The notes under the pieces: generated by a model
Told to the model about the DNA's origin: nothing
What the model saw: only the letters and a program-made list of their open reading frames with translations
Databases searched by the model: none
Position numbers and translations under genes: made by a program
In this document: positions 1 through 64,000 of the stretch, piece by piece
Numbering within the stretch: position 1 is the first letter of the stretch
How the letters are laid out: each line of letters begins with the position of its first letter
Source of the DNA: Sedimentimonas flavescens
GTDB taxonomy: Bacteria; Pseudomonadota; Alphaproteobacteria; Rhodobacterales; Rhodobacteraceae
DNA: 64,000 bases
Assembly: GCF_019264375.1 (NCBI RefSeq)
Contig: NZ_JAHVAI010000001.1
Coordinates: 310,001 to 374,000 of the forward strand
Reading direction: 5' to 3'

Positions 1-1222
1 GCGAGTTCGAGCCGAGACGGTTCGCACCGTGCACCGAGGCGCAACCGGCTTCACCCACGGCCATCAGGCCCGGAACGACGGCGGTCGGGTTCGCTGCGGT
101 CGGGTTCAGCACCTCGCCCCAGTAGTTGGTCGGGATACCGCCCATGTTGTAGTGCACGGTCGGCAGAACCGGGATCGGCTCTTTGGTGACGTCCACACCG
201 GCGAAAATCTTCGCCGATTCCGAGATGCCCGGCAGACGCTCGGCCAGTGCTTCGGCCGGCAGGTGCGACAGGTTCAGGTGGATATGGTCGCCATGCTCGC
301 CCACGCCGCGGCCTTCGCGGATTTCCATGGTCATGCAGCGCGAGACATAGTCACGCGGCGCCAGATCCTTGTAGTGGGGAGCGTAACGCTCCATGAAGCG
401 CTCGCCCTGGCTGTTGGTCAGGTAACCGCCCTCGCCGCGCGCGCCCTCGGTGATGAGGCAGCCCGAGCCGTAGATGCCGGTCGGGTGGAACTGCACGAAT
501 TCCATGTCCTGCAGCGCAAGGCCCGCACGGGCCACCATGCCGCCACCGTCGCCGGTGCAGGTATGCGCCGAGGTCGCCGAGAAATAGGCGCGGCCGTAAC
601 CGCCGGTGGCCAGAACGACCATCTTGGCGTTGAAGACGTGGAAGGTACCGTCGTCGAGCTTCCAGCAGACCACGCCCTGGCACACGCCGTCATCCGACAT
701 GATCAGGTCGATGGCGAAATACTCGATGAAGAACTCGGCGTTGTTCTTGAGCGACTGGCCGTAGAGCGTGTGCAGGATCGCGTGACCGGTGCGGTCGGCC
801 GCGGCGCAGGTACGCTGCACGGGCGGGCCGTCGCCGAATTCGGTGGTGTGGCCGCCGAACGGACGCTGGTAGATCTTGCCTTCTTCGGTGCGCGAGAACG
901 GCACGCCGTAGTGCTCAAGCTCGTAAACCGCCTTGGGGGCTTCGCGCGCGAGGTATTCCATCGCGTCGGTATCGCCCAGCCAGTCCGACCCCTTGACGGT
1001 GTCGAACATGTGCCACTGCCAGCTGTCCGGGCCCATGTTGCCAAGCGAGGCGGCGATGCCGCCCTGCGCCGCCACGGTGTGCGAGCGGGTCGGGAAGACC
1101 TTGGTCACACAGGCCGTGCGCAGGCCCTGTTCCGCCATGCCGAGGGTAGCGCGCAGACCCGCGCCGCCCGCGCCCACGACCACGACGTCATATTCATGCG
1201 TCTCGTAAGTGTAAGCTGCCAT
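1..1222 (-). CDS. sdhA: succinate dehydrogenase flavoprotein subunit (3' end outside window)
   Basis: Catalytic flavoprotein of complex II: oxidises succinate to fumarate on the cytoplasmic face of the inner membrane and passes electrons to SdhB. About 407 of roughly 600 residues are present; the C-terminus lies beyond the left edge. An FAD Rossmann motif ([10 protein letters not shown], residues 13-22) and the flavinylation motif [11 protein letters not shown] (His48) are visible. Further on are FVQFHPTGI and [10 protein letters not shown], the conserved dicarboxylate-site stretches. The ATG lies 15 bp after the sdhD stop, so it belongs to the leftward sdhC-sdhD-sdhA operon. sdhB is presumably further left. 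Identity is secure. Confidence 0.97.
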
Positions 1223-1237
1223 CTGTCTGGTCCTGTC

Positions 1238-1636
1238 TCAGTGCATGGCTTCGAAGAGGAAGCCGACCATCGTCAGCTTGGCCAGCGCGTAGAGCGCGAC
1301 AGCGATGACGATGTAGGAAATGGAAGAAGCGAGGATGATCAGCGCCTTGCGGGTGGGGCCCTGGGCGTAGTCCTCGATCATCATCTGCGCACCCTTGGCG
1401 AAGTGGCGCATGCCGACGAACACGGTCAGCGCGGTCAGGATCGCCGGGAAGGGATGCGAGAAAGTGGCGATCACGCCTTCGGCCGGCTGGCCGAGCGCGC
1501 GCCCGAACACGATGACGAAAACCGGGATCAGGAAAGCGAGCGCGACCGAGGTCACGGTCATGAACCAGTGGTGCTCGGTTCCGGTGTGGGCCGCGCCCTT
1601 GCCTTCGGCGCGCTTGCGGGCGGTCAGGTAACGCAT
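1238..1636 (-). CDS. sdhD: succinate dehydrogenase membrane anchor subunit D
   Basis: Small hydrophobic anchor of complex II (132 aa) that with SdhC binds heme b and ubiquinone. Three hydrophobic segments are visible (about residues 25-45, 62-78 and 98-128). The family motif with a probable heme or quinone histidine is VGMRHFAKGAQMMIEDY (His78). It lies 11 bp downstream of sdhC and 15 bp before sdhA, in the standard C-D-A order. The start MRYLTARKRAEG was chosen because it directly follows the sdhC stop and gives the usual family length; upstream in-frame sequence is antisense shadow of sdhC. Confidence 0.93.
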   Translation of the reverse strand: MRYLTARKRAEGKGAAHTGTEHHWFMTVTSVALAFLIPVFVIVFGRALGQPAEGVIATFSHPFPAILTALTVFVGMRHFAKGAQMMIEDYAQGPTRKALIILASSISYIVIAVALYALAKLTMVGFLFEAMH

Positions 1637-1647
1637 GGGGATGCTCC

Positions 1648-2031
1648 TCAGACCAGAATGAGAGTGATGATGGTCAGAACGACCGAACCGACGATCATGC
1701 CCATGCCGAGCTTCTCGGCCGTCTCGATGTCGAGGCCCTTGCCGGCGTCGAAATACAGGTGACGCAGGCCGGCGAGGTAGTGATACCACAGCGCCCAGGC
1801 CGACAGGGTGAAGATCAGGTCGCCGAACCACGAGGTGGCCACGGCATTCGCCATTTCGAAATATGCAGGGCTCGTCGCCGCCGCGAGCAGCCACCACACT
1901 GCCAGCAGAACGCCCACGATGAGCGCATTGCCGGTGATCCGCGTCAGGATCGAGGTGAAAGACGTCAACTGCGGGCGGTAGATCTGCAGATGGGGGGAAA
2001 GGGGCCGTTCAACCCGTTTCACTTCAGCCAT
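1648..2031 (-). CDS. sdhC: succinate dehydrogenase cytochrome b556 subunit
   Basis: Larger membrane anchor of complex II (127 aa), contributing to heme b and the ubiquinone site. The N-terminus carries the SdhC signature RPLSPHLQIY followed by SILTRITG. His84 in LWYHYLAGLRHLYFD matches the axial heme ligand position of E. coli SdhC. Three transmembrane helices span about residues 35-55, 68-90 and 108-127. First gene of the leftward sdh operon; its long upstream region carries a pair of TGTGATCAC palindromes likely bound by the GntR regulator encoded at 19401-20048. Confidence 0.96.
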   Translation of the reverse strand: MAEVKRVERPLSPHLQIYRPQLTSFTSILTRITGNALIVGVLLAVWWLLAAATSPAYFEMANAVATSWFGDLIFTLSAWALWYHYLAGLRHLYFDAGKGLDIETAEKLGMGMIVGSVVLTIITLILV

Positions 2032-2352
2032 TTTGGGTCCCTCTGTCGCTAGGCCCCGATCTGAGGCGCTGCCTGAGGTGGCTGCGCGGTCGGGGTTGGC
2101 CGGAATTGCGCTTTCTCAATAACGCAATTTTTGCGCAAGTCACGCAAAGAGAATAGAGGAAATGCCCATTTCGGTGCATTGAATGCGGAAAATTGGCATT
2201 TGTGATCACGAATTTTCAGGCCGTGATCACATGTTGCCGCTATCAGACCCGACGGCGCCGCAGGGTGAGTCTCTGGCCCCCGCGACCCGGCAAGAGAACG
2301 GCGCCCGCCGGAAACGGACGCCGAAAAAGCCCGAAAAACCCGCGCCTCGCGA
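2032..2352 (-). promoter_or_regulatory. sdhCDA promoter region
   Basis: The 321 bp between the sdhC start and the stop of the mesaconyl-CoA hydratase gene hold no convincing gene. They contain the regulator palindrome pair at 2201-2231, about 175 bp before sdhC. Downstream of that, in sdhC sense, is an AT-rich stretch with TTGCGCAAAAATTGCG (about 2124-2139), itself a near-palindrome. No textbook -35/-10 pair is obvious. Near 2305-2345 a T-rich, GC-alternating tract in the leftward sense may end the preceding transcript. Confidence 0.6.
2201..2231. promoter_or_regulatory. paired TGTGATCACA operators upstream of sdhC
   Basis: Two copies of the palindrome lie here: TGTGATCACG at 2201-2210 and CGTGATCACA at 2222-2231, with centres 21 bp apart (two helical turns). 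The same arrangement occurs upstream of sucC at 9517-9547, and a single perfect copy precedes the GntR-family regulator gene (20057-20066). In R. sphaeroides the GntR-type regulator AkgR is known to activate TCA genes. Assigning these sites to its orthologue is inference from the co-occurrence. Confidence 0.75.
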
Positions 2353-3390
2353 TCAGATCGGCATCAGCGCCCAATAATCGAGGTCAAGCAGCACCTCGGG
2401 GGCGTATCTGCCGTCTTCGCCCTTGTAGGCGAAAGGCGCGGCGCCCTGCTTGGTTGCCACCAGCCGCAGCCGGATCGCGCCGACGCCCGGCGCACCCGTC
2501 TCAGCCTTGTCGAGCACCTCGGACCAGGCCTTGACCGTATCGCCCGCAAAGCACGGGTTGGCATGGGCGCCGCCGTTCAGTGCGACGATCATCTGCGCGT
2601 TGGCCAGCCCGTTGAACGACAGCGCGCGCGCCATCGAGATGACATGGCCACCATAGATCAGCCGCTTGCCATCCTCGCGGAAAGTCGCGTCAAAATGCAC
2701 CTTGGCGGTGTTCTGCCACAGGCGCGTGGCGATCATGTGCTCGGCCTCTTCGATGGTGACGCCATCGACGTGGTCGATCTTTTCGCCCACTTCGTAATCG
2801 CCCCAGCGATGCGGCTCGCCCGCCAGTTCGAAATCGTAGTTCGAGAAATCGAGCCCGGTCGGCACCACCAGATCCTTCGGGTCCACCACCTTGGCGAGGT
2901 TCGGCACCACCGCTTCGGGCGCGGGGGCCGACAGATCGCCTTTGCGCACCATGACCCAGCGGACATATTCCATGACCTTGTGGTCATACTGATTAAGGCC
3001 CGTGGTGCGGACATAGACCACGCCCGACTTGCCGTTCGAGTTCTCCTTGACGCCGATCACCTCGCTTTCCGAGCGCAGCGTGTCGCACGGATAGACCGGG
3101 CGCAGCCAGCGGCCTTCGGCATAGCCAAGGTTCGCGACCGCGTTCAGCGAGACATCCGGCACGGTCTTGCCGAAGACAACATGGAAGGCCGCCAGATCGT
3201 CGATCGGGGCCGAGGGCAGACCGCTGACACGGGCGAACTCGTCGCTTGAATAGAGCGCGCTGCGCGCCGGGTAGAGCGCGTGATACATCGCCCGCTCGCC
3301 CCCCGAGACGGTGCGCGGCACGGCGTGGCGGATCACCTGCCCGACCTTGTAATCCTCGAAAAAGCGGCCCGGATTGGTCTTAGCCATCAT
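2353..3390 (-). CDS. mch: mesaconyl-CoA hydratase (beta-methylmalyl-CoA dehydratase), MaoC family
   Basis: Interconverts mesaconyl-C1-CoA and beta-methylmalyl-CoA in the ethylmalonyl-CoA pathway of acetyl-CoA assimilation. The 345-aa protein is a double hotdog of the MaoC type, beginning KTNPGRFFEDYKVGQ. The conserved stretch PIDDLAAFHVVFGKTVPD lies in the first half and LIYGGHVISMARALSFNG in the second. Length and sequence match the Rhodobacter enzyme, which in R. sphaeroides also lies near sdh and mdh. The chosen ATG overlaps the upstream stop as ATGA, implying translational coupling; a second ATG follows immediately. Last gene of the leftward malyl-CoA/NnrU/DUF1737/mch operon. Confidence 0.92.
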   Translation of the reverse strand: MMAKTNPGRFFEDYKVGQVIRHAVPRTVSGGERAMYHALYPARSALYSSDEFARVSGLPSAPIDDLAAFHVVFGKTVPDVSLNAVANLGYAEGRWLRPVYPCDTLRSESEVIGVKENSNGKSGVVYVRTTGLNQYDHKVMEYVRWVMVRKGDLSAPAPEAVVPNLAKVVDPKDLVVPTGLDFSNYDFELAGEPHRWGDYEVGEKIDHVDGVTIEEAEHMIATRLWQNTAKVHFDATFREDGKRLIYGGHVISMARALSFNGLANAQMIVALNGGAHANPCFAGDTVKAWSEVLDKAETGAPGVGAIRLRLVATKQGAAPFAYKGEDGRYAPEVLLDLDYWALMPI

Positions 3391-3590
3391 TGTTCTCCCA
3401 GTTTGAGGTCGGGGTGATAGTCCCCCGGCACGACCTTGGTGACGGCCTGCGCGCAACGCATCACGCCCTTGCCCGCGTCATAGGCATAGGACGGGTCGCC
3501 ATGCAGCTCCCAGCCCTTGGACAGGGCCAGCGAGACCTTGTGGCAGAAGGCCGAGGTGTCATCGTCGGTCAGAAGGCGGTAGAGTTTCAT
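3387..3590 (-). CDS. DUF1737 small protein
   Basis: A 67-aa soluble protein of the DUF1737 family, recognised by MKLYRLLTDDDTSAFCHKV and KGWELHGDPSYAYD. Its function is unknown. It sits 4 bp after the NnrU-like gene and overlaps the start of mch by the ATGA tetranucleotide, so it is translated in a coupled way with the ethylmalonyl-CoA enzymes. Two cysteines (in FCHKV and VMRCAQAV) could bind metal or form a disulphide, but nothing proves this. Confidence 0.85.
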   Translation of the reverse strand: MKLYRLLTDDDTSAFCHKVSLALSKGWELHGDPSYAYDAGKGVMRCAQAVTKVVPGDYHPDLKLGEQ

Positions 3591-3594
3591 CGCA

Positions 3595-4140
3595 TCACCC
3601 GAATGCAGGATAGCCAAGAGCGTAGTGCACCCCGGCCATGGCGCCGTAGACGACCAGCGCGCCAATGGCGGCCATCGCCTCTTTCTTCGCCGGAACCGGC
3701 TTGGGCGGCGTCCAGCCGGGCGCAGCGCGGTTGATCAGCACCATCTCCAGCACAGCCCAGAGGGCGAGGCCGCCGAACAGCACGAAGCTGGGCACATCGC
3801 CGTTCACCAGCAGATGCGCCACCGACCACAGGATCATCGCGCTCAGCATCGGGTGGCGCATCTTGCGCGCGACGGCCGTCTGCATTCCCGCCGCAGCGAA
3901 CAGATAGACCGAAACGAGCATCAGCAGGTTGTTGATCCCCGCGAGCGGCGCCGAGCGCCCCCAGAAGATCGCCCCGTCGGCCGCGCGGTAGCCCACCACC
4001 ATCAGCAGCACGCCCACCAGAACCAGCCCCGCGACCATCGGGCGTTCGGCCCCCTTGAGGTTGCGGTGAAAGCCCGGAACGATACGTTTTGCCAGATGCG
4101 GCAGCGCCCACAGCAGGACGCCAAGGATCAGGATAGCCAT
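3595..4140 (-). CDS. NnrU family membrane protein
   Basis: Integral membrane protein of 181 aa with about five hydrophobic segments, of the NnrU family, a relative of isoprenylcysteine methyltransferase-like membrane proteins. Members were first linked to nitric oxide/nitrite metabolism, but the biochemical role is not known. Visible motifs are LPHLAKRIVPGF near the N-terminus and KMRHPMLSAMILWSVAHLLVNGD in the centre, the latter resembling the RHP-H-L pattern of the methyltransferase fold. It lies between mcl2 and the DUF1737 gene in a tight leftward operon, 10 bp after mcl2, so it is probably co-expressed with the ethylmalonyl-CoA enzymes. Confidence 0.88.
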   Translation of the reverse strand: MAILILGVLLWALPHLAKRIVPGFHRNLKGAERPMVAGLVLVGVLLMVVGYRAADGAIFWGRSAPLAGINNLLMLVSVYLFAAAGMQTAVARKMRHPMLSAMILWSVAHLLVNGDVPSFVLFGGLALWAVLEMVLINRAAPGWTPPKPVPAKKEAMAAIGALVVYGAMAGVHYALGYPAFG

Positions 4141-4150
4141 AATTTGCCCC

Positions 4151-5014
4151 TCAGTTGCTCAGAGCGGCAATCGCCTCCGCTTTCGCGAGAACCTGCCGCG
4201 CGGTCACGATATGCAGGTTTTCGACGATCTTTCCATCCACGACCGCAACGCCAAGGCCCTGTTTCTCGGCCTCTTCGAAAGCGGTGATCTGGCGCTGCGC
4301 CAGGTCGATCTCGGCTTCCGAGGGCGCAAAGGCCGTGTTGGCGATCTCCAGCTGCGCCGGGTGGATCAGCGACTTGCCATCAAAGCCCATGTCGCGGCCC
4401 TGATCGCATTCGAACTTGAGGCCCTCTTCGTCCTTGAAGGCATTGAAGACGCCATCGACGATAATCTTGCCATAGGCCTTGGCGGCCAGCAGGCACTGAC
4501 CCAGACCCGCCATCATCGGCAAGCGGTCGGCGCGGAAGCGGCTTTGCAGTTCCTTGGCGAGGTCATTGGTGCCCATCACCATGCCCTCAAGCCGCGGATG
4601 CGCGGCGATCTCGGCGGCGTTGATCATGCCAAGCGCAGTCTCCATCATCGCCCAGAGCGGAACGCCCTGGATCAGATCGGCGACGGCATCGAGGTCGGCG
4701 GTTTTCGACACTTTCGGGATCAGGATCGCATCGACCTTGGCGCCCTCGCGGATCGCGGCGGCAAAGGCCAGGATGTCATCGCGGCCCCATTCGGTATCCA
4801 GCCCGTTGACCCGCACGATGCGGGCGCGCTGGCCATAGTCGGCCTCTTTGAGCGCTTTGGCGAGGGTAGAGCGCGCATTGACCTTCTCATCCACCGCAAC
4901 GGCGTCTTCGAGGTCGAAGATGATCGCGTCGCAGGCAAGGCCGGTCGCCTTTTCCAGCGCACGCTCTTTCGAGCCGGGAATATACAGAACCGAGCGGTAG
5001 GGGCGGGCAGTCAT
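4151..5014 (-). CDS. mcl2: (3S)-malyl-CoA thioesterase, CitE/HpcH family
   Basis: Hydrolyses (3S)-malyl-CoA to malate and CoA, completing the apparent malate synthase activity of the ethylmalonyl-CoA route. The 287-aa TIM-barrel protein starts MTARPYRSVLYIPGSKERAL and has the family stretch AIIFDLEDAV (CoA/metal site), the metal glutamate in MMETALGM and GTNDLAKEL. Its length (287 rather than about 318 aa) and its place between mch and mdh match R. sphaeroides Mcl2 rather than the Mcl1 lyase. The ATG has an excellent GGAGAG ribosome site 5-6 bases upstream; an upstream in-frame ATG lacks one. First gene of the leftward operon. A lyase activity cannot be excluded from sequence alone. Confidence 0.85.
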   Translation of the reverse strand: MTARPYRSVLYIPGSKERALEKATGLACDAIIFDLEDAVAVDEKVNARSTLAKALKEADYGQRARIVRVNGLDTEWGRDDILAFAAAIREGAKVDAILIPKVSKTADLDAVADLIQGVPLWAMMETALGMINAAEIAAHPRLEGMVMGTNDLAKELQSRFRADRLPMMAGLGQCLLAAKAYGKIIVDGVFNAFKDEEGLKFECDQGRDMGFDGKSLIHPAQLEIANTAFAPSEAEIDLAQRQITAFEEAEKQGLGVAVVDGKIVENLHIVTARQVLAKAEAIAALSN

Positions 5015-5108
5015 GATTCTCTCCTCGCAACAATCTTTCGCCAAAGAGCATAAACGAGACAGAATCGGCAAGCCCAGAAATGCCGCAATGCAGAATTACG
5101 TCAGCATC

Positions 5109-5852
5109 TCAGGCCAGAATCGCGCCCCAGAGCAGCTTGGCCGAGATCAGCAAGAGCGCCCAGGTGACCAGCTTGTAGAACATCTCATGCGGGATGATCC
5201 GCACGAGGCGCACTCCCAGGAAGACCGAGACCGCGGCCGGGATCGCCAGCACCAGCGCCAGTTTCAGGCTGCCCAGGTTGAGCTGCCCAAGGGCCGCATA
5301 GGGGATCAGCTTGATTGCGTTGACCCATGCAAAGAGAATGGTCGAGGTGCCGGCGAATACCGTGCGCGGCAGGTTCAGCGGGATCGTATAGGCCTGATAG
5401 GGCGGTGCGCCGGAATGGCTGATGAAGCTGGTGAAGCCGGTGATCGCGCCCCAGAACATCCCCGGCCCAACCTTCGGCTCGGCCGCTGCGCCCAGTCTTG
5501 GCCGCAGGATCGCGTTCAGCGCGAAGACCACACCGATCAGGCCGACAAGGCCGGTCGAGACGCGCTCGGGCACATAAGAAGCCGTGGTCCAGCCAATCCC
5601 CACCCCGATCGCCGTGGCGGGCACCATGATCTTGAGCACGCGCTTGTCGAATTCCTTGCGGTAGGCAATCAGCCCGAACATGTCCGACACGATATAGACC
5701 GGCAGCAGCAGGCCCGCCGCCGCAACCGGGTTCATCACCCCCGCCAGCAGCGGCACCGAGAGCGAGCTGACCATCGGCAGGCCGCCCTTGGCCATGCCGA
5801 CCGAGATGGCGGCCAGCACCGCCATCGCCCATCCCCAACTGTCCAGATCCAT
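5109..5852 (-). CDS. TSUP (TauE/SafE) family membrane transporter
   Basis: Predicted sulfite/organosulfur or carboxylate anion permease of the TSUP family (247 aa, about eight hydrophobic segments). Typical features are the N-terminal repeat GMAKGGLPMVSSLSVPLLAG and the second repeat GAITGFTSFISHSGAPPYQAY, containing the glycine/serine-rich signature. The start MDLDSWGW is preceded by a G-rich sequence; in-frame sequence further upstream has no membrane character. It stands alone, transcribed away from mdh, and substrate cannot be told from sequence. Being next to malate metabolism is only a hint. Confidence 0.85.
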   Translation of the reverse strand: MDLDSWGWAMAVLAAISVGMAKGGLPMVSSLSVPLLAGVMNPVAAAGLLLPVYIVSDMFGLIAYRKEFDKRVLKIMVPATAIGVGIGWTTASYVPERVSTGLVGLIGVVFALNAILRPRLGAAAEPKVGPGMFWGAITGFTSFISHSGAPPYQAYTIPLNLPRTVFAGTSTILFAWVNAIKLIPYAALGQLNLGSLKLALVLAIPAAVSVFLGVRLVRIIPHEMFYKLVTWALLLISAKLLWGAILA

Positions 5853-5968
5853 CGGCCCCCGCAGAGAATCGGCCCCGAAACGCGGGGTCTTTTGGTTTGG
5901 TAAAAGACCGGGAGCGGTTTGACAGGGGGCTTTCTTAAAAATTTTAGCGCCACCACGAACGAATATTT

Positions 5969-5996
5969 CGGTGCACAATGGCATACAATTGCACCG
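5969..5996. promoter_or_regulatory. inverted repeat in TSUP/mdh divergent promoter region
   Basis: Seven-base arms CGGTGCA (5969-5975) and TGCACCG (5990-5996) flank a 14-base AT-rich spacer. The site lies about 100 bp before mdh and 120 bp before the divergent TSUP gene. The size and symmetry fit a dimeric repressor or activator site, but no regulator can be named. Confidence 0.35.
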
Positions 5997-6083
5997 TTAG
6001 CGCCGCAGCTGCCCACCCCGCCCTTGCCAGACTGGTCGCAAAGGGCTAACCCATGCCGCGTCAGCTCAACCCAACCCACCTGA

Positions 6084-7061
<978 letters not shown>

Positions 7062-7084
7062 TCGCCGATCAGCGGTTACAGTGG

Positions 7085-7112
7085 AAGGCGCACCCCCCGG
7101 GTGCGCCTTTTG
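7085..7112 (+). terminator. mdh terminator
   Basis: Ten-base-pair stem AGGCGCACCC / GGGTGCGCCT (7086-7095, 7099-7108) with a CCC loop, followed by TTTTG. It lies 24 bp after the mdh stop. Confidence 0.85.
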
Positions 7113-7148
7113 CATTTAAGCCTTTGCATTTCGTGAGGAGAACCCGCC

Positions 7149-8363
7149 ATGCGCCGCCTGCTGCTCGCCTCGGCCCTTGCCATCCTGCCCATTCCGGCCC
7201 TCGCGGGCACCGGCCTGAGCGCCGAGATCGGCGAAACCGGCATCACCGCCACACTCGCCCGCCTTTCGGCCCTGCCCACGCCCACCGATGAGGAACGCTT
7301 TGCCATCGGCGGGCTTGAATTTCTGGCCGCGCTGGAGCGCGTCTACCAGCTGCGCTGGCAGGTCGGCATGGGGCGCGGCATGGACATGATATTCGGCATG
7401 GCCGGGCAGCTTGGCAACAACCCCAACCCGCGCCAACTCGACCCTGCCGAGATCACCGCGATCCTCGACGACACGCTTGCCGGGATGGAGCGCGCCCGCG
7501 CCGCGCTGGCCGATCTTCCCGACGACAGCGCCTTCGGGTTCGAGCTTGATTTCGCCGATCTGTGGCTCGATGCGGATGGCGACGGCAAGCGCGGTCTGGC
7601 GGAATCGCTCAGCGACATCGCGGGGCCGGTACTCTTCGGCTGGCAATGGCAAGAGCGCCAGCAGACCCAAGGCGCGCTGCCCGCCGTGCGTTTCGACGCC
7701 GCCGATGCGCCCTGGCTTGCAGCCTATACGCATCTCATCTCCGGCACGACGCAGATGATCCGGGCCTATGACCCCGCCCCGGCGATTGCCCGGGTAGGTG
7801 AGGCAAGCGCGATCTTGCGCAAGAAAGACAACGAGTCCGATCCCTATGGCTATTCGAACTTTGTCGACATGTTCGCGATCGTCGATGGCACGCTGCGGCA
7901 CGAACCCGACGCCACGCGCACCCTCGCCGCGCGCGATCACTACCTGTCGATGGTGTCCGAGAACCGCCGCTTCTGGGCGCTGGTGGCGCAGGAGACGGAC
8001 AATGACCGCGAATGGATCCCGAATGACGCTCAGGTTTCGGCTACCGGGCTGACCTTCCCCAAAGGGATCGGCGCCAGCTGGCTTGCGGTGCTCGACGATG
8101 CCGAGGGGCTGCTGACCGGCCGCCTTGCCGCGCCCTATCCGAAAGACATCTTCTTTGGCCGCGCCACCACGCAGGTGCCACCCGGTCTCGATATATCGAA
8201 GCTCTTCACCGAGCCGCGCCCGGTCGATATCGTCGGTTGGTTCCAGGGTTGGGCCGCCCTGCCCTATCTGAGCGATGCCCCCCAGGTCACCGCGCAGAAC
8301 ATGCTGCAATTCGAACGCCTGGTGTCGGGCGAGGCGCCGCTGTTCATGGTGTTTCTGAACTGA
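7149..8363 (+). CDS. exported protein of unknown function with an EF-hand-like loop
   Basis: A 404-aa protein not assigned to a characterised family. It has a signal peptide (MRRLLLASALAILPIPALAG, cleavage after ALA) and no further membrane segments, so it is periplasmic or secreted. Residues 141-152 (DADGDGKRGLAE) match the 12-residue calcium-binding loop pattern D-x-D-x-D-G...E, apart from a charged residue at position 8. The rest is acidic and mostly helical. It starts 8 bases after a GTGAGGAGA ribosome site. Its last 20 bp overlap the 3' end of the convergent glycosyltransferase gene. Homologues in Rhodobacterales are expected, but this was not checked. Confidence 0.8.
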   Translation: MRRLLLASALAILPIPALAGTGLSAEIGETGITATLARLSALPTPTDEERFAIGGLEFLAALERVYQLRWQVGMGRGMDMIFGMAGQLGNNPNPRQLDPAEITAILDDTLAGMERARAALADLPDDSAFGFELDFADLWLDADGDGKRGLAESLSDIAGPVLFGWQWQERQQTQGALPAVRFDAADAPWLAAYTHLISGTTQMIRAYDPAPAIARVGEASAILRKKDNESDPYGYSNFVDMFAIVDGTLRHEPDATRTLAARDHYLSMVSENRRFWALVAQETDNDREWIPNDAQVSATGLTFPKGIGASWLAVLDDAEGLLTGRLAAPYPKDIFFGRATTQVPPGLDISKLFTEPRPVDIVGWFQGWAALPYLSDAPQVTAQNMLQFERLVSGEAPLFMVFLN

Positions 8364-9414
8364 GCATCAGCGGCGCGGGGTCGAAGCCCAGCCGGTCGTG
8401 CAACTGGTCGATCAGTTCGGCCTGATGCACCACCAGCGCGCGGTCGAAAGCCGCGGGGCTCAGATCCACGCGCGCGCCGAACAGCTCCGTCACCGTTGCC
8501 TCGATCCCCGTGTCGCCGCGCGTGAGCATCCCGCGCGCTTCCAGAGCCTCGGCCTCGGGCTTGCGCAGCCCGAGCACCTTCCACCATAGCCGCGCCAGCC
8601 CCTCGGGGTTGCGCACCCGCCGGGCGGCCGCCGCCATCTGCGCCAGACGCGGCGCGCCATGGGGGATCGGCTGGCCGCGGACCTCTGTCGTGGCCCGTCG
8701 CAGAATCTTGAGAATGTAATGCAGCGGCGTCAGCCCGTCGAAATGGCGCAGCCGCGCATTATACGAGGGCCGATAAGGCAGTGTGTTGCGGCTATCATCC
8801 CAATGGGCCAGCGGATAATGCACGCCGATCACCCGCCCTTCGGCGGCGCGGGTACAGCTTTTGCCCGCCGAATGCGCCGCCACGCCTCGGTTGAGAAACC
8901 GCGCCCGGTCGCCGTAGATCTCGGCGCCGTCCTCCTCGAAATCGGGCCAAGGCGAACGGAAGACACCTTCGAACAAAGCACGCGGGCGGCGGCGCAGAAA
9001 GCAACGCTCCTCGACCTCAAACTTGATCCAGGCCTTCTCGGGGCCCGCGGAGGCCAGATCAAGCGCGAAGGACCTTTGCGGGTGCACGAATTCGTCGGCG
9101 TCGCAATGAACCAGCCAGTCCAGCCCCGCCTCGGCCAGCGCACGCGTTGCATTGTATTTCTGCCGCGTTTCGTGTCGCACGGGCCGGAGCGCTTTCCAGC
9201 CGCGCACCCATCCATCATCGCCGGAATGGCGCAGCACAACGCCGGGAACACCGTGCAGCAGCGCCTCGGTCTCGGGGTTCGGCCGGTCCAGGAAAACATG
9301 CACCTCTCGCGCGCCGACCGCGAGATGATACGCCACGAATGCAGCAACCAACGCAGGAGGTTCGTCGATCGTGGCAACCACTCCCCAACTGGGCAGAACA
9401 GCGGTTTCGGGCAT
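8344..9414 (-). CDS. glycosyltransferase family 2-like protein
   Basis: Predicted nucleotide-sugar-dependent glycosyltransferase (about 356 aa) of the GT2/GT92-like group found near Rhodobacterales surface polysaccharide genes. The N-terminal nucleotide-binding strand VVATIDEPPALVAAFVAYH is followed by VHVFLDRPNP, the acidic metal site WLVHCDADEFVHP (DxD-like) and a basic C-terminal half with a conserved HYP-LAHW segment. No membrane helix is seen. The start is uncertain: MPETAVLPSWG (used here) follows ACGAGAAAACG, and MHEKTMPET five codons upstream is also possible. It converges on and overlaps the preceding gene by 20 bp. Acceptor unknown. Confidence 0.8.
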   Translation of the reverse strand: MPETAVLPSWGVVATIDEPPALVAAFVAYHLAVGAREVHVFLDRPNPETEALLHGVPGVVLRHSGDDGWVRGWKALRPVRHETRQKYNATRALAEAGLDWLVHCDADEFVHPQRSFALDLASAGPEKAWIKFEVEERCFLRRRPRALFEGVFRSPWPDFEEDGAEIYGDRARFLNRGVAAHSAGKSCTRAAEGRVIGVHYPLAHWDDSRNTLPYRPSYNARLRHFDGLTPLHYILKILRRATTEVRGQPIPHGAPRLAQMAAAARRVRNPEGLARLWWKVLGLRKPEAEALEARGMLTRGDTGIEATVTELFGARVDLSPAAFDRALVVHQAELIDQLHDRLGFDPAPLMLSSETP

Positions 9415-9516
9415 CGTTTTCTCGTGCATTTCTTGGCCGCGGCGACTTTCGCACCGCCCGCTCAGAGGCGCAACCCGAGTCGTTATCGCTCGCAGGCAAT
9501 GCTGCACTGCGGCATT

Positions 9517-9547
9517 TGTGATCACACTTTTTCAGCCTGTGATCACA
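9517..9547. promoter_or_regulatory. paired TGTGATCACA operators upstream of sucC
   Basis: Two perfect palindromes, 9517-9526 and 9538-9547, lie with centres 21 bp apart and about 115 bp before the sucC ATG. The flanks also match the sdhC pair: GGCATT before the first site and TTTTCAG between the sites, on the same strand. This likely controls the sucC-led operon; the divergent glycosyltransferase gene is also within reach. Binding by the GntR regulator at 19401-20048 is inferred. Confidence 0.78.
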
Positions 9548-9656
9548 AAGTGCAATTTTCTGCTGATACAGGGCTTCGAGGCGCATTTATCGTTTTGTTA
9601 CGGGGGCCGAATATGCCACTAAACCCTCCAAATCGCACCAGCATGGGACAACTGCC

Positions 9657-10850
9657 ATGAACATTCATGAATATCAGGCGAAGCAGCTCCTCAAGAGCTA
9701 CGGCTGCCCGGTCTCCGACGGCCGCGTGGTTCTCAAGGCGGAAGACGCCAAGACCGCCGCGGGCGAACTCGACGGCCCGCTGTGGGTCGTGAAGTCGCAA
9801 ATCCACGCGGGTGGCCGCGGCAAGGGCAAGTTCAAAGAGCCCGAAGCCGGCGAGAAGGGCGGCGTGCGCCTGGCCAAGTCGGTTGCTGAGGCGGCCGAAC
9901 TGGCCCGCCAAATGCTTGGCAAGACCCTGGTGACGCACCAGACCGGCCCGGCCGGCAAGCAGGTCAACCGCATCTACATCGAAGACGGCTCGGACATCTC
10001 GCGCGAACTTTACCTCGCGCTGCTGGTTGACCGCGGCTCGTCGCGCGTCTCGGTCGTGTGCTCGACCGAAGGCGGCATGGACATCGAGGAGGTCGCTGCT
10101 TCGACCCCCGAGAAGATCCTGACCCTGACCATCGACCCGGCCGTGGGCTACATGCCCTACCACGGTCGCCGCGTGGCCTTCGCCCTCGGCCTCGAAGGCG
10201 GTCAGGTCAAGCAGATGACCCAGATCCTCGGCAACATGTACCGCGCCTTCATGGACAAGGACATGGAGATGCTCGAGATCAACCCGCTGATCGTGATGAC
10301 CGACGGCAACCTCAAGCTGCTCGACGCCAAAGTGGGCTTCGACAACAACGCGCTCTACCGTCACCAGGACATCATGGAGCTGCGCGACACCACCGAGGAA
10401 GACCCCAAGGAACTCGAAGCGTCGAAGTTCGACCTGAACTACATCGCGCTCGACGGTGAGATCGGCTGCATGGTGAACGGCGCGGGTCTGGCGATGGCCA
10501 CCATGGACATCATCAAGCTCTACGGCGCTGAGCCGGCGAACTTCCTCGACGTTGGCGGCGGCGCCACGAAAGAGAAAGTGACCGAGGCCTTCAAGATCAT
10601 CACCTCGGATCCGAACGTCAAAGGCATCCTCGTGAACATCTTCGGCGGCATCATGCGCTGCGACATCATCGCCGAGGGCGTGATCGCCGCGGTGAAGGAA
10701 GTCGGCCTGCAGGTTCCGCTCGTTGTGCGCCTCGAAGGTACCAACGTCGAGCTCGGCAAAGAGATCATCAAGAACTCGGGTCTGAACGTGATCGCGGCGG
10801 ACAACCTCGCCGACGGCGCCCAGAAGATCGTGAAAGCGGTGAAAGGCTAA
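9657..10850 (+). CDS. sucC: succinyl-CoA synthetase beta subunit
   Basis: ADP-forming succinate-CoA ligase beta chain (397 aa), which with SucD makes ATP and succinate from succinyl-CoA. The N-terminal ATP-grasp domain begins [19 protein letters not shown] and contains [14 protein letters not shown]. The C-terminal domain has [17 protein letters not shown] and [10 protein letters not shown], the phosphohistidine-facing loop. The ribosome site is weak (GGGACA). Normally sucD follows directly, but here a sulfotransferase-like gene is inserted 12 bp after the stop. The 5' region carries the double regulator palindrome. Confidence 0.98.
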
Positions 10851-10862
10851 GGCTGTCGCGTC

Positions 10863-11576
10863 ATGATCGTCTCGCACGCCCACAAGTTCATCTACCTCCG
10901 CACGGAAAAGACGGGTAGCACCGCCTTGACCGCTGCGCTGGCACAGTACTGTGGGCGTGAAGAGAACCTGAAGGCGAACTTGCGGACCCCGATCTCGCGG
11001 CATTTGCCGTGGATTTCGGGTGGGCTGCAGCGTCGGTTCCCGGAGGTCTTCGGCCTCCACTACCACGCGACCGCCGAACAGGTGCGCCGGATCCTCGGCC
11101 CCAAGGTCTGGGACAGCTACTTTAAGTTCGCTGTCGAACGGAATCCGTGGGAACGGCAGATCTCGCTCTTCTACCATCGCCGCGGTCGCGACGGTGGTGT
11201 GCCGGGCGATTTCGACCGCGCGCAACGCTCATTGACGTACAACCTTCTGCACCACAACCGCCTGAACAATTGGGGCGTCTATGCCATCGGCGATGAAATC
11301 GTCGCGGATCAGGTGATCCGTTACGAAGACCTCAACGATGCGCTGCCCGGTCTCTTCGACCGGATCGGGCTGCCCCGGGATCTGGTCCTGCCGCGCCGCA
11401 ACTTCGGGCACGGCGGAGAGCGCCAGCACTATTCGAGCTACTACACTCCGGCCAGCCGCGATCTTGTCGCCAGTTGGTACCGGCGTGAAATCGAAGCCTT
11501 TGGATTCACCTTCGATGACCAGGGGCAACCGCAAACGGACAATGCCGGGCCCGCCGTGGCCCAGCCCATTCAATGA
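10863..11576 (+). CDS. sulfotransferase family protein inserted between sucC and sucD
   Basis: Predicted PAPS-dependent sulfotransferase (237 aa, Sulfotransfer_2-like). The 5'-phosphosulfate loop is [10 protein letters not shown] (residues 13-22) and the 3'-phosphate-binding motif [13 protein letters not shown] centres on Arg93. A histidine in [11 protein letters not shown] may be catalytic. No signal peptide or membrane helix. It starts 12 bp after sucC and ends 10 bp before sucD, so it must share their transcript. Nothing in the TCA cycle needs such an enzyme; likely targets are glycans or lipids, and the real acceptor is unknown. Base composition is slightly less biased than sucC/sucD, consistent with a later insertion. 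Confidence 0.85.
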
Positions 11577-11586
11577 AGGATCAGAC

Positions 11587-12474
11587 ATGGCAGTCCTCGT
11601 TAACGAAAACACCAAAGTCATCTGCCAGGGCTTCACCGGCTCGCAGGGTACGTTCCACTCGGAACAGGCAATCGCTTACGGCACCAAGATGGTTGGCGGC
11701 GTGACCCCCGGCAAGGGCGGCACCTCGCACCTGAACCTGCCGGTGTTCAACTCGGTCCATGAGGCGAAAGCCGTGACCGGCGCGAACGCCACCGCGATCT
11801 ACGTTCCGCCGCCCTTCGCGGCCGACTCGATCCTTGAGGCGATCGACGCCGAGATGGAACTGATCGTGTGCATCACCGAGGGTATCCCGGTGCTCGACAT
11901 GATGCGCGTCAAGCGCGCGCTGATCGACTCCAAGTCGCGCCTGATCGGGCCGAACTGCCCCGGCGTTATCACCCCCGACGCCTGCAAGATCGGCATCATG
12001 CCGGGCCACATCCACCGTCGCGGCTCGTGCGGCGTGGTCTCGCGCTCGGGCACGCTGACCTATGAAGCCGTGAAGCAGACCTCGGACCTTGGCCTCGGCC
12101 AGTCCTCGGCTGTCGGCATCGGCGGCGACCCGATCAAGGGCACCGAGCATATCGACGTGCTCGACATGTTCCTGGACGACCCGGAAACCACCTCGATCAT
12201 CATGATCGGCGAAATCGGCGGTTCGGCCGAAGAGGAAGCCGCGGAGTTCCTGAAGGAGCAGAAGAAGAAAGGCCGCTGGAAGCCGACCGCTGGCTTCATC
12301 GCCGGCCGCACCGCTCCTCCCGGCCGCCGCATGGGCCACGCCGGCGCGATCGTGTCGGGCGGCAAAGGCGACGCCGAGTCGAAGATCGAGGCGATGCGCT
12401 CGGCCGGTATCGTTGTCGCGGAAAGCCCCGCGCATCTCGGCGAAGCCGTGATGAAGGCGATCAAGGGCGAATGA
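11587..12474 (+). CDS. sucD: succinyl-CoA synthetase alpha subunit
   Basis: Alpha chain (295 aa) that carries the phosphohistidine intermediate and the CoA site. It shows the CoA-binding N-terminus [20 protein letters not shown], the GPNCPGVI strand and the active-site histidine His251 in [17 protein letters not shown]. The ATG was chosen over longer in-frame upstream sequence, which is antisense-free coding of the sulfotransferase in another frame; it has a GAAGGA ribosome site. A strong hairpin follows the gene, before sucA. Confidence 0.98.
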
Positions 12475-12482
12475 TCCCTGCC

Positions 12483-12508
12483 GGAGGTCGCGGGCTACCG
12501 CGACCTCC
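12483..12508 (+). terminator. strong hairpin after sucD without a T-tract
   Basis: Perfect 11-bp stem GGAGGTCGCGG / CCGCGACCTCC with a GCTA tetraloop, 8 bp after the sucD stop. It is followed by ACCCCACTC rather than a run of T. It may be an RNA stabiliser or partial attenuator between sucCD and sucAB rather than a true intrinsic terminator. Confidence 0.6.
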
Positions 12509-12597
12509 ACCCCACTCACAAGTGCCAAGGAGGGTGTGCCCTCTTTCGCCCTTCTGAGTGACGCTCAAAGGCCGGCTTTGCCGGAGCGGGAGGAATA

Positions 12598-12741
12598 ATG
12601 GACGCTAATTTGTCCCAGATGGCCCATTTGGCCGCGGCGCATTTCGTGCCGGTCGGGTGCTTTGCCGCTGCCCCTCCCCTTCGCTCCACCGCCGACCTTG
12701 GGCGATCGCCCCGCTCTTTCGCGGCGGACTCCGCAAGCTGA
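12598..12741 (+). CDS. possible small ORF / leader peptide before sucA (47 aa)
   Basis: An ATG preceded by GCGGGAGGAATA, a better ribosome site than that of sucA itself, opens a 47-codon frame. It begins MDANLSQMAHLAAAHF and ends 51 bp before the sucA start. The sequence is Ala/Ser/Pro-rich with no recognised domain and two cysteine-free halves apart from one VGCF. It could be a translated leader affecting sucA expression or a chance frame. The whole 318-bp sucD-sucA gap otherwise holds only the hairpin at 12483 and a short CCGGC/GCCGG stem near 12572-12584. Confidence 0.35.
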   Translation: MDANLSQMAHLAAAHFVPVGCFAAAPPLRSTADLGRSPRSFAADSAS

Positions 12742-12792
12742 TCCGCCCCCCGCCCCTCACTGGCCCCTCAGCCGTTTCCAAGGATAACCGTC

Positions 12793-15759
12793 ATGAACGA
12801 CCAATCCCCCAACGACCAGTTCCACGCGTCGAGCTTCCTGCAAGGCGCCAACTCGGACTATGTCGAACAGCTTTACGCGCGCTACGCCGCCGACCCGAAC
12901 TCGGTCGATCCCAGTTGGGGCGCCTTCTTCGCCTCGCTCGGCGATCCCGAACTGGATGTGAAGAAATCCGCCCAGGGCGCCTCTTGGGACCGCACCGACT
13001 GGCCGGTGTCGCCCAATGACGATCTGACCGCCGCTCTGACCGGTGAATGGCCGGTGGCCGCGCCCAAGGAAGGCAAGGCTGCGGGCGACAAGATCAAGTC
13101 GGCCGCCAAGGCCGCCGGCGTCGAGGTTAGCGACGAGGCCGTCAAGCGCGCCGTGCTCGACTCGATCCGCGCGCTGATGATCATCCGCGCCTACCGCATC
13201 CGTGGTCACCTGATCGCCGACATCGACCCCCTGGGGATGCGCGACGCCAGCCTGCACCCCGAGCTTGATCCGAAATCCTACGGCTTCGCCGAAGTCGACA
13301 TGGATCGCCCGATCTTCATCGACAACGTTCTGGGCCTGCAGATCGCGTCGATGCGCCAGATCCTCGACGTGCTCAAGCGCACCTATTGTGGCACCTTCGC
13401 GCTGCAATACATGCACATCTCGAACCCCGAGGAAGCCGGCTGGCTGAAAGAGCGCATCGAGGGCTACGGCAAGGAGATCGCCTTCACCCGCGAAGGCCGC
13501 CGCGCCATCCTGAACAAACTGGTCGAAGCCGAGGGCTACGAAAAGTTTCTGCACGTCAAATACATGGGCACCAAGCGTTTTGGCCTTGATGGCGGCGAAG
13601 CGCTGATCCCGGCGATGGAACAGATCATCAAGCGCGGCGGGCAACTCGGCCTGCGAGATGTCGTCATCGGCATGCCGCACCGCGGCCGCCTGAACGTGCT
13701 TGCCAACGTGATGATGAAGCCCTACCGCGCGATCTTCCACGAATTCCAGGGCGGCTCGTACAAGCCCGATGACGTGGATGGCTCGGGCGACGTGAAATAC
13801 CACCTCGGCGCCTCGTCGGACCGCACCTTCGACGGCAACACTGTGCACCTTTCGCTGACCGCCAACCCCTCGCACCTCGAGGCGGTGAACCCGGTCGTTC
13901 TGGGCAAGGTCCGCGCCAAGCAAGACCAACTGGGCGACGTCGACCGCATCGCGGTTCTGCCGATCCTGCTGCATGGCGACGCGGCCTTTGCGGGCCAGGG
14001 CATCGTGGCCGAGGGCTTCCAGCTTTCGGGCATCAAGGGCCATCGCACCGGCGGCACCATCCATATCGTCGTGAACAACCAGATCGGCTTCACCACGGCG
14101 CCGCACTTCTCGCGCACCTCGCCCTACCCGACCGACATCGCCCTGATGGTGGAAGCGCCGATCTTCCACGTGAACGGCGACGACCCGGAGGCCGTGGTTC
14201 ACGCCGCCAAGGTTGCGATCGAGTTCCGCCAGAAGTTCCACAAGGACGTCGTAATCGACATGTTCTGCTACCGTCGCTTCGGTCACAACGAAGGCGACGA
14301 GCCGATGTTCACCAACCCGCAGATGTACAAGAACATCAAGGGCCACAAGACCACGCTCCAGCTTTATACCGAGCGCCTCGTTGCCGACGGGCTGATCCCG
14401 GAAGGCGAGATCGAGGACATGAAGGCCGCTTTCCAGGCAAGCCTCAACGAAGAGTTCGAGGCCGGCAAGCAGTTCAAGCCGAACAAGGCCGACTGGCTCG
14501 ACGGTCGCTGGAAGCACCTCGAACGCGAGCATGAGGATTACGACGCGGGTACCACCCCGATCGCGCCCGAACTGCTGGCCGAGGTCGGCAATGCGCTGAC
14601 CAGCTACCCGGACAGTTTCGACATCCACAAGACCGTCTCGCGCCAGCTCGAGGCCAAGAAGAAGATGTTCCAGACCGGCACCGGCTTCGACTGGGCAACC
14701 GCCGAGGCGCTTGCCTTCGGTTCGCTGCTCTCGGAAGGTTTTGGTGTGCGTCTGTCGGGGCAGGACTGTACCCGCGGCACCTTCTCGCAGCGCCATTCGG
14801 GCCTTGTCGATCAGACCACCGAAGAGCGTTACTACCCGCTCAACCACATCAAACCCGGTCAGGCCCGCTATGAGGTCATCGACTCGGCGCTGTCGGAATA
14901 CGCGGTTCTGGGCTTCGAATACGGCTACTCGCTGGCGGAACCGAATGCGCTGACCCTGTGGGAAGCCCAGTTCGGCGACTTCGCCAACGGCGCGCAGATC
15001 ATGTTCGACCAGTTCATCAACTCGGGCGAACGCAAGTGGCTGCGTATGTCGGGCCTCGTGTGCCTGCTGCCGCACGGCTTCGAAGGTCAGGGCCCCGAGC
15101 ACTCCTCGGCACGCCTGGAACGCTTCCTGCAACTGTCGGCGGAAGACAACTGGATCGTGGCGAACTGCTCGACCCCGGCGAACTACTTCCACATCCTGCG
15201 TCGCCAGATTCACCGCAAGTTCCGCAAACCGCTGATCCTGATGACGCCGAAGTCGCTTCTGCGCCACCCGCTCTGCGTGTCGAAGGCCGAGGAATTCACC
15301 ACTGGCTCGTTCTTCCGCCGCGTGATGTGGGACGACGCCGATCCGCAGCACAAGGGCAACTCGGAGTTCAAGCTCGCGGACGACGCCAAGATCAAGCGCG
15401 TCGTGATCTGCTCGGGCAAGGTCTATTACGACCTGCTGGCCGAGCGCGACAAGCGCGGCCTCGAGGATGTCTACATCCTGCGCCTCGAACAGTTCTACCC
15501 GTTCCCGGCGCATTCGATGGTCAACGAGCTCAGCCGCTTCAAGGGCGCCGAGATCGTCTGGTGTCAGGAAGAGCCGAAGAACCAGGGCGCCTGGACCTTC
15601 GTCGAGCCGAACATCGAATGGGTGCTCTCGAAGATCGACGCCAAGCACGGTCGTCCGCGCTACGCGGGTCGCGCCGCCTCGGCCTCGCCCGCGACGGGTC
15701 TCGCCAGCCGCCACAAGGCCGAGCAGGAAGCTCTCGTCAACGACGCGCTGGAGGGCTGA
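12793..15759 (+). CDS. sucA: 2-oxoglutarate dehydrogenase E1 component
   Basis: Thiamine-diphosphate-dependent decarboxylase of the 2-oxoglutarate dehydrogenase complex (988 aa). The N-terminal E2-binding segment FLQGANSDYVEQLYARYAAD is followed by the DPSWGAFF motif. The catalytic core has VIGMPHRGRLNVLANVM, the thiamine/Mg motif region GDDPEAVVHAAKVAIEFR and RRFGHNEGDEP. The C-terminal transketolase domain contains LWEAQFGDFANGAQ and LLPHGFEGQGPEHSSARLE. The ATG has an AAGGAT ribosome site. It is separated from sucD by 318 bp with a hairpin and may have its own promoter; sucB starts 3 bp after it. Confidence 0.98.
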   Translation: MNDQSPNDQFHASSFLQGANSDYVEQLYARYAADPNSVDPSWGAFFASLGDPELDVKKSAQGASWDRTDWPVSPNDDLTAALTGEWPVAAPKEGKAAGDKIKSAAKAAGVEVSDEAVKRAVLDSIRALMIIRAYRIRGHLIADIDPLGMRDASLHPELDPKSYGFAEVDMDRPIFIDNVLGLQIASMRQILDVLKRTYCGTFALQYMHISNPEEAGWLKERIEGYGKEIAFTREGRRAILNKLVEAEGYEKFLHVKYMGTKRFGLDGGEALIPAMEQIIKRGGQLGLRDVVIGMPHRGRLNVLANVMMKPYRAIFHEFQGGSYKPDDVDGSGDVKYHLGASSDRTFDGNTVHLSLTANPSHLEAVNPVVLGKVRAKQDQLGDVDRIAVLPILLHGDAAFAGQGIVAEGFQLSGIKGHRTGGTIHIVVNNQIGFTTAPHFSRTSPYPTDIALMVEAPIFHVNGDDPEAVVHAAKVAIEFRQKFHKDVVIDMFCYRRFGHNEGDEPMFTNPQMYKNIKGHKTTLQLYTERLVADGLIPEGEIEDMKAAFQASLNEEFEAGKQFKPNKADWLDGRWKHLEREHEDYDAGTTPIAPELLAEVGNALTSYPDSFDIHKTVSRQLEAKKKMFQTGTGFDWATAEALAFGSLLSEGFGVRLSGQDCTRGTFSQRHSGLVDQTTEERYYPLNHIKPGQARYEVIDSALSEYAVLGFEYGYSLAEPNALTLWEAQFGDFANGAQIMFDQFINSGERKWLRMSGLVCLLPHGFEGQGPEHSSARLERFLQLSAEDNWIVANCSTPANYFHILRRQIHRKFRKPLILMTPKSLLRHPLCVSKAEEFTTGSFFRRVMWDDADPQHKGNSEFKLADDAKIKRVVICSGKVYYDLLAERDKRGLEDVYILRLEQFYPFPAHSMVNELSRFKGAEIVWCQEEPKNQGAWTFVEPNIEWVLSKIDAKHGRPRYAGRAASASPATGLASRHKAEQEALVNDALEG

Positions 15760-15762
15760 TCC

Positions 15763-17286
15763 ATGACCGAAGTCCGCGTCCCCACTCTGGGCGAAAGCGT
15801 GACCGAGGCGACCGTCGCCACCTGGTTCAAGAAACCGGGTGACACGGTCGCGGTCGACGAGATGCTTTGCGAGCTTGAAACCGACAAGGTGACCGTCGAG
15901 GTCCCGGCCCCCGCGGCCGGGGTTCTGACCGAGATCGTCGCCGCCGAGGGCGAGACGGTCGGCGTCAACGCTCTCCTTGCCATCCTTTCCGAAGCGGGCG
16001 CGGCCGCCGCCCCTTCGCAACCGAAATCCGAAGGCGCCAGCCCCTCTGCAACCGCGCCGCAATCCAATGAGGTCAAAATGACGGACGTTATGGTGCCCGC
16101 CCTGGGCGAAAGCGTGTCGGAAGCCACGGTTTCCACCTGGTTCAAGAAGGTCGGCGATACCGTCGCCCAGGACGAGATGCTCTGCGAGCTCGAAACCGAC
16201 AAGGTGTCGGTCGAGGTTCCCTCGCCGGTCGCGGGCGTCCTGACCGAGATCGTCGCGCCCGAAGGCACCACCGTTGACGCCTCGGCGAAACTCGCCGTCG
16301 TGGCCGAAGGCGCCTCGGCTGGCGCCGCAGCGCCGGCCGCCGCTCCCGCCGCAGCGCCAGCACCGGCCGCCGCAGCCGCAGGCAAGGATGTCGAGGATGC
16401 GCCCTCGGCGAAGAAAGCCATGGCCGAAGCCGGCCTCACGCCCGCTCAGGTCCAGGGCTCGGGCCGCGATGGCCGCATCATGAAGGAAGACGTCGCCGCA
16501 GCCGCCGCCAAGCCCGCCGCAGCTGCCGTCTCGATCGCGCCCACCCCGGCCACGGCCCCGCGCGCGCCCTCGATCGCCGAGGATGCGGCCCGCGAAGAGC
16601 GCGTCAAGATGACCCGCCTGCGCGCCACCATCGCCAAGCGCCTCAAGGACAGCCAGAACACCGCTGCCATGCTGACCACCTATAACGAGGTCGACATGTC
16701 GGGCGTCATGGCGCTGCGCAACGAGTACAAGGACCAGTTCGAGAAGAAGCATGGCGTGCGCATGGGCTTCATGTCCTTCTTCACCAAGGCCTGCTGCCAC
16801 GCGCTGAAGGAAGTCCCCGAGGTCAACGCCGAGATCGACGGCGGCGACATCGTCTACAAGCACTACGTCCACATGGGCGTGGCCGCCGGCACGCCGACCG
16901 GCCTCGTGGTTCCGGTCATCCGTGACGCCGACCAGATGTCGTTCGCGGACATCGAGAAAGCCATCGCCGAAAAGGGCAAGCGCGCCCGTGACGGGAAGCT
17001 GTCGATGGCCGAGATGCAGGGCGGCACCTTCACCATCTCGAACGGCGGCGTCTATGGCTCGCTGATGTCCTCGCCGATCCTGAACCCGCCGCAATCGGGC
17101 ATCCTCGGCATGCACAAGATCCAGGATCGCCCCGTGGTCGTGAACGGCCAGATCGTCATCCGCCCGATGATGTATCTCGCACTCAGCTACGACCACCGCA
17201 TCGTCGACGGCAAGGGCGCCGTGACCTTCCTCGTCCGCGTCAAGGAAGCGCTCGAGGATCCGCGCCGCCTGCTGCTGGATCTCTGA
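15763..17286 (+). CDS. sucB: dihydrolipoyllysine-residue succinyltransferase with two lipoyl domains
   Basis: E2 core of the 2-oxoglutarate dehydrogenase complex (507 aa). Unlike the usual one-lipoyl SucB (about 400 aa), it has two tandem lipoyl domains, with lipoyl lysines Lys42 and Lys147 in identical ELETDKV motifs. A long Ala/Pro linker follows, then a peripheral E3-binding domain (about 210-245, [11 protein letters not shown] and [10 protein letters not shown]) and the catalytic domain ending with the active-site His about 478 in [12 protein letters not shown]. An in-frame ATG at 16078 with GAGG upstream would yield a 402-aa one-lipoyl form. It starts 3 bp after sucA. Confidence 0.96.
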
Positions 17287-17295
17287 TCAGATCAC

Positions 17296-17322
17296 GGGGC
17301 GGCCACTGCGCCGCCCCTTCTT
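17296..17322 (+). terminator. hairpin after sucB
   Basis: Stem GGGGCGGC / GCCGCCCC (17296-17303, 17310-17317) with a six-base loop, followed by TTCTTCC. It is 9 bp after the sucB stop. It is probably a terminator that is partly read through into lpd. Confidence 0.65.
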
Positions 17323-17333
17323 CCATCCCGCCC

Positions 17334-17382
17334 CTTCTTCTTGGTGCAAATACCTCGGGGGGCGCGGGGGGCAGCGCCCCCC
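17334..17382 (+). repeat. dispersed intergenic repeat, copy 1
   Basis: A 28-bp box (17334-17361) reading CTTCTTCTTGG, two variable bases, then AAATACCTCGGGGG, followed by a perfect GGGGGGC-AGC-GCCCCCC hairpin (17366-17382). The same box with 26 of 28 bases identical, and the same terminal hairpin, occurs at 35213-35274. It resembles a REP-type family; here it lies between sucB and lpd. Confidence 0.7.
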
Positions 17383-17406
17383 GACACCAGTCAAAGGAAA
17401 ATTCCA

Positions 17407-18795
17407 ATGGCAGATTTCGACGTTATCGTGATCGGCGGCGGCCCCGGTGGCTATGTCTGCGCGATCCGTTGCGCCCAGTTGGGCCTCAAGACCGCCTGCG
17501 TTGAGGGTCGCGGCGCCCTCGGCGGCACCTGCCTCAACGTGGGCTGCATCCCCTCCAAGGCGCTCTTGAACGCCACCCACCACCTGCACGAGGTTCACGA
17601 GAACTTCGAGAAGATGGGCCTGATGGGCGCCAAGGTCAAAGTCGACTGGGCGAAGATGCAGGACTACAAGCAAGACGTCATCAACGGCAACACCAAGGGC
17701 ATCGAGTTCCTCTTCAAGAAGAACAAGGTGACCTACCTGCAGGGCTGGGGCTCGATCCCCGCCGCCGGTCAGGTCAAGGTCGGCGATGAAGTCCACACCG
17801 CCAAGTCGATCGTCATCGCCACCGGCTCCGAACCCGCCTCGCTGCCCGGCATCGAGATCGACGAGGACACCGTCGTCACTTCGACCGGCGCACTCTCGCT
17901 GCCCAAGGTGCCCAAATCGATGGTCGTTATCGGCGCGGGCGTCATTGGCCTCGAAATGGGCTCGGTCTATGCCCGCCTCGGCGCTGAAGTGACCGTGGTC
18001 GAATATCTCGACGCGATCACCCCCGGCATGGATGGCGAGATCGCCAAGTCCTTCCAGAAGATCCTTGCCAAGCAGGGCATCAAGTTCGTGCTCGGCGCCG
18101 CCGTTCAGGGCGTGACCAAGGGTAAGAACAAGAACACCGTCGCCTACAAGCTGCGCAAGGACGAGAGCGAGCACACCCTCGACGCCGAGGTCGTGCTGGT
18201 CGCGACCGGCCGCAAGCCCTACACCGAAGGTCTCGGCCTTGAGGCGCTCGGCGTCGAGATGCTGCCGCGCGGCCAGGTCAAGACCGACGCCCACTGGGCA
18301 ACCTCGGTCAAGGGCATCTACGCCATCGGCGACGCGATCGTCGGCCCGATGCTCGCCCACAAAGCCGAGGATGAGGGCATGGCGGTGGCCGAGGTCATCG
18401 CGGGCAAGCATGGCCACGTGAACTACGATGTGATCCCCGGCGTGATCTACACCACCCCCGAGGTCGCCTCGGTCGGCAAGACCGAAGAGGTGCTCAAGCA
18501 GGAAGGCCGCGCCTACAAGGTCGGCAAGTTCTCCTTCATGGGCAACGGCCGCGCCAAGGCGGTGTTCCAGGCTGATGGCTTCGTCAAACTGATCGTCGAT
18601 GCCGGCACCGACCGCATCCTTGGCTGCCACATCATCGGCCCGGGCGCGGGCGACATGATCCACGAGATCTGCGTGGCCATGGAATTCGGCGCCTCGGCAC
18701 AAGACATCGCGCTGACCTGCCACGCCCACCCGACCTACTCGGAAGCGGTGCGCGAAGCGGCACTGGCCTGCGGCGACGGCGCGATCCACGCCTGA
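17407..18795 (+). CDS. lpd: dihydrolipoyl dehydrogenase (E3)
   Basis: FAD- and NAD-dependent E3 (462 aa) that reoxidises the dihydrolipoyl groups of the 2-oxoglutarate dehydrogenase complex. It has the FAD motif VIGGGPGGY (residues 8-16), the redox disulphide Cys42-Cys47 in [16 protein letters not shown], the NAD motif [12 protein letters not shown] and the catalytic HAHPT (His about 439-441). The start MADFDVIV is preceded by CAAAGGAAAATTCCA; longer in-frame sequence runs through the repeat and is not coding. It follows sucB by 120 bp containing a hairpin and repeat, and ends at a strong terminator. Confidence 0.98.
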
Positions 18796-18812
18796 TCGAC
18801 CCCACAAGATCG

Positions 18813-18840
18813 AAAGGGCGGCCCCCGGGCCGCCCTTTTT
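18813..18840 (+). terminator. lpd terminator
   Basis: Twelve-base-pair palindromic stem AAAGGGCGGCCC / GGGCCGCCCTTT with a minimal CC centre, ending in TTTTT. It separates lpd from the convergent thioesterase gene. Confidence 0.9.
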
Positions 18841-19340
18841 CATTCCGCGCGCTTTGCGGCCAGATCCAGCCGCGCGGCAAACTCGCGCCGCAGGCTCTTG
18901 CGCACCTCGGCGGCCTGCCAGCGGTGGCGTTCAATCTGGGTCTGCGGGTCAAGCGTTGGCACTTCGACGGGGCGGCCCGTCTCATCCACGGCGACCATGG
19001 TGAAGTAACAGCTGTTGGTATGCCGCCGCGTGCCCTTGGTGATGTTCTCTGCCTCGACGCGAATGCCGATCTCCATCGAGCTACGCCCGGTATGGTTCAC
19101 CGCCGCGCGGAACAGCACCAACTCGCCCACATGGATCGGCTCCTTGAAGGTCACCTGATCCACGCTCAGCGTCACCGCGTAGCGCCCCGAGTAGCGCGAG
19201 GCCAGCGAGAAGGCCACGCGGTCAAGCCAGTTCAGCAGCGCGCCGCCATGCACCTTGCCCGAGAAGTTGGCCAGATCCGGCGTCATCAGCACAGTCATCT
19301 CGAGCGATCTGCGCTCGGCTTCGGTAAGTTCACTGGTCAT
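18840..19340 (-). CDS. acyl-CoA thioesterase, hotdog (YciA/BACH-like)
   Basis: Predicted acyl-CoA hydrolase (166 aa) of the cytosolic hotdog type. The signature is FSGKVHGGALLNWLDRVAF, with the catalytic-side HGG and Asp, followed by SVDQVTFKEPIHVGE and SSMEIGIRVEAENI. A conserved basic C-terminal tail follows. The start MTSELTEAE has a GAGGGG ribosome site. It lies 60 bp after the regulator gene and may be co-transcribed with it. The substrate chain length cannot be told from sequence. Confidence 0.9.
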   Translation of the reverse strand: MTSELTEAERRSLEMTVLMTPDLANFSGKVHGGALLNWLDRVAFSLASRYSGRYAVTLSVDQVTFKEPIHVGELVLFRAAVNHTGRSSMEIGIRVEAENITKGTRRHTNSCYFTMVAVDETGRPVEVPTLDPQTQIERHRWQAAEVRKSLRREFAARLDLAAKRAE

Positions 19341-19400
19341 TGGCCCCTCATGCCTTGCTTTAGAGCAGCATGATCGCATGGGGCGCGGCGTCAAGCGCCC

Positions 19401-20048
19401 TTACTGCGCTAGGTGCCGCAGGCCCTGCGTGACGTCCGTGCGCACCGCCAGCCGCAACGAGGGCTCGTCTCCAGCCCGCAGCGCGGCAAGGATCATGCGG
19501 TGATGGCGCGGCGGCTCGTTGCGCTGCATCTTGCCGTAGAGCGCGCGCATGGTCGGTCCGAGTTGCAGCCAAACCGTCTCGATCACCGCCAGCATCGCGG
19601 GGGCCTGAGCGCGCAGGTAGAGCGTGCGGTGAAACTCGAGGTTCGTGCGGATGTAGCCCACGGCATCGTGCTTGGCGACGGCCTCGGCATTGGCGGTGTT
19701 GATCGCGCCCAGACGGTCGATCAGCGCCAGGTGCGCCCGCGGCAAGGCGCGCGAGGCCAGTTCCGGCTCGATCAGCGCGCGCAGGGCGGCCAGTTCCTCG
19801 ATCCGGTCGTTGGATAGCTCGGGCGTGGTCACCCGCCCCGAGGATGACAGCGTCAGCGCCCCCTCCGCCACCAGCCGCCGCAGGGCTTCACGCGCGGGCG
19901 TCATCGACACGCCGAACTGCTTGCCCAGACCGCGTAGGGTCAGAGCCTGCCCCGGCAGCAACTCACCATGCATGATCTGTAGTCGCAGGCTGCGGTACAG
20001 CCGATCATGCGCGGCGGTTTCGATCGGGCGTGAGGTAATCGTGGTCAT
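19401..20048 (-). CDS. akgR: GntR/FadR-family transcriptional regulator, probable AkgR orthologue
   Basis: A 215-aa regulator of the FCD subgroup of GntR. The N-terminal winged helix-turn-helix (residues about 12-75) contains IMHGELLPGQALTLRGLGKQ and MTPAREALRRL. The FCD ligand domain includes EFHRTLYLRAQAPAM and HHRMILAALRAGD with the metal-binding histidines. In R. sphaeroides, AkgR (a GntR-family member) directly activates TCA genes. Position beside the sdh/suc cluster and the TGTGATCACA sites upstream of sdhC, sucC and its own gene support orthology. The ATG has only a weak ribosome site, and the operator lies 9 bp upstream of it. Orthology is inferred, not tested. Confidence 0.78.
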   Translation of the reverse strand: MTTITSRPIETAAHDRLYRSLRLQIMHGELLPGQALTLRGLGKQFGVSMTPAREALRRLVAEGALTLSSSGRVTTPELSNDRIEELAALRALIEPELASRALPRAHLALIDRLGAINTANAEAVAKHDAVGYIRTNLEFHRTLYLRAQAPAMLAVIETVWLQLGPTMRALYGKMQRNEPPRHHRMILAALRAGDEPSLRLAVRTDVTQGLRHLAQ

Positions 20049-20056
20049 CTGCCGTT

Positions 20057-20066
20057 TGTGATCACA
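20057..20066. promoter_or_regulatory. single TGTGATCACA operator at the regulator's own gene
   Basis: A perfect palindrome, extended to TTTGTGATCACAAA (20055-20068), ends 9 bp before the start codon. In the leftward sense a candidate -35 TTGACC lies at 20083-20078, so the site overlaps the expected -10/start region. That geometry fits autorepression. Confidence 0.72.
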
Positions 20067-20079
20067 AATCCCGCACAGG

Positions 20080-20772
20080 TCAATCGCGAAAGCGGATCGC
20101 GTGCAGCGCGCCACCATGACGCTTGAGCCAGGCCCGCTCCGCCCCATAACCGGGGCGCAGCCGTTCGACGACATCCCAGAAGGCTTGCGAGTGATTCATC
20201 TCGGCCAGATGCGCCACTTCATGCGCCGCGACGTAGTCGAGCACGCCGGGCGGGGCCATGATCAGCCGCCAGCTATAACTGAGCGAGCCATCATGCGCGC
20301 AGGAGCCCCAACGTGAGCGCGTGTCGCGCAGGGTGATCCGCTTGAAGGGGCGGCCAAGCGCAGCCGCGTAGCCCTCGGTGGCGGCCTGCAGGCGGCGCCG
20401 GGCGCAATGCTTGAAAAAAGCCTCCAGCCGGGCGCCGAGCCGATCCTCGCCCGCGGCCACGATCAGCCTGTCGCTCTCTAGCTTCGGCGCACGCACGGTG
20501 CCCGGAACCAGAACCATCTGGCGGCCCTCGAAAGGGATGGTCCCGCCGAAGACCGGGCGCGAGACATCCGGCATGGCCGCGAGTGTGCGGCGCAGCCACT
20601 CGGCCTGGCTGCGGGCAAAGGCCAGCGCTTCGGCCTCGCGCGCGCGGGCGGGTAGCGTCAGAGTCACCTGCCCGTCGATCCGCGAGACCCGCAGGCTGAA
20701 TCGCCGCGCCCGCGCCGAGCGGCGCAGCTGCAAGGCGATCTCGGGCATCTCAGGCAGGATCAGGCGGCTCAT
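20080..20772 (-). CDS. YgjP-like zinc metallopeptidase (DUF45)
   Basis: Predicted soluble zinc-dependent peptidase (230 aa) of the DUF45/YgjP family. The active-site motif is AAHEVAHLAEMNHS, giving HExxH plus a third histidine, and it is preceded by RDTRSRWGSCAHDGSLSYSWRL, the family signature. The start MSRLILPEMPEI has GGAG 7-8 bases upstream; a GTG 24 codons earlier is an alternative. Its stop codon overlaps the promoter of the downstream regulator gene. Function is unknown, though some members act on DNA-bound or modifying enzymes. Confidence 0.85.
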   Translation of the reverse strand: MSRLILPEMPEIALQLRRSARARRFSLRVSRIDGQVTLTLPARAREAEALAFARSQAEWLRRTLAAMPDVSRPVFGGTIPFEGRQMVLVPGTVRAPKLESDRLIVAAGEDRLGARLEAFFKHCARRRLQAATEGYAAALGRPFKRITLRDTRSRWGSCAHDGSLSYSWRLIMAPPGVLDYVAAHEVAHLAEMNHSQAFWDVVERLRPGYGAERAWLKRHGGALHAIRFRD

Positions 20773-20905
20773 CGGCGACTCCGTGCGGCTCTGTCGCGCC
20801 TGTGAGCGCGCCTTGTCGAATTTGGCGCGAAAAGGCTTTGACACCCCGCGCCTAGTATGGCACGTGGCGTCGACTCTCTAATCAGAGCGATGCTAGGAGA
20901 ATTCC

Positions 20906-21232
20906 ATGCCGAAAGAGGAATGGGGCGTCAAGCGCCTCTGCCCGCATTGCGCGAGCCGGTTCTACGACCTGACCAAAGATCCCATGACCTGCCCGGTCTG
21001 CTCGAACAGCTTCACGCTGGAAAGCCTGACTGCCGGACGTGGCCGCGTTCTGGTCGCCGACAAGACGGCGAACCGCGAGCGTGACATCGACGTGGACGAT
21101 CTGGGTGACGACGATCTGGACGATGATGCCGGTGACGTCGATATCGACGACGATCTGCTCGAGGATGACGAGGACGATAACGTCTCGCTCGACGATATCG
21201 CCGACGTCAGCGCAGGCGACGACGACAGCTGA
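20906..21232 (+). CDS. TIGR02300 family protein (FYDLN acid domain)
   Basis: Small acidic protein (108 aa) of the TIGR02300/FYDLN family conserved in alphaproteobacteria; its role is unknown. The N-terminal CxxC...CxxC zinc ribbon is CPHCASRFYDLTKDPMTCPVC, and the C-terminal half is almost entirely Asp/Glu. The start has an AGGAGAATTCC ribosome site. Monocistronic, followed by a terminator and tRNA-Ala. Confidence 0.93.
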   Translation: MPKEEWGVKRLCPHCASRFYDLTKDPMTCPVCSNSFTLESLTAGRGRVLVADKTANRERDIDVDDLGDDDLDDDAGDVDIDDDLLEDDEDDNVSLDDIADVSAGDDDS

Positions 21233-21258
21233 TCAGCCGTTTCGAGGGCTTTTGACAG

Positions 21259-21290
21259 GCGCGGGGCTTTGCCTCGCGCCTTGTCTATTT
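21259..21290 (+). terminator. terminator after the FYDLN-acid gene
   Basis: Ten-base-pair stem GGCGCGGGGC / GCCTCGCGCC with one G-T pair and a TTT loop (21259-21281), followed by TTGTCTATT. Confidence 0.8.
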
Positions 21291-21350
21291 GCGCCCCGCT
21301 GCGGGCAATCGGGGCGCCAAAAATTTTCCGACGAAGCCACGAAATTCCTC

Positions 21351-21379
21351 TTGCGCCCGTCCGGTGCGCGCCGTATACG
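21351..21379 (+). promoter_or_regulatory. candidate tRNA-Ala promoter
   Basis: TTGCGC at 21351-21356 and TATACG at 21374-21379 are 17 bp apart, a good sigma-70-type spacing. They lie about 45 bp upstream of the tRNA. Confidence 0.45.
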
Positions 21380-21424
21380 ACGCCCCACGCAAGGCGGTAC
21401 ACACCGCTGCGCGAGACCTCCGGT

Positions 21425-21500
<76 letters not shown>

Positions 21501-21524
21501 AACATCCTCAAAATGACACGACAG

Positions 21525-21550
21525 CGCCCGCAAGGGCGTTTTTTTGTTTT
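21525..21550 (+). terminator. tRNA-Ala terminator
   Basis: Short stem CGCCC-GCAA-GGGCG followed by a run of seven T and further T-rich sequence, 25 bp after the tRNA. Confidence 0.85.
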
Positions 21551-21584
21551 TACGCAAGACCTTATCATTCTCCCACGCAAAGCA

Positions 21585-21611
21585 AAGGGCCGCGCAAAGC
21601 ACGGCCCTTCA
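21585..21611 (-). terminator. tctCBA terminator
   Basis: In the leftward sense, stem AAGGGCCG / CGGCCCTT around a nine-base loop, followed by TGCTTTGCG. It lies about 30 bp after the tctA stop. Confidence 0.65.
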
Positions 21612-21638
21612 GGGGTTTCGGAGATTTGGCTCAGCGCA

Positions 21639-23177
21639 TCAGTCGATCACGGATCCCTCGGCATCGCCGCGCTGACGCATCCGCATCTTGACCATGCGGC
21701 CCACGAAGATCGGCAGCAAGAAGCCCAGGATCGCGAAGGCCCAGAGTGCGATCGACAGGGGGCTGTCGATGAGAGTGAACCAGTTGCCGTTGTCGATGGT
21801 GATCGCGCGGCGCAGGTTATTCTCCATCGCGTTACCAAGCAGCGTACCCAGGATGATCGGCACGAGCGGCACATCGAGTTTGCGCAGCCCCCAGCCCATG
21901 ATGCCGAAGCCGATCATCACCAGCAGATCGAAGGTCGAACCCGAGATCCCGTAGATCCCGACGAAGCTGACCATGGCCACGATCGGCATCAGGATGCGCG
22001 GCGGAACCATCAGCACGCGGGTGAAGATGCCCACCATCGGGATGTTCATCGCCAGCAGCATGAAGTTCGCGATGAACAGCGCCGCGATCAGACCCCAGAC
22101 CACATCCGGGTTGTTGGCGAACAGAAGCGGCCCCGGCGTGATGTTGAGCGACAGCAGAACCGCCAGCAGAACCGCCGTAGTGCCTGAGCCCGGCACACCA
22201 AGCGCCAGCATCGGCACCAGCGCGCCGCCGGCGGCCGCGTTGTTACCCGCCTCGGGGGCGGCCACGCCGCGCGGATCGCCCTTGCCGAAGGTGCCCTTGC
22301 GGTCCACCAGGCGCTTCTCCATCGAATAGGAGATGAACGACCCAAGCGACGCGCCCGCGCCCGGCAGAACGCCCGCCAGGAAGCCCAGGAAGGACGAGCG
22401 CAGCATGGTCGGCGTGCATTCCTTGACCATCGCGGCGGGCGGCGTCAGGCGTCCGACGGTCAGCTTGCGTCCGGCGGCATCGGCGGCACCGTGGCGCTCT
22501 TCGAGGAAGATGAAGACCTCGGACAGCGCGAACAGACCGACGATGGCGACGAGGAAGTCGAGCCCGTCATACAGGTGCACCTCGCCGAAGGTGAAGCGCG
22601 GCACGCCCGTTTGCGTATCGACGCCGATCATCGCCAGCCCAAGGCCAAGCGCCGCGGCGAAGGCCGACTTCGCCTGATTGGTCGAGCTGACCCCGCCAAG
22701 CGTCATGAAGGCCAGAGCGAAGAGCGCGAAATACTCGGCCGGACCGAACAGCAGCGCGATCTTGACCAGCTGCGGCGCCAGCAGGATCAGGCCCCAGGTC
22801 GCAAGGAACGAGCCCACGAAGGACGCAATCCCCGAGATCGCCAGCGCCTCGCCCGCCATGCCCTTCTGGGCCATCGGGTAGCCGTCAAGACAGGTCATCA
22901 TCGCAGGCTCATCGCCCGGAATATTGAGCAGGATCGACGAGATCCGCCCACCATACATCGCCCCGTAATAGACCGAGGTCAGCAGGATCAGCGCGGGCGT
23001 CGCACCGAGCCCCAGCGAGAAGGCCAGCGGGATCAGGATCGCGACACCGTTCGAGGGGCCGAGGCCGGGCAGAGCGCCCATGATCGTGCCCAAAAAACAG
23101 CCCAGAAGGGCCAGACCCAGATTCTGCCAGGTCAGCGCGACGGCGAAACCGTCGCCAAGGGAAGACAGGAGTTCCAT
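21639..23177 (-). CDS. tctA: tripartite tricarboxylate transporter permease, large subunit
   Basis: Membrane subunit (512 aa, about ten to twelve hydrophobic segments) of a TTT-type secondary transporter that takes up citrate or related di/tricarboxylates using periplasmic TctC. Family signatures are GTIMGALPGLGPSNGVAILIP and YYGAMYGGRISSILLNIPG near the N-terminus, and GVLPGAGASLGSFISY and LGVPGSGTTAVLLA in the second half. GAGGAACC precedes the ATG, and it starts 9 bp after tctB. Confidence 0.96.
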   Translation of the reverse strand: MELLSSLGDGFAVALTWQNLGLALLGCFLGTIMGALPGLGPSNGVAILIPLAFSLGLGATPALILLTSVYYGAMYGGRISSILLNIPGDEPAMMTCLDGYPMAQKGMAGEALAISGIASFVGSFLATWGLILLAPQLVKIALLFGPAEYFALFALAFMTLGGVSSTNQAKSAFAAALGLGLAMIGVDTQTGVPRFTFGEVHLYDGLDFLVAIVGLFALSEVFIFLEERHGAADAAGRKLTVGRLTPPAAMVKECTPTMLRSSFLGFLAGVLPGAGASLGSFISYSMEKRLVDRKGTFGKGDPRGVAAPEAGNNAAAGGALVPMLALGVPGSGTTAVLLAVLLSLNITPGPLLFANNPDVVWGLIAALFIANFMLLAMNIPMVGIFTRVLMVPPRILMPIVAMVSFVGIYGISGSTFDLLVMIGFGIMGWGLRKLDVPLVPIILGTLLGNAMENNLRRAITIDNGNWFTLIDSPLSIALWAFAILGFLLPIFVGRMVKMRMRQRGDAEGSVID

Positions 23178-23186
23178 GGTTCCTCC

Positions 23187-23618
23187 TCAGAATCCAAGCG
23201 GGCCGCGGGCCAGCGACAGCCCCAGAACCAGGTGAAAGACGACATAGATGCCGACGGACGTGCCCACCCCGGTCAGCGCGGCACCGATCAGTGTCGATCC
23301 GAGGCGCCAGGACAGGTAGGCAGCGGCAAACGCGGTCGCGATGACGAAACCGGCCTCCGGCAGCAATTCGGCGTAGAGCACCATGACGACGACGGCAGCG
23401 GCCAGTTCGGCCAGACGCCCAAAGGCGGGCCAGTGCGGCTCGGCGTCGGGGCGCAGGAAGATCACGGCCGAACTGAGACCGAAGATCGTTGCAATGATAA
23501 GCGGGAAGGCTTTGGGTCCGACGGCGTCCGACAGGAAGCTCTCTTCGATCTGAAGCGCGGCATATGCGTAGCCGAGTGCCAGAAACACGCCGAACGCACC
23601 GAAGATACGATCACTCAT
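23187..23618 (-). CDS. tctB: tripartite tricarboxylate transporter small membrane subunit
   Basis: Small membrane subunit (143 aa, four hydrophobic segments) of the TctABC carrier. It has the TctB pattern IEESFLSDAVGPKAFPLIIA (G-P-x-x-FP motif) and a C-terminal LVLGLSLARGPLGF. The ATG has a GGAGAG ribosome site. It lies between tctC and tctA, after a hairpin. Confidence 0.9.
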   Translation of the reverse strand: MSDRIFGAFGVFLALGYAYAALQIEESFLSDAVGPKAFPLIIATIFGLSSAVIFLRPDAEPHWPAFGRLAELAAAVVVMVLYAELLPEAGFVIATAFAAAYLSWRLGSTLIGAALTGVGTSVGIYVVFHLVLGLSLARGPLGF

Positions 23619-23648
23619 GTGAACTCTCCTATGCGGCAGGAATTGGTT

Positions 23649-23672
23649 GGGGCGGTCGGCCCAGACCGCCCC
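23649..23672 (-). terminator. hairpin between tctC and tctB
   Basis: Perfect nine-base-pair stem GGGGCGGTC / GACCGCCCC with a six-base loop, about 33 bp after the tctC stop. There is no T-tract. Hairpins here commonly stabilise the binding-protein mRNA relative to the membrane genes. Confidence 0.6.
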
Positions 23673-23705
23673 AGGGATCAAGCAGGGTGAGGAAAGGGGT
23701 AGCCC

Positions 23706-24683
23706 TTACTTGATGATCCCGATTTCTTTCGAGATGGACTGGATCTGCGCCACCGAGTCTGCGACGAACGCCTCGAACTCCGCCCCTTGCAGATCGAGCG
23801 GCGCCAGACCGTTGGCTGCCATCGTGGCCTTCCACTCGGGCGAGGCATAAAGCTTGCCGATCTTCTCGACCCATATGTTGTAGGCGTCATCCGACATGCC
23901 CTTGGGGGCGTAGAACCCGCGCCAGTTCGCGCCGAGCGCATCGACGCCCTGCTCTTTCGCGGTCGGGAACTTGTTGAACTCACCTTCCAGACGCTCGGGG
24001 GCGAGCACCGCGATCACCTTGATATCGCCCGAATCGACGAAGCCCTTGGCTTCCGAGATATCGCCGGTGAAGGCTTGGACCGAGCCGGCCAGAAGCTGCG
24101 TCACCGCCTCGCCGCCACCATCGAAGGCCACGTATTTGACCGAGCGCACATCGTCGATGCCATAGGCATTGGCTGCGATCAGCACCTTGAGGTGGTCCCA
24201 GCCGCCCACAGCCGAACCGCCCGCCACCGAAACCGAGGTCGGGTCATTCTTGATCATGTCCAGCAGCTCGGGGAGCGTGTTGACCGGGCTGTTGGCCGCA
24301 ACCGCGATCATGCCGTAATCGGCACCGACCGAAGCGACCCAACGCACCTGATCCATCGAGTTGCCCGGATAGGCACCCTGCGCCAGACGAGTCGCGGTTG
24401 CCGACGAGGCAGCCACGATCAGGTCGTTGCTGTCATTGCGCTTGTTGACCACTTCGGCATAGGCCACGCCACCGCCACCACCGGCGAGGTTCACGACCTG
24501 CATGGTCTTGCCGATCATGCCCAGATCCTGCAGCGACTTACCGACCTGACGGCAGGTGAAGTCCCAGCCGCCGCCCGGGTTCGCGGGCGCGATGCACTCG
24601 GGGTTTTCCTGCGCGGTCGCCATCGTGCCGACCAGACCGAAACCGACCACGGCAAGCGCCGTGCGGATTGCTTTGAAAGCCAT
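23706..24683 (-). CDS. tctC: tripartite tricarboxylate transporter substrate-binding protein
   Basis: Periplasmic receptor (325 aa) of the Bug/TctC family. The signal peptide is MAFKAIRTALAVVGFGLVG, cut near ATAQ. The binding fold shows IAPANPGGGWDFTCRQVGKSL, matching the ligand-loop signature PxxPGGGxD, and VNLAGGGGGVAYAEV. First gene of the leftward tctCBA operon with a strong GGAGGAGA ribosome site. It is divergent from the tctDE regulators (122 bp shared promoter region). The actual substrate is unknown. Confidence 0.95.
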   Translation of the reverse strand: MAFKAIRTALAVVGFGLVGTMATAQENPECIAPANPGGGWDFTCRQVGKSLQDLGMIGKTMQVVNLAGGGGGVAYAEVVNKRNDSNDLIVAASSATATRLAQGAYPGNSMDQVRWVASVGADYGMIAVAANSPVNTLPELLDMIKNDPTSVSVAGGSAVGGWDHLKVLIAANAYGIDDVRSVKYVAFDGGGEAVTQLLAGSVQAFTGDISEAKGFVDSGDIKVIAVLAPERLEGEFNKFPTAKEQGVDALGANWRGFYAPKGMSDDAYNIWVEKIGKLYASPEWKATMAANGLAPLDLQGAEFEAFVADSVAQIQSISKEIGIIK

Positions 24684-24805
24684 ATTGTTCTCCTCCACGT
24701 TCCGACCCCTGCGGTCACGCCGCCGGGTCTGTGCCAAGGAACTTACGAGTTGAACCTGTCACGAACCTGTCACAGGATCGCCGACACCCTTGGGAGGGGG
24801 GCGCA

Positions 24806-25477
24806 ATGCGAATCTTGCTGGTCGAGGATGCTCCGGATCTGGCCGAGGCGACGCAACGCCAACTCAGCCAGAGCGGGTTTGCCTGCGATCTCGCCATGAC
24901 CCTGCGCGAGGCCGAGGATTGCCTCGACGTGCAGCGCTACGATGCGGCGGTGCTCGATATCAACCTGCCCGACGGCTCGGGGACGGACCTTTTGCGCGAC
25001 ATTCGCCGACGCAAGCTACCGATGCCGGTGCTGATGCTCACCGCGCAGTTTTCGGTGGATGACAAGCTCTCGGCCTTCGGCCTTGGCGCGGATGACTACC
25101 TCACCAAACCCTTCGATCACCGCGAACTGGCGGCGCGGCTGCACGCGCTTTTGCGTCGCGACAAGGCCGAGCGGTCGAGCGAAGTCACTCTGGGGCGGCT
25201 TAGCTACAACGCAACCGGGGGCGTGGCGAGCGTGGCGGGCGAGCGGCTGGACCTGACGCGGCGCGAATTCTCGCTTCTGGGGATGCTGCTCAAGCACCGC
25301 GGGCAGGTGGTGAACAAAGAGCGCCTGCATGAGGGGCTTTATTCGTTCGACGACGCCATCGTCGGGGTGAACGCGGTCGAGCTGTATATCGCGCGGCTGC
25401 GCAAGAAGCTTGCGGGCAGCGGCGTCGAGATCCGCACCCTGCGCGGGCAGGGCTACAGCCTTGACGCCGATGACTGA
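24806..25477 (+). CDS. tctD: response regulator, OmpR family (TctD-like)
   Basis: DNA-binding response regulator (223 aa). The receiver domain has the acidic pair at the N-terminus (LLVEDAPDL), phospho-acceptor Asp51 in VLDINLPD and LTKPF with the conserved lysine. The OmpR winged helix occupies about residues 125-220 (RREFSLLGMLLKHRGQVV and AVELYIARLRKKL). Divergent from tctCBA, so it likely controls that operon. The stop overlaps the kinase start (ATGACTGA). A GGGAGG ribosome site is present. Confidence 0.95.
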   Translation: MRILLVEDAPDLAEATQRQLSQSGFACDLAMTLREAEDCLDVQRYDAAVLDINLPDGSGTDLLRDIRRRKLPMPVLMLTAQFSVDDKLSAFGLGADDYLTKPFDHRELAARLHALLRRDKAERSSEVTLGRLSYNATGGVASVAGERLDLTRREFSLLGMLLKHRGQVVNKERLHEGLYSFDDAIVGVNAVELYIARLRKKLAGSGVEIRTLRGQGYSLDADD

Positions 25478-26864
25478 ATCGCCCCGCAGCGCCTCGACCC
25501 TGTCACTCAGCGCCCGGCTTGCGGGCGGTCTGGTCGTGCTGCTCGTGGTCGGCGGCGTCGTGCTGTCGCTTGCCACCTTCGCCTATGGCCGTGCCGCCGC
25601 GCGCGAGGCCTTCGACCGCCTGCTGGTGGGGGCCGCCAGTTCTATCGCCGCCTCGGTGTCGGTGATCGAGGGTGCGGCGGTGGTGGACCTGCCGGTCTCG
25701 GCCTTCGATTTGCTTGCCCTCGCCCCCGAGGACCGCATCGCCTATCAGGTGCGCGGCGTCGATGGCGCGGTGCTCACGGGCTACGCGGACCTGCCACAAC
25801 CACCAGCCGCACGTCTCGTGACCAGCGGGCCGGTCTATTACGACGCCCCCTTCACCGGCGAGCCTGCGCGCTTCATCCGCCTGACCCGCCGCTTCGCCGA
25901 GCGCGACCTGTCGGGCACGATCGAGGTGATCGTTGGACAGACCCTGCGCGAGCGCAACGCCCTGGCCGAGGATATCGCGCTCAACGCCCTGATGGGGCTG
26001 GCGATCGGCGGGGCCGCCGTGGTGCTGCTGGCGGTGCTGGTGGTGCGCTCGGCGCTGCGCCCGCTGGACGAGTTGGCACTGGCGCTGGCCGCGCGCGATC
26101 CACAAGACCTGACAGAGATTTCCACCGCCGTCCCGCGCGAGGTCGCAAGCCTAGTCGGCGCGGTCAACGGCTTCATGGGACGGCTGGAGCGGCAGTTCGA
26201 TGCAATGCGCAACCTGATTTCCGATTCCGCGCATCAACTGCGCACCCCGGTTGCCGCGCTGCGTGCGCAGGCCGATCTTGCGACGCAGGAAACCGACCCC
26301 GACCGCCGCGACCGCCTGATCGGGCGCATCCATGACCGCAGCGTCAGCCTTGGGCGGCTGCTCGATCAGATGCTCAGCCGGGCGCTTGTCATCCACCGCA
26401 TCGACTCGGCCCGGCGCGAGGCGGTGGACCTGCGCGACATCGCCCTCGATATCGTTGAGGCGGGCGATCACAAGCTGATCGCCCCCGGGGCCGAGGTCCG
26501 CCTTGAGATTGGCGAGACGCCGGTGATCGTGCTGGGCGATCCTCTTTCTCTCGGCGAGGCTGCCAAGAACCTGTTTCGCAACGCGCTGGCGCATGGGCGC
26601 GCGCCCATCGTGTTGGGGGCTGATGTGCAGGGCGCGCAGGCGCGGCTTTGGGTGCAAGATGCCGGCCCTGGCCCCTCGGCCGCCGTCCGCGCGCAGTTCG
26701 GCGACCGTTTTGTGCGCAGCGCCGCCGCCGATGGGCGCAGCGCCGGTCTGGGCCTCTCGATCGCCGACTCAGTCGCGCGCGCCTTTGGCGGCCATCTCGC
26801 CCTTGAAGACAGCGCCGAGGGGTTCCGCGTCGCGATTACCCTGCCCCAGTCGGGAGAGCGCTGA
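25470..26864 (+). CDS. tctE: sensor histidine kinase (TctE-like)
   Basis: Membrane sensor kinase (464 aa). An N-terminal helix (about 15-38), a periplasmic domain (40-170), a second helix (about 172-195) and a HAMP linker precede the dimerisation domain with His255 in DSAHQLRTPVAALRAQ. The ATPase domain has N-box NLFRNALAHG, DAGPGPS and GRSAGLGLSIA. It overlaps tctD by 8 bp and its stop overlaps the start of the next gene (TGATG). It likely senses extracytoplasmic carboxylates together with the periplasmic protein that follows. Confidence 0.95.
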   Translation: MTESPRSASTLSLSARLAGGLVVLLVVGGVVLSLATFAYGRAAAREAFDRLLVGAASSIAASVSVIEGAAVVDLPVSAFDLLALAPEDRIAYQVRGVDGAVLTGYADLPQPPAARLVTSGPVYYDAPFTGEPARFIRLTRRFAERDLSGTIEVIVGQTLRERNALAEDIALNALMGLAIGGAAVVLLAVLVVRSALRPLDELALALAARDPQDLTEISTAVPREVASLVGAVNGFMGRLERQFDAMRNLISDSAHQLRTPVAALRAQADLATQETDPDRRDRLIGRIHDRSVSLGRLLDQMLSRALVIHRIDSARREAVDLRDIALDIVEAGDHKLIAPGAEVRLEIGETPVIVLGDPLSLGEAAKNLFRNALAHGRAPIVLGADVQGAQARLWVQDAGPGPSAAVRAQFGDRFVRSAAADGRSAGLGLSIADSVARAFGGHLALEDSAEGFRVAITLPQSGER

Positions 26865-27901
26865 TGATCCGCCTGACCCTTCTGTTACTCTGCCTCGCCC
26901 TGCCCGCCCGCGCGCAAGAGGTCGTGCGCGCCTTCGGGCCGGAAAACGCCCTGACCCGGCTGGTCCTGCGCACCACCACCGATGTCGACATCCTCGCGCC
27001 CACGGTCGAAGAGTTCCTCGCGGCGCATCCGGGTCTTGCGATCGTTTACGAGCAATGGGGCTCAAACGCGCTTTACCAGCGCAGCTCCGAGGAATGCGCC
27101 ACGGGCGAGAGCGGGGCCGATATCGTGATCAGTTCGGCCGTCCATCAGATGATCAGACTGGTCAACGACCGCTGCGCCGCCTCGTGGCAGTCGTCCTTCA
27201 GCACCGGCCTTCCCGACACGCTGCGCTGGCGAGACGAGATCTGGGGCGTGACCCGCGAACCGGCAGTCATGGTCTATAACCGCAGCCTCGTGCCGCCCGA
27301 TCAGGTGCCGCGCACCCGCTTCGATCTGCTCGACCTGCTGCGCCCCGAGGATTCGCGCTACGCCGGGCGCATCGCCACCTATGAGATCTCGCAATCGGGG
27401 CTTGGCTACCTCTTTGCCTATATGGACTCGCAAGAGGCCACGACCTTCGGTGCCTTGATGGAAGCCTTCGCCCGTTCCGGTGCGGTCGCCACCTGCTGCT
27501 CGGCCGAGATCATCGACGGGGTGCAGCGCGGCGACTATCTGATCGCCTACAATATTCTTGGCTCCTACGCCGTGACCGAGGCGCTGCGCGACCCGACCCT
27601 CGGCATCGTCGCGCCGCGCGACTACACGCTGGTTCTGTCGCGCGCGCTGATCTTTCCGGGCAGCCGGGTGCGCCCCGAGGCCGGGGCCTTCCTCGATTTC
27701 CTGCTCTCGCCCGCAGGGCAACTGTCGCTGGCGGCGAACAATCTGGCGATCAGCGCCGACAATCCGGCGATCAACACCGAAGCCGACGCGCCCGACAGCG
27801 CGCGCCGCCTGATCCCGCTGGCCCCCGCCCTGCTGGTGGCGATGGACCGCGCCAAGTCGGAGCGTTTCCTCTCCGACTGGCGCAAGACCTTCGCGCAGTA
27901 G
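26864..27901 (+). CDS. periplasmic substrate-binding protein in the tctDE operon
   Basis: Exported solute-binding protein (345 aa) of the ABC type-1/iron-like class. The signal peptide MIRLTLLLLCLALPARAQ is cut after AQ. Motifs include AAHPGLAIVYEQWGS, WGVTREPAVMVYNRSL and YLIAYNILGSYAV. It is translationally coupled to tctE (TGATG overlap), but no ABC permease or ATPase is present nearby. This makes it a candidate ligand-binding accessory to the sensor rather than a transport component; that is inference. Several cysteines (CATGES, NDRCAAS, TCCSAE) may form disulphides. Confidence 0.85.
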   Translation: MIRLTLLLLCLALPARAQEVVRAFGPENALTRLVLRTTTDVDILAPTVEEFLAAHPGLAIVYEQWGSNALYQRSSEECATGESGADIVISSAVHQMIRLVNDRCAASWQSSFSTGLPDTLRWRDEIWGVTREPAVMVYNRSLVPPDQVPRTRFDLLDLLRPEDSRYAGRIATYEISQSGLGYLFAYMDSQEATTFGALMEAFARSGAVATCCSAEIIDGVQRGDYLIAYNILGSYAVTEALRDPTLGIVAPRDYTLVLSRALIFPGSRVRPEAGAFLDFLLSPAGQLSLAANNLAISADNPAINTEADAPDSARRLIPLAPALLVAMDRAKSERFLSDWRKTFAQ

Positions 27902-27902
27902 C

Positions 27903-29420
27903 TCAGAAGTCGTGCCACAGCCCCAACGCACCAAGGCGCGGGGATTTCTTGTTCGAATGGCGGTCCATGCGCGTCAGCACGTCATGCAGCACCTCGACGC
28001 CCTCGGCCAGATGCGGGCCCTTGTTCAGCATCACGCATTCGGCGCGCTGGCTCATGGCGGCATCGGTCATCTCGGCGCGGCTGGCCTGACCGTCCTTGAC
28101 CAACCCCTCTAGAACCTGCGTTGCCCAGACCACCGGTACCTCGGCGGCCTCGCAGAGCCACAGGATCTCCTCCTGAATCTCGGTCAACCGTTCAAAGCCG
28201 ATCTCGACCGCCAGATCGCCGCGCGCGATCATCACGCCCACCGGCATGCGCCCCCCTGCCTCAACGATCAGCGCGGGCAGGTTGCGCAGCGCCAGCGGCG
28301 TCTCGATCTTGAGCATCAGCGCTGGCCAGTCCTGCGGGTTGCGCCCCGGCAGCCGCTCTTCGATCGCGGCGAAAAGCGCGCGCAGATCGGCGCCGGTCTG
28401 CACGAAGGAATAGCCGATGATGTCGGCATGGCGCAGCGCGAAGTCGAGCGGAGCCATGTCGTCCTCGGTCAGGGCGGGCACGCGCAGATCGGTGCCGGGC
28501 AGGTTTACGCCCTTCTCGGGGCGGATGCGGGCACCCTTGCCGGGGGTCGAGATGACCTCGCAGATCACGCGCTCGGGCGACACGTCGGTCACGCGGGCGC
28601 GCAGCCTGCCGTCATTGATCCAGATCGCCGCGCCCTCGGTCAGCGCGGCATGCTGCGCCGGGTGGCTCAGCACCGCCTGAACCCGGCCCGATTTGCGCAG
28701 CTTCTTCTTGCCGCGCGGCAGGGCGGGCACGATCTCGAAACTCTCGCCCACATGCAGGCGCTCTTCCTCGCCCGAGACCGCCTTGATCCGCAGCTTGGGG
28801 CCGGGCAGGTCAATCTGCACCGGCACGCGACGGCCCATCTCGGCCCCCAGACGGCGAGCATGGCCGATCATCGCGGCCCATTCCTCGGGGGTGTCATGGG
28901 CGCAGTTGATGCGCAGGCAATCGGCGCCCGCCGCCAGCAATTGCGCGATCAGTTCGGGGCCGTCGGCAGCTGCTGTGGGCAGGGTGACCATGATGCGCGT
29001 CTGCGGGTTACCCCGACGCGCGCCGAACAGATGATCGCGCCGCGCCGCCAGCCGCGCCGGCCCGGCCGCAAAGACCTCGACCGGCGGGTACTCGGCCTCG
29101 CCCTCGCCGCCGATCAAGGCTAGCGACGCCAGCACCGCATCGATCGACGCGCGCACATGGCTTTCCGCCCGCCCCAGCGAGCTGAGCCCCAGCGACGCCA
29201 AAGGCGCCTGAAACGGCACCAGATCGCCCCGCCGCAGCGCCAGATAATCCGCCAGGTTACGCGCCGAGGCTACGAATTCAGGGCGCAGGATCAGCCCGTC
29301 CCAATGCTCCATCGTCGCCGCTGCGCGCCGCGCCATGTCGGCCCGAAGCACCTCCAGCGCCCGATACAGGCCCCGTGCCTGCGCACGCCGCTCGCGTGCC
29401 TCGACCTCTGCAAGACTCAT
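27903..29420 (-). CDS. pyk: variant pyruvate kinase with N-terminal extension
   Basis: Pyruvate kinase-like protein (505 aa). Residues 1-140 are an unassigned, mostly helical N-terminal domain; the catalytic barrel starts at about 141 and no C-terminal effector domain is left. Active-site residues remain: Arg170, Asn172, His175, Asp204, Arg211, Lys371, Glu373, Asp402 and Thr434. The potassium-site serine is Ala174, and Lys209 occupies the position of Glu117 in the muscle enzyme, the marker of K+-independent enzymes. The usual MLSGETAKG loop is replaced by MLNKGPHLAEG. GGAGG lies 6 bases before the ATG. Activity as pyruvate kinase is plausible but untested. Confidence 0.85.
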   Translation of the reverse strand: MSLAEVEARERRAQARGLYRALEVLRADMARRAAATMEHWDGLILRPEFVASARNLADYLALRRGDLVPFQAPLASLGLSSLGRAESHVRASIDAVLASLALIGGEGEAEYPPVEVFAAGPARLAARRDHLFGARRGNPQTRIMVTLPTAAADGPELIAQLLAAGADCLRINCAHDTPEEWAAMIGHARRLGAEMGRRVPVQIDLPGPKLRIKAVSGEEERLHVGESFEIVPALPRGKKKLRKSGRVQAVLSHPAQHAALTEGAAIWINDGRLRARVTDVSPERVICEVISTPGKGARIRPEKGVNLPGTDLRVPALTEDDMAPLDFALRHADIIGYSFVQTGADLRALFAAIEERLPGRNPQDWPALMLKIETPLALRNLPALIVEAGGRMPVGVMIARGDLAVEIGFERLTEIQEEILWLCEAAEVPVVWATQVLEGLVKDGQASRAEMTDAAMSQRAECVMLNKGPHLAEGVEVLHDVLTRMDRHSNKKSPRLGALGLWHDF

Positions 29421-29607
29421 TGCAACCTCCTGTAGACCACCCGCAAAGTCCGCTACAGCGCCGATGCGACAAACCGGTGACAGCCCTGTGACGGCGCGGT
29501 TACGATGTCGCGCCCAAACACCCAGCAAACCCTTGCAAGCGCGCCCCCCTTGCGTTAGCTGGGGCAGGATTTTTGCCGGGACGGTTCCGGCGCTTCAGGG
29601 GGGTAGG

Positions 29608-30870
29608 ATGCCGCTTCTCGTCATGAAATTCGGTGGCACCTCGGTAGCCGACCTCGACCGTATCCAGAATGCGGCCGCGAAGGTCCAGCGCGAGGTTGAA
29701 CGCGGTTACGATGTCATCGTCATCGTGTCGGCCATGTCGGGCAAGACAAATGAACTGGTCGGTTGGGTCGAGCAGACCTCTCCGCTCTACGACGCGCGCG
29801 AATACGACGCGGTCGTGGCCTCGGGCGAGAACGTGACCGCCGGCCTGATGGCGCTACGCCTGCAAGAGATGGGCGTGCCCGCACGCAGCTGGCAGGGCTG
29901 GCAGGTGCCGATCAACACGACCTCGGCGCATTCGGCCGCGCGTTTCGTGTCGATCCCGCGCGAGAATATCGACGCCAAGTTCGCCGAGGGCATGAAGGTC
30001 GCGGTCGTCGCGGGCTTCCAGGGCCTGTCGGCCGAGGGCCGCATCACCACGCTCGGCCGTGGCGGTTCGGACACGACCGCCGTGGCCTTCGCCGCCGCGT
30101 TCGGCGCGGAGCGTTGCGACATCTACACCGACGTGGACGGCGTCTACACGACCGACCCGCGGATCAGCTCGAAAGCGCGCAAGCTCGAGAAGATCGCCTT
30201 CGAGGAGATGCTCGAACTGGCCTCGCTTGGTGCGAAAGTGCTGCAAACCCGCTCAGTCGAGCTGGCAATGCGTTATAATGTGCGCCTGCGGGTGCTGTCG
30301 TCCTTCGAGGACACCGACGAAAACTCTGGAACCCTTGTCTGCGGTGAGGATGAAATCATGGAATCGAAAGTCGTCTCGGGCGTGGCCTATTCGCGTGACG
30401 AAGCCAAGATCACGCTCTTCACCATCGAAGACCGTCCGGGCGTGGCCCAGGCCATCTTCGGGCCGCTGTCGGATGCGGGCGTGAACGTTGATATGATCGT
30501 TCAGAACATCTCGGAAAAAGACTATGACGAAGCCCATTCCGGCGCCGTCACCGACATGACCTTCTCCTGCCCGATCAACCAGGTGGCCCGCGCCAAGAAG
30601 GCGATGGAAGATGCGATGGCCGCTGGCCTGATCAACTACGACGACCTGATCATCGACACCGAGGTCGCCAAGGTTTCGGTCGTCGGCATCGGTATGCGTT
30701 CGCACGCCGGCGTCGCAGCGACCATGTTCAAGGCACTTGCCGCAGAAAACATCAACATCAAGGTCATCTCGACCTCCGAGATCAAGATTTCGGTGCTGAT
30801 CGACCGGAAATATATGGAACTGGCCGTGCAGGCCCTCCATGATGCCTTCGAACTGGAGAAAGCGGCCTGA
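29608..30870 (+). CDS. lysC: aspartate kinase
   Basis: Phosphorylates aspartate, the first step to lysine, threonine and methionine (420 aa). Signatures are MKFGGTSVAD at the N-terminus, TTLGRGGSDTTAVAFAAA and YTDVDGVYTTDPR. Two C-terminal ACT domains (about 260-420) give end-product feedback. The start was chosen at MPLLVMKFGG because GGGGGTAGG precedes it and the longer frame is antisense to the kinase gene. Divergent from pyk; ptsP follows 38 bp later. Confidence 0.97.
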   Translation: MPLLVMKFGGTSVADLDRIQNAAAKVQREVERGYDVIVIVSAMSGKTNELVGWVEQTSPLYDAREYDAVVASGENVTAGLMALRLQEMGVPARSWQGWQVPINTTSAHSAARFVSIPRENIDAKFAEGMKVAVVAGFQGLSAEGRITTLGRGGSDTTAVAFAAAFGAERCDIYTDVDGVYTTDPRISSKARKLEKIAFEEMLELASLGAKVLQTRSVELAMRYNVRLRVLSSFEDTDENSGTLVCGEDEIMESKVVSGVAYSRDEAKITLFTIEDRPGVAQAIFGPLSDAGVNVDMIVQNISEKDYDEAHSGAVTDMTFSCPINQVARAKKAMEDAMAAGLINYDDLIIDTEVAKVSVVGIGMRSHAGVAATMFKALAAENINIKVISTSEIKISVLIDRKYMELAVQALHDAFELEKAA

Positions 30871-30908
30871 GGCACTCAGGCCCAGAGGGAGAGGACTGGG
30901 CGAGGTCA

Positions 30909-33152
30909 ATGGTGGAACGCAGCGAAAGTGACAGCCGCAGCTTGCTGCGGCGCCTGCGCGATACATTGGCCACCCCCGGCGGCGGTCAGGATCGGCTTGA
31001 CCGCATCACCCATCTGATCGCCGATTCGATGCGCACCCAGGTGTGCTCGATCTACCTCTTCCGCGATCCCGAAACGCTCGAGCTTTGCGCGACCGAGGGC
31101 CTGAACCCCGAATCCGTCCACAAGACGCGGATGCGGCTGGGTGAGGGCCTGGTGGGGCGCGTCGCGCGCACGGGTCAGCCGGTGAACACCGGCAACGCTC
31201 CCTCCGAGCCGGGCTTCCGCTACATGCCCGAGACGGGCGAAGAGATTTACTCCTCCTTCCTCGGCGTGCCGATCCAGCGCGTGGGCGAGAAACTCGGCGT
31301 GCTGGTCGTTCAGTCGCGTGAGGCGCGCGAGTTTTCCGAAGACGAGGTTTACGGCCTTGAGGTCGTGGCCATGGTGCTGGCCGAGATGACCGAGCTTGGC
31401 GCCTTCATAGGCGACAACAATAATGGCATCGGCGCGGCACATCGCTTCACGGTCATGTTCCGGGGCACCACCGGCCAGGAAGGCGCCGCCGAGGGCCGCG
31501 TCTGGCTGCATGAGCCGCGCGTGGTCGTCACCAACCCGGTCGGCGACGACCCGGACGCCGAACTCAAGCGCCTCGAAGAGGCGATCCAGGCGTTGCAGGC
31601 GCAAATCGAGGACATGCTCGAGGGCTCGGCCGCCATGGACAAAGAGCACCGCCAGGTGCTCGAAACCTACAAGATGCTGGCGCATTCGCGCGGCTGGTTC
31701 CGCCGCATGTCCGAGGATATCGGGCTTGGCCTTTCGGCCGAGGCGGCCGTCGAGAAAGAGCAATCCACCGCCCGCGCGCGATTGGAGCAATCACCCGACC
31801 TCTATCTGCGCGAGCGGCTCAATGACCTCGACGATCTGTCGAACCGGCTGCTGCGACTGCTGACCGGTCAGGGCAAGGATACAGGGGCCGAGCTGCCCCC
31901 CGACCCGGTTCTGATCGCTCGCAACATCGGCCCGGCGGAGTTGCTGGAGTATGGGCGCGCGCTCAGGGGTGTGGTGCTTGAAGAGGGTTCGGTCGGCTCG
32001 CACGCCGCCATCGTGGCCCGCGCGCTTTCGATCCCGCTGGTGATTCATGCCGCGCGCATCACCACCGAGGCGCTGAACGGCGATCTGATTCTGGTCGATG
32101 GCGATCAGGGCTTCGTCCATCTGCGGCCCGAGGAAACCGTCGCCGCCGCCTTCCGCGACAAGATCGCCATGCAGGCCGAGGCGCAAAAGCGCTATGCCGA
32201 TCTGCGCGAACAGCCAGCGACGGACCAGTCAGGCCAGACCATCTCGCTGATGATGAACGCGGGACTCATGGCCGATCTGCCCTCGCTCAACGGATCGGGG
32301 GCCGATGGTGTGGGCCTGTTCCGCACCGAATTGCAGTTCCTCACCCGGACCCGCGTGCCGCGCCGTTCGGAGCTTGCGGCGCTCTATAAGCGCGTGATGG
32401 ATGCGGCGGGCGACAAGCGCGTGCATTTCCGCACGCTCGACATCGGCTCGGACAAGGTCCTGCCCTATATGAAGCCGCAGGACGAGCCGAACCCCGCGAT
32501 GGGCTGGCGCGCGATCCGCGTGGGGCTCGACAAGCCGGGCGTGCTGCGGATGCAGTTGCAGGCGCTGATCCGAGGGGCCGAGGGGCGGCCGCTGTCGGTG
32601 ATGTTCCCCTTTATCGCCACGCCGAACGAGTTCCACGCCGCCCGCGACTCGCTGCTGCGCGAGATGGAGCGCGAATCCGCGCTTGGCCGCACCGTGCCCT
32701 GCGATCTGAAAATCGGCGCCATGCTGGAAACCCCCTCGCTTGGCTTCGCGCCCGAGAGCTTCTTCAAGGCCTGCGATTTCATCTCGATCGGCGGGAACGA
32801 TCTCAAGCAGTTCTTCTTCGCTGCCGATCGCGAGAATGAACGCGTACGGCGGCGCTATGACACGCTCGATGCGGCCTTCCTGACCTTCATCGAACAGATC
32901 ATCGCGCGCTGCGCGGCGAACAACACCGCCCTGAGCTTCTGCGGCGAGGATGCCGGCCGCCCGGTCGAGGCGCTGGCGCTGGCCGCGCTTGGTGTGCCGA
33001 CGCTGTCGATGCGCCCGGCCTCGATTGGCCCGGTCAAGCACCTGATCCGCCGCGCCGATCTGCGTGAGCTGCGCGAGATCATCGTGAACGCCCGTGACGC
33101 CGGCGCGCAATCGCTGCGCCCCGCGGTCACCGCCTATCTCGCCAATCTCTAG
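30909..33152 (+). CDS. ptsP: phosphoenolpyruvate-protein phosphotransferase, EI-Ntr
   Basis: Enzyme I of the nitrogen-related PTS (747 aa), transferring phosphate from PEP to NPr in a regulatory relay. An N-terminal GAF domain (about 20-165; ITHLIADSMRTQVCSIYLF) is followed by the EI domain with phospho-accepting His365 in GSVGSHAAIVARAL. The PEP-binding barrel contains DGVGLFRTELQFL, MFPFIATPNEF and SFCGEDAGRP. It lies just after lysC, a conserved order in the group. The stop overlaps the convergent EcsC-family gene by 4 bp. Confidence 0.96.
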   Translation: MVERSESDSRSLLRRLRDTLATPGGGQDRLDRITHLIADSMRTQVCSIYLFRDPETLELCATEGLNPESVHKTRMRLGEGLVGRVARTGQPVNTGNAPSEPGFRYMPETGEEIYSSFLGVPIQRVGEKLGVLVVQSREAREFSEDEVYGLEVVAMVLAEMTELGAFIGDNNNGIGAAHRFTVMFRGTTGQEGAAEGRVWLHEPRVVVTNPVGDDPDAELKRLEEAIQALQAQIEDMLEGSAAMDKEHRQVLETYKMLAHSRGWFRRMSEDIGLGLSAEAAVEKEQSTARARLEQSPDLYLRERLNDLDDLSNRLLRLLTGQGKDTGAELPPDPVLIARNIGPAELLEYGRALRGVVLEEGSVGSHAAIVARALSIPLVIHAARITTEALNGDLILVDGDQGFVHLRPEETVAAAFRDKIAMQAEAQKRYADLREQPATDQSGQTISLMMNAGLMADLPSLNGSGADGVGLFRTELQFLTRTRVPRRSELAALYKRVMDAAGDKRVHFRTLDIGSDKVLPYMKPQDEPNPAMGWRAIRVGLDKPGVLRMQLQALIRGAEGRPLSVMFPFIATPNEFHAARDSLLREMERESALGRTVPCDLKIGAMLETPSLGFAPESFFKACDFISIGGNDLKQFFFAADRENERVRRRYDTLDAAFLTFIEQIIARCAANNTALSFCGEDAGRPVEALALAALGVPTLSMRPASIGPVKHLIRRADLRELREIIVNARDAGAQSLRPAVTAYLANL

Positions 33153-33916
33153 CCCTTGGGTTTCGGCGCGATCCGGGCAACCAGTTCCTCGCGCAGCAGG
33201 CCCTCGTCCTCGCCCGACTCGCGCGCGAGCCGCTTTAGGCCAAAATGGACGCGCGCGATCTCCTGGTAGTAGCTGGTGAAAGCATAGTTCACCGCCGCCC
33301 CCGCCACGGCACCCAGAACCGGCGCGGCCTGCGCGGCAAGTTTCTGGCCCAGAACTGCGGCAAGCCTTGGCGCCACCTTGGCGATCAGACTGTTCAGGCC
33401 CGGCCCGGTGATCGTAACCTTGGCGGCCAGGAAGCCCATGTCCGTTCCGTCGTCCGCCTCCAGCGGACCGGCGCTCGCGAAAACCCGCAGGCACTCCATC
33501 CTTACCTCGTCCGAGGCCGGATCGAAGCCATGCTCGGAGGCAATCCCCTGGATCGCACGCAAGAGCATGGTGACGGTAAAGGGCAACTCGGCCAGCGCAC
33601 CGGGCAAGCCGCCCACACCGCCTGCCGCGCCCATGGCGGTGGTCAGCGCCGTGTTGACCCAGTCGGGCCGGTCCGAGACCGCGCCGCGCGTACGCGCCGC
33701 CGCATCAAATGCCGTCTCGAGCGCACGCGATGTAGCACCCTCAAGCCCGTCACGCACCGGCTGGGGCAGTTTGCTCATCAGGTTCTCGGCTGAACCGCCG
33801 ACAAAGGCCATGACCTGCATCCCGATCCCGCCCGCTGCGCGGTGGCGCTTGGCCAATTGGTCCAGCGCGGCCTTGAGGGCCGGATCGGTCACGGGCAGAA
33901 GGATTTCTGGCTGCAT
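33149..33916 (-). CDS. EcsC family protein
   Basis: A 255-aa protein of the EcsC family, named after a gene of the B. subtilis ecs operon; the molecular role is not known. Amphipathic and glycine-rich segments are seen (ATTAMGAAGGVGGLPG-like region and AAQAAPVLGAVAGAAVNYAFTSYY), typical of proteins that associate with membranes. The ATG has a GGAGG ribosome site. It is tail-to-tail with ptsP and precedes nothing in its own direction. Confidence 0.85.
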   Translation of the reverse strand: MQPEILLPVTDPALKAALDQLAKRHRAAGGIGMQVMAFVGGSAENLMSKLPQPVRDGLEGATSRALETAFDAAARTRGAVSDRPDWVNTALTTAMGAAGGVGGLPGALAELPFTVTMLLRAIQGIASEHGFDPASDEVRMECLRVFASAGPLEADDGTDMGFLAAKVTITGPGLNSLIAKVAPRLAAVLGQKLAAQAAPVLGAVAGAAVNYAFTSYYQEIARVHFGLKRLARESGEDEGLLREELVARIAPKPKG

Positions 33917-33965
33917 CTGGGCCTCCGTTTTACCCAATATGGGCAGCAGGTGGCTGCGCGCCAGA

Positions 33966-34463
33966 TCACGAGGCAGATTTTTCCACCCATTTCCGAACAT
34001 GGCCGCGCACGCCCTGCCAGGCCCCGGGTTCCAGTTCCAGCGCCAGCACCCGGTCGGGGTTGGTCGGCGGCGGCATGATCACACCGTCGATCTTCTCGAA
34101 CCCAAAGCGCTGGTAGTAGGGCGCGTCGCCCACCAGCAACACCCGTTCCCAGCCCAGCTCATGGGCCTTGCTCAGGCTTTCATGCATCAAAAGACCGCCC
34201 AGGCCTTCGCCCTGCCGGGTCGGGTGCACAGCGACAGGCCCAAGCAATAGCACGCGCTTGCCGCCCACGCGCACAGGCCAGTAACGGATCACGGCGGCCA
34301 AAACGCCATCCTCACGCAGGGTCAGGCACAGCGGATGCACCTTCTCGACGCCGTCACGCAGCCTGTAGGAAGACAGCGCAGTGCGCCCCGGCGCAAAGCA
34401 GAGGTCGTAAAGCGCCTCCACTTCCCACCAATCGGCATCGCTTTCTACAGCAAGCTGATACAT
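33966..34463 (-). CDS. GNAT family N-acetyltransferase
   Basis: Predicted acetyltransferase of 165 aa resembling the YhbS group. The acetyl-CoA pyrophosphate loop is VHPTRQGEGLGGLLMHESL (R/QxxGxG/A type), and VLLVGDAPYYQRFGFEKID is the C-terminal half-motif common in this group. Start MYQLAVESDADW with GGGAGG upstream. It stands alone, divergent from the flavoprotein gene. Substrate unknown. Confidence 0.88.
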   Translation of the reverse strand: MYQLAVESDADWWEVEALYDLCFAPGRTALSSYRLRDGVEKVHPLCLTLREDGVLAAVIRYWPVRVGGKRVLLLGPVAVHPTRQGEGLGGLLMHESLSKAHELGWERVLLVGDAPYYQRFGFEKIDGVIMPPPTNPDRVLALELEPGAWQGVRGHVRKWVEKSAS

Positions 34464-34539
34464 CCGGCCTCCCGAATCCCTCGCCCTTCGCGCCTAACAC
34501 GCTGTAAAGTCGGGTTCAAATCAAAGGACCGATGCAGAT

Positions 34540-35139
34540 ATGTTCTACCGCCCCTCCGAAGGCCACGGCCTGCCCCATAATCCATGGAATGCGATCGTCG
34601 CGCCGCGCCCCATCGCCTGGATCTCGACGCGCGGCACAATGGGCGACAACCTTGCGCCCTACTCGTTCTTTAACGCCGTGGCCTATACCCCGCCGCAACT
34701 GGTCTTTGCCTCGACCTCCGCAAAAGCAGATCGCGAAGGCACCAAGGACACGACGGCCCAAATCCGCGAAACGGGCGTGTTTTGCGTGAATATCGTCTCG
34801 CATGACCTGATCGAGGCAATGAATGCCACCAGCGCGCCCCTGCCCGCAGGAGCCGATGAGTTTGAACACGCACGCGTGGCGAAAGCCGAATGCGAAACCA
34901 TCCCCTGCCCCCGCGCAGCCGAGGCTCCGGCGAGCCTTGAATGCCGACTGGTGCAGATCATCCCCCTGCTGGGCAAGGCGAACTACCTGATCCACGGCGA
35001 AGTCATCGGAATCCACATTCGCCCGGACTGCCTGCAAGACGGGCGCTTCAGCCCGCCCGATCGGCTCGCGCGCCTTGGTTATCGAGACTATTGTAGCGTC
35101 ACCGAGACATTCGAGCTCGCCCGCCCTGAAGACACCTGA
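34540..35139 (+). CDS. flavin reductase-like FMN-binding protein
   Basis: Split-barrel flavoprotein (199 aa) of the flavin reductase-like family. Typical sequence is VAPRPIAWISTRG and NLAPYSFFNAVAYTPPQLVFAS, which bind FMN, followed by TGVFCVNIVSHDL. The role is unclear; members reduce free flavin or act as small oxidoreductases. AAAGGA lies rather far (about 13 bases) before the ATG. Monocistronic, ended by hairpins. Confidence 0.9.
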   Translation: MFYRPSEGHGLPHNPWNAIVAPRPIAWISTRGTMGDNLAPYSFFNAVAYTPPQLVFASTSAKADREGTKDTTAQIRETGVFCVNIVSHDLIEAMNATSAPLPAGADEFEHARVAKAECETIPCPRAAEAPASLECRLVQIIPLLGKANYLIHGEVIGIHIRPDCLQDGRFSPPDRLARLGYRDYCSVTETFELARPEDT

Positions 35140-35190
35140 GGGGGCTCTGCCCCCGGCTTCGCCTCCCCCGGGATATTTTTTCAAAGCCGA
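35140..35190. repeat. GC hairpin followed by CCCCCGGGATATTTTTTCAA element
   Basis: Stem GGGGGC-TCT-GCCCCC at 35140-35154, starting right after the flavoprotein stop, leads into CTTCGCCTCCCCCGGGATAT and a T-run at 35175-35181. It serves as a terminator for the rightward gene and looks like a dispersed intergenic element related in layout to the box that follows. Confidence 0.55.
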
Positions 35191-35212
35191 ATGGGGCTGC
35201 GCTTACCCCTCC

Positions 35213-35274
35213 CTTCTTCTTGGTAGAAATACCTCGGGGGTGAGCGGCCGAGGCCGCGAGGGGGCAGCGCCCCC
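35213..35274. repeat. dispersed intergenic repeat, copy 2
   Basis: A 28-bp box at 35213-35240 matches the one at 17334-17361 in 26 of 28 positions. It is followed by GCGGCC-GA-GGCCGC and a GGGGGC-AGC-GCCCCC hairpin (35260-35274). Between convergent genes here it probably terminates both. Confidence 0.7.
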
Positions 35275-36125
35275 TACTTCCGCCCACGCCACAAGGTATA
35301 GACACCCGAGGCGATGATCAGCCCCGCGCCCATGAGGGTCGCGGCGTCGGGACGCTCTCCGAAAACCAGAACGCCAAGGAAAAGCGCGAAGATCAGCCGT
35401 GTGTAGCGGAATGGGGTGACGACCGAGACCTCACCCACCCGCATCGCGGCGGTCAGACTCCAATAGGCAGCAACCCCGAAAACGGTTGCGCCAACGACTG
35501 GAAGCAGTTCGACCGTCACCGGTACGCGCGCGCCGCCGGTGAAGGCGAGGATGATAAGACCTGTCGGGATCAGCACCGCAAAGCCGTAGATCCCAAGCTG
35601 AAGATTCGACAGCACCTTGGGCGCTGCCCGTGTTGCCAGATCCCGTCCGGCAAACCCCAAAAGCCCTAGCACAGTCCAGAGCGCAGCGGGCACAAAGCCC
35701 TCAAGCCCCGGGCGCAAGATCACCAGAACACCCAGAAAACCTATGGCGATGGCCGTCCAGCGCCGCGGACCGACTTTCTCTCGAAAGAACAGCGCCGCGC
35801 CTGCGACCACGACCAGGGGCGTCGCCTGCAAGATGGCCGATGCGTTCGACAGAGGCGTCAGCGCAATACCAATCGTGTATCCCAACCGCCCTGCCATCTC
35901 GAACCCCGCCTTGGTCAGCAAGAGCGGACTTGCCACCGCCGGATGCCACAGCTTTTGCCCTGCGCGCAGCGTCAGCACGGCGAAAGCGATCGTACCGCCC
36001 AACCCAAAGAGCGCCAGGACCTCGCCCACAGGCAAGGCGCTCGCTGCGCTCTTGACGAACATGTCCTCGACCGCGAAGAGCGCCATCGCCACCGTCATCA
36101 GCACGGCGCCGCGCATATTATCCAT
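35274..36125 (-). CDS. EamA family (drug/metabolite transporter) membrane protein
   Basis: Ten-helix DMT-superfamily transporter (283 aa) with two EamA repeats. The first starts MTVAMALFAVEDMFVKSAA and the second begins near TVLGLLGFAGRDLATR. The conserved PLVVVAGAALFFREKVGPRRW and RYTRLIFALFLGVLVFGERPD stretches end the repeats. The start MDNMRGAV has GGAGCGACA upstream. It is divergent from mtnP. Its substrate is unknown; exporters of amino acids or metabolites are common in the family. Confidence 0.9.
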   Translation of the reverse strand: MDNMRGAVLMTVAMALFAVEDMFVKSAASALPVGEVLALFGLGGTIAFAVLTLRAGQKLWHPAVASPLLLTKAGFEMAGRLGYTIGIALTPLSNASAILQATPLVVVAGAALFFREKVGPRRWTAIAIGFLGVLVILRPGLEGFVPAALWTVLGLLGFAGRDLATRAAPKVLSNLQLGIYGFAVLIPTGLIILAFTGGARVPVTVELLPVVGATVFGVAAYWSLTAAMRVGEVSVVTPFRYTRLIFALFLGVLVFGERPDAATLMGAGLIIASGVYTLWRGRK

Positions 36126-36240
36126 TGTCGCTCCGATTCCTGATACAGGCGGGCGCATCGCCCTCTGCATCCCCAATATCCGCTTTTCAGGGCGAGCGCG
36201 CGGGCCTAATCTCGCCGCAGAGCAGAAATCGGAGGGTGGC

Positions 36241-37113
36241 ATGGACAGAATGATCGGGATCATCGGCGGCTCGGGGGTCTATGAGATCTCGGGCCTGCAA
36301 GATGCGCGATGGCAGAGGGTTGAGACCCCTTGGGGTGCGCCCTCCGACGAGGTCCTGACCGGTATTCTGAACGGCGTTCGCATGGCCTTCCTGCCGCGTC
36401 ACGGGCGCGGCCATGTCCACACACCCACGACCGTCCCCTACCGCGCCAATATCGCCGCGATGAAGATGCTCGGCGTCACCGATCTGGTCGCGGTATCGGC
36501 CGTTGGCAGTCTCAAGGAAGCCTATGCGCCGGGCGATTTCCTGATCGTGGATCAGTATATCGACCGCACCTTCGCACGCGAAAAGACCTTCTTCGAGCCG
36601 GGCCTCGTCGGCCATGTCTCGGTCGCGCATCCGACCTGCGCGCGGCTGTCGGCGGCCTGCGTGGCGGCGGCACGGACGCAGGGGATGACAGTGCATGAGG
36701 GCGGCACCTATGTCGCCATGGAGGGGCCGCAGTTCTCGACCCTCGCCGAAAGCCGCCTTTATCGCAGCTGGGGCGCCGATGTCATCGGTATGACCGGGAT
36801 GCCCGAGGCCAAGCTCGCCCGCGAGGCCGAGCTTTGCTATGCCTGCGTCGCGATGATCACCGATTATGACTGCTGGCACCCCGACCACGATGCCGTTGAC
36901 GTTGCGCAAGTGGTTGCGACCGCGATGAAAAATGCCGACAAGGCACGCGGATTGGTAGCGGCCCTTCCGGGCCTTCTGGCTGGTCTGGCAGTGGATTGCA
37001 CCGAGGGCTGTGGCCATGCGCTCGACAGCGCGATCATGACCGCCCCCGCAAAGCGCGACCCCGAGGTGATTGCCCGCTGCATGCCCGTGATGGGCCGCGT
37101 TCTGAAAGGCTGA
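36241..37113 (+). CDS. mtnP: S-methyl-5'-thioadenosine phosphorylase
   Basis: Phosphorolyses methylthioadenosine to adenine and methylthioribose-1-phosphate (290 aa), recycling the by-product of polyamine synthesis. Motifs are [46 protein letters not shown] and [21 protein letters not shown], with [10 protein letters not shown]. The adenine made is the substrate of the next gene, apt, 4 bp downstream: a functional two-gene salvage operon. CGGAGGGTGGC precedes the ATG. Confidence 0.96.
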
Positions 37114-37117
37114 CTCC

Positions 37118-37648
37118 ATGAAAACCGTCAAGGATTACATCCGCACCATCGCCGATTTCCCGCATGAGGGTATCATGTTCCGCGATGTGACCACCCTCTT
37201 CGCGGATGCGCGCGGCTTTCGCATGGCGATCGACCAGCTTTTGCACCCCTGGGCGGGCGAAAAGATCGACAAGGTCGTCGGGCTTGAGGCACGCGGCTTC
37301 ATTCTTGGCGGCGCCATCGCGCACCAGCTCTCCAAGGGCTTCGTGCCGATCCGCAAGAAGGGCAAGCTGCCGGGTCAGACACTCAGCCAAGCCTACAAGC
37401 TGGAATATGGCGAGGCGATCATGGAAATCCACGAAGACGCCATCCAGCCCGGCGAGCGGGTGCTGATCGTCGATGATCTGCTGGCCACTGGCGGCACCTG
37501 CGGCGCGGGCATCAAGCTGATCGAGCGTCTGGGTGGCGAGATCGTCGGCTGCTCGTTCATCGTCGATCTGCCCGAGCTTGGCGGGCGCGAATTGCTCGAA
37601 AGCCTCGGGATGTCGGTGAGCGTGCTGTGCGAGTTCGAGGGGCTCTGA
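37118..37648 (+). CDS. apt: adenine phosphoribosyltransferase
   Basis: Converts adenine and PRPP to AMP (176 aa). It begins [25 protein letters not shown] and has [16 protein letters not shown] and the PRPP loop [13 protein letters not shown] (residues about 118-130). It starts 4 bp after mtnP, using the adenine released there. The stop lies 6 bp from the convergent FAD oxidase stop. Confidence 0.97.
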
Positions 37649-37654
37649 GCGCCC

Positions 37655-39064
37655 TTAGGCCTTCGCCCGCAAAACCGCGCCCGGATTGAGAATTCCGTTC
37701 GGGTCGAGCGCATCCTTGATCGCGCGCATCATCGCGAGCTTGGCAGGGTCCTCGTAGCGCTCCAGATCCTCGACCTTGAGGCGGCCCACGCCATGCTCGG
37801 CGCTGACCGAGCCGTCGAAGCCCTGCACCACCAGATCATGCACCGCGCGCTTCACCCCATCGCGCTGCGCGAGATAGTCGTCGCGCTGGCGGCCCTTGGC
37901 CGGGAAGACGTTGAAATGCAGGTTGCCGTCGCCGACATGGCCAAAACAGTTGATGCGGAAATCGCCCATCGCTGTCAGCCTGCCTTGCGCGGCGGCGATG
38001 AACTCCGGGATCGCGCTGACCGGGACCGAAATATCGTGGCTTGAGATCGCCCCGATCCGTCGGTTCGCCAGCGGAAGGCTTTCGCGCAATTCCCAAAGCG
38101 CGCTGCGTTGTGCCTCGGACTGGGCGACGACGGCGTCGAGCACCAGTTCCTCGGCGGCCTCGTAAAGCGCGCCGAAGGCCTCTTCCGCCTCCATGCCAGC
38201 GGGCAGGCCCAGTTCGATCAACACGCACCATTCGGGGTCTTGCGCGAAGGGCATCTGCACCTCGGGCCCGACCTCGCGCAGGAAGGCAAGCCCCTGCCCC
38301 GCGATCAGCTCGAACGCCGAAACGCAGCCCGCCATCTGACGCTGCGCGAGTTCCAGCAGGGCGACGGCGGCTTGCGGCGAGGGGACGGCGAACAGGGCCG
38401 TGCCCTCAACGGCCGGAGGTTCGAAGAGGCGCAGGCTGGCGGCGGTGATGACACCAAGCGAGCCCTCGGCGCCAACTATCAGATCGCGCAGATCATAGCC
38501 GGTATTGTCCTTGCGCAGCGCCTTGAGACCCGACCAGATCGTGCCATCGGCTAGCACGACCTCAAGCCCCAGACACAGTGCCCGCGCATTGCCGTAGCGC
38601 AGCACGTTCACGCCACCCGCGTTCGTCGCCAGACAGCCGCCGATCTGCGCGCTGCCCTGACTGGCCAGTCCCAAGGGGAAACGCCGCCCGGCCTCCTCGG
38701 CCCAGTCGCGCACCTGTTGCAGCGTGGCACCGGCCTCGACCTGCATCGCGTGACTGTCGATCTGGCGCAGCGCGGCCATCTTCTCAAGGCTCAGGATCAC
38801 GGGCAAGGGGCCGTCGGGCGCAATCTGGCCGCTGACCAAGCCCGTTCCGCCACCATAGGGCACCACGCCGACCCGCGCCGCGTTGCAGGCGCGCAGCACA
38901 GCCGAGACCTGCGCGGTATCGGCGGGCTTGACCAGCAGGCCACCCTGACCAAACCAGCGCCCGCGCGGCTCTTCCAGATAGCGCGGCTCGGGCGCGCCGA
39001 TCCACAGCCCCGGCACCGCCTGCGCAAGGCGTTCGGCGAAAGCGTCATCTGCGGCGTTCAGCAT
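37655..39064 (-). CDS. FAD-linked D-2-hydroxyacid dehydrogenase (GlcD/D2HGDH-like)
   Basis: FAD-dependent oxidoreductase (469 aa) of the VAO/PCMH superfamily, close to D-2-hydroxyglutarate and D-lactate dehydrogenases. The FAD domain shows VVPYGGGTGLVSGQ and GCLATNAGGVNVLRYGNAR, with LRKDNTGYDLRDLIVGAEGSLGVIT. The C-terminal cap holds FGHVGDGNLHFNV and VSAEHGVGRLK, the metal/substrate motifs. The next upstream gene on this strand is a GNAT acetyltransferase. D-2-hydroxyglutarate is a plausible but unproven substrate. Confidence 0.9.
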   Translation of the reverse strand: MLNAADDAFAERLAQAVPGLWIGAPEPRYLEEPRGRWFGQGGLLVKPADTAQVSAVLRACNAARVGVVPYGGGTGLVSGQIAPDGPLPVILSLEKMAALRQIDSHAMQVEAGATLQQVRDWAEEAGRRFPLGLASQGSAQIGGCLATNAGGVNVLRYGNARALCLGLEVVLADGTIWSGLKALRKDNTGYDLRDLIVGAEGSLGVITAASLRLFEPPAVEGTALFAVPSPQAAVALLELAQRQMAGCVSAFELIAGQGLAFLREVGPEVQMPFAQDPEWCVLIELGLPAGMEAEEAFGALYEAAEELVLDAVVAQSEAQRSALWELRESLPLANRRIGAISSHDISVPVSAIPEFIAAAQGRLTAMGDFRINCFGHVGDGNLHFNVFPAKGRQRDDYLAQRDGVKRAVHDLVVQGFDGSVSAEHGVGRLKVEDLERYEDPAKLAMMRAIKDALDPNGILNPGAVLRAKA

Positions 39065-39090
39065 CTTATCTTCCCCTTGCCGGGATGGCC

Positions 39091-39675
39091 CTAGCCCGCG
39101 TCGGTCCGTCCGCGCCGGTCGGCCCGCAGATTGGAGTAAAGCACATGGTTGCGCCAGCGTCCGTTGATCTGAAGATAGGCCTGCGCGACGCCTTCATATT
39201 TGAAGCCCGATTTCTCCAGCACCCCGCGCGAGGCCATGTTCTCGGGCAGGCAGGCGGCTTCAATCCGGCTCAGGTCGAGCGCGGTGAAGGCGTAATGCAC
39301 GACCGCGCGGATCGCCTCGCGCATGTAGCCCTGGCGGGCGTAACGCTCGCCCACCCAATAGCCAAGCGTGCCCGCCTGCGCCGGTCCGCGCCGGATACTG
39401 TCAAGCGTGATCGCACCCAGAACCCGCGCATCCTGACGCCGGATCAGAAAGAACGGCAGCGCGGTGCCCGCGGCCTCGGCCCGGGCGGACCAGTAGACGC
39501 GGTTGGTGAAGGCCTTGCGGCTGAGGTGATCCGAGGTCCAGGCGGGCTCCCATGGCATCAGGAAATCGCGGCTTTCCTCGCGCAAGAGCGCCCAGTCCCG
39601 GTAGTCGGAATGCATCGGCAGGCGGAGCGTCATCCGCTCCGTCTCGACCCGAGGCTTCCGACGCCGCCCCAGCAT
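39091..39675 (-). CDS. RimJ/RimL-type GNAT acetyltransferase
   Basis: Predicted protein N-terminal alanine acetyltransferase (194 aa). It has LGYWVGERYARQGYMREAIRAVVHYAF (acetyl-CoA-binding) and IEAACLPENMASRGVLEKSGFKYEG, the RimJ signature. It overlaps the end of the M16 peptidase gene by one base (TGATG) and belongs to the thrC-M16-rimJ string that follows the cytochrome oxidase genes in Rhodobacterales. Confidence 0.9.
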   Translation of the reverse strand: MLGRRRKPRVETERMTLRLPMHSDYRDWALLREESRDFLMPWEPAWTSDHLSRKAFTNRVYWSARAEAAGTALPFFLIRRQDARVLGAITLDSIRRGPAQAGTLGYWVGERYARQGYMREAIRAVVHYAFTALDLSRIEAACLPENMASRGVLEKSGFKYEGVAQAYLQINGRWRNHVLYSNLRADRRGRTDAG

Positions 39676-40934
39676 CAGGCGGCAAGCCTTGCGCGCAGAT
39701 CGGCCAGATGCGGCGCCCCGGCGACCGGTCCGTAAACCGCCATCGCCGCGCGCCCCGAGGCGGCGAGCCGCCCGGCATATTCGCGCACCGCCTCGCGGGT
39801 GACCGCGTCAATCCGGGCCGAAACCTCTTCCAACCCCGGCACCCGACCATAGATCGCAAGGTTGCGCGCCATGCGCTCGGCCCTGCTCGAGGCGCTTTCG
39901 AGCCCCATGAGCATCCCCGCCTTCATCTGTACCCGCGCCCGCGCCACCTCGGCCTCGGACATATCCTCGGCCGCGCGGCGCAGCTCCTCGACGGTCAGGT
40001 CGGCCAGCGCGCCGATCTCTTCCTCAGACGTGCCCGCGTAGATCGTGATCATGCCGGTGTCGTCATAGGCCCCGGCCTGCGCGAAGATCGAATAGCACAG
40101 GCCACGCTCTTCGCGGATCTTCTGGAACAGACGCGAGGACATGCCGCCGCCAAGCGCGGTCGAATAGACCTGCGCGGTGTAGAGATCAGGGCTGCGGTAG
40201 CCTGGCCCCTCGAAGGCCAGCGTGAAATGCACCTGCTCAAGGTCCTTGACCTCGCGCCGCTCCTGCCCGGCCCAAAGCGCAGGCTGGATTGAGGGCGCGC
40301 CCACCGGGCGCAGGCCGCCAAAGACCGCTTCGGCCTGACGCACGATGGCCTCGTGATCGACATCGCCCGCCGCCGACAGGATCATCTGGTCGGGGCCGTA
40401 ATGCTCGGCCACGAAGCCTGCGAGATCGGGCTTGCCGAAGCTTGAGACCCGTTCAGCCGGGCCAAGGATCGTGCGGCCGATGGCCTGATCCGGGTAGGCC
40501 GCCTCTTGCAGCCAGTCGAAGATGATGTCGTCGGGCGTGTCCAGCGCCTGACCGATTTCCTGCAAGATCACGTGGCGCTCGACCTCGATCTCGCGCTGAT
40601 CGAAGACCGGGTTCAGCACGATGTCGGAAATCACGTCGAGCGCAAGGGTCACATCAGCCCCCAGAACGCGGGCGTAATAGGCCGTCATCTCACGCGAAGT
40701 ATAGGCGTTGATATAGCCGCCCACGTCCTCGATCGCCTCGGCGATCTGCAGGGCATTGCGCGTCTTGGTGCCCTTGAAGGCCATGTGCTCAAGGAAATGC
40801 GCGATACCGTTCTGCTCGGGGCGTTCGTGCCGCCCGCCTGCCGTGACCCAGATGCCGATGGTGGCCGAGGCCAGCCCCGGCATCCGCTCGGTGACGATGC
40901 GCAGCCCGTTCGACAGCGTCGTGGTTTGAATCAC
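39675..40934 (-). CDS. M16 family zinc peptidase
   Basis: Processing-peptidase-like metalloprotease (419 aa) of the mitochondrial MPP-beta type. The inverted zinc motif HFLEH is at residues 46-50, and the third metal glutamate lies in the EVERHVILQE stretch. The second half is GGGMSSRLFQKIREERGLCYSIFA. The start is a GTG overlapping the thrC stop (GTGA), so translation is coupled. Predicted cytoplasmic or peripheral; natural substrates unknown. Confidence 0.93.
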   Translation of the reverse strand: MIQTTTLSNGLRIVTERMPGLASATIGIWVTAGGRHERPEQNGIAHFLEHMAFKGTKTRNALQIAEAIEDVGGYINAYTSREMTAYYARVLGADVTLALDVISDIVLNPVFDQREIEVERHVILQEIGQALDTPDDIIFDWLQEAAYPDQAIGRTILGPAERVSSFGKPDLAGFVAEHYGPDQMILSAAGDVDHEAIVRQAEAVFGGLRPVGAPSIQPALWAGQERREVKDLEQVHFTLAFEGPGYRSPDLYTAQVYSTALGGGMSSRLFQKIREERGLCYSIFAQAGAYDDTGMITIYAGTSEEEIGALADLTVEELRRAAEDMSEAEVARARVQMKAGMLMGLESASSRAERMARNLAIYGRVPGLEEVSARIDAVTREAVREYAGRLAASGRAAMAVYGPVAGAPHLADLRARLAA

Positions 40935-42322
40935 TTGCGGCGCCTTTCCTGGATCAGCGCCTCAAGCGCGGCAAGATCGTTGGGCACGCGGGTCACGCGC
41001 TCGGGGCGCTCGAACAGATCGGCCATGCGCGGCGGCAGGCCGGGGCGAATGCCGGTGGCGGCCTCGACCGCATCGGGGAACTTGGCCGGATGCGCGGTGG
41101 CCAGCGTCACCATCGGCACCGGCGCCGCGACATGGGCCGCACCCACGCGCACACCGACCGCCGAATGCGGGCACAGAAGCTCGCCCGAACGCTTGAGTTC
41201 CTCGGTGATGGTCTGCGAGGTCTCTTCCTCGGATACACGGCCCGAGACATAGGTTTCGCGCAGCGCCTGCAACGCGCCCTGTCTGACGGCGAAACCGCCC
41301 TTTGTCTTCAGCTCATCCATCAGCTGCGCCACGGCGGCCCCGTCCTTGCCATAGGCCCAGAACAGCGCGCGCTCGAAGTTCGACGAGATCTGAATGTCCA
41401 TCGACGGGCTGATCGAGGGCTTCACCCCGTCCATCTCATAGCGGCCCGTGGTCAGGCAGCGGTGCAGGATGTCGTTCTGGTTGGTGGCGATCACCAGTTG
41501 CTCGATCGGCAGGCCCATCTCTTTGGCGATGAAGCTCGCGAAGATGTCGCCGAAATTGCCGGTCGGCACGGTGAACGAGACCTTGCGATGCGGCGCACCC
41601 ACCGCCGTGGCGGCGGTGAAGTAATAGACAACCTGCGCCAGAACCCGCGCCCAGTTGATCGAGTTCACACCCGCCAGACCGACCTCATCGCGGAAGTCGA
41701 AGTGATTGAACATGTCCTTGAGGCGGTTCTGACAATCGTCGAACGTGCCATCAAGCGCCAGCGCGTGGACGTTTTCCTCGGCGGGCGTCGTCATCTGACG
41801 GCGCTGCACCTCAGAGACGCGGCCATGCGGGAAGAGGATGAACACATCGACATTGTCGAGGCCGCGGAACGCCTCGATCGCGGCCGAGCCGGTATCGCCC
41901 GAGGTCGCGCCGACGATGGTGATCCGCTTGCCTTCCTTCGCCAGAGCCAGCTGGAACAGCTGGCCGATGATCTGCATGGCGAAGTCTTTGAAGGCCAGCG
42001 TCGGGCCGTGAAACAGCTCTAGCAGGAAATGCCCGGTATCGAGCTGCACCAGAGGCGCACGCGCCACATGGCCAAAGCCCGCATAGGCGCGCGCGATGGC
42101 GCCGCGCAGCTCTTCCTCGGTGAAGGTCTCGCCCACGAAGGGGAACATCACGCGGAAGGCGACCTCTTCATAGGGCAGACCGGCCAGCGCCGCGATTTCC
42201 TCGGCCGTGAAGCTCGGGATGGTTTGCGGAACATAGAGGCCACCGTCGCGGGCAAGCCCGGTCAGCATCGCCTCTCCGAAGGTCAGCACGGGGGCCTGCC
42301 CCCGGGTCGAGATATAGCGCAT
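40931..42322 (-). CDS. thrC: threonine synthase
   Basis: PLP enzyme making threonine from O-phosphohomoserine (463 aa). The N-terminus MRYISTRGQAPVLTFGEAM is typical, and Lys112 in LAFKDFAMQ is the cofactor lysine. The stretches TIVGATSGDTGSAAIEAF and VPTGNFGDIFASFIAKEMG are conserved. It lies 9 bp after surf1, so it appears to be driven by the cytochrome oxidase operon, a Rhodobacterales arrangement. Confidence 0.96.
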   Translation of the reverse strand: MRYISTRGQAPVLTFGEAMLTGLARDGGLYVPQTIPSFTAEEIAALAGLPYEEVAFRVMFPFVGETFTEEELRGAIARAYAGFGHVARAPLVQLDTGHFLLELFHGPTLAFKDFAMQIIGQLFQLALAKEGKRITIVGATSGDTGSAAIEAFRGLDNVDVFILFPHGRVSEVQRRQMTTPAEENVHALALDGTFDDCQNRLKDMFNHFDFRDEVGLAGVNSINWARVLAQVVYYFTAATAVGAPHRKVSFTVPTGNFGDIFASFIAKEMGLPIEQLVIATNQNDILHRCLTTGRYEMDGVKPSISPSMDIQISSNFERALFWAYGKDGAAVAQLMDELKTKGGFAVRQGALQALRETYVSGRVSEEETSQTITEELKRSGELLCPHSAVGVRVGAAHVAAPVPMVTLATAHPAKFPDAVEAATGIRPGLPPRMADLFERPERVTRVPNDLAALEALIQERRRK

Positions 42323-42331
42323 GGGTCTTCC

Positions 42332-43009
42332 TCAGATCTGTTGCCGCCTGATACGCCACATCAGGAACGCTGTCATCCCCGCCCAGACAAGAGCGAGCGA
42401 AAACCACGTGATCGCGTAGTTCAGATGGTCATTCGGAATGCCGCTGATGGTGATGGCGCGGGGCTCAACACCCTGCATATCGCCCTCGAGGGCCGAGGCC
42501 ACGACCATGATCGGCTCGGTGCCAAGCGCAGCGGCCATGGCGGGCACGTCGCGGGCAAACCAGATACCGGTCTTGGCGTCGGGTGCCGGGGTGTAGCTGT
42601 CGGTCTCGGTGGGCCAGTGCAGGTTGCCGGTGACGATCAGCGCGGTGGGCGGGCGGGCCGCATCGCGCCCCTCTTCACGGATGAACCCGCGATCAAGCAG
42701 CACCCGCCGCCCCTCTCCGGTTTCGAAGGCGGCGATCACCTCATAGCCGGCGCCGACGCCCTTCTGCCCCGAGAGCACGAGGATCTCTTGCCCCGTCGTG
42801 CCGCCCGCCATCTGCACGGGTTGGTATTTCAGCGGCTCGCTCGGGGTGCCTGACGCGGGCAGCTCCTGCGAGGCGCCCGCGATCTGCGCCTCGATCTGCG
42901 CCAGTTTGGTCTCTTTCCACTCCAGCCGCCGCAATTGCCAGAAGCCGAGACTCAGCAGGATTGCGCAGCCACCAAGGCCAAGGATCAGCGGGAAGATGTA
43001 GCGTTTCAT
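42332..43009 (-). CDS. surf1: SURF1-like cytochrome oxidase assembly protein
   Basis: Inner-membrane assembly factor for the aa3-type oxidase (225 aa), assisting heme a insertion. Two helices flank the periplasmic domain: FPLILGLGGCAILLSLGFWQLRRLEWK at the N-terminus and NYAITWFSLALVWAGMTAFL at the end. The SURF1 signatures FWQLRRLEWK and VLLDRGFI are present. It follows coxC after an intra-operon terminator-like hairpin. GAGG lies before the ATG. Confidence 0.92.
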   Translation of the reverse strand: MKRYIFPLILGLGGCAILLSLGFWQLRRLEWKETKLAQIEAQIAGASQELPASGTPSEPLKYQPVQMAGGTTGQEILVLSGQKGVGAGYEVIAAFETGEGRRVLLDRGFIREEGRDAARPPTALIVTGNLHWPTETDSYTPAPDAKTGIWFARDVPAMAAALGTEPIMVVASALEGDMQGVEPRAITISGIPNDHLNYAITWFSLALVWAGMTAFLMWRIRRQQI

Positions 43010-43020
43010 CGGAGCCTCAA

Positions 43021-43050
43021 GAAAACGGCGCGAGGGTCGCCCCCCGCGCC
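43021..43050 (-). terminator. terminator-like hairpin between coxC and surf1
   Basis: In the leftward sense, a fully paired ten-base stem GGCGCGGGGG / CCCTCGCGCC with one G-T pair and a GCGA loop, followed by GTTTTC. It is about 29 bp after the coxC stop. It probably lowers expression of surf1, thrC and downstream genes relative to the oxidase subunits. Confidence 0.72.
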
Positions 43051-43078
43051 GAGCGCGTTTCCTGTCGCGCGAGGGGGC

Positions 43079-43885
43079 TTATGCAGCGCCCCACAGATAG
43101 ATCGTAGCGAAGAGGAAAAGCCAGACCACATCGACAAAGTGCCAGTACCAGGCGGCGGCCTCAAAGCCGACATGCTCGCTCGGGGTGAAGTGGCCCTTGT
43201 TGAGGCGCAGCAGGCAGACCAGCAGGAAGATCGTGCCGATGATCACATGCGCACCATGGAAGCCGGTCGCCATGAAGAAGTTGTCCCAGAAGATCGAGCC
43301 GGTGCCGATCGCCTGCTGAGCGTGGCTGTATTCAAAGGCCTGCAGCAGGGTGAAGATGAAGCCCAGGATCACGGTCAGCGTCAGACCGATCTTGGCGTCC
43401 TTGCGGTTATTGTCATGCACCAGCGCATGGTGCGCCCAGGTCAGCGTGACACCCGACAAAAGCAGGATCACCGTGTTGATCAGCGGCAGGCTCCAGGGAT
43501 CGAAGGGCACGGTGCCGGCGGGCGGCCAGACACCATCCACCGCCGGATATTCCGGCCCGAGCGGATACATGGCATTCTTGATGAAGCTCCAGAACCAGGC
43601 GACGAAGAACATCACCTCGGACATGATGAACAGGATGAAGCCGTAGCGCAGGCCAATACGGATGACCGGCGTGTGCTCCTGGTTTTCGCCTTCGCGCACG
43701 ACATCCGCCCACCAGCCGTACATGCAGTAAAGCACCATCAGCAGGCCCGCGACGAAGATGAAGGGCGTGACTTTCTGCATCCACATCACCGCCCCGAAGA
43801 GCATGATGAAGGCACCAAGCGCGCTCAGCAGCGGCCAGATCGAAGGGGGCAGGATGTGATAATCGTGGTTCTTTGCATGCGCCAT
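43079..43885 (-). CDS. ctaE: cytochrome c oxidase subunit III
   Basis: Integral membrane subunit III (268 aa, seven helices) of the aa3-type oxidase. It begins [21 protein letters not shown] and has [14 protein letters not shown], the carboxylate of helix III, and [14 protein letters not shown]. It ends [13 protein letters not shown]. It lies after ctaG in the standard ctaC-ctaB-ctaG-ctaE order and contacts subunit I, whose gene is not in this window. Confidence 0.97.
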
Positions 43886-43904
43886 GGGTGTCGTCCTGTC
43901 GGCC

Positions 43905-44483
43905 TCAGTTTACGGGGAGCTTCGCTGCGGGCGCGGCTGCGGCCTGCTGCGAAGGCAGATCTGTTTCGTAGAAAGTGTAGGAAAGCGTGATCGAGTGGAT
44001 GCGGCTGGCGTCCGGATCATCGACGATCTCGGGATCGACGAAGAAGGAAACCGGCATCTCGACGCGCTCGCCGGGCTGCAACACCTGTTCGGTGAAGCAG
44101 AAGCACTGGATCTTGTCGAAGTAGTAGCCCGCCAGGTCGGGGGCCACGTTATAGGCGGCGGTGCCCGCGATGACGCGGTCGGTCGGGTTATAGGCCTCGT
44201 AATAGGCCAGGCCCGTTTCGCCGATGCGCAACGTCATGGTGTTCTGCATCGGACGGAATACCCAATCCATGCCCTTGCCGACATTGGCGTCGAAGCGCAC
44301 CTCGACGGTGCGATCAAGGATGACATCCGACGCCGCCTCGGCGGTATTCGTGGTGCCGCCATAGCCAGTGGTGCGGCAAAACCAGCTGTAGAACGGCACG
44401 GCCGCCCATGCCAATGCGCCCATGACGACAACGACGGCCAGAAGCCGACGCATCATCCGGGTATTGGCGGCGGCTGCGCTCAT
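43905..44483 (-). CDS. ctaG: cytochrome c oxidase assembly protein CtaG/Cox11
   Basis: Copper chaperone that delivers Cu to CuB of subunit I (192 aa). One N-terminal helix (about 8-30, [28 protein letters not shown]) is followed by a periplasmic domain. The copper motif is [16 protein letters not shown] (CxC). It overlaps the preceding small ORF by 4 bp. Confidence 0.96.
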
Positions 44484-44677
44484 TGCTTGGCCTCCGGGGC
44501 AACCGGAAGCACCGAGGCGCGCGGCTGGTGATCGTAGGCTTCCATCATGCCGCCACGGTTGACCTTGACCACCGTCAGCCCGAAGACCAGCACGACGAAG
44601 GCCAGCAGCACGGCACCAAGCCCGAGGTTGCGCGAGAAGCGGCGCTGATGCAGCTCATGCGTTTGCGTGATCGGCAT
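44480..44677 (-). CDS. small single-helix protein of the cytochrome oxidase operon
   Basis: A 65-aa protein with one central helix (about 19-40, [22 protein letters not shown]) and short polar ends. It is of the type found between ctaB and ctaG in alphaproteobacteria and often called a CoxF or assembly-linked small protein. It overlaps the ctaB stop by TAATG and the ctaG start by 4 bp, so translation is coupled. Function is unproven. Confidence 0.88.
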
Positions 44678-45609
44678 TACCAGCCCCCCATCCCGAAGAT
44701 GCCTAGCCCCTTCTCGACCAGCAGGGCCGAGAAATGGCCAAACAGGTAGAGCAGCGAGAAATAGAAGTAGCGCTTTTCCGCGCTGTATTTTTCCGCCAGC
44801 GCCACGTCTTCGTCGCGCCGCCACAAACGCCAGGCACCGCGGATGAACAGCGCGTTCAGCACCAGCGATGCGGCCAGATAGACCGGCCCGCCGATCGAGG
44901 TGAAGGCCGCGCCAACCGCGACCGGCGCAAGGATCAGCGCATAGATCAGGATCTGCGTGCGCGTCGCGCGGCGGCCATGCGTCACGGTCAGCATCGGCAC
45001 GCCCGCGTTCGAGTAGTCATCCTTCATGAACAGCGCCAGCGACCAGAAATGCGGCGGGGTCCAGAGGAAGATGATCATGAACATCGCGACGGATTCGAGG
45101 CTGATGCCCCCCGTCGCCACGGCCCAGCCGATCATCGGCGGGAAGGCACCGGCTGCACCGCCGATAACGATGTTCTGCGGCGTGCGGCGCTTGAGCCAGA
45201 CGGTATAGACCATAACGTAGAAGAAGATGGTGAAGGCCAGGAAGGCCCCCGCGAAGATGTTCGAGGCCAGCGCCAGCATCACGCAGGAAATCCCCGCCAG
45301 CGCCAGGCCGAAGCCAAGCGCCTCGCCCTCGCTAACGCGCCCCGCCGGGATCGGACGGTTTGCGGTGCGACGCATGAGGCGGTCGATATCGGCGTCATAC
45401 CACATGTTCAGCGCGCCCGAGGCGCCGCCGCCAAGGGCGATGAACAGGATCGCGGTGAAGGCCACGAAGGGATGCACCGGCATCGGCGCCACCACCAGCC
45501 CCACAAAGGCGGTGAAGACGACGAGCGACATCACGCGCGGCTTCAGCAGGGCGACGAAATCGCCGAACTGAGCCTCACCGGAGCGGTCGATATAAGAGAT
45601 GTCGCTCAT
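44677..45609 (-). CDS. ctaB: protoheme IX farnesyltransferase (heme O synthase)
   Basis: UbiA-type prenyltransferase (310 aa) that adds farnesyl to heme b, the first step to heme a. It has [18 protein letters not shown], the polyprenyl-diphosphate site [19 protein letters not shown] and [17 protein letters not shown]. The last helices end with [16 protein letters not shown]. It lies 10 bp after ctaC and overlaps the small protein gene. Confidence 0.97.
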
Positions 45610-45619
45610 CTGTTCCGCC

Positions 45620-46486
45620 TCAGTTCGAAGCGACTTTCACCGGCGAGTCGGTCTCGACCGCGGCGAAACCGTTCTTGGCGCGCTCAAGCCACTGAGCATA
45701 GACCTCATCCGAGACGACCTTCACGACGATCGGCATGTAGGAATGGGCCTGGCCGCACAGTTCCGAGCACTGGCCGAAATAGACGCCTTCCTTGTCGGCA
45801 TTGAACCAGAGCTGCGCGATGCGCCCCGGAACAGCGTCCTGCTTGACGGCAAAGGCGGGCATCGCCCAGCTGTGGATCACGTCGGCACCGGTGACCTGCA
45901 TCACGATGGTCTTGCCCTTCGGCACGACCACGGCATTGTCGGTCGCCAGCAGATACTCGTCCTCGGCATAGCCATGGGTGGCAAGGTCTTCCTTGGCCAG
46001 CATCAGCGCGTCGAAGGCCACGCCCTCGTCGGGATACTCATAGCCCCAGTACCACTGGTAGCCGGTGACCTTGATGGTGATGTCGGCGGCCGGGATCTCT
46101 TGCTGTTTCCACAGCGTCGGCAGCGAGAACGCGCCCACGACCACGAGAATGACGATCGGCACCAGCGTCCAGGTGACCTCGAGCGGCGTGTTGTGGGTAA
46201 AGCGCGCCGGCTTGGGATTGGCACGCTGGTTGAAGCGCAGCATCGCGTAGATGAGCAGCGCGAAGACGAACAGGGTGACCACGGTAATGATCGCCAGAAG
46301 CATCCCATCGAGCCACTGCTGATCATGCGCCAGTTCGGACGCGGCGGGCTGGAAGCCAAGCCCCATGTCCTTCGGCTTGCCGATGACCGGCAGCCCCGTG
46401 ATCATATCCTGCGCGTAAACCTGCCCGGCCACCATGGCCGAAGTGATAGATGCCGCGAAACCGCGGCGGATGGACGCAAAGCGCAT
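45620..46486 (-). CDS. ctaC: cytochrome c oxidase subunit II
   Basis: CuA-bearing subunit II (288 aa) taking electrons from cytochrome c. The N-terminal signal sequence [18 protein letters not shown] ends near VYAQ, and two helices follow (about 60-82 and 103-125). The CuA motif is [16 protein letters not shown] (two Cys, His, Met), with the earlier ligand in [13 protein letters not shown]. The tryptophan-rich [11 protein letters not shown] for cytochrome c binding is present. First gene of the leftward oxidase operon and divergent from tldD. The ATG used has GAGGGAG upstream; ten codons of in-frame sequence before it look non-coding. Confidence 0.97.
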
Positions 46487-46655
46487 ACGAATTTTATCTC
46501 CCTCTTGCGGCTCTCCCTGCCGCTTGCACAAAACCGATGCTTCCCTTCACCGGCTCGCGCTGTATGTATCCAACAGATACATATTCATTTCGCCCCGGCA
46601 AGAAAAAGGTGCGACAAGCTGTCGCTTTTCCTTGATCTTACGAAAGGAACGCCAC

Positions 46656-48077
46656 ATGGCCCAGGACCGTTTCGCCCCCTTCGAAAGCCAGATCGACGAG
46701 GCCGCCGCCCTGCGGATATTGCGCGAAGCGACCGCGGGTGCCGAGGATGGCGAGCTGTTCCTCGAGCGGCGCCGCTCCGAGGCGCTGGTGTTCGATGACG
46801 GGCGCGTCAAGAACGCCTCTTACGATGCCTCCGAGGGATTCGGCCTGCGCGCGGTCAATGGCGAGGTCGCCGGATACGCCCATTCGACCGAGATTTCCGA
46901 GGCCGCGTTGAAGCGCGCCGCTGAAACCGCGCGGCTGGCCGTGGGCGATGGCGGCGGGGCAATGGCCGCCCCCCCGCCCGGCACGAACCGACATCTGTAT
47001 ACCGACGCCGATCCGATGACCGACGCGAGCTTCGGCGCCAAGATCGACATCCTGCGCGAGATCGACGCCTTCGCCCGCGCGCTTGATCCGCGCGTCGTGC
47101 AGGTCTCGGCCTCGATGGCCGCCAGCCTGCAAGAGGTCTTCATCCTGCGCCCCGAAGGCGGGCTGGTGTCGGACATCCGGCCGATGGCGCGGCTCAACAT
47201 CTCGGTCATTGTCGAAGAGAATGGGCGGCGCGAGAGCGGCGGGCATGGCGGCGGCGGTCGCTTCGGCCTTGCCGGCCTGATCGAGCCCGCCCATTGGCAA
47301 CCCGTCGCGCGCGAGGCGCTGCGCATCGCCCTGGTCAACCTGCGCGCCGAGCCCGCCCCCGCCGGGCAGATGGACGTGGTGCTTGGCCCCGGCTGGCCCG
47401 GTGTTCTGCTGCATGAAGCCGTCGGCCACGGGCTTGAAGGCGATTTCAACCGCAAGAAATCCTCGGCCTTTGCCGGGCTGATGGGCCAGCAGGTCGCGGC
47501 CAAGGGCGTGACCGTGCTCGATGATGGCACGATCCCCGATCGCCGAGGCTCGATCACCGTGGATGACGAGGGCACGCCCTCGGGCCGCAACGTGTTGATA
47601 GAGGACGGGGTGCTCGTGGGCTTCATGCAAGACCGCCAGAACGCCCGCCTGATGGGCGTCAAGCCCACCGGCAACGGACGGCGCGAGAGCTTTGCGCATA
47701 TCCCCATGCCGCGCATGACCAATACCTACATGCTCGGCGGTGAGACCGACCCGGCCTCGATCCTCGCCGATCTGAAGGACGGGATCTATGCGGTCGGTTT
47801 CGGCGGCGGTCAGGTAGACATCACCAACGGCAAATTCGTCTTCTCCTGCACCGAGGCCTACCGGGTGAAGAACGGCATCGTCGGCGCGCCTGTCAAGGGC
47901 GCCACGCTGATTGGCGACGGCCCGACCGCCATGCGCCAGATCCGCGCCATCGGCAATGACATGGCGCTGGATCCCGGCATCGGTAATTGCGGCAAGGCGG
48001 GGCAATGGGTACCGGTCGGTGTGGGTCAGCCCACCCTGATGATCGGCGGGCTGACGGTGGGTGGCTCGGCCACCTGA
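46656..48077 (+). CDS. tldD: TldD family metalloprotease
   Basis: Zinc peptidase subunit (473 aa) of the TldD/TldE (PmbA) pair, known for processing microcin precursors and for CcdA degradation. The zinc motif is LLHEAVGHGLEGDF (HExxxH), with the third ligand likely the cysteine in SCTEAYRVKNG. Other signatures are SASDG-like DDGRVKNASYDASEGFGLRAV and GRRESFAHIPMPRMTNT. The partner TldE is not in this window. GAAAGGAAC precedes the ATG. Confidence 0.95.
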   Translation: MAQDRFAPFESQIDEAAALRILREATAGAEDGELFLERRRSEALVFDDGRVKNASYDASEGFGLRAVNGEVAGYAHSTEISEAALKRAAETARLAVGDGGGAMAAPPPGTNRHLYTDADPMTDASFGAKIDILREIDAFARALDPRVVQVSASMAASLQEVFILRPEGGLVSDIRPMARLNISVIVEENGRRESGGHGGGGRFGLAGLIEPAHWQPVAREALRIALVNLRAEPAPAGQMDVVLGPGWPGVLLHEAVGHGLEGDFNRKKSSAFAGLMGQQVAAKGVTVLDDGTIPDRRGSITVDDEGTPSGRNVLIEDGVLVGFMQDRQNARLMGVKPTGNGRRESFAHIPMPRMTNTYMLGGETDPASILADLKDGIYAVGFGGGQVDITNGKFVFSCTEAYRVKNGIVGAPVKGATLIGDGPTAMRQIRAIGNDMALDPGIGNCGKAGQWVPVGVGQPTLMIGGLTVGGSAT

Positions 48078-48158
48078 TTTCGGCGCGAAGCGGGAGACGC
48101 TAACGTCTTGTTAACCCTCCTCGTGCAAACAGGGAGGGCGAATGAGACGGAGGCGCGG

Positions 48159-49307
48159 ATGAAAGCAGATCTGTTTTCCTGCCACACCCCCTTCACCCCA
48201 CCCACCAAGGTAGAAGACGAACTGTCGTTCCTCCGGCTCATTCGCTCGCGCCGCGTCGGGCCCGCGACCTTTCACCGACTGCTGGCCGAGCATGGCTCTG
48301 CCCGTGCCGCATTGGCGGCCTTGCCCGAGGTCGCGAAGTTCGCCGGGGTCGCGGGCTATGAGCCCTGCCCCGAAGGTGTCGCGCGGGCCGAGTTGCGGGC
48401 GGGTCGCAAAGCGGGCGCGCGGCTGCTGATCTGGGGGCAGCAAGACTACCCATCGGCCCTGCACGACATTGCCGATGCGCCCCCGGTGCTTTGGGCGCTT
48501 GGCGATGTGGCGCTGCTTGCACGCCCCTGCGTGGCGCTTGTGGGCGCGCGCAATGCCTCGTCGCTTGGCGGGCGCATGGCGCGGCGGCTGGCGCAGGATC
48601 TGGGCGAGGCGGGGTATACTGTCGTCTCGGGGCTGGCGCGCGGCATCGATGCCGAGGCCCATCGCGCCGCCCTGGCCACGGGCACCATCGGGGTGCAGGC
48701 GGGCGGGATCGACGTCATCTACCCCAGTGAAAATGCGGAACTGGCCGAACAGATGGCCGTCTCGGGCCTGCGGCTGGCCGAGAATGCGCCCGGCACCAGC
48801 CCTCAGGCACGCCATTTCCCGCAGCGCAACCGGATCATCGCCGGCCTGTCGATCGCAACCATCGTGATCGAGGCCGCCGCGCGCTCGGGTAGCCTGCTCA
48901 CGGCGCGCATGGCGCTTGACCAAGGGAGAGAGGTGATGGCCGTGCCGGGCCATCCGATGGATGAACGCGCCAGCGGCTGCAACGCGCTGATCCGCGACGG
49001 CGCGACGCTGGTGCGCGGGATCGACGATATCCTTGAGGTTCTCGGCGCAGCGCCGGAAACGCCGCGCAAGGCACCCCCGAAGCCGCGCGTCATCTCGAGC
49101 GCCCCGAAGCAGACTTCGCCGCTCCCCCTCGGTGACGAACCGCTTGGCCGTGCGATCCTGGAACGGCTCGGGCCAAGCCCGACCCCCGAAGACGCGCTGA
49201 TCCGCGATCTGGGTTGCGATGCGGCCAGCTTTGCGCGGGCGCTGATGGGCCTGGAACTCGACGGGCTGATCCTGCGCCAACCGGGCGCGATGATCGCGCG
49301 CGCCTAG
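48159..49307 (+). CDS. dprA: DNA processing protein DprA/Smf
   Basis: Loads RecA on incoming single-stranded DNA in natural transformation (382 aa). The Rossmann DNA-binding core has VALVGARNASSLGGRMARRLA, SGLARGIDAEAHRAAL, YPSENAEL and FPQRNRIIAGLS. The C-terminal winged-helix domain (about 325-380) is typical. The start MKADLFSC was chosen for GGAGG six bases upstream; an earlier TTG at 48108 is less likely. Confidence 0.94.
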   Translation: MKADLFSCHTPFTPPTKVEDELSFLRLIRSRRVGPATFHRLLAEHGSARAALAALPEVAKFAGVAGYEPCPEGVARAELRAGRKAGARLLIWGQQDYPSALHDIADAPPVLWALGDVALLARPCVALVGARNASSLGGRMARRLAQDLGEAGYTVVSGLARGIDAEAHRAALATGTIGVQAGGIDVIYPSENAELAEQMAVSGLRLAENAPGTSPQARHFPQRNRIIAGLSIATIVIEAAARSGSLLTARMALDQGREVMAVPGHPMDERASGCNALIRDGATLVRGIDDILEVLGAAPETPRKAPPKPRVISSAPKQTSPLPLGDEPLGRAILERLGPSPTPEDALIRDLGCDAASFARALMGLELDGLILRQPGAMIARA

Positions 49308-49466
49308 AAATCAACCATGCCGATCGCGCGCAGGGTGGCGCCCCAAGCGCCCGCGCCACGCCTTTCGGGCGTTCTCGGCACGACCGCCAAGTATCATTGA
49401 CATTCGGCCCGGATGCCCCACATGGTCCGCCCCCAAGTGCATTTCTGGACCGATAAAGAGGAACTC

Positions 49467-52064
49467 ATGGCCGTTGTTGTTGTCGAATCCCCCGCCAAGG
49501 CCAAGACAATCAACAAATATCTGGGCTCTGACTACACGGTTCTGGCCTCGTTCGGCCATGTGCGCGATCTGCCCGCGAAAGACGGCTCGGTGGACCCCGA
49601 GCATGATTTCGACATGAAATGGGAGGTCGCGAGCGACTCGAAAAAGCACATCAAGGCGATCACCGACGCGCTCAAGGACGATGACGAACTGATCCTTGCA
49701 ACCGACCCTGATCGCGAGGGAGAGGCAATCTCGTGGCACCTTGAGCAGGCCTTGGCGAGCAAGCTGACCAAGAAGAAGGTCAGCCGCGTGACCTTCAACG
49801 CGATCACCAAGGCCGCGATCACCGAGGCGATGCAGCACCCCCGTCAGGTCGATACCGCACTGGTCGAGGCCTATCTTGCGCGCCGGGCGCTGGACTATCT
49901 GGTGGGCTTCAACCTCTCGCCGGTGCTCTGGCGCAAGCTACCGGGGGCGAAATCGGCGGGGCGCGTGCAGTCGGTCTGTCTGCGCCTCATCGTCGAGCGC
50001 GAGATGGAGATCGAGGCCTTCAAAGCCCGCGAATACTGGACGGTAACGGCCGAGCTGAGCACTCCGCGTGGTCAGACCTACACCGCGCGTCTGACGGTTC
50101 TGGGCGGCAAGAAGCTTGAGAAATTCGACCTTGCCACCGCGACCGATGCCGAGATCGCCGTGCATGCGGTCACCTCGCGCGATCTGACGGTCAAGTCGGT
50201 CGAGGCCAAGCCCGCCAGCCGCAACCCCTACCCGCCCTTCATGACCTCGACCCTCCAGCAGGAAGCCAGCCGCAAGTTCGGCATGGGTGCAAAGGCCTGC
50301 ATGTCGGCGGCGCAGCGCCTCTATGAAGCGGGCTACATCACCTATATGCGGACCGACGGCATCGACATGGCGCCCGAGGCTGTGATGGCCGCGCGCGACG
50401 CGATCAAGACCCGCTTTGGCGAGAAATACGTCCCCTCCTCGCCGCGGATGTACAAGAACAAGGCCAAGAACGCGCAGGAAGCGCACGAATGTATCCGCCC
50501 GACCGACATGAACCTCGGGCCGGAGAAGCTCAAGGTCGCTGACGATCAGTGGAAGCTCTACGATCTGATCTGGAAGCGCACCCTCGCCAGCCAGATGGCT
50601 GCCGCAGTGATGGAGCGCACCACCGTCGATGTCGGCTCCAAGGATGGCGAGGTCGAGCTGCGCGCAACCGGTCAGGTGGTGACCTTCGACGGCTTCCTCA
50701 AGATCTATGACCAGGGCCGCGACGATGACGAGGGCGATGACGGCGCGCGCCTGCCCCAGATCATGCAGGGCGAAGAGGCCAAAAAGGGCCAGATCACGCC
50801 CGATCAGCACTTCACCCAGCCCCCGCCGCGCTACACCGAGGCGACGCTGGTCAAGAAGATGGAAGAACTCGGCATCGGGCGGCCTTCGACCTATGCCTCG
50901 ATCGTCACCACGATCCAGGACCGCGGCTATGTGCGCAAGGACAAGAACCGGCTGATCCCCGAGGATACCGGGCGGCTGGTGACGGCCTTCCTGACGAACT
51001 ACTTCCGCCGCTATGTCGAATACGATTTCACCGCCGATCTTGAAGATCAGCTCGACGACATCTCGGCGGGCGACCGGCCGTATAAAGAGGTGCTGGCGCG
51101 GTTCTGGCGCGATTTCTCGGCCGCGCTTGGCGAAACCGCCGAATTGCGCATCGGCGAGGTGCTGGAAAAGATCGACGAGGTGCTGGGGCCGCATCTTTAC
51201 CCGCCGCGCGCCGATGGCGGCGACCCGCGCGCCTGCCCCACTTGCGGGGCCGGGCGTCTGCACCTCAAGACCGCACGTTCGGGCGGGGCCTTCATCGGTT
51301 GCGGCAATTACCCCGAATGTCGCTACACCCGCCCGCTCTCGGCGCCCTCGGACGAGGACGGCGCAAACCTTGACGGCAAGATCCTGGGCGAGGATGGCGG
51401 CGAGCAGATCACCCTGCGCATCGGCCGCTTCGGCCCCTATGTGCAAAAGGGCGAGGCCACCACAGAGGCCCCGAAACCGCCGCGTGCCAGCTTGCCCAAA
51501 GGCTGGTCGCCCGAGTCGATCGACCTTGAGCGCGCGCAGATGCTGCTCAGCCTGCCGCGCGAAATCGGGATCCACCCCGAGGATGGCGCGCTGGTCGAGG
51601 CCGGGATCGGCCGCTATGGCCCCTATGTGAAGCACAACTCCACCTACGCAAACCTGCCCGAGGTCGATGAGGTCTTCACCATCGGCATGAACCGCGCAAT
51701 CGAGGTTCTGGCGCAGAAAGCCGCGCGTGGCCCCGGGCGCGGCGCCGCCGCCAAGCCGCTCAAGGAACTGGGCGAGCACCCGGATGGCGGGCCGGTTCAG
51801 GTCATGCCCGGCCGCTACGGGCCCTATGTCAAATGGGGCAAGATCAACGCCACCCTGCCCAAGGACGTCGAGCCCGAGGCGATCACGCTGGAAGAGGCCC
51901 TGCCCCTGATCGAGGCCAAGGCATCGAAGGGCGGCAAGAAGAAAGCCCCCGCCAAGGCAGCCAAGGCCACGAAAGCAGCCCCCAAGAAAGCCGCTGCGAA
52001 AAAGCCTGCCGCCAAGAAAGCGGCTCCGAAAAAAGCCGCCGCGAAGAAGACCGCCGCGGACTGA
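49467..52064 (+). CDS. topA: DNA topoisomerase I
   Basis: Type IA topoisomerase (865 aa) that relaxes negative supercoils. The Toprim domain is VVVVESPAKAKTINKYLG and ILATDPDREGEAISWHL; the active-site tyrosine is Tyr293 in YITYMRTDG. One four-cysteine zinc finger (CPTCGAGR, then GCGNYPEC) lies at about residue 590-620, followed by repeated GRYGPYV modules. The last ~45 residues are a histone-H1-like Lys/Ala tail of AAKK repeats, common in high-GC alphaproteobacteria. AAAGAGGAACTC precedes the ATG. Confidence 0.97.
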   Translation: MAVVVVESPAKAKTINKYLGSDYTVLASFGHVRDLPAKDGSVDPEHDFDMKWEVASDSKKHIKAITDALKDDDELILATDPDREGEAISWHLEQALASKLTKKKVSRVTFNAITKAAITEAMQHPRQVDTALVEAYLARRALDYLVGFNLSPVLWRKLPGAKSAGRVQSVCLRLIVEREMEIEAFKAREYWTVTAELSTPRGQTYTARLTVLGGKKLEKFDLATATDAEIAVHAVTSRDLTVKSVEAKPASRNPYPPFMTSTLQQEASRKFGMGAKACMSAAQRLYEAGYITYMRTDGIDMAPEAVMAARDAIKTRFGEKYVPSSPRMYKNKAKNAQEAHECIRPTDMNLGPEKLKVADDQWKLYDLIWKRTLASQMAAAVMERTTVDVGSKDGEVELRATGQVVTFDGFLKIYDQGRDDDEGDDGARLPQIMQGEEAKKGQITPDQHFTQPPPRYTEATLVKKMEELGIGRPSTYASIVTTIQDRGYVRKDKNRLIPEDTGRLVTAFLTNYFRRYVEYDFTADLEDQLDDISAGDRPYKEVLARFWRDFSAALGETAELRIGEVLEKIDEVLGPHLYPPRADGGDPRACPTCGAGRLHLKTARSGGAFIGCGNYPECRYTRPLSAPSDEDGANLDGKILGEDGGEQITLRIGRFGPYVQKGEATTEAPKPPRASLPKGWSPESIDLERAQMLLSLPREIGIHPEDGALVEAGIGRYGPYVKHNSTYANLPEVDEVFTIGMNRAIEVLAQKAARGPGRGAAAKPLKELGEHPDGGPVQVMPGRYGPYVKWGKINATLPKDVEPEAITLEEALPLIEAKASKGGKKKAPAKAAKATKAAPKKAAAKKPAAKKAAPKKAAAKKTAAD

Positions 52065-52218
52065 ACCCGGCAAGAAAAGGGTGCGGCCCGCCCGGACGCG
52101 CCCTTTTCGCTCTCCGAAACGACGGTGAGCGCAAACAAATCCTCCACGCTGCAACGCCGCAATTGACACCTGCGCCCCCCTTCGTCACAAATTCTTCCGA
52201 CGGAAACGGGAGGATCCC

Positions 52219-52920
52219 ATGAAGAAGGTTTACGGATCGGCGAAGGAGGCCCTCGACGGGCTTCTGTTCGACGGCATGTTCATCGCCGCGGGGGGCTTTG
52301 GCCTGTGCGGCATCCCCGAACTGCTGATCGACGCGCTGGTGGAGAGCGGGGTGAAGGATCTCACCATCGCTTCGAACAACTGCGGCGTTGACGGCTTCGG
52401 CCTGGGCAAGCTGCTCGACACCAAGCAAATCAAGAAGATGATGTCGTCCTACGTGGGCGAGAACGCGGAATTCATGCGCCAGTACCTCTCGGGCGAGCTG
52501 GAGCTGGAATTCAACCCGCAGGGCACGCTGGCCGAGCGGATGCGCGCGGGCGGCCACGGCATCCCGGGTTTCTACACCAAGACCGGTGTGGGCACCGTCA
52601 TCGCCGAGGGCAAGGAGCACAAGGACTTCAACGGCGAGACCTATATCCTCGAGCGCGGGATCTTCGCCGATGTCTCGATCGTCAAGGCCTGGAAGGCCGA
52701 CGAAAGCGGCAACGCAATTTTCCGCAAGACCGCGCGCAACTTCAACCCGCCGGCGGCGATGTGCGGCAAGGTCTGCCTGATGGAAGTCGAAGAGATCGTG
52801 CCCGTGGGCTCGCTCGACCCCGACCAGATTCACCTGCCGGGCATCTATGTGCACCGCCTGATCAAGGGCGAGCACGAGAAGCGGATCGAACAGCGCACCG
52901 TGCGCAAGCGGGAGGCCTAA
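52219..52920 (+). CDS. scoA: 3-oxoacid CoA-transferase subunit A
   Basis: Alpha subunit (233 aa) of a family I CoA-transferase that moves CoA from succinyl-CoA to acetoacetate. It has [21 protein letters not shown] (the CoA-transferase glycine signature), [18 protein letters not shown] and [13 protein letters not shown]. It starts with GGGAGGATCCC upstream and is 3 bp before scoB. Together they allow use of ketone bodies or polyhydroxybutyrate and link to succinyl-CoA from the suc cluster. Confidence 0.94.
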
Positions 52921-52923
52921 CCC

Positions 52924-53550
52924 ATGTGGGATCGTAACCAAATGGCGGCCCGCGCCGCCAAGGAACTGAAAGACGGCACCTATGTGAACCTCGGCATCGG
53001 CATCCCGACGCTGGTTCCGAACTTCATCCCCGAGGGGGTTACGGTGACGCTGCAATCGGAAAACGGCATGCTCGGCATGGGCCCCTTCCCCTATGAGGGC
53101 GACGAGGACCCGGACCTGATCAACGCCGGCAAGCAGACCATCACCGAAGTGCCGAACACCGCCTATTTCGACAGCGCAACCTCGTTCGGGATGATCCGCG
53201 GCGGCAAGATCGCTATGGCGATCCTGGGTGCGATGGAAGTGGCCGAGAATGGCGATCTGGCGAACTGGATGATCCCCGGCAAGCTCGTCAAGGGCATGGG
53301 CGGCGCGATGGATCTGGTGGCGGGCGTCAAGCGCGTCGTCGTGGTCATGGATCACGCCAACAAGCACGGTGAATCGAAGGTGCTCAAGGAATGCACCCTG
53401 CCGCTGACCGGCAAGGGCGTCGTGGACCGGATCATCTCGAACATGGGCGTGATGGACGTGGTTCCGGGCGGTCTGAAGATCGTCGAGCTCGCCGATGGCG
53501 TGACCGAGGCCGAGCTGCGCGCCGCCACTGAGGCGACCATCGTCGACTGA
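52924..53550 (+). CDS. scoB: 3-oxoacid CoA-transferase subunit B
   Basis: Beta subunit (208 aa) carrying the catalytic glutamate Glu46 in QSENGMLGMGP. Other family motifs are YVNLGIGIPTLVPNFI and GGKIAMAILGAMEVAENGDLANWMIPGK. It ends at a strong terminator. Confidence 0.95.
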   Translation: MWDRNQMAARAAKELKDGTYVNLGIGIPTLVPNFIPEGVTVTLQSENGMLGMGPFPYEGDEDPDLINAGKQTITEVPNTAYFDSATSFGMIRGGKIAMAILGAMEVAENGDLANWMIPGKLVKGMGGAMDLVAGVKRVVVVMDHANKHGESKVLKECTLPLTGKGVVDRIISNMGVMDVVPGGLKIVELADGVTEAELRAATEATIVD

Positions 53551-53557
53551 GAATGAC

Positions 53558-53588
53558 CGAAAGCCCCGCCCATCCGGCGGGGCTTTCG
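53558..53588 (+). terminator. scoAB terminator
   Basis: Thirteen-base-pair stem CGAAAGCCCCGCC / GGCGGGGCTTTCG with a CATCC loop. It has a T-rich end on either strand (CTTTCG), 8 bp after the scoB stop. Confidence 0.85.
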
Positions 53589-53691
53589 CCTGCCGCACGT
53601 GGTCGGCACCCGACATATGAGGGCCGGAAATTGTCGCCCCATCCTCAACAACTCCACAAATCCGCCCAATTCTGTCGCTAAGTTCACATCA

Positions 53692-54681
53692 ATGATGAGC
53701 ATGAGCCCGCACAGATCCGCGCCCCCCAAATCCCGCCGCTGGCGGGATTGGGCGCTTTTGGGCGGCCTTCTGGTGCTGGTGGGCGCAGGGCTGACGGGCC
53801 TTGCCTCAGCCACCGGCTGGGCCGAGACCTGGGCGCAGATGCGCGCCTTGCATCTATGGCAGGTCGCCGCCCTTCTGGCGCTGTCGCTATCGAATTACGT
53901 CCTGCGCGGCGCGCGCTGGCACCTGCTGGCGCGGCGTCTTGGGCTGCACACCGGGCTTTTCCAGAACCTGCGCCACTATCTGGGCGGCTTTGCCATGTCA
54001 GTCACACCCGGCCGCGTGGGCGAGTTGGTGCGGATGCGCTGGCTGCGTCGCGAGACCGGCTGGCCGGTCGAACGCAGCGCGCCGCTTGTGCTGATGGATC
54101 GCGCAGGCGATCTGGCGGTGATGGCGCTGATCCTCGCGCTTTCGGTCTCGCTCGCCGCTGGGGGCATTGCGGGGGCGGTGCCGGTTGTCATACTCGCCCT
54201 TGCCGCCGCTATCGTGGCGACCCGTCCGCGCCTGCTGAGCGCGCTGATCACGCTGAGCCACCGTGCCGTCGGGCGGTTCTCGCGCCTCTTTGCGCGGGCA
54301 CGCGGGGCGGCGCGGCTCTTGTCGCGCTTCTCGCACGGGCCGACGATGGCGCTCGCGCTGGCGCTTGGCTTTGCGGGCTGGATGGCCGAGGGCGTCTCGT
54401 TCCACCTGCTTCTGGTCTGGATGGGCGCCGATATCGGCCTGTGGAAAGCCGTCGCGATCTTTGTCTTCGCCACCCTAGCGGGCGGGCTGACGGGCGCGCC
54501 GGGCGGACTGGGCGGGGCCGAGGCCGCGATGGTCGCGCTCCTTAGCCTCGAAGGTATTCCGCTAGAGGTCTCGGTCCCCGCGACAGCAGTGATCCGACTG
54601 ACGACCCTATGGTTTGCCATCGGCATCGGCCTTATGGTGTTCCCCTTGGCCGAGCGCCTGTCACTGAAGGCCCAAGGGTAA
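53692..54681 (+). CDS. flippase-like membrane protein (LPG synthase TM / AglD2 family)
   Basis: Polytopic membrane protein (about 329 aa, eight or more hydrophobic segments) of the lysylphosphatidylglycerol-synthase TM family, which includes lipid-carrier flippase-like proteins. Signatures are LSLSNYVLRGARWHLLARRL near the N-terminus, AMSVTPGRVGELVRMRWLRR, and GAPGGLGGAEAAMVALLSLEG near the end. The start is uncertain among three nearby ATGs (53692, 53695, 53701), none with a good ribosome site. It precedes dprE1 by 4 bp, so it may move the polyprenyl-phosphate sugar made by this cassette. Confidence 0.8.
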   Translation: MMSMSPHRSAPPKSRRWRDWALLGGLLVLVGAGLTGLASATGWAETWAQMRALHLWQVAALLALSLSNYVLRGARWHLLARRLGLHTGLFQNLRHYLGGFAMSVTPGRVGELVRMRWLRRETGWPVERSAPLVLMDRAGDLAVMALILALSVSLAAGGIAGAVPVVILALAAAIVATRPRLLSALITLSHRAVGRFSRLFARARGAARLLSRFSHGPTMALALALGFAGWMAEGVSFHLLLVWMGADIGLWKAVAIFVFATLAGGLTGAPGGLGGAEAAMVALLSLEGIPLEVSVPATAVIRLTTLWFAIGIGLMVFPLAERLSLKAQG

Positions 54682-54685
54682 CACG

Positions 54686-55984
54686 ATGCGCTGGACACCG
54701 CAGGAATATGCCGGATGGGGACGCGCGCTGCGCGCCAGGGGCGAGGTTGCCCGCCCGCAGAACCCCGATGACCTTCTGGCCTCGGAAACCGCGCCCGCAT
54801 TCGGGATGCGGCGCTCTTATGGCGATGCGGCGCTGAACTCGGGCGGGCGCGCCATTGATATGAGCCAGCTTGACCGGATGCTGTCTTTCGACCCGGAGAG
54901 CGGCGAGCTGCATGTCGAGGCCGGAGCGCGCATCGGAGATATCGCAGCGGCCTTCGCACCGCGCGGCTGGCTGCCCGCCGTGATGCCAGGCACCGGCTTT
55001 GCCACCGTCGGCGGCTGCGTCGGTCAGGACGTGCATGGCAAGAACCACCATCTTCTGGGCTCATTCTCCGAGCATGTCGCGGAAATCACGCTGATCCAGC
55101 AAGGCGGCCCCGTGCGCGTCACCCCCGGATCGTCGCTGTTTCGCGCCACGGCGGGCGGGCTTGGCCAGACCGGAGTGATTACCTCGGCAAAACTGCGGAT
55201 GCGGCCCTGCAAGGGCGATGTGATGATCGTGACCGAGCGCCGCGCGGCGGATTGGGATGAACACGTCGCCCTGCTCGATGCCTCGCGCGCGACCTATACG
55301 GTGGGCTGGATCGACGCCACCGCGACGGGTGCCGCCCTTGGCCGCGGCATCGTCGAGGAAGGCGAAAGCGGCGCGGGTCTTGTGCGGCAGCGCGACAAGG
55401 CGCGGCGCGTGCCGATGGATGCCCCGCATTTCGCGCTGGCCGCGCCCATCGTGCAGGTTTTCAACTGGGCCTATTACCACCGCGTGCCCGCACGCGGCCG
55501 CACGCTGGTCAAGCCGATGGCGGATTTCTTCTTCCCGCTCGACAAGATCCACGACTGGAACCGGCTTTACGGGCGGCGCGGCTTCCACCAGTTCCAATGC
55601 GTGGTGCCGCTCGCCGCCGTGGATGAGTTGCGCGCGATGCTCGAAGAGATCGCCACCTCGGGTCTTGCCTCGCCGCTCGCGGTGCTCAAGCGCATGGGGC
55701 CGGGGCGCGCGGGTTATCTCAGCTTCCCGATGGAGGGTTACACCCTTGCCGTCGATTTCCCCAACCGCGATGCCGCGCGCGCGTTGATCAAGCGGCTTGA
55801 GGCGCGCACCGCCGACGCGGGCGGGCGGCTTTACTTCGCCAAGGACAGCCTGGCCGAGGGCGCGCAGATTCGCGCCATGTATCCCGAACTTTCCGACTGG
55901 CAGCAGGAAGTGGCGAAGGCCGACCCCGAGGGCGCCTATGTCACCGACCTGATCCGCCGACTGCAACTGAGGACCACGACATGA
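54686..55984 (+). CDS. dprE1: decaprenylphosphoryl-ribose 2-oxidase homologue (DprE1-like)
   Basis: FAD-dependent oxidoreductase (432 aa) of the VAO fold predicted to oxidise C2 of a polyprenyl-phosphate ribose. The FAD-linked motif is GGCVGQDVHGKNHHLLGSF with His117, as in mycobacterial DprE1. The lysine-bearing stretch GGRLYFAKDSLAEG matches VYLTKD of DprE1. The cysteine attacked by benzothiazinones in DprE1 is an alanine here (GYTLAVDFP). It overlaps the next gene by 4 bp. Substrate identity is inferred from homology and neighbours. Confidence 0.83.
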   Translation: MRWTPQEYAGWGRALRARGEVARPQNPDDLLASETAPAFGMRRSYGDAALNSGGRAIDMSQLDRMLSFDPESGELHVEAGARIGDIAAAFAPRGWLPAVMPGTGFATVGGCVGQDVHGKNHHLLGSFSEHVAEITLIQQGGPVRVTPGSSLFRATAGGLGQTGVITSAKLRMRPCKGDVMIVTERRAADWDEHVALLDASRATYTVGWIDATATGAALGRGIVEEGESGAGLVRQRDKARRVPMDAPHFALAAPIVQVFNWAYYHRVPARGRTLVKPMADFFFPLDKIHDWNRLYGRRGFHQFQCVVPLAAVDELRAMLEEIATSGLASPLAVLKRMGPGRAGYLSFPMEGYTLAVDFPNRDAARALIKRLEARTADAGGRLYFAKDSLAEGAQIRAMYPELSDWQQEVAKADPEGAYVTDLIRRLQLRTTT

Positions 55985-56715
55985 TGAAAAGCTGGATCGT
56001 TCTGGGCGCGGGTTCCGCCATGGCCCGCCCGCTGATCCGCCGCCTTGCCGCCGAGGGTTGCACGTTGTTCCTGGCCGGTCGCAACACCGATGCGCTGGAG
56101 CCCTTGGCCGCCGACTGCCGCCTGCGTGGCGCGCGGCTGGTCGAGGTGATGCAGTTCGATGCGCGCAACCATGGCAACTACGCGGCCCTCATCGATCGCC
56201 TCGCCGCCGAGGAGGGCGAGATCAACGCAATCTCCTTCGTCGGCTCGATGCCAGATCAATCCGCGATCGACGCCGACCCCGAGCTGATCAAGGGCGTCTT
56301 CGCCGACAGCTTCACCGGCCCGGCCACCTTCCTGCAACAGCTTGCCCCGCTGTTGGAGCAGCGCGGCTCCGGCACGATCGTCGGCATTTCCTCGGTCGCG
56401 GGGGATCGCGGTCGGCTTAACAACTACGTCTATGGCGCGGCCAAGGGGGCGTTCTCGACCTACCTGTCGGGTCTGCGCAACCGCTGCGGGCGCAAGGGCG
56501 TGCATGTGATGACGGTCAAGCCCGGCCCGGTCGACACGCCAATGACCTATGGCATGAAGATGCCCTTCATGACGACGCCCGAGGCAGTGGCCGAGGATAT
56601 CCTCAAGGGCATCCGCCGCCGCCGCAACGTGATCTACACGGCGCCGATCTGGCGGCTTGTCATGCTGGTGATCCAGCACATCCCCGAGCCGATCTTCAAG
56701 AAGATGTCCTTCTGA
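55981..56715 (+). CDS. dprE2: short-chain dehydrogenase, DprE2-like
   Basis: SDR oxidoreductase (244 aa) predicted to reduce the 2-keto intermediate to the arabinose epimer. The cofactor loop is WIVLGAGSAMARPLIRRLA, a variant of GxxxGxG typical of DprE2, and the catalytic YxxxK is NNYVYGAAKGA. The C-terminal tail is hydrophobic and basic (IWRLVMLVIQHIPEP). It overlaps dprE1 by 4 bp. Confidence 0.83.
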   Translation: MMKSWIVLGAGSAMARPLIRRLAAEGCTLFLAGRNTDALEPLAADCRLRGARLVEVMQFDARNHGNYAALIDRLAAEEGEINAISFVGSMPDQSAIDADPELIKGVFADSFTGPATFLQQLAPLLEQRGSGTIVGISSVAGDRGRLNNYVYGAAKGAFSTYLSGLRNRCGRKGVHVMTVKPGPVDTPMTYGMKMPFMTTPEAVAEDILKGIRRRRNVIYTAPIWRLVMLVIQHIPEPIFKKMSF

Positions 56716-56717
56716 GA

Positions 56718-58148
56718 TCAGCCGCCGAACCAGACCTGCCACAGGCCCGCCGCCCAAAGCATCAGGCTGAGCGTGATCATCAAAAGCCCGAGCCCGAACT
56801 TGTCGCGCAGCGCGAAAACGATCGGATCGTAATCCTGCCTGCCATACCAGCCAAGCGCGACCATCCGGATCAGCCACCAGGCAATCGGGATCAGCGCGAC
56901 CCACAAGAGCCATGTGTCGGGGTAAAGCAGCCGCGCCTGATCCGAGAACGAATAGAGGAAGAAGATCAGGAGCGCGCCGAAAACGCCGATCCCGGCTAAG
57001 TTGAGCAGATCGCCCCGGTCCGCCCGGCCATAGCCACGGCCCGGCAGGCGTTCGTCACTGGTGGCAAGGGTCAGCTCGGTCAGGCGCTTGACGCAACCAA
57101 GCGTCAGGAACACCGGGAAGACGAAGATCAGCATGTAACTTGAGACATCGACCTTTGCCGCTGCGGCGCCCGCCACCACACGGATCGTGTAAAGCCCAGC
57201 CAGCGTCGTGATATCCACCCACCGCATCCGCTTGAGTTTGAGCGAATAGGCCAGCGACGTGATCATGTACAGGATGATCACCCCCAGGAACCACGGGTTC
57301 AGCACCGCCGCGATCCCAATGGCCAGCGTCGCCAGCCCCAGACAGGTCATCATGCCCACCGATATGGGCACCGCGCCGCGCGCGAAGGGGCGGCGCTTTT
57401 TCGTGGGGTGCAGCCGGTCAGCCTCAAGATCGAGAAGATCGTTGACGATATAGATCGACGAGGCTGCCGCCGAGAACGCCACGATCCCCAGAAGGATCAG
57501 CCCGAAGGTCGCCAGATCGAAGCGGTGCGACGCGATCAGCGGCAGGAACAGCAGGATGTTCTTGACCCATTGGTGCGGCCGCAGCGCCTTGATCAACGCC
57601 TGTCCCGACCAGGCGCCGGGCAGGTTGACGATATTCTTGCCCTCCTCCGCCAGACGGCGCGAGGCAGGCACGTCGCCAACCACCAGCGCATTCTCGGCAT
57701 GGGACCAGATCGCCATATCGGTGGCTTCGTTGCCGGCATAGTCGAAGCCGCCCTCGCCGAAAGCCTCGACCAGTGCCTCGGCCTTGCGTGCGCCCTTGAG
57801 GTTGGTCACCCCGTCCGACGCGAAAACCCGTGCCGACAGGCCGTAGTGCTCGGCCAGTTCCTGCACCTGCCGCCGATCCGAGGCCGAGGCCAGAACAACC
57901 TCGCGCCCCTCGCTCGTGGAATGCAGCGCAAGCTCGGCCACCGCCGGGTTGACCGGCATCAGATCAAGGCGCAGATGCACAATGTCGGCCAGCTCGGCCT
58001 TCAGCCGCGCGGGATCGCGCAAAAATCGCAGCGCCTTGAGGGTCGCGATCGGGTCGCGCCCAAGCCCTGCCCAGAATGCCTCGAACAAAAGATCGGTTTT
58101 CAAAAATGTGCCGTCGATATCCAGCACCAACGGCTTCAGATCGGCCAT
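56718..58148 (-). CDS. HAD hydrolase fused to UbiA-type polyprenyl-phosphate phosphoribosyltransferase
   Basis: Two-domain protein (476 aa). Residues 1-190 are a HAD phosphatase (VLDIDGTFLKTD, VLASASDRRQV). Residues about 200-476 are a UbiA prenyltransferase with NDLLDLEADRLHPTKKRRPFARG and YSLKLKRMRWVDITTLAGLYTIRV, the DPPR synthase pattern. By homology it makes polyprenyl-phosphate 5-phosphoribose from PRPP and then dephosphorylates it, both steps supplied in one polypeptide, giving the substrate of DprE1. Leftward, convergent with dprE2, and 2 bp after the lytic transglycosylase gene. AAGGAT precedes the ATG. Confidence 0.82.
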   Translation of the reverse strand: MADLKPLVLDIDGTFLKTDLLFEAFWAGLGRDPIATLKALRFLRDPARLKAELADIVHLRLDLMPVNPAVAELALHSTSEGREVVLASASDRRQVQELAEHYGLSARVFASDGVTNLKGARKAEALVEAFGEGGFDYAGNEATDMAIWSHAENALVVGDVPASRRLAEEGKNIVNLPGAWSGQALIKALRPHQWVKNILLFLPLIASHRFDLATFGLILLGIVAFSAAASSIYIVNDLLDLEADRLHPTKKRRPFARGAVPISVGMMTCLGLATLAIGIAAVLNPWFLGVIILYMITSLAYSLKLKRMRWVDITTLAGLYTIRVVAGAAAAKVDVSSYMLIFVFPVFLTLGCVKRLTELTLATSDERLPGRGYGRADRGDLLNLAGIGVFGALLIFFLYSFSDQARLLYPDTWLLWVALIPIAWWLIRMVALGWYGRQDYDPIVFALRDKFGLGLLMITLSLMLWAAGLWQVWFGG

Positions 58149-58150
58149 TA

Positions 58151-59005
58151 CTATCCTTTCACGGCGAACACACAGCCGTCGGTCACAAGCTCGGGCGGCG
58201 TCAGACACAGGCCCCGGGCCACCTGCCAGGCGGCAAGCACCTTGGGCACGTAATCGCGCGTCTCGGCATAGGGCGGCACACCACCGTTGTTCTTCACCGC
58301 ATTCTCGCCGGCGTTATAAGCGGCGATCACCATCAGCGGATCGCGGTCGAATTCCTTCATCAGCCAGTCGAGATAGGCCACCCCGCCGCGGATGTTCTGC
58401 ATCGGGTCCTTGCTGTTGGCCACGTTGAAGCGCTTGGCCGTCGCGGGGATCAACTGCATAAGACCCACGGCCCCGGCCTTCGAGACCGCCTCGGCCCGAC
58501 CACCGGATTCGGTCGAGATCACCGCCAGCACCAGCGCAGGCGAAACCTCGGTGCCGATCGTGGCGGCCAGAATATCCTGCCCGTGGCGTTGCGCGATGTC
58601 CTGAAGATGCGCCAGCCGCGGTGCGCGAACAGATTGCCCGTCGGGTCCCGCGCTCAGCACATCAAGTGCCTGCGGAAAGCGCCCGTCCCGCTCATTGATG
58701 CGCGGCGAAATGGCGTTCCAGAACCAGGCATAACTGGTCGGCCCCTTGGGCTTGCCGGATGCCCCGTCACCCGTCGGCGGCGGGCGGCGCACCGGAACGA
58801 AGGGCTTGGCAGCCGCCACCTCAAGCGCGCGGCGCTGCTCTTCGGGGTCGATCTGGATGGTGATGAAGCGTTTCGTTCCCGGCGCCGGCGGCACGACGCG
58901 CTTGGGCTTGATCTCATTGACCTGGGCCGGAGCCGTTTCGGCATGCATCGGGGCGGCAGCAAGGGCCGTGCAGATCGCCACTGTCATTGCCCCTAAGATG
59001 CGCAT
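58151..59005 (-). CDS. lytic transglycosylase (SLT domain)
   Basis: Periplasmic peptidoglycan lytic transglycosylase (284 aa). The signal peptide MRILGAMTVAICTALAAAP is cut near MHA, and a Pro-rich spacer (about 25-95) precedes the SLT catalytic domain with Glu in ISTESGGRAEAV, GLMQLIPATAKRFNV and VIAAYNAGENAV. It may open the wall for the pilus or envelope machinery nearby. It is leftward and 2 bp before the HAD-UbiA gene. The start could also be the second ATG five codons on. Confidence 0.87.
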   Translation of the reverse strand: MRILGAMTVAICTALAAAPMHAETAPAQVNEIKPKRVVPPAPGTKRFITIQIDPEEQRRALEVAAAKPFVPVRRPPPTGDGASGKPKGPTSYAWFWNAISPRINERDGRFPQALDVLSAGPDGQSVRAPRLAHLQDIAQRHGQDILAATIGTEVSPALVLAVISTESGGRAEAVSKAGAVGLMQLIPATAKRFNVANSKDPMQNIRGGVAYLDWLMKEFDRDPLMVIAAYNAGENAVKNNGGVPPYAETRDYVPKVLAAWQVARGLCLTPPELVTDGCVFAVKG

Positions 59006-59353
59006 GTGCGCCACCCTGCCCCGCCCGCAATCAAGTCTTTGCAAGAGTTATTCAAGAATCTGCCGGCAAAATCCAGAAAAAGGCATCGAATAACGACGAT
59101 TCGACGGGTGATTCTGCGTTTTCGCAACAGTATCCAACTGCGTTCAAACGTGTTTTTCGTATTTTTTTTATCTGATATTTCAATTACTTAAACGCATGAT
59201 CACGAGAAGATTAACACTTCGCAAAATGACCAAAAGTCCGCCCAAATCCCGCCACGATCCGGGGGCCTTATTAGCCCATACCGCGATGCAACGGACCAAG
59301 TTCAGAGGTGGATCCAGCGTGGCGCGGAAGGAACCAGACCCAAGGAGAGACCT
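59006..59353. promoter_or_regulatory. divergent, AT-rich promoter region between the transglycosylase and flp pilins
   Basis: A 348-bp gap without a convincing gene. A markedly AT-rich stretch (59153-59195) with a run of eight T and TCTGATATTTCAATTACTTAAA stands out in this GC-rich genome. At 59237-59247 the motif TCCGCCCAAAT with CGCCA shortly after matches motifs upstream of the arabinose cassette and cpaE. AAGGAGAG just before 59354 is the pilin ribosome site. Confidence 0.6.
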
Positions 59354-59545
59354 ATGAAACTGTTCAAACTGACCCGCAAGTTCCACAACGAAGAAGACGG
59401 CGCTGTGACCGTTGACTGGGTTGTGCTGACCGCCGCCATCGTCGGCATCGGCGCCTTCGCCCTCTCGCTGATCCGCACCGAGACCCGTGAGTTGGCCACC
59501 AACATCGCCGACTACATCGGTTCGCAGAGCGTCTCGAGCCAGTAA
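59354..59545 (+). CDS. flp: Flp/Fap-type pilin, first copy
   Basis: Pre-pilin of the Tad pilus (63 aa). A basic leader (MKLFKLTRKFHNEEDG) ends at the glycine cleaved by the prepilin peptidase. The hydrophobic pilin helix AVTVDWVVLTAAIVGIG follows, then a short hydrophilic end. At +5/+6 after the cleavage glycine it has Asp-Trp instead of the usual Glu-Tyr of Flp pilins. A strong AAGGAGAG ribosome site and a downstream terminator imply a high-level single-gene message. Confidence 0.85.
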   Translation: MKLFKLTRKFHNEEDGAVTVDWVVLTAAIVGIGAFALSLIRTETRELATNIADYIGSQSVSSQ

Positions 59546-59567
59546 TTCGCTCGCAGAGATTACCTCG

Positions 59568-59602
59568 GAGAGGCCGCGCATCTGCGCGGCCTTCTCTATT
59601 TC
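59568..59602 (+). terminator. terminator after the first pilin
   Basis: Nine-base-pair stem GGCCGCGCA / TGCGCGGCC with a TC centre, continuing outwards as GAGA...TCTC, then TATTTC. It uncouples the first pilin from the genes that follow. Confidence 0.82.
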
Positions 59603-59749
59603 TGCGTGGGCGGATGGGTGATCGGAGCAGCAGGGCAGAGCGGCGCTTTGCGCGGTCTTTTCCTCATATACGCCCCATTTTCGCCCTCAATTACCTTTAG
59701 AACCGATCGAACAACCCTGATGAACGCCATTTGGCAGGAGTTAACCGTG

Positions 59750-59959
59750 ATGACCAATGTCATCTTGAAAAGCCTACGCCGCCGGAGCCGCGACGAAGAT
59801 GGTGCGGTCACCGTCGACTGGGTCGTGCTGACGGCAGCCATCGTGGCGCTCGGGGGCGTCTTCGGAGGTATGATCGGCAAGCAGACCGGCATTCTGGGGA
59901 ATGCGATCGGCAGCTTTATCGGCTCGGTCGAGGTTCCCTCGGCGAACAGCAACGGCTGA
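59750..59959 (+). CDS. Flp/Fap-type pilin, second copy
   Basis: Second pilin-like protein (69 aa) with a longer basic leader (MTNVILKSLRRRSRDEDG) and the same core AVTVDWVVLTAAIV as the first, but a glycine-rich C-terminus. Codon use in the shared core differs, so the match is protein-level conservation, not a recent duplication. AGGAG lies about 9 bases before the ATG at 59750; a possible upstream ATG (59720) lacks a ribosome site. It may be a minor or alternative pilin. Confidence 0.78.
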   Translation: MTNVILKSLRRRSRDEDGAVTVDWVVLTAAIVALGGVFGGMIGKQTGILGNAIGSFIGSVEVPSANSNG

Positions 59960-60043
59960 ACGGGCCATTCAGTATCGGTCGCGCGGCGGCCTGAGTAGTA
60001 TTCGGGGGCACCGCGAGCGCCCCCACCAAGAGAGGAACGGAAT

Positions 60044-60913
60044 ATGCGTCTGATCGTTGGTCTTGTTCTGGCCGCCGGCGTGGGTCTGGGAGGCGTTGCC
60101 GTTTACATGGCGCAGGGGCAGATCGCCCAGTTTCAACAGGAGCGCGACTACCTTGTCGCTGCACAGGCTAAGGCACCCAGGCTTGCCGACGTCGTCGTGG
60201 TCAAGCGCCAGCTCAAATATGGCGAGCGCTTCTCTGCGGCCGATCTCGAAGTAATCAAGGTGCAAGCCGGCAAGACGCCCGAAGGAACCTTCAGCCGCAT
60301 CTCGGCTCCGCAGGGAACCCCCGAGGCCGCGGCCGCTGTTTTCCTGGACGGCGAAACCCGCCCGCGCTCGGCGATGCGTACCTATGAGGCCAATGAACCG
60401 CTTCTGGCCAAGAAGGTTACCGACGCCGGCACGGATGCCGGGATCCTCGCGAATCTGTCGGCGGATATGCGCGCCTTCACGATCCGCGTCGATGTCAGCT
60501 CCGGCGTGTCAGGTTTCCTGCGTCCCGGCGACCTGGTTGACGTCTACTGGTCGGGCGCAATCGGCGATCAGCCGGTGACCAAGCTGATCCATCCGAACCT
60601 GCGCCTGATCGCCATCGACCAGAGCGCGGACGCCGACCGCTCCGAAGAGACCCTCATTGCACGCACCGTCACTGCGGAAGTCACCCCCGAGCAGGTGGCA
60701 GCGCTGACGCTGGCGCAATCGACCGGGCGGCTGACGCTGTCGCTGCTTGGCCGCAACAACACCGCATCGGCGGGCCCAATTGAAATCGACCGCGACAGCC
60801 TTCTCGGAATCGAGCAAGCCGAGGTGGTGAAAGTCGACGCGCCCAAGGTTTGCACCGTCAAGACCCGTCGCGGCAACGAAATCGTCGAGACCCCGATTCC
60901 CTGCACCAACTGA
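60044..60913 (+). CDS. cpaB: Tad pilus assembly protein CpaB/RcpC
   Basis: Periplasmic SAF-domain protein of the Tad secretin complex (289 aa). One N-terminal helix (MRLIVGLVLAAGVGLGGVAVY) precedes the SAF domain (VVVVKRQLKYGERFSAADLEVIKV) and the RcpC fold with FTIRVDVSSGVSGFLRPGDLVDVYW. AGAGAGG upstream; it begins 84 bp after the second pilin. Confidence 0.92.
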   Translation: MRLIVGLVLAAGVGLGGVAVYMAQGQIAQFQQERDYLVAAQAKAPRLADVVVVKRQLKYGERFSAADLEVIKVQAGKTPEGTFSRISAPQGTPEAAAAVFLDGETRPRSAMRTYEANEPLLAKKVTDAGTDAGILANLSADMRAFTIRVDVSSGVSGFLRPGDLVDVYWSGAIGDQPVTKLIHPNLRLIAIDQSADADRSEETLIARTVTAEVTPEQVAALTLAQSTGRLTLSLLGRNNTASAGPIEIDRDSLLGIEQAEVVKVDAPKVCTVKTRRGNEIVETPIPCTN

Positions 60914-61105
60914 GGTAAAAATACCCTGTTGGTGTGGGTTCCATGCAGCACAAACACACGAAACCACATGAATCTCGGCCTACAATGGGTTGATTATTGC
61001 AAAATTTCGTGAAGTGCCGCATGGTCTGGGAAAACTTGACATCAACTCACCCAAAACGGGCAACAAGACCTGTGGCAGGTGCGTGATCGGAGAGGCAGGA
61101 TCACA

Positions 61106-62533
61106 ATGAATATAAAAAGCTTTGTTAAGGCATGCCTGCTGGGGACCGCGCTTGGCGTCGCAATTCTTGCGCCTGTCAACGCGGAAACTTTGCGTGTCAT
61201 GTCGGGTTCGGCGTCGAGCCCGCTCAATGTTCCCATGAACCGCGCCGTCGTGGTGGAAAGCGATCAGCCCTTTGCTGAACTCTCCATCGCCAACCCTGGC
61301 ATTGCGGACATTACCACCCTTTCGGATCGCACGATCTATGTGCTCGGCAAGGTGCCGGGACGGACCACGATGACGATCCTCGGGCCGGACGGAAAGCTGA
61401 TCTCGAACGTCGAGGTTCAGGTGACCCCGGACATCGCCGAGTTCAAAGAGCGTCTGCAGCAGATCCTCCCCGGCGAAAAGATCGAAGTGCGCACCGCCAA
61501 TGACGGCATCGTGCTTTCGGGGACGGTGTCCTCGATCACCAAGCTCGATCGGGCGCTGGACCTGGCCCGCCGCTATGCGGGCGACCGCGTGTCGAACCTG
61601 ATGATGGTCGGCGGCACCCAGCAGGTCATGCTCAAGGTGCGCTTCGCTGAGATGCAGCGCGCCGTGTCGAAAAACCTCGCCGCCTCGCTTGGCGTGCGCG
61701 GCACGGTCGGCGGCGGCTCGGCCGAGACCGGCACGATCATCGGCACCGGCAACTTTACCGCCGAGGGCGCCCTTGAAAACGCCTTTGACAACGGCATCCT
61801 GCCGGTCGACCCGAACAAGACCGGCGCGCTTGGTCTTGGCTTCACCGCTGGCAACCTCGAATTCGCCGTTCTGCTCGAAGCCCTTGAATCCAAAGGTGTC
61901 GTGCGCACGCTGGCCGAACCGAACCTGACGGCGCTTTCTGGCCAGCAGGCCAAGTTCCTCGCGGGCGGCGAATATCCGATCCCAGTCGTAGATGACACCG
62001 GCGTGTCGATCGAATACAAACCCTTCGGCGTCGAGATGGCCTTTACGCCGCGCGTCGTCGATGGCGACCTGATCAACCTTGAAATCGCGGCCGCGGTCTC
62101 GGCGATCGACACCACGGTGACGATGTCGTCGGGCGGCTTCTCGGTCAACGCGTTCAAGCGCCGCGAAACCTCGACCACGGTCGAGATGCGCGACGGCGAG
62201 AGCTTCGCGATCGCGGGCCTGCTGCAGGATGACTTCACCGACCTGAACGACCAGATCCCGTGGCTAGGCGATGTGCCGGTGCTCGGGGCGCTGTTCCGCT
62301 CGGCCGAGTACAAGCGCGCGCAGTCGGAACTCGTGATCATCGTCACTCCGCATCTGGTCAGCCCGACCCGCGGTGAGGCCCTTGCCCTGCCGACGGATCG
62401 TGTGCGCCTGCCGTCCGAGGCAGAGCTGTTCCTCTTCGGCAAGACTGCCGGTGACAAGGCGCCGAAGACCGGTGCGGCTGCGGAAGTGGCCAAGCAGGAC
62501 TTCTCGGGCTCCTACGGCTATGTGATGGAGTGA
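61106..62533 (+). CDS. cpaC: Tad pilus secretin CpaC/RcpA
   Basis: Outer-membrane secretin (475 aa) through which the pilus exits. The signal peptide (MNIKSFVKACLLGTALGVAI...APVNA) is followed by an N-terminal BON-like/pilotin region and the secretin domain: VMLKVRFAEMQRAVSKNLAAS, VRTLAEPNLTALSGQ and IPWLGDVPVLGALFRS. It lies 192 bp after cpaB, a gap that includes TTGACA (61036-61041), so it may have its own promoter. Confidence 0.94.
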   Translation: MNIKSFVKACLLGTALGVAILAPVNAETLRVMSGSASSPLNVPMNRAVVVESDQPFAELSIANPGIADITTLSDRTIYVLGKVPGRTTMTILGPDGKLISNVEVQVTPDIAEFKERLQQILPGEKIEVRTANDGIVLSGTVSSITKLDRALDLARRYAGDRVSNLMMVGGTQQVMLKVRFAEMQRAVSKNLAASLGVRGTVGGGSAETGTIIGTGNFTAEGALENAFDNGILPVDPNKTGALGLGFTAGNLEFAVLLEALESKGVVRTLAEPNLTALSGQQAKFLAGGEYPIPVVDDTGVSIEYKPFGVEMAFTPRVVDGDLINLEIAAAVSAIDTTVTMSSGGFSVNAFKRRETSTTVEMRDGESFAIAGLLQDDFTDLNDQIPWLGDVPVLGALFRSAEYKRAQSELVIIVTPHLVSPTRGEALALPTDRVRLPSEAELFLFGKTAGDKAPKTGAAAEVAKQDFSGSYGYVME

Positions 62534-62536
62534 GCT

Positions 62537-63208
62537 ATGCAGATGCAGGATTTGAAAAAGATGCGGATTGCGGGGCTCATGGCCACTGTTCTGGTGCTTG
62601 GCGCCTGTGCGGGCGGCACGCAGCGGTTCTACGCCGAGGCGGGGTCTGAATACGACACCGGCGGCTTCGGTGACGCGACGATGAACAACACCCTGGTGAT
62701 GTCGGGTGAACGCGACTACGTGATCAGCCTCACCAAGAAGTTCGCCGCCGACGTGCAGAACACCGTCAACTTTGCTTTCGACTCGTCGGTCCTCGACGAA
62801 AGCGCCAAAGCGACCCTGCGCAAGCAGGCCGACTGGATCCGCCAATTCCCCGAGATTCGCTTCCGCGTCTACGGACATACCGACCTTGTCGGCTCGAGCG
62901 GCTACAACAAGAGCCTCGGGATGCGCCGCGCACAGGCGGTTGTCGCCTATCTCTCGTCGCAGGGCATCTCGCGCTCGCGCCTCGAGGCGGTCGTTTCCTT
63001 CGGCGAAACACAGCCCCTCGTCTTTACTCAGGCACCGAACGAGCAGAACCGCCGCACGGTGACCGAGGTTTCGGGCTTCGTGGGCAAGGGCAAACCGTCC
63101 GAACTGCACGGCAAATATGCCGAGATCATCTTCCGCGAATACGTCGGAAGCGCGGTTCCCGTTCAGGAAACCGTGCAGCCGAAAGTCGCGGGCGGCTCCG
63201 GCGGCTAA
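62537..63208 (+). CDS. OmpA-family lipoprotein in the Tad locus
   Basis: Predicted outer-membrane lipoprotein (223 aa). A lipobox (VLVLGAC) ends the signal peptide, and the OmpA peptidoglycan-binding domain (about 85-190) has VNFAFDSSVLDESA, YGHTDLVGSSGYNKSLGMRRAQAV and QNRRTV. It starts 3 bp after cpaC, taking the slot where other Tad loci have CpaD, so it may be a pilotin or anchor for the secretin. Confidence 0.92.
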   Translation: MQMQDLKKMRIAGLMATVLVLGACAGGTQRFYAEAGSEYDTGGFGDATMNNTLVMSGERDYVISLTKKFAADVQNTVNFAFDSSVLDESAKATLRKQADWIRQFPEIRFRVYGHTDLVGSSGYNKSLGMRRAQAVVAYLSSQGISRSRLEAVVSFGETQPLVFTQAPNEQNRRTVTEVSGFVGKGKPSELHGKYAEIIFREYVGSAVPVQETVQPKVAGGSGG

Positions 63209-63232
63209 TCTAGCCAGGCATGATCGAAAAGC

Positions 63233-63275
63233 GTTGGGCGGACCTTGGAAACAGGGTCCGCCCATTGCGTTTCAT
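63233..63275 (+). terminator. terminator-like hairpin after the OmpA gene
   Basis: Ten-base-pair stem TGGGCGGACC / GGTCCGCCCA with a ten-base loop (63235-63264), followed by TTGCGTTTC. It is imperfect as an intrinsic terminator but may split the pilus operon. Confidence 0.6.
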
Positions 63276-63461
63276 CGTCTCGGATTACCCCACAATTGGA
63301 ACAATCCGGCCCAAATGTCGCCAAGATTGGCCGCGATCTTAGCCTCTAGCAGGACAGGTGCGACCAGCGAGTCGTATCCGGGTTTGCGTAAGAACCTGGG
63401 CATCCCACGTCATCTCTCCCAGGAGATCGGCCGCAGCCCGCGCATTAAAGGACCAGAGGCA

Positions 63462-64000
63462 ATGAGTGCAGCTCCTCTTCTGAATACCGAACCCGCACCC
63501 ATCGTCGCGTGCACGGTGTCCCGGGATGTCTCGAACTTCGACCTCCTCATCGAGGATATGGAGGTCGAGCTTGGCGAGAACTGGGGCGACATCAGCTTTG
63601 ATGACGCCATATTGTTCTTCTCGCAGCCCGAGGCACAAAAGCTTGAGTTCATCGCGATCGCGATCGACGCCGAGGACGAGGCGCAGATCCCCCGGATCTC
63701 TTCGATCATTTCGACCGCCAAGGCCAAGGGCATCCGGGTGATTCTGATCGCCGAGGAGGTCAGCCCGATCGCGTTGCACCAGCTTCTGCGCCTTGGCGCG
63801 GATGATTTCGTGCCCTACCCGCTTCCCTCGGGCGCCCTGCATGAGGCGATCATCCGCCTCGGCCAGGTGGAGAAGCCCGTCCTTGGCTCGGCCGATTCGG
63901 TCAAGCCGAGCGCGACGGGCGGCCATGATGGTGTCGTGCTTCCGGTGCACGGCCTTGCCGGCGGCGTGGGCGCCACCACCTTCGCGGTCAACCTGGCCTG
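63462..64000 (+). CDS. cpaE: Tad pilus ATPase-like localisation protein CpaE (3' end outside window)
   Basis: MinD/ParA-like protein that positions or drives Tad pilus assembly. The first 180 residues are present. An N-terminal receiver-like domain (FDLLIEDMEVELGENW, LRLGADDFVPYPLPSG) is followed by the deviant Walker A GLAGGVGATTFAVN, in which the lysine of KGGVGKT is Ala, as is usual for CpaE. The remaining C-terminal ATPase lies beyond the right edge. GAGG precedes the ATG. Confidence 0.9.
   Translation, partial: MSAAPLLNTEPAPIVACTVSRDVSNFDLLIEDMEVELGENWGDISFDDAILFFSQPEAQKLEFIAIAIDAEDEAQIPRISSIISTAKAKGIRVILIAEEVSPIALHQLLRLGADDFVPYPLPSGALHEAIIRLGQVEKPVLGSADSVKPSATGGHDGVVLPVHGLAGGVGATTFAVNLA

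Follow-up and report, generated by a model that had tools for sequence, protein, structure and literature searches.

A putative polyprenyl-phosphate arabinofuranose cassette and a candidate GT-C transferase flanking a Tad pilus locus in Rhodobacteraceae

The cassette and the Tad locus

The window analyzed here, 64,000 nucleotides of Sedimentimonas flavescens DNA, contains four genes that an earlier note had singled out, from the sequence, as a cassette for making and flipping polyprenyl-phosphate D-arabinofuranose (polyprenyl-P-D-Araf); each of the four is borne out as an open reading frame (ORF). The first, FLIP (53692-54681, forward strand), encodes a multi-transmembrane (TM) protein of the PF03706/TIGR00374 type, the proposed flippase for polyprenyl-P-Araf, which scores 157 bits against PF03706 and, in an NCBIfam profile search, 86.7 bits against TIGR00374 (cut-off 43.2). 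This protein is neither a MATE nor an SMR transporter. Next come a gene for a DprE1-like FAD oxidase (54686-55984, forward), whose best match in the PDB is DprE1 (4aut, E 5.6e-76), and one for a DprE2-like SDR reductase (55981-56715, forward), whose best PDB match is DprE2 (21gq chain C, E 4.3e-22). Both miss the curated equivalog cut-offs: the DprE1-like ORF scores 372.2 bits where NF053785 requires 500, and the DprE2-like ORF 158.7 bits where NF053786 requires 250. The DprE2-like SDR does exceed the cut-off of NF005489 (273.9 bits vs 267). The fourth gene, on the reverse strand (56718-58148), encodes a HAD-UbiA fusion, a predicted polyprenyl-P phosphoribosyltransferase joined to a 5'-phosphatase. 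It scores 512.8 bits against the NCBIfam profile NF006088 (PRK08238; cut-off 351) and matches DPPR synthase in the PDB (8j8j, E 8.8e-30). Its HAD half falls short of the Pfam HAD cut-off (24.2 vs 27) and retains the DxDGT motif. The architecture is that of Citrobacter ORF15, which has been shown biochemically to produce polyprenyl-phosphate ribofuranose (PMC11127046).

A lytic transglycosylase gene (SLT, 58151-59044, reverse; PF01464) abuts the HAD-UbiA gene on its upstream side; since SLT is retained in Tad loci that have no cassette, it is a neighbor of the cassette rather than a part of it. Two genes for Flp-type pilins follow, both candidate acceptors. Pilin 1 (59354-59545, forward) has the class motif G|AVTVDWVVLTA and a tail ending in YIGSQSVSSQ; pilin 2 (59750-59959, forward) has the same motif and the tail ...FIGSVEVPSANSNG, and a longer ORF at this site gives no match in Pfam. 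The Tad core then starts with cpaB, cpaC and an ompA-like gene (60044-63208, forward; PF16976, PF00263 and PF00691), and the locus extends beyond the end of the window. With flp, cpaB, cpaC and ompA coming next, the cassette does lie directly before a pilus locus, as had been proposed.

A candidate transferase at the far end of the Tad locus

The statement that the window holds no arabinosyltransferase is literally true, but only because the window stops within the Tad locus; a candidate lies at the far end of that locus. Its profile shows weak similarity to those of GT-C families. This gene, GTC (C1:380169-381860 in the organism's own genome, equal to L255:9170-10861; reverse strand), encodes a 563-residue multi-TM candidate arabinosyltransferase and is situated between cpaA and an ATPase gene. 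Its window-equivalent position, 70169-71860, is outside the window, about 12 kb beyond the cassette, from which the Tad core separates it.

GTC has no Pfam match at cut-off and belongs to no Pfam or NCBIfam family. Hydropathy indicates about 10 TM segments, and directly after the first of these lies a set of conserved residues (E39xD41, H44, R51, H60xD62, T65P66 and G68) present in 43 of 44 loci that were aligned plainly, without choosing by motif; the sole exception, G003, is a weak match of 68 bits. A 10-row alignment, also not picked by motif, agrees and has H or Y at position 38, while the invariance of a 33-row alignment is partly built in, as it was gathered with a pattern holding part of the motif and lost 7 of the 44 loci. 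A multi-TM protein with a conserved acidic motif in its first loop is as expected for the GT-C superfamily; the loop is predicted to be extracytoplasmic and catalytic. In hhalign comparisons GTC matched GT87 at 75% (E 2.6e-5) for one pair and at 60% with a smaller set, the catalytic loop being outside the match. Five other membrane-protein families gave at most 1.3%, in comparisons that are weak, some sets being tiny (3 rows each for PMT and the L052 GT87, 1 row for L054 and for MFS). Profile searches of the PDB with GTC returned nothing or one chance match (E 1.3), and an AlphaFold model of the GTC from locus L133, built from 3 rows, had a pLDDT of 40. The comparisons covered Pfam, NCBIfam, the PDB, GT87 and the five families.

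Distribution across the Rhodobacteraceae

Joint presence and absence were scored in 120 Rhodobacteraceae genomes, in which a window-type (type-1) DprE1 was defined by at least 50% identity and a GTC match by more than 200 bits. GTC is present in all 33 genomes with a type-1 DprE1 and in 4 of the 87 others (Fisher 1.8e-25); in two of these four (G036 and G104) the cassette genes are cut by contig ends. The HAD-UbiA gene behaves similarly (39/41 DprE1-positive vs 9/79 DprE1-negative genomes, n=120; Fisher 1.9e-20). There are exceptions: G004 and G134 have GTC without the cassette, G144 has GTC alongside a type-2 cassette, and G149 retains FLIP-E1-E2-GTC and lacks HAD-UbiA and CpaC. In a 70-genome tree built from CpaC, without G021 and G032, nine independent pairs differ in GTC; the cassette is concordant in 8.0 and opposite in 0 (p 0.0078), with G036 and G104 scored as cassette-positive, the former by virtue of DprE2 and HAD-UbiA genes lying at the edge of a contig and not of DprE1 itself.

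The DprE1-like and DprE2-like genes are together in 100 of 100 related loci, and FLIP accompanies them in 92, which excludes a chance grouping of the three. HAD-UbiA is within reach in 57 of the 100 and CpaB in 44, contig ends cutting many of these loci. Many genomes have GTC embedded in the Tad locus, with cpaA on one side and the ATPase gene on the other. Conversely, both inserts, cassette and GTC, are missing from six cassette-free Tad loci in which the Tad core remains, and those cassette-free Tad loci that were inspected yielded no FLIP. Judged by its sequence and distribution, GTC is likely to be the transferase that uses the arabinose donor.

A further comparison concerned the pilins. 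A 9-residue matrix, derived from pilin tails within the genus (24 tails, 12 members) and applied to genomes of other genera, told the 29 with GTC from the 25 lacking it with an AUC of 0.87 (mid-pilin control, 0.53); this set is without G073, G148 and G032, in which the pilin was not found, and also without G134, G149, G152, G157 and over half of the cassette-free genomes. Under control for the CpaC tree the signal was not significant (p ~0.6), and the anchor pattern had been picked after the tails were inspected; consequently, the tails are not used as evidence.

Proposed pathway and acceptor

Gene identity, architecture and joint presence or absence are what the sequences supply; the reactions in this organism, the role of the flippase, the activity of GTC and the acceptor are deduced from them as follows. 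The HAD-UbiA fusion and the DprE pair would provide the donor, polyprenyl-P-D-Araf, the DprE1-like and DprE2-like proteins carrying out the C2 epimerization that yields it. The PF03706 protein FLIP would then move the lipid-linked sugar to the periplasm, where GTC would hand the arabinofuranose on to an acceptor outside the cytoplasm; the Flp pilin or some other component of the pilus is the likeliest one. GT87 may act in certain relatives as an optional second enzyme, extending the glycan or adding further residues. Synthesis of the donor by the cassette is highly probable, and homology, architecture and co-occurrence all speak strongly for the earlier reading of synthesis plus flipping. With the cassette at one end of the Tad locus and GTC at the other, the two would together constitute a complete polyprenyl-phosphate pentofuranose glycosylation system flanking it; for the whole of this system, with GTC and a pilus acceptor as proposed, the balance is roughly even. 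The acceptor itself stands at similar odds: a pilus component may well be modified, and the Flp pilin is plausible in this role. The suggestion of pilin arabinosylation gains from the finding of GTC inside the Tad locus, which makes a pilin likelier as acceptor, but loses from the dispersal of the parts in relatives, from Tad loci without a cassette and from GT87.

These last points are also what gives weight to a possible, if doubtful, alternative, namely that the donor and GTC function as proposed and the arabinose goes to a polysaccharide of the envelope (LPS, capsule or EPS), the location near Tad reflecting a shared surface function or history. In 17 of 41 full-length loci (~21 kb) CpaB is not within reach of the cassette, so that nearness to Tad is common, not general; many relatives have the parts dispersed, among them the R. 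capsulatus group, which keeps all of them, those of R. capsulatus itself lying at separate sites. A Tad secretin match occurs in 66 of the 79 genomes without a DprE1 gene, indicating that the pilus is independent of the cassette. Of 37 GTC-positive genomes, 21 have a GT87 partner, and a second transferase of this kind suggests a longer glycan or a different acceptor; the known Citrobacter systems act on O antigen (PMC11127046). However, a polysaccharide acceptor does not readily account for the embedding of GTC between cpaA and the ATPase gene in many genomes with the cassette at the opposite end of Tad, nor for the six loci in which both are missing and the Tad core stays.

It is improbable that GTC is a Tad accessory protein with no glycosyltransferase activity and that another enzyme, for example GT87, uses the arabinose donor. 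A GT87 subgroup is found in 19/41 DprE1-positive vs 2/79 DprE1-negative genomes (Fisher 5.5e-9), GT87 genes adjoin the divergent cassette L052, and GTC is in no recognized family. Yet, despite this correlation, GT87 was rejected as the main transferase: it occurs in only 18 of the 33 type-1 genomes, all of which have GTC, and is frameshifted in the window's own genome, and GTC has both the GT-C-like loop motif and the weak GT-C profile similarity. Another candidate, a membrane protein (L196:16848-18290) that we take to be PMT_2-like, was also rejected; matches are present in 16 of 61 genomes, scattered irrespective of the cassette, and just two pieces of it were found in the window's genome. 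Least credible is a donor other than D-Araf, whether a different product of the DprE-like pair or polyprenyl-P-ribofuranose itself: the missed curated cut-offs, the existence of HAD-UbiA without DprE1 in relatives and the acceptance of both Ribf and Xylf by the Citrobacter transferase (PMC11127046) would allow it, but the two proteins find their best PDB matches in DprE1 and DprE2, the two genes are never apart in the 100 loci, and Araf accompanies DprE1/E2 homologues in a published survey (PMC11127046).

Returning to arabinosylation of the pilus, we tentatively suggest, somewhat short of an even bet, that GTC represents a new GT-C family for arabinosylating Tad (Flp) pilins and that the cassette together with GTC makes up a module of two parts, repeatedly gained or lost around a conserved Tad core, that makes pilus arabinosylation switchable in Rhodobacteraceae. 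If true, the GT-C enzymes would gain a family, polyprenyl-P-pentose a flippase of the PF03706 type, and Tad pili a modification by sugar. Among the literature matches listed, from a collection with few subscription journals, none was found on Tad pilin arabinosylation or on the cassette in Rhodobacteraceae; Tad genes have been connected with the colonization of algal surroundings by Rhodobacterales (PMC8383342). The earlier loose idea has thus become a set of defined genes, one of them coding for a candidate transferase, and the genus has a tractable laboratory species in R. capsulatus, where no GT87 match was found.

Comparison with known systems

Among alphaproteobacteria, the divergent cassettes L052-L054 also contain HAD-UbiA, DprE1 and DprE2 together. 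DprE1 identities are 39-46% for such cassettes in genomes and 38-46% among the 25 of 65 plasmid records listed; the plasmid search was for DprE1 homologues, and in some of the records the matched stretch is annotated as SDR or GtrA. In L052 and L053 a GtrA protein adjoins E1 instead of FLIP, and L052 and L054 have GT87 genes or a 10-TM protein alongside. Of the eight genomes among the 120 that have a divergent DprE1, only G144 has a strong GTC match, and G153 has a weak one.

The mycobacterial DPA pathway (Rv3806c, Rv3807c, DprE1, DprE2 and Emb/Aft) has a homologous synthase, oxidase and reductase. It differs in having a separate phosphatase and an SMR exporter (PMC11127046) where the present system has a fusion and a PF03706 protein.

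Three-component pentofuranose systems consist of a synthase (UbiA) with a phosphatase, a dedicated flippase and a GT-C transferase (PMC11127046), and the HAD-UbiA fusion, given its matches to NF006088 and 8j8j, would correspond to the first of these. In the Citrobacter youngae O1/O2 systems the components are the HAD-UbiA protein ORF15, the MATE flippase ORF14 and the GT136 transferase ORF12 (PMC11127046). Besides the lipid-donor fusion, the likeness would extend to the proposed flippase, to GTC as a candidate GT-C-type transferase and, for O2, to an epimerase step (PMC11127046). In contrast, the present system has the DprE1/E2 pair for ORF13, PF03706 for MATE, a Tad locus for the O-antigen cluster and, for GT136, GTC, which is in no Pfam family.

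A parallel in a pilus is Pseudomonas paraeruginosa (Pa5196), in which pilin is glycosylated with D-Araf through PSPA7_6245-6251 and TfpW (PMC12369383). There a type IV pilus is served by a polyprenyl-P-D-Araf pathway, and a GT-C transferase is encoded next to the pilin gene (PMC12369383). Arabinosylation of its pilin makes P. paraeruginosa resistant to pilus-specific phages (PMC12369383), and a similar role is thus testable here. The HAD protein of P. aeruginosa is not fused to UbiA (PMC11127046), whereas here the two are joined. Finally, the P. paraeruginosa system modifies a type IVa pilin by means of TfpW and has its biosynthesis genes in a genomic island apart from the pilin gene; the Rhodobacteraceae genes are associated instead with a Tad/Flp pilus and with GTC.

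A predicted arabinofuranose donor cassette

The four genes that the earlier note described as a polyprenyl-phosphate-D-arabinofuranose (Araf) cassette preceding a Tad pilus locus are all present at the positions it had assigned to them. On the forward strand, FLIP (53692-54681) encodes a flippase-like protein (PF03706/TIGR00374), E1 (54686-55984) a DprE1-like oxidase that aligns over nearly its full length with DprE1 4aut (E 5.6e-76), and E2 (55981-56715), whose start overlaps the E1 stop, a DprE2-like SDR with DprE2 as its closest PDB relative (E 4.3e-22). The fourth gene (56718-58148, reverse strand) encodes a HAD-UbiA fusion that exceeds the threshold of NCBIfam PRK08238. The UbiA half is matched by DPPR synthase (PDB 8j8j, E 8.8e-30), and the alignment takes in the motifs NDxxDxEAD and KRxxEL; the HAD half retains DxDGT and scores below the Pfam cut-off. 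Since E1 and E2 fall under the cut-offs of the DprE1 and DprE2 equivalog models (372 bits against 500 and 159 against 250, respectively), they are termed DprE-like proteins. When aligned with the PDB chain, E1 retains the YxAKDS lysine and has alanine at the cysteine position of 'NVCVDFP', the residue to which benzothiazinones bind (M. tuberculosis Cys387). Synthesis of a polyprenyl-phosphate-Araf donor by the cassette is a prediction well founded in homology. In the fusions of two other genomes, G105 (L374:4465-5703) and G088 (L367:3862-5112), the HAD half is shortened and DxDGT is lost, with the UbiA half retained; there, a 5'-phosphatase would have to come from another enzyme.

The nearest named record by DprE1 is Sinirhodobacter sp. 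WL0062 (98% identical), and the titles of the best 80 of 314 relatives from genome contigs name Rhodobacteraceae or more broadly labelled MAGs, one of the latter carrying the label Sphingomonadales. The usual gene order is topA, scoAB, FLIP, E1, E2, then HAD-UbiA and a lytic transglycosylase gene, SLT (both reverse), followed by flp, cpaB, and cpaC. Among 100 loci (80 named and 20 unnamed), many of them cut by contig ends, all three of FLIP, E1, and E2 are present in 92, SLT in 61, HAD-UbiA in 57, and CpaB in 44. Divergent DprE1 cassettes are found at L052 (genome G003), L053 (G028), and L054 (G015); their neighbours are GtrA at L052 and L053, GT87 genes as well at L052, and at L054 a 10-TM protein of no recognised class. 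In addition, 65 plasmid records carry DprE1 homologues, some adjoining SDR or GtrA genes.

A candidate transferase at the far end of the Tad locus

The earlier note saw no arabinosyltransferase in the window and proposed a genome search for one of the GT-C type; a candidate lies past the window's edge. The window ends within the Tad locus, and continued reading passes through two tadD-like genes and cpaA to a reverse-strand gene for a 563-aa protein, GTC. Next come a gene with a P-loop region resembling that of ATPases, for which no Pfam match reaches cut-off, and a gene for a LytTR-domain protein (L255:12314-13162 in the same genome, window-equivalent 73313-74161), which has predicted TM segments and is a possible regulator.

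Hydropathy predicts about 10 TM segments in GTC. GT-C enzymes retain a catalytic acid in the loop after the first TM segment; directly after TM1 of GTC, E39xD41, H44, R51, H60xD62, T65P66, and G68 are conserved in 43 of 44 loci, with the weak match of G003 as the one departure. GTC matches no family at cut-off in Pfam (7 members, then 33, among which the lowest E is 0.028, one member to GT87) or NCBIfam (3 members), and has no significant relative in PDB. Profile comparison aligns residues 85-263, a stretch that leaves the loop outside, with GT87 (75%, E 2.6e-5); matches to the GT87 of L052 (31%) and to PMT (3.7% or 48%, depending on direction) are weak. Scores are 1.3% against the L054 protein, compared as a single sequence, and 0.1-1.3% against FLIP, UbiA, TadB, CoxB, and an MFS protein. 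Modelling with AlphaFold from three alignment rows gave no usable fold (pLDDT 40). GTC is a new candidate GT-C transferase.

Joint occurrence of GTC and the cassette

The survey covered 120 Rhodobacteraceae-family genomes (119 genera, ≥90% completeness), with presence set at E ≤1e-40 for DprE1 and HAD-UbiA and >200 bits for GTC. DprE1 is present in 41 genomes, 33 of them type 1 (≥50% identical to the window's DprE1) and 8 at 41-46% identity. HAD-UbiA is found in 39 of these 41 (missing in G113 and G149) versus 9 of the other 79; in four type-1 genomes (G024, G063, G099, G148) the best HAD-UbiA is 37-43% identical and hence not of the window's type. Six genomes (G081, G102, G120, G121, G122, G142) have a HAD-UbiA at 35-48% identity and no DprE1 match at E 1e-40; here, ribofuranose or other pentofuranose donors are possible products. 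GTC is present in 37 genomes, all 33 of type 1 plus G036, G104, G134, and G144 (Fisher 1.8e-25), with matches in G145 (85 bits) and G153 (68 bits) left uncounted. Because the G104 contig ends inside DprE1 and that of G036 begins just before DprE2, both carry cassette genes; the remaining exceptions are G134 and G144. Within the window's genus, GTC accompanies type 1 in 14 of 14 genomes, G004 has GTC without the cassette, G003 has a weak GTC match, and G007 and G015 have none.

The cassette and GTC are separated by the Tad core, one on each side. In six Tad loci that have no cassette (G019, G022, G023, G035, G065, G136), GTC is missing as well; scoB adjoins SLT in four of them and the ATPase gene follows cpaA in five, while the other ends fell beyond the sequence at hand or could not be located. 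A tree of CpaC from 70 genomes has 12 changes in GTC, of which supported branches force at least 9. Nine independent pairs differ in GTC, and the cassette matches that difference in 8.0 of them and opposes it in 0 (p 0.0078). Relatedness alone does not explain the pairing. The arrangement itself varies: CpaB is not in reach in 17 of 41 loci of about 21 kb, and in two of these, L110 and L133, the cassette adjoins the opposite end of the locus instead, FLIP-E1-E2 lying on the GTC side of the core there and in L118. R. capsulatus has HAD-UbiA, SLT, and Tad grouped at a site apart from FLIP-E1-E2, and GTC lies at a distance from the Tad core in this species and its near relatives. The retention of GTC, FLIP-E1-E2, and HAD-UbiA despite this dispersal argues that the set works together.

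A GT87 subgroup occurs in 21 of the 120 genomes, all among the 37 with GTC (Fisher 9.2e-14; a 21-bit match in G094 was left out). In the window's genome this gene (L195, outside the window at C1:202656-203950 on the same contig, between aspS-like and carB-like genes) has a one-base frameshift relative to the open copy in the near relative G006. The enzyme may lengthen the glycan or act on a different acceptor. About 9 kb beyond, a PMT_2-like gene is in two pieces in this genome.

The acceptor

The placement of GTC inside the Tad locus, with the cassette at the locus head, speaks for pilin as the acceptor, as does the known arabinosylation of type IV pilin in P. paraeruginosa (PMC12369383). A 2025 paper refers to previous evidence linking RcpC (CpaB family) to glycosylation of Flp, and itself assigns RcpC a periplasmic structural role (PMC12307814). 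Flp tails look similar among GTC-positive genomes (AUC 0.87; mid-pilin control, 0.53), but once the tree is controlled for, 3.3 pairs support an association and 1.0 oppose it (p about 0.6). A Tad secretin match is present in 39 of 41 DprE1-positive and 66 of 79 DprE1-negative genomes (Fisher 0.058), 6 of the 66 being distant (28-49% identity), and for type 1 alone in 32 of 33 versus 73 of 87 (Fisher 0.043); the pilus therefore does without the cassette in many genomes. G149 (L323) has FLIP-E1-E2, a tadD, cpaA, and GTC, with HAD-UbiA and CpaC not found. The cassette and GTC could have another use there; this locus is best read as a deletion of the Tad core between E2 and tadD that apparently removed HAD-UbiA along with it. 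Flp pilin is the leading but unproven acceptor.

Relation to described systems

The literature searched contained no account of arabinose on Tad pilins, nor any of this cassette in Rhodobacteraceae, and a term search of the main text of a comparative Rhodobacterales Tad paper (PMC8383342) gave no words beginning arabin-, glycosyl-, or prenyl-. The gene content described in the earlier note is confirmed, and its interpretation is supported in part and strengthened, the pilin acceptor being unproven: a predicted polyprenyl-phosphate-Araf system, complete with a candidate transferase of the GT-C type, lies on both sides of the Tad locus. The nearest described systems remain those of P. paraeruginosa and Citrobacter. 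In Citrobacter youngae, the HAD-UbiA fusion ORF15 has been demonstrated to convert PRPP to polyprenyl-phosphate-ribofuranose; two further proteins, a GT-C transferase and a putative flippase of the MATE type, make up a three-component system with it. The same study describes DprE1/E2 homologues in candidate systems for glycans that contain Araf (PMC11127046). The cassette fits this three-component scheme as set out there, with the flippase slot occupied here by a PF03706 protein.
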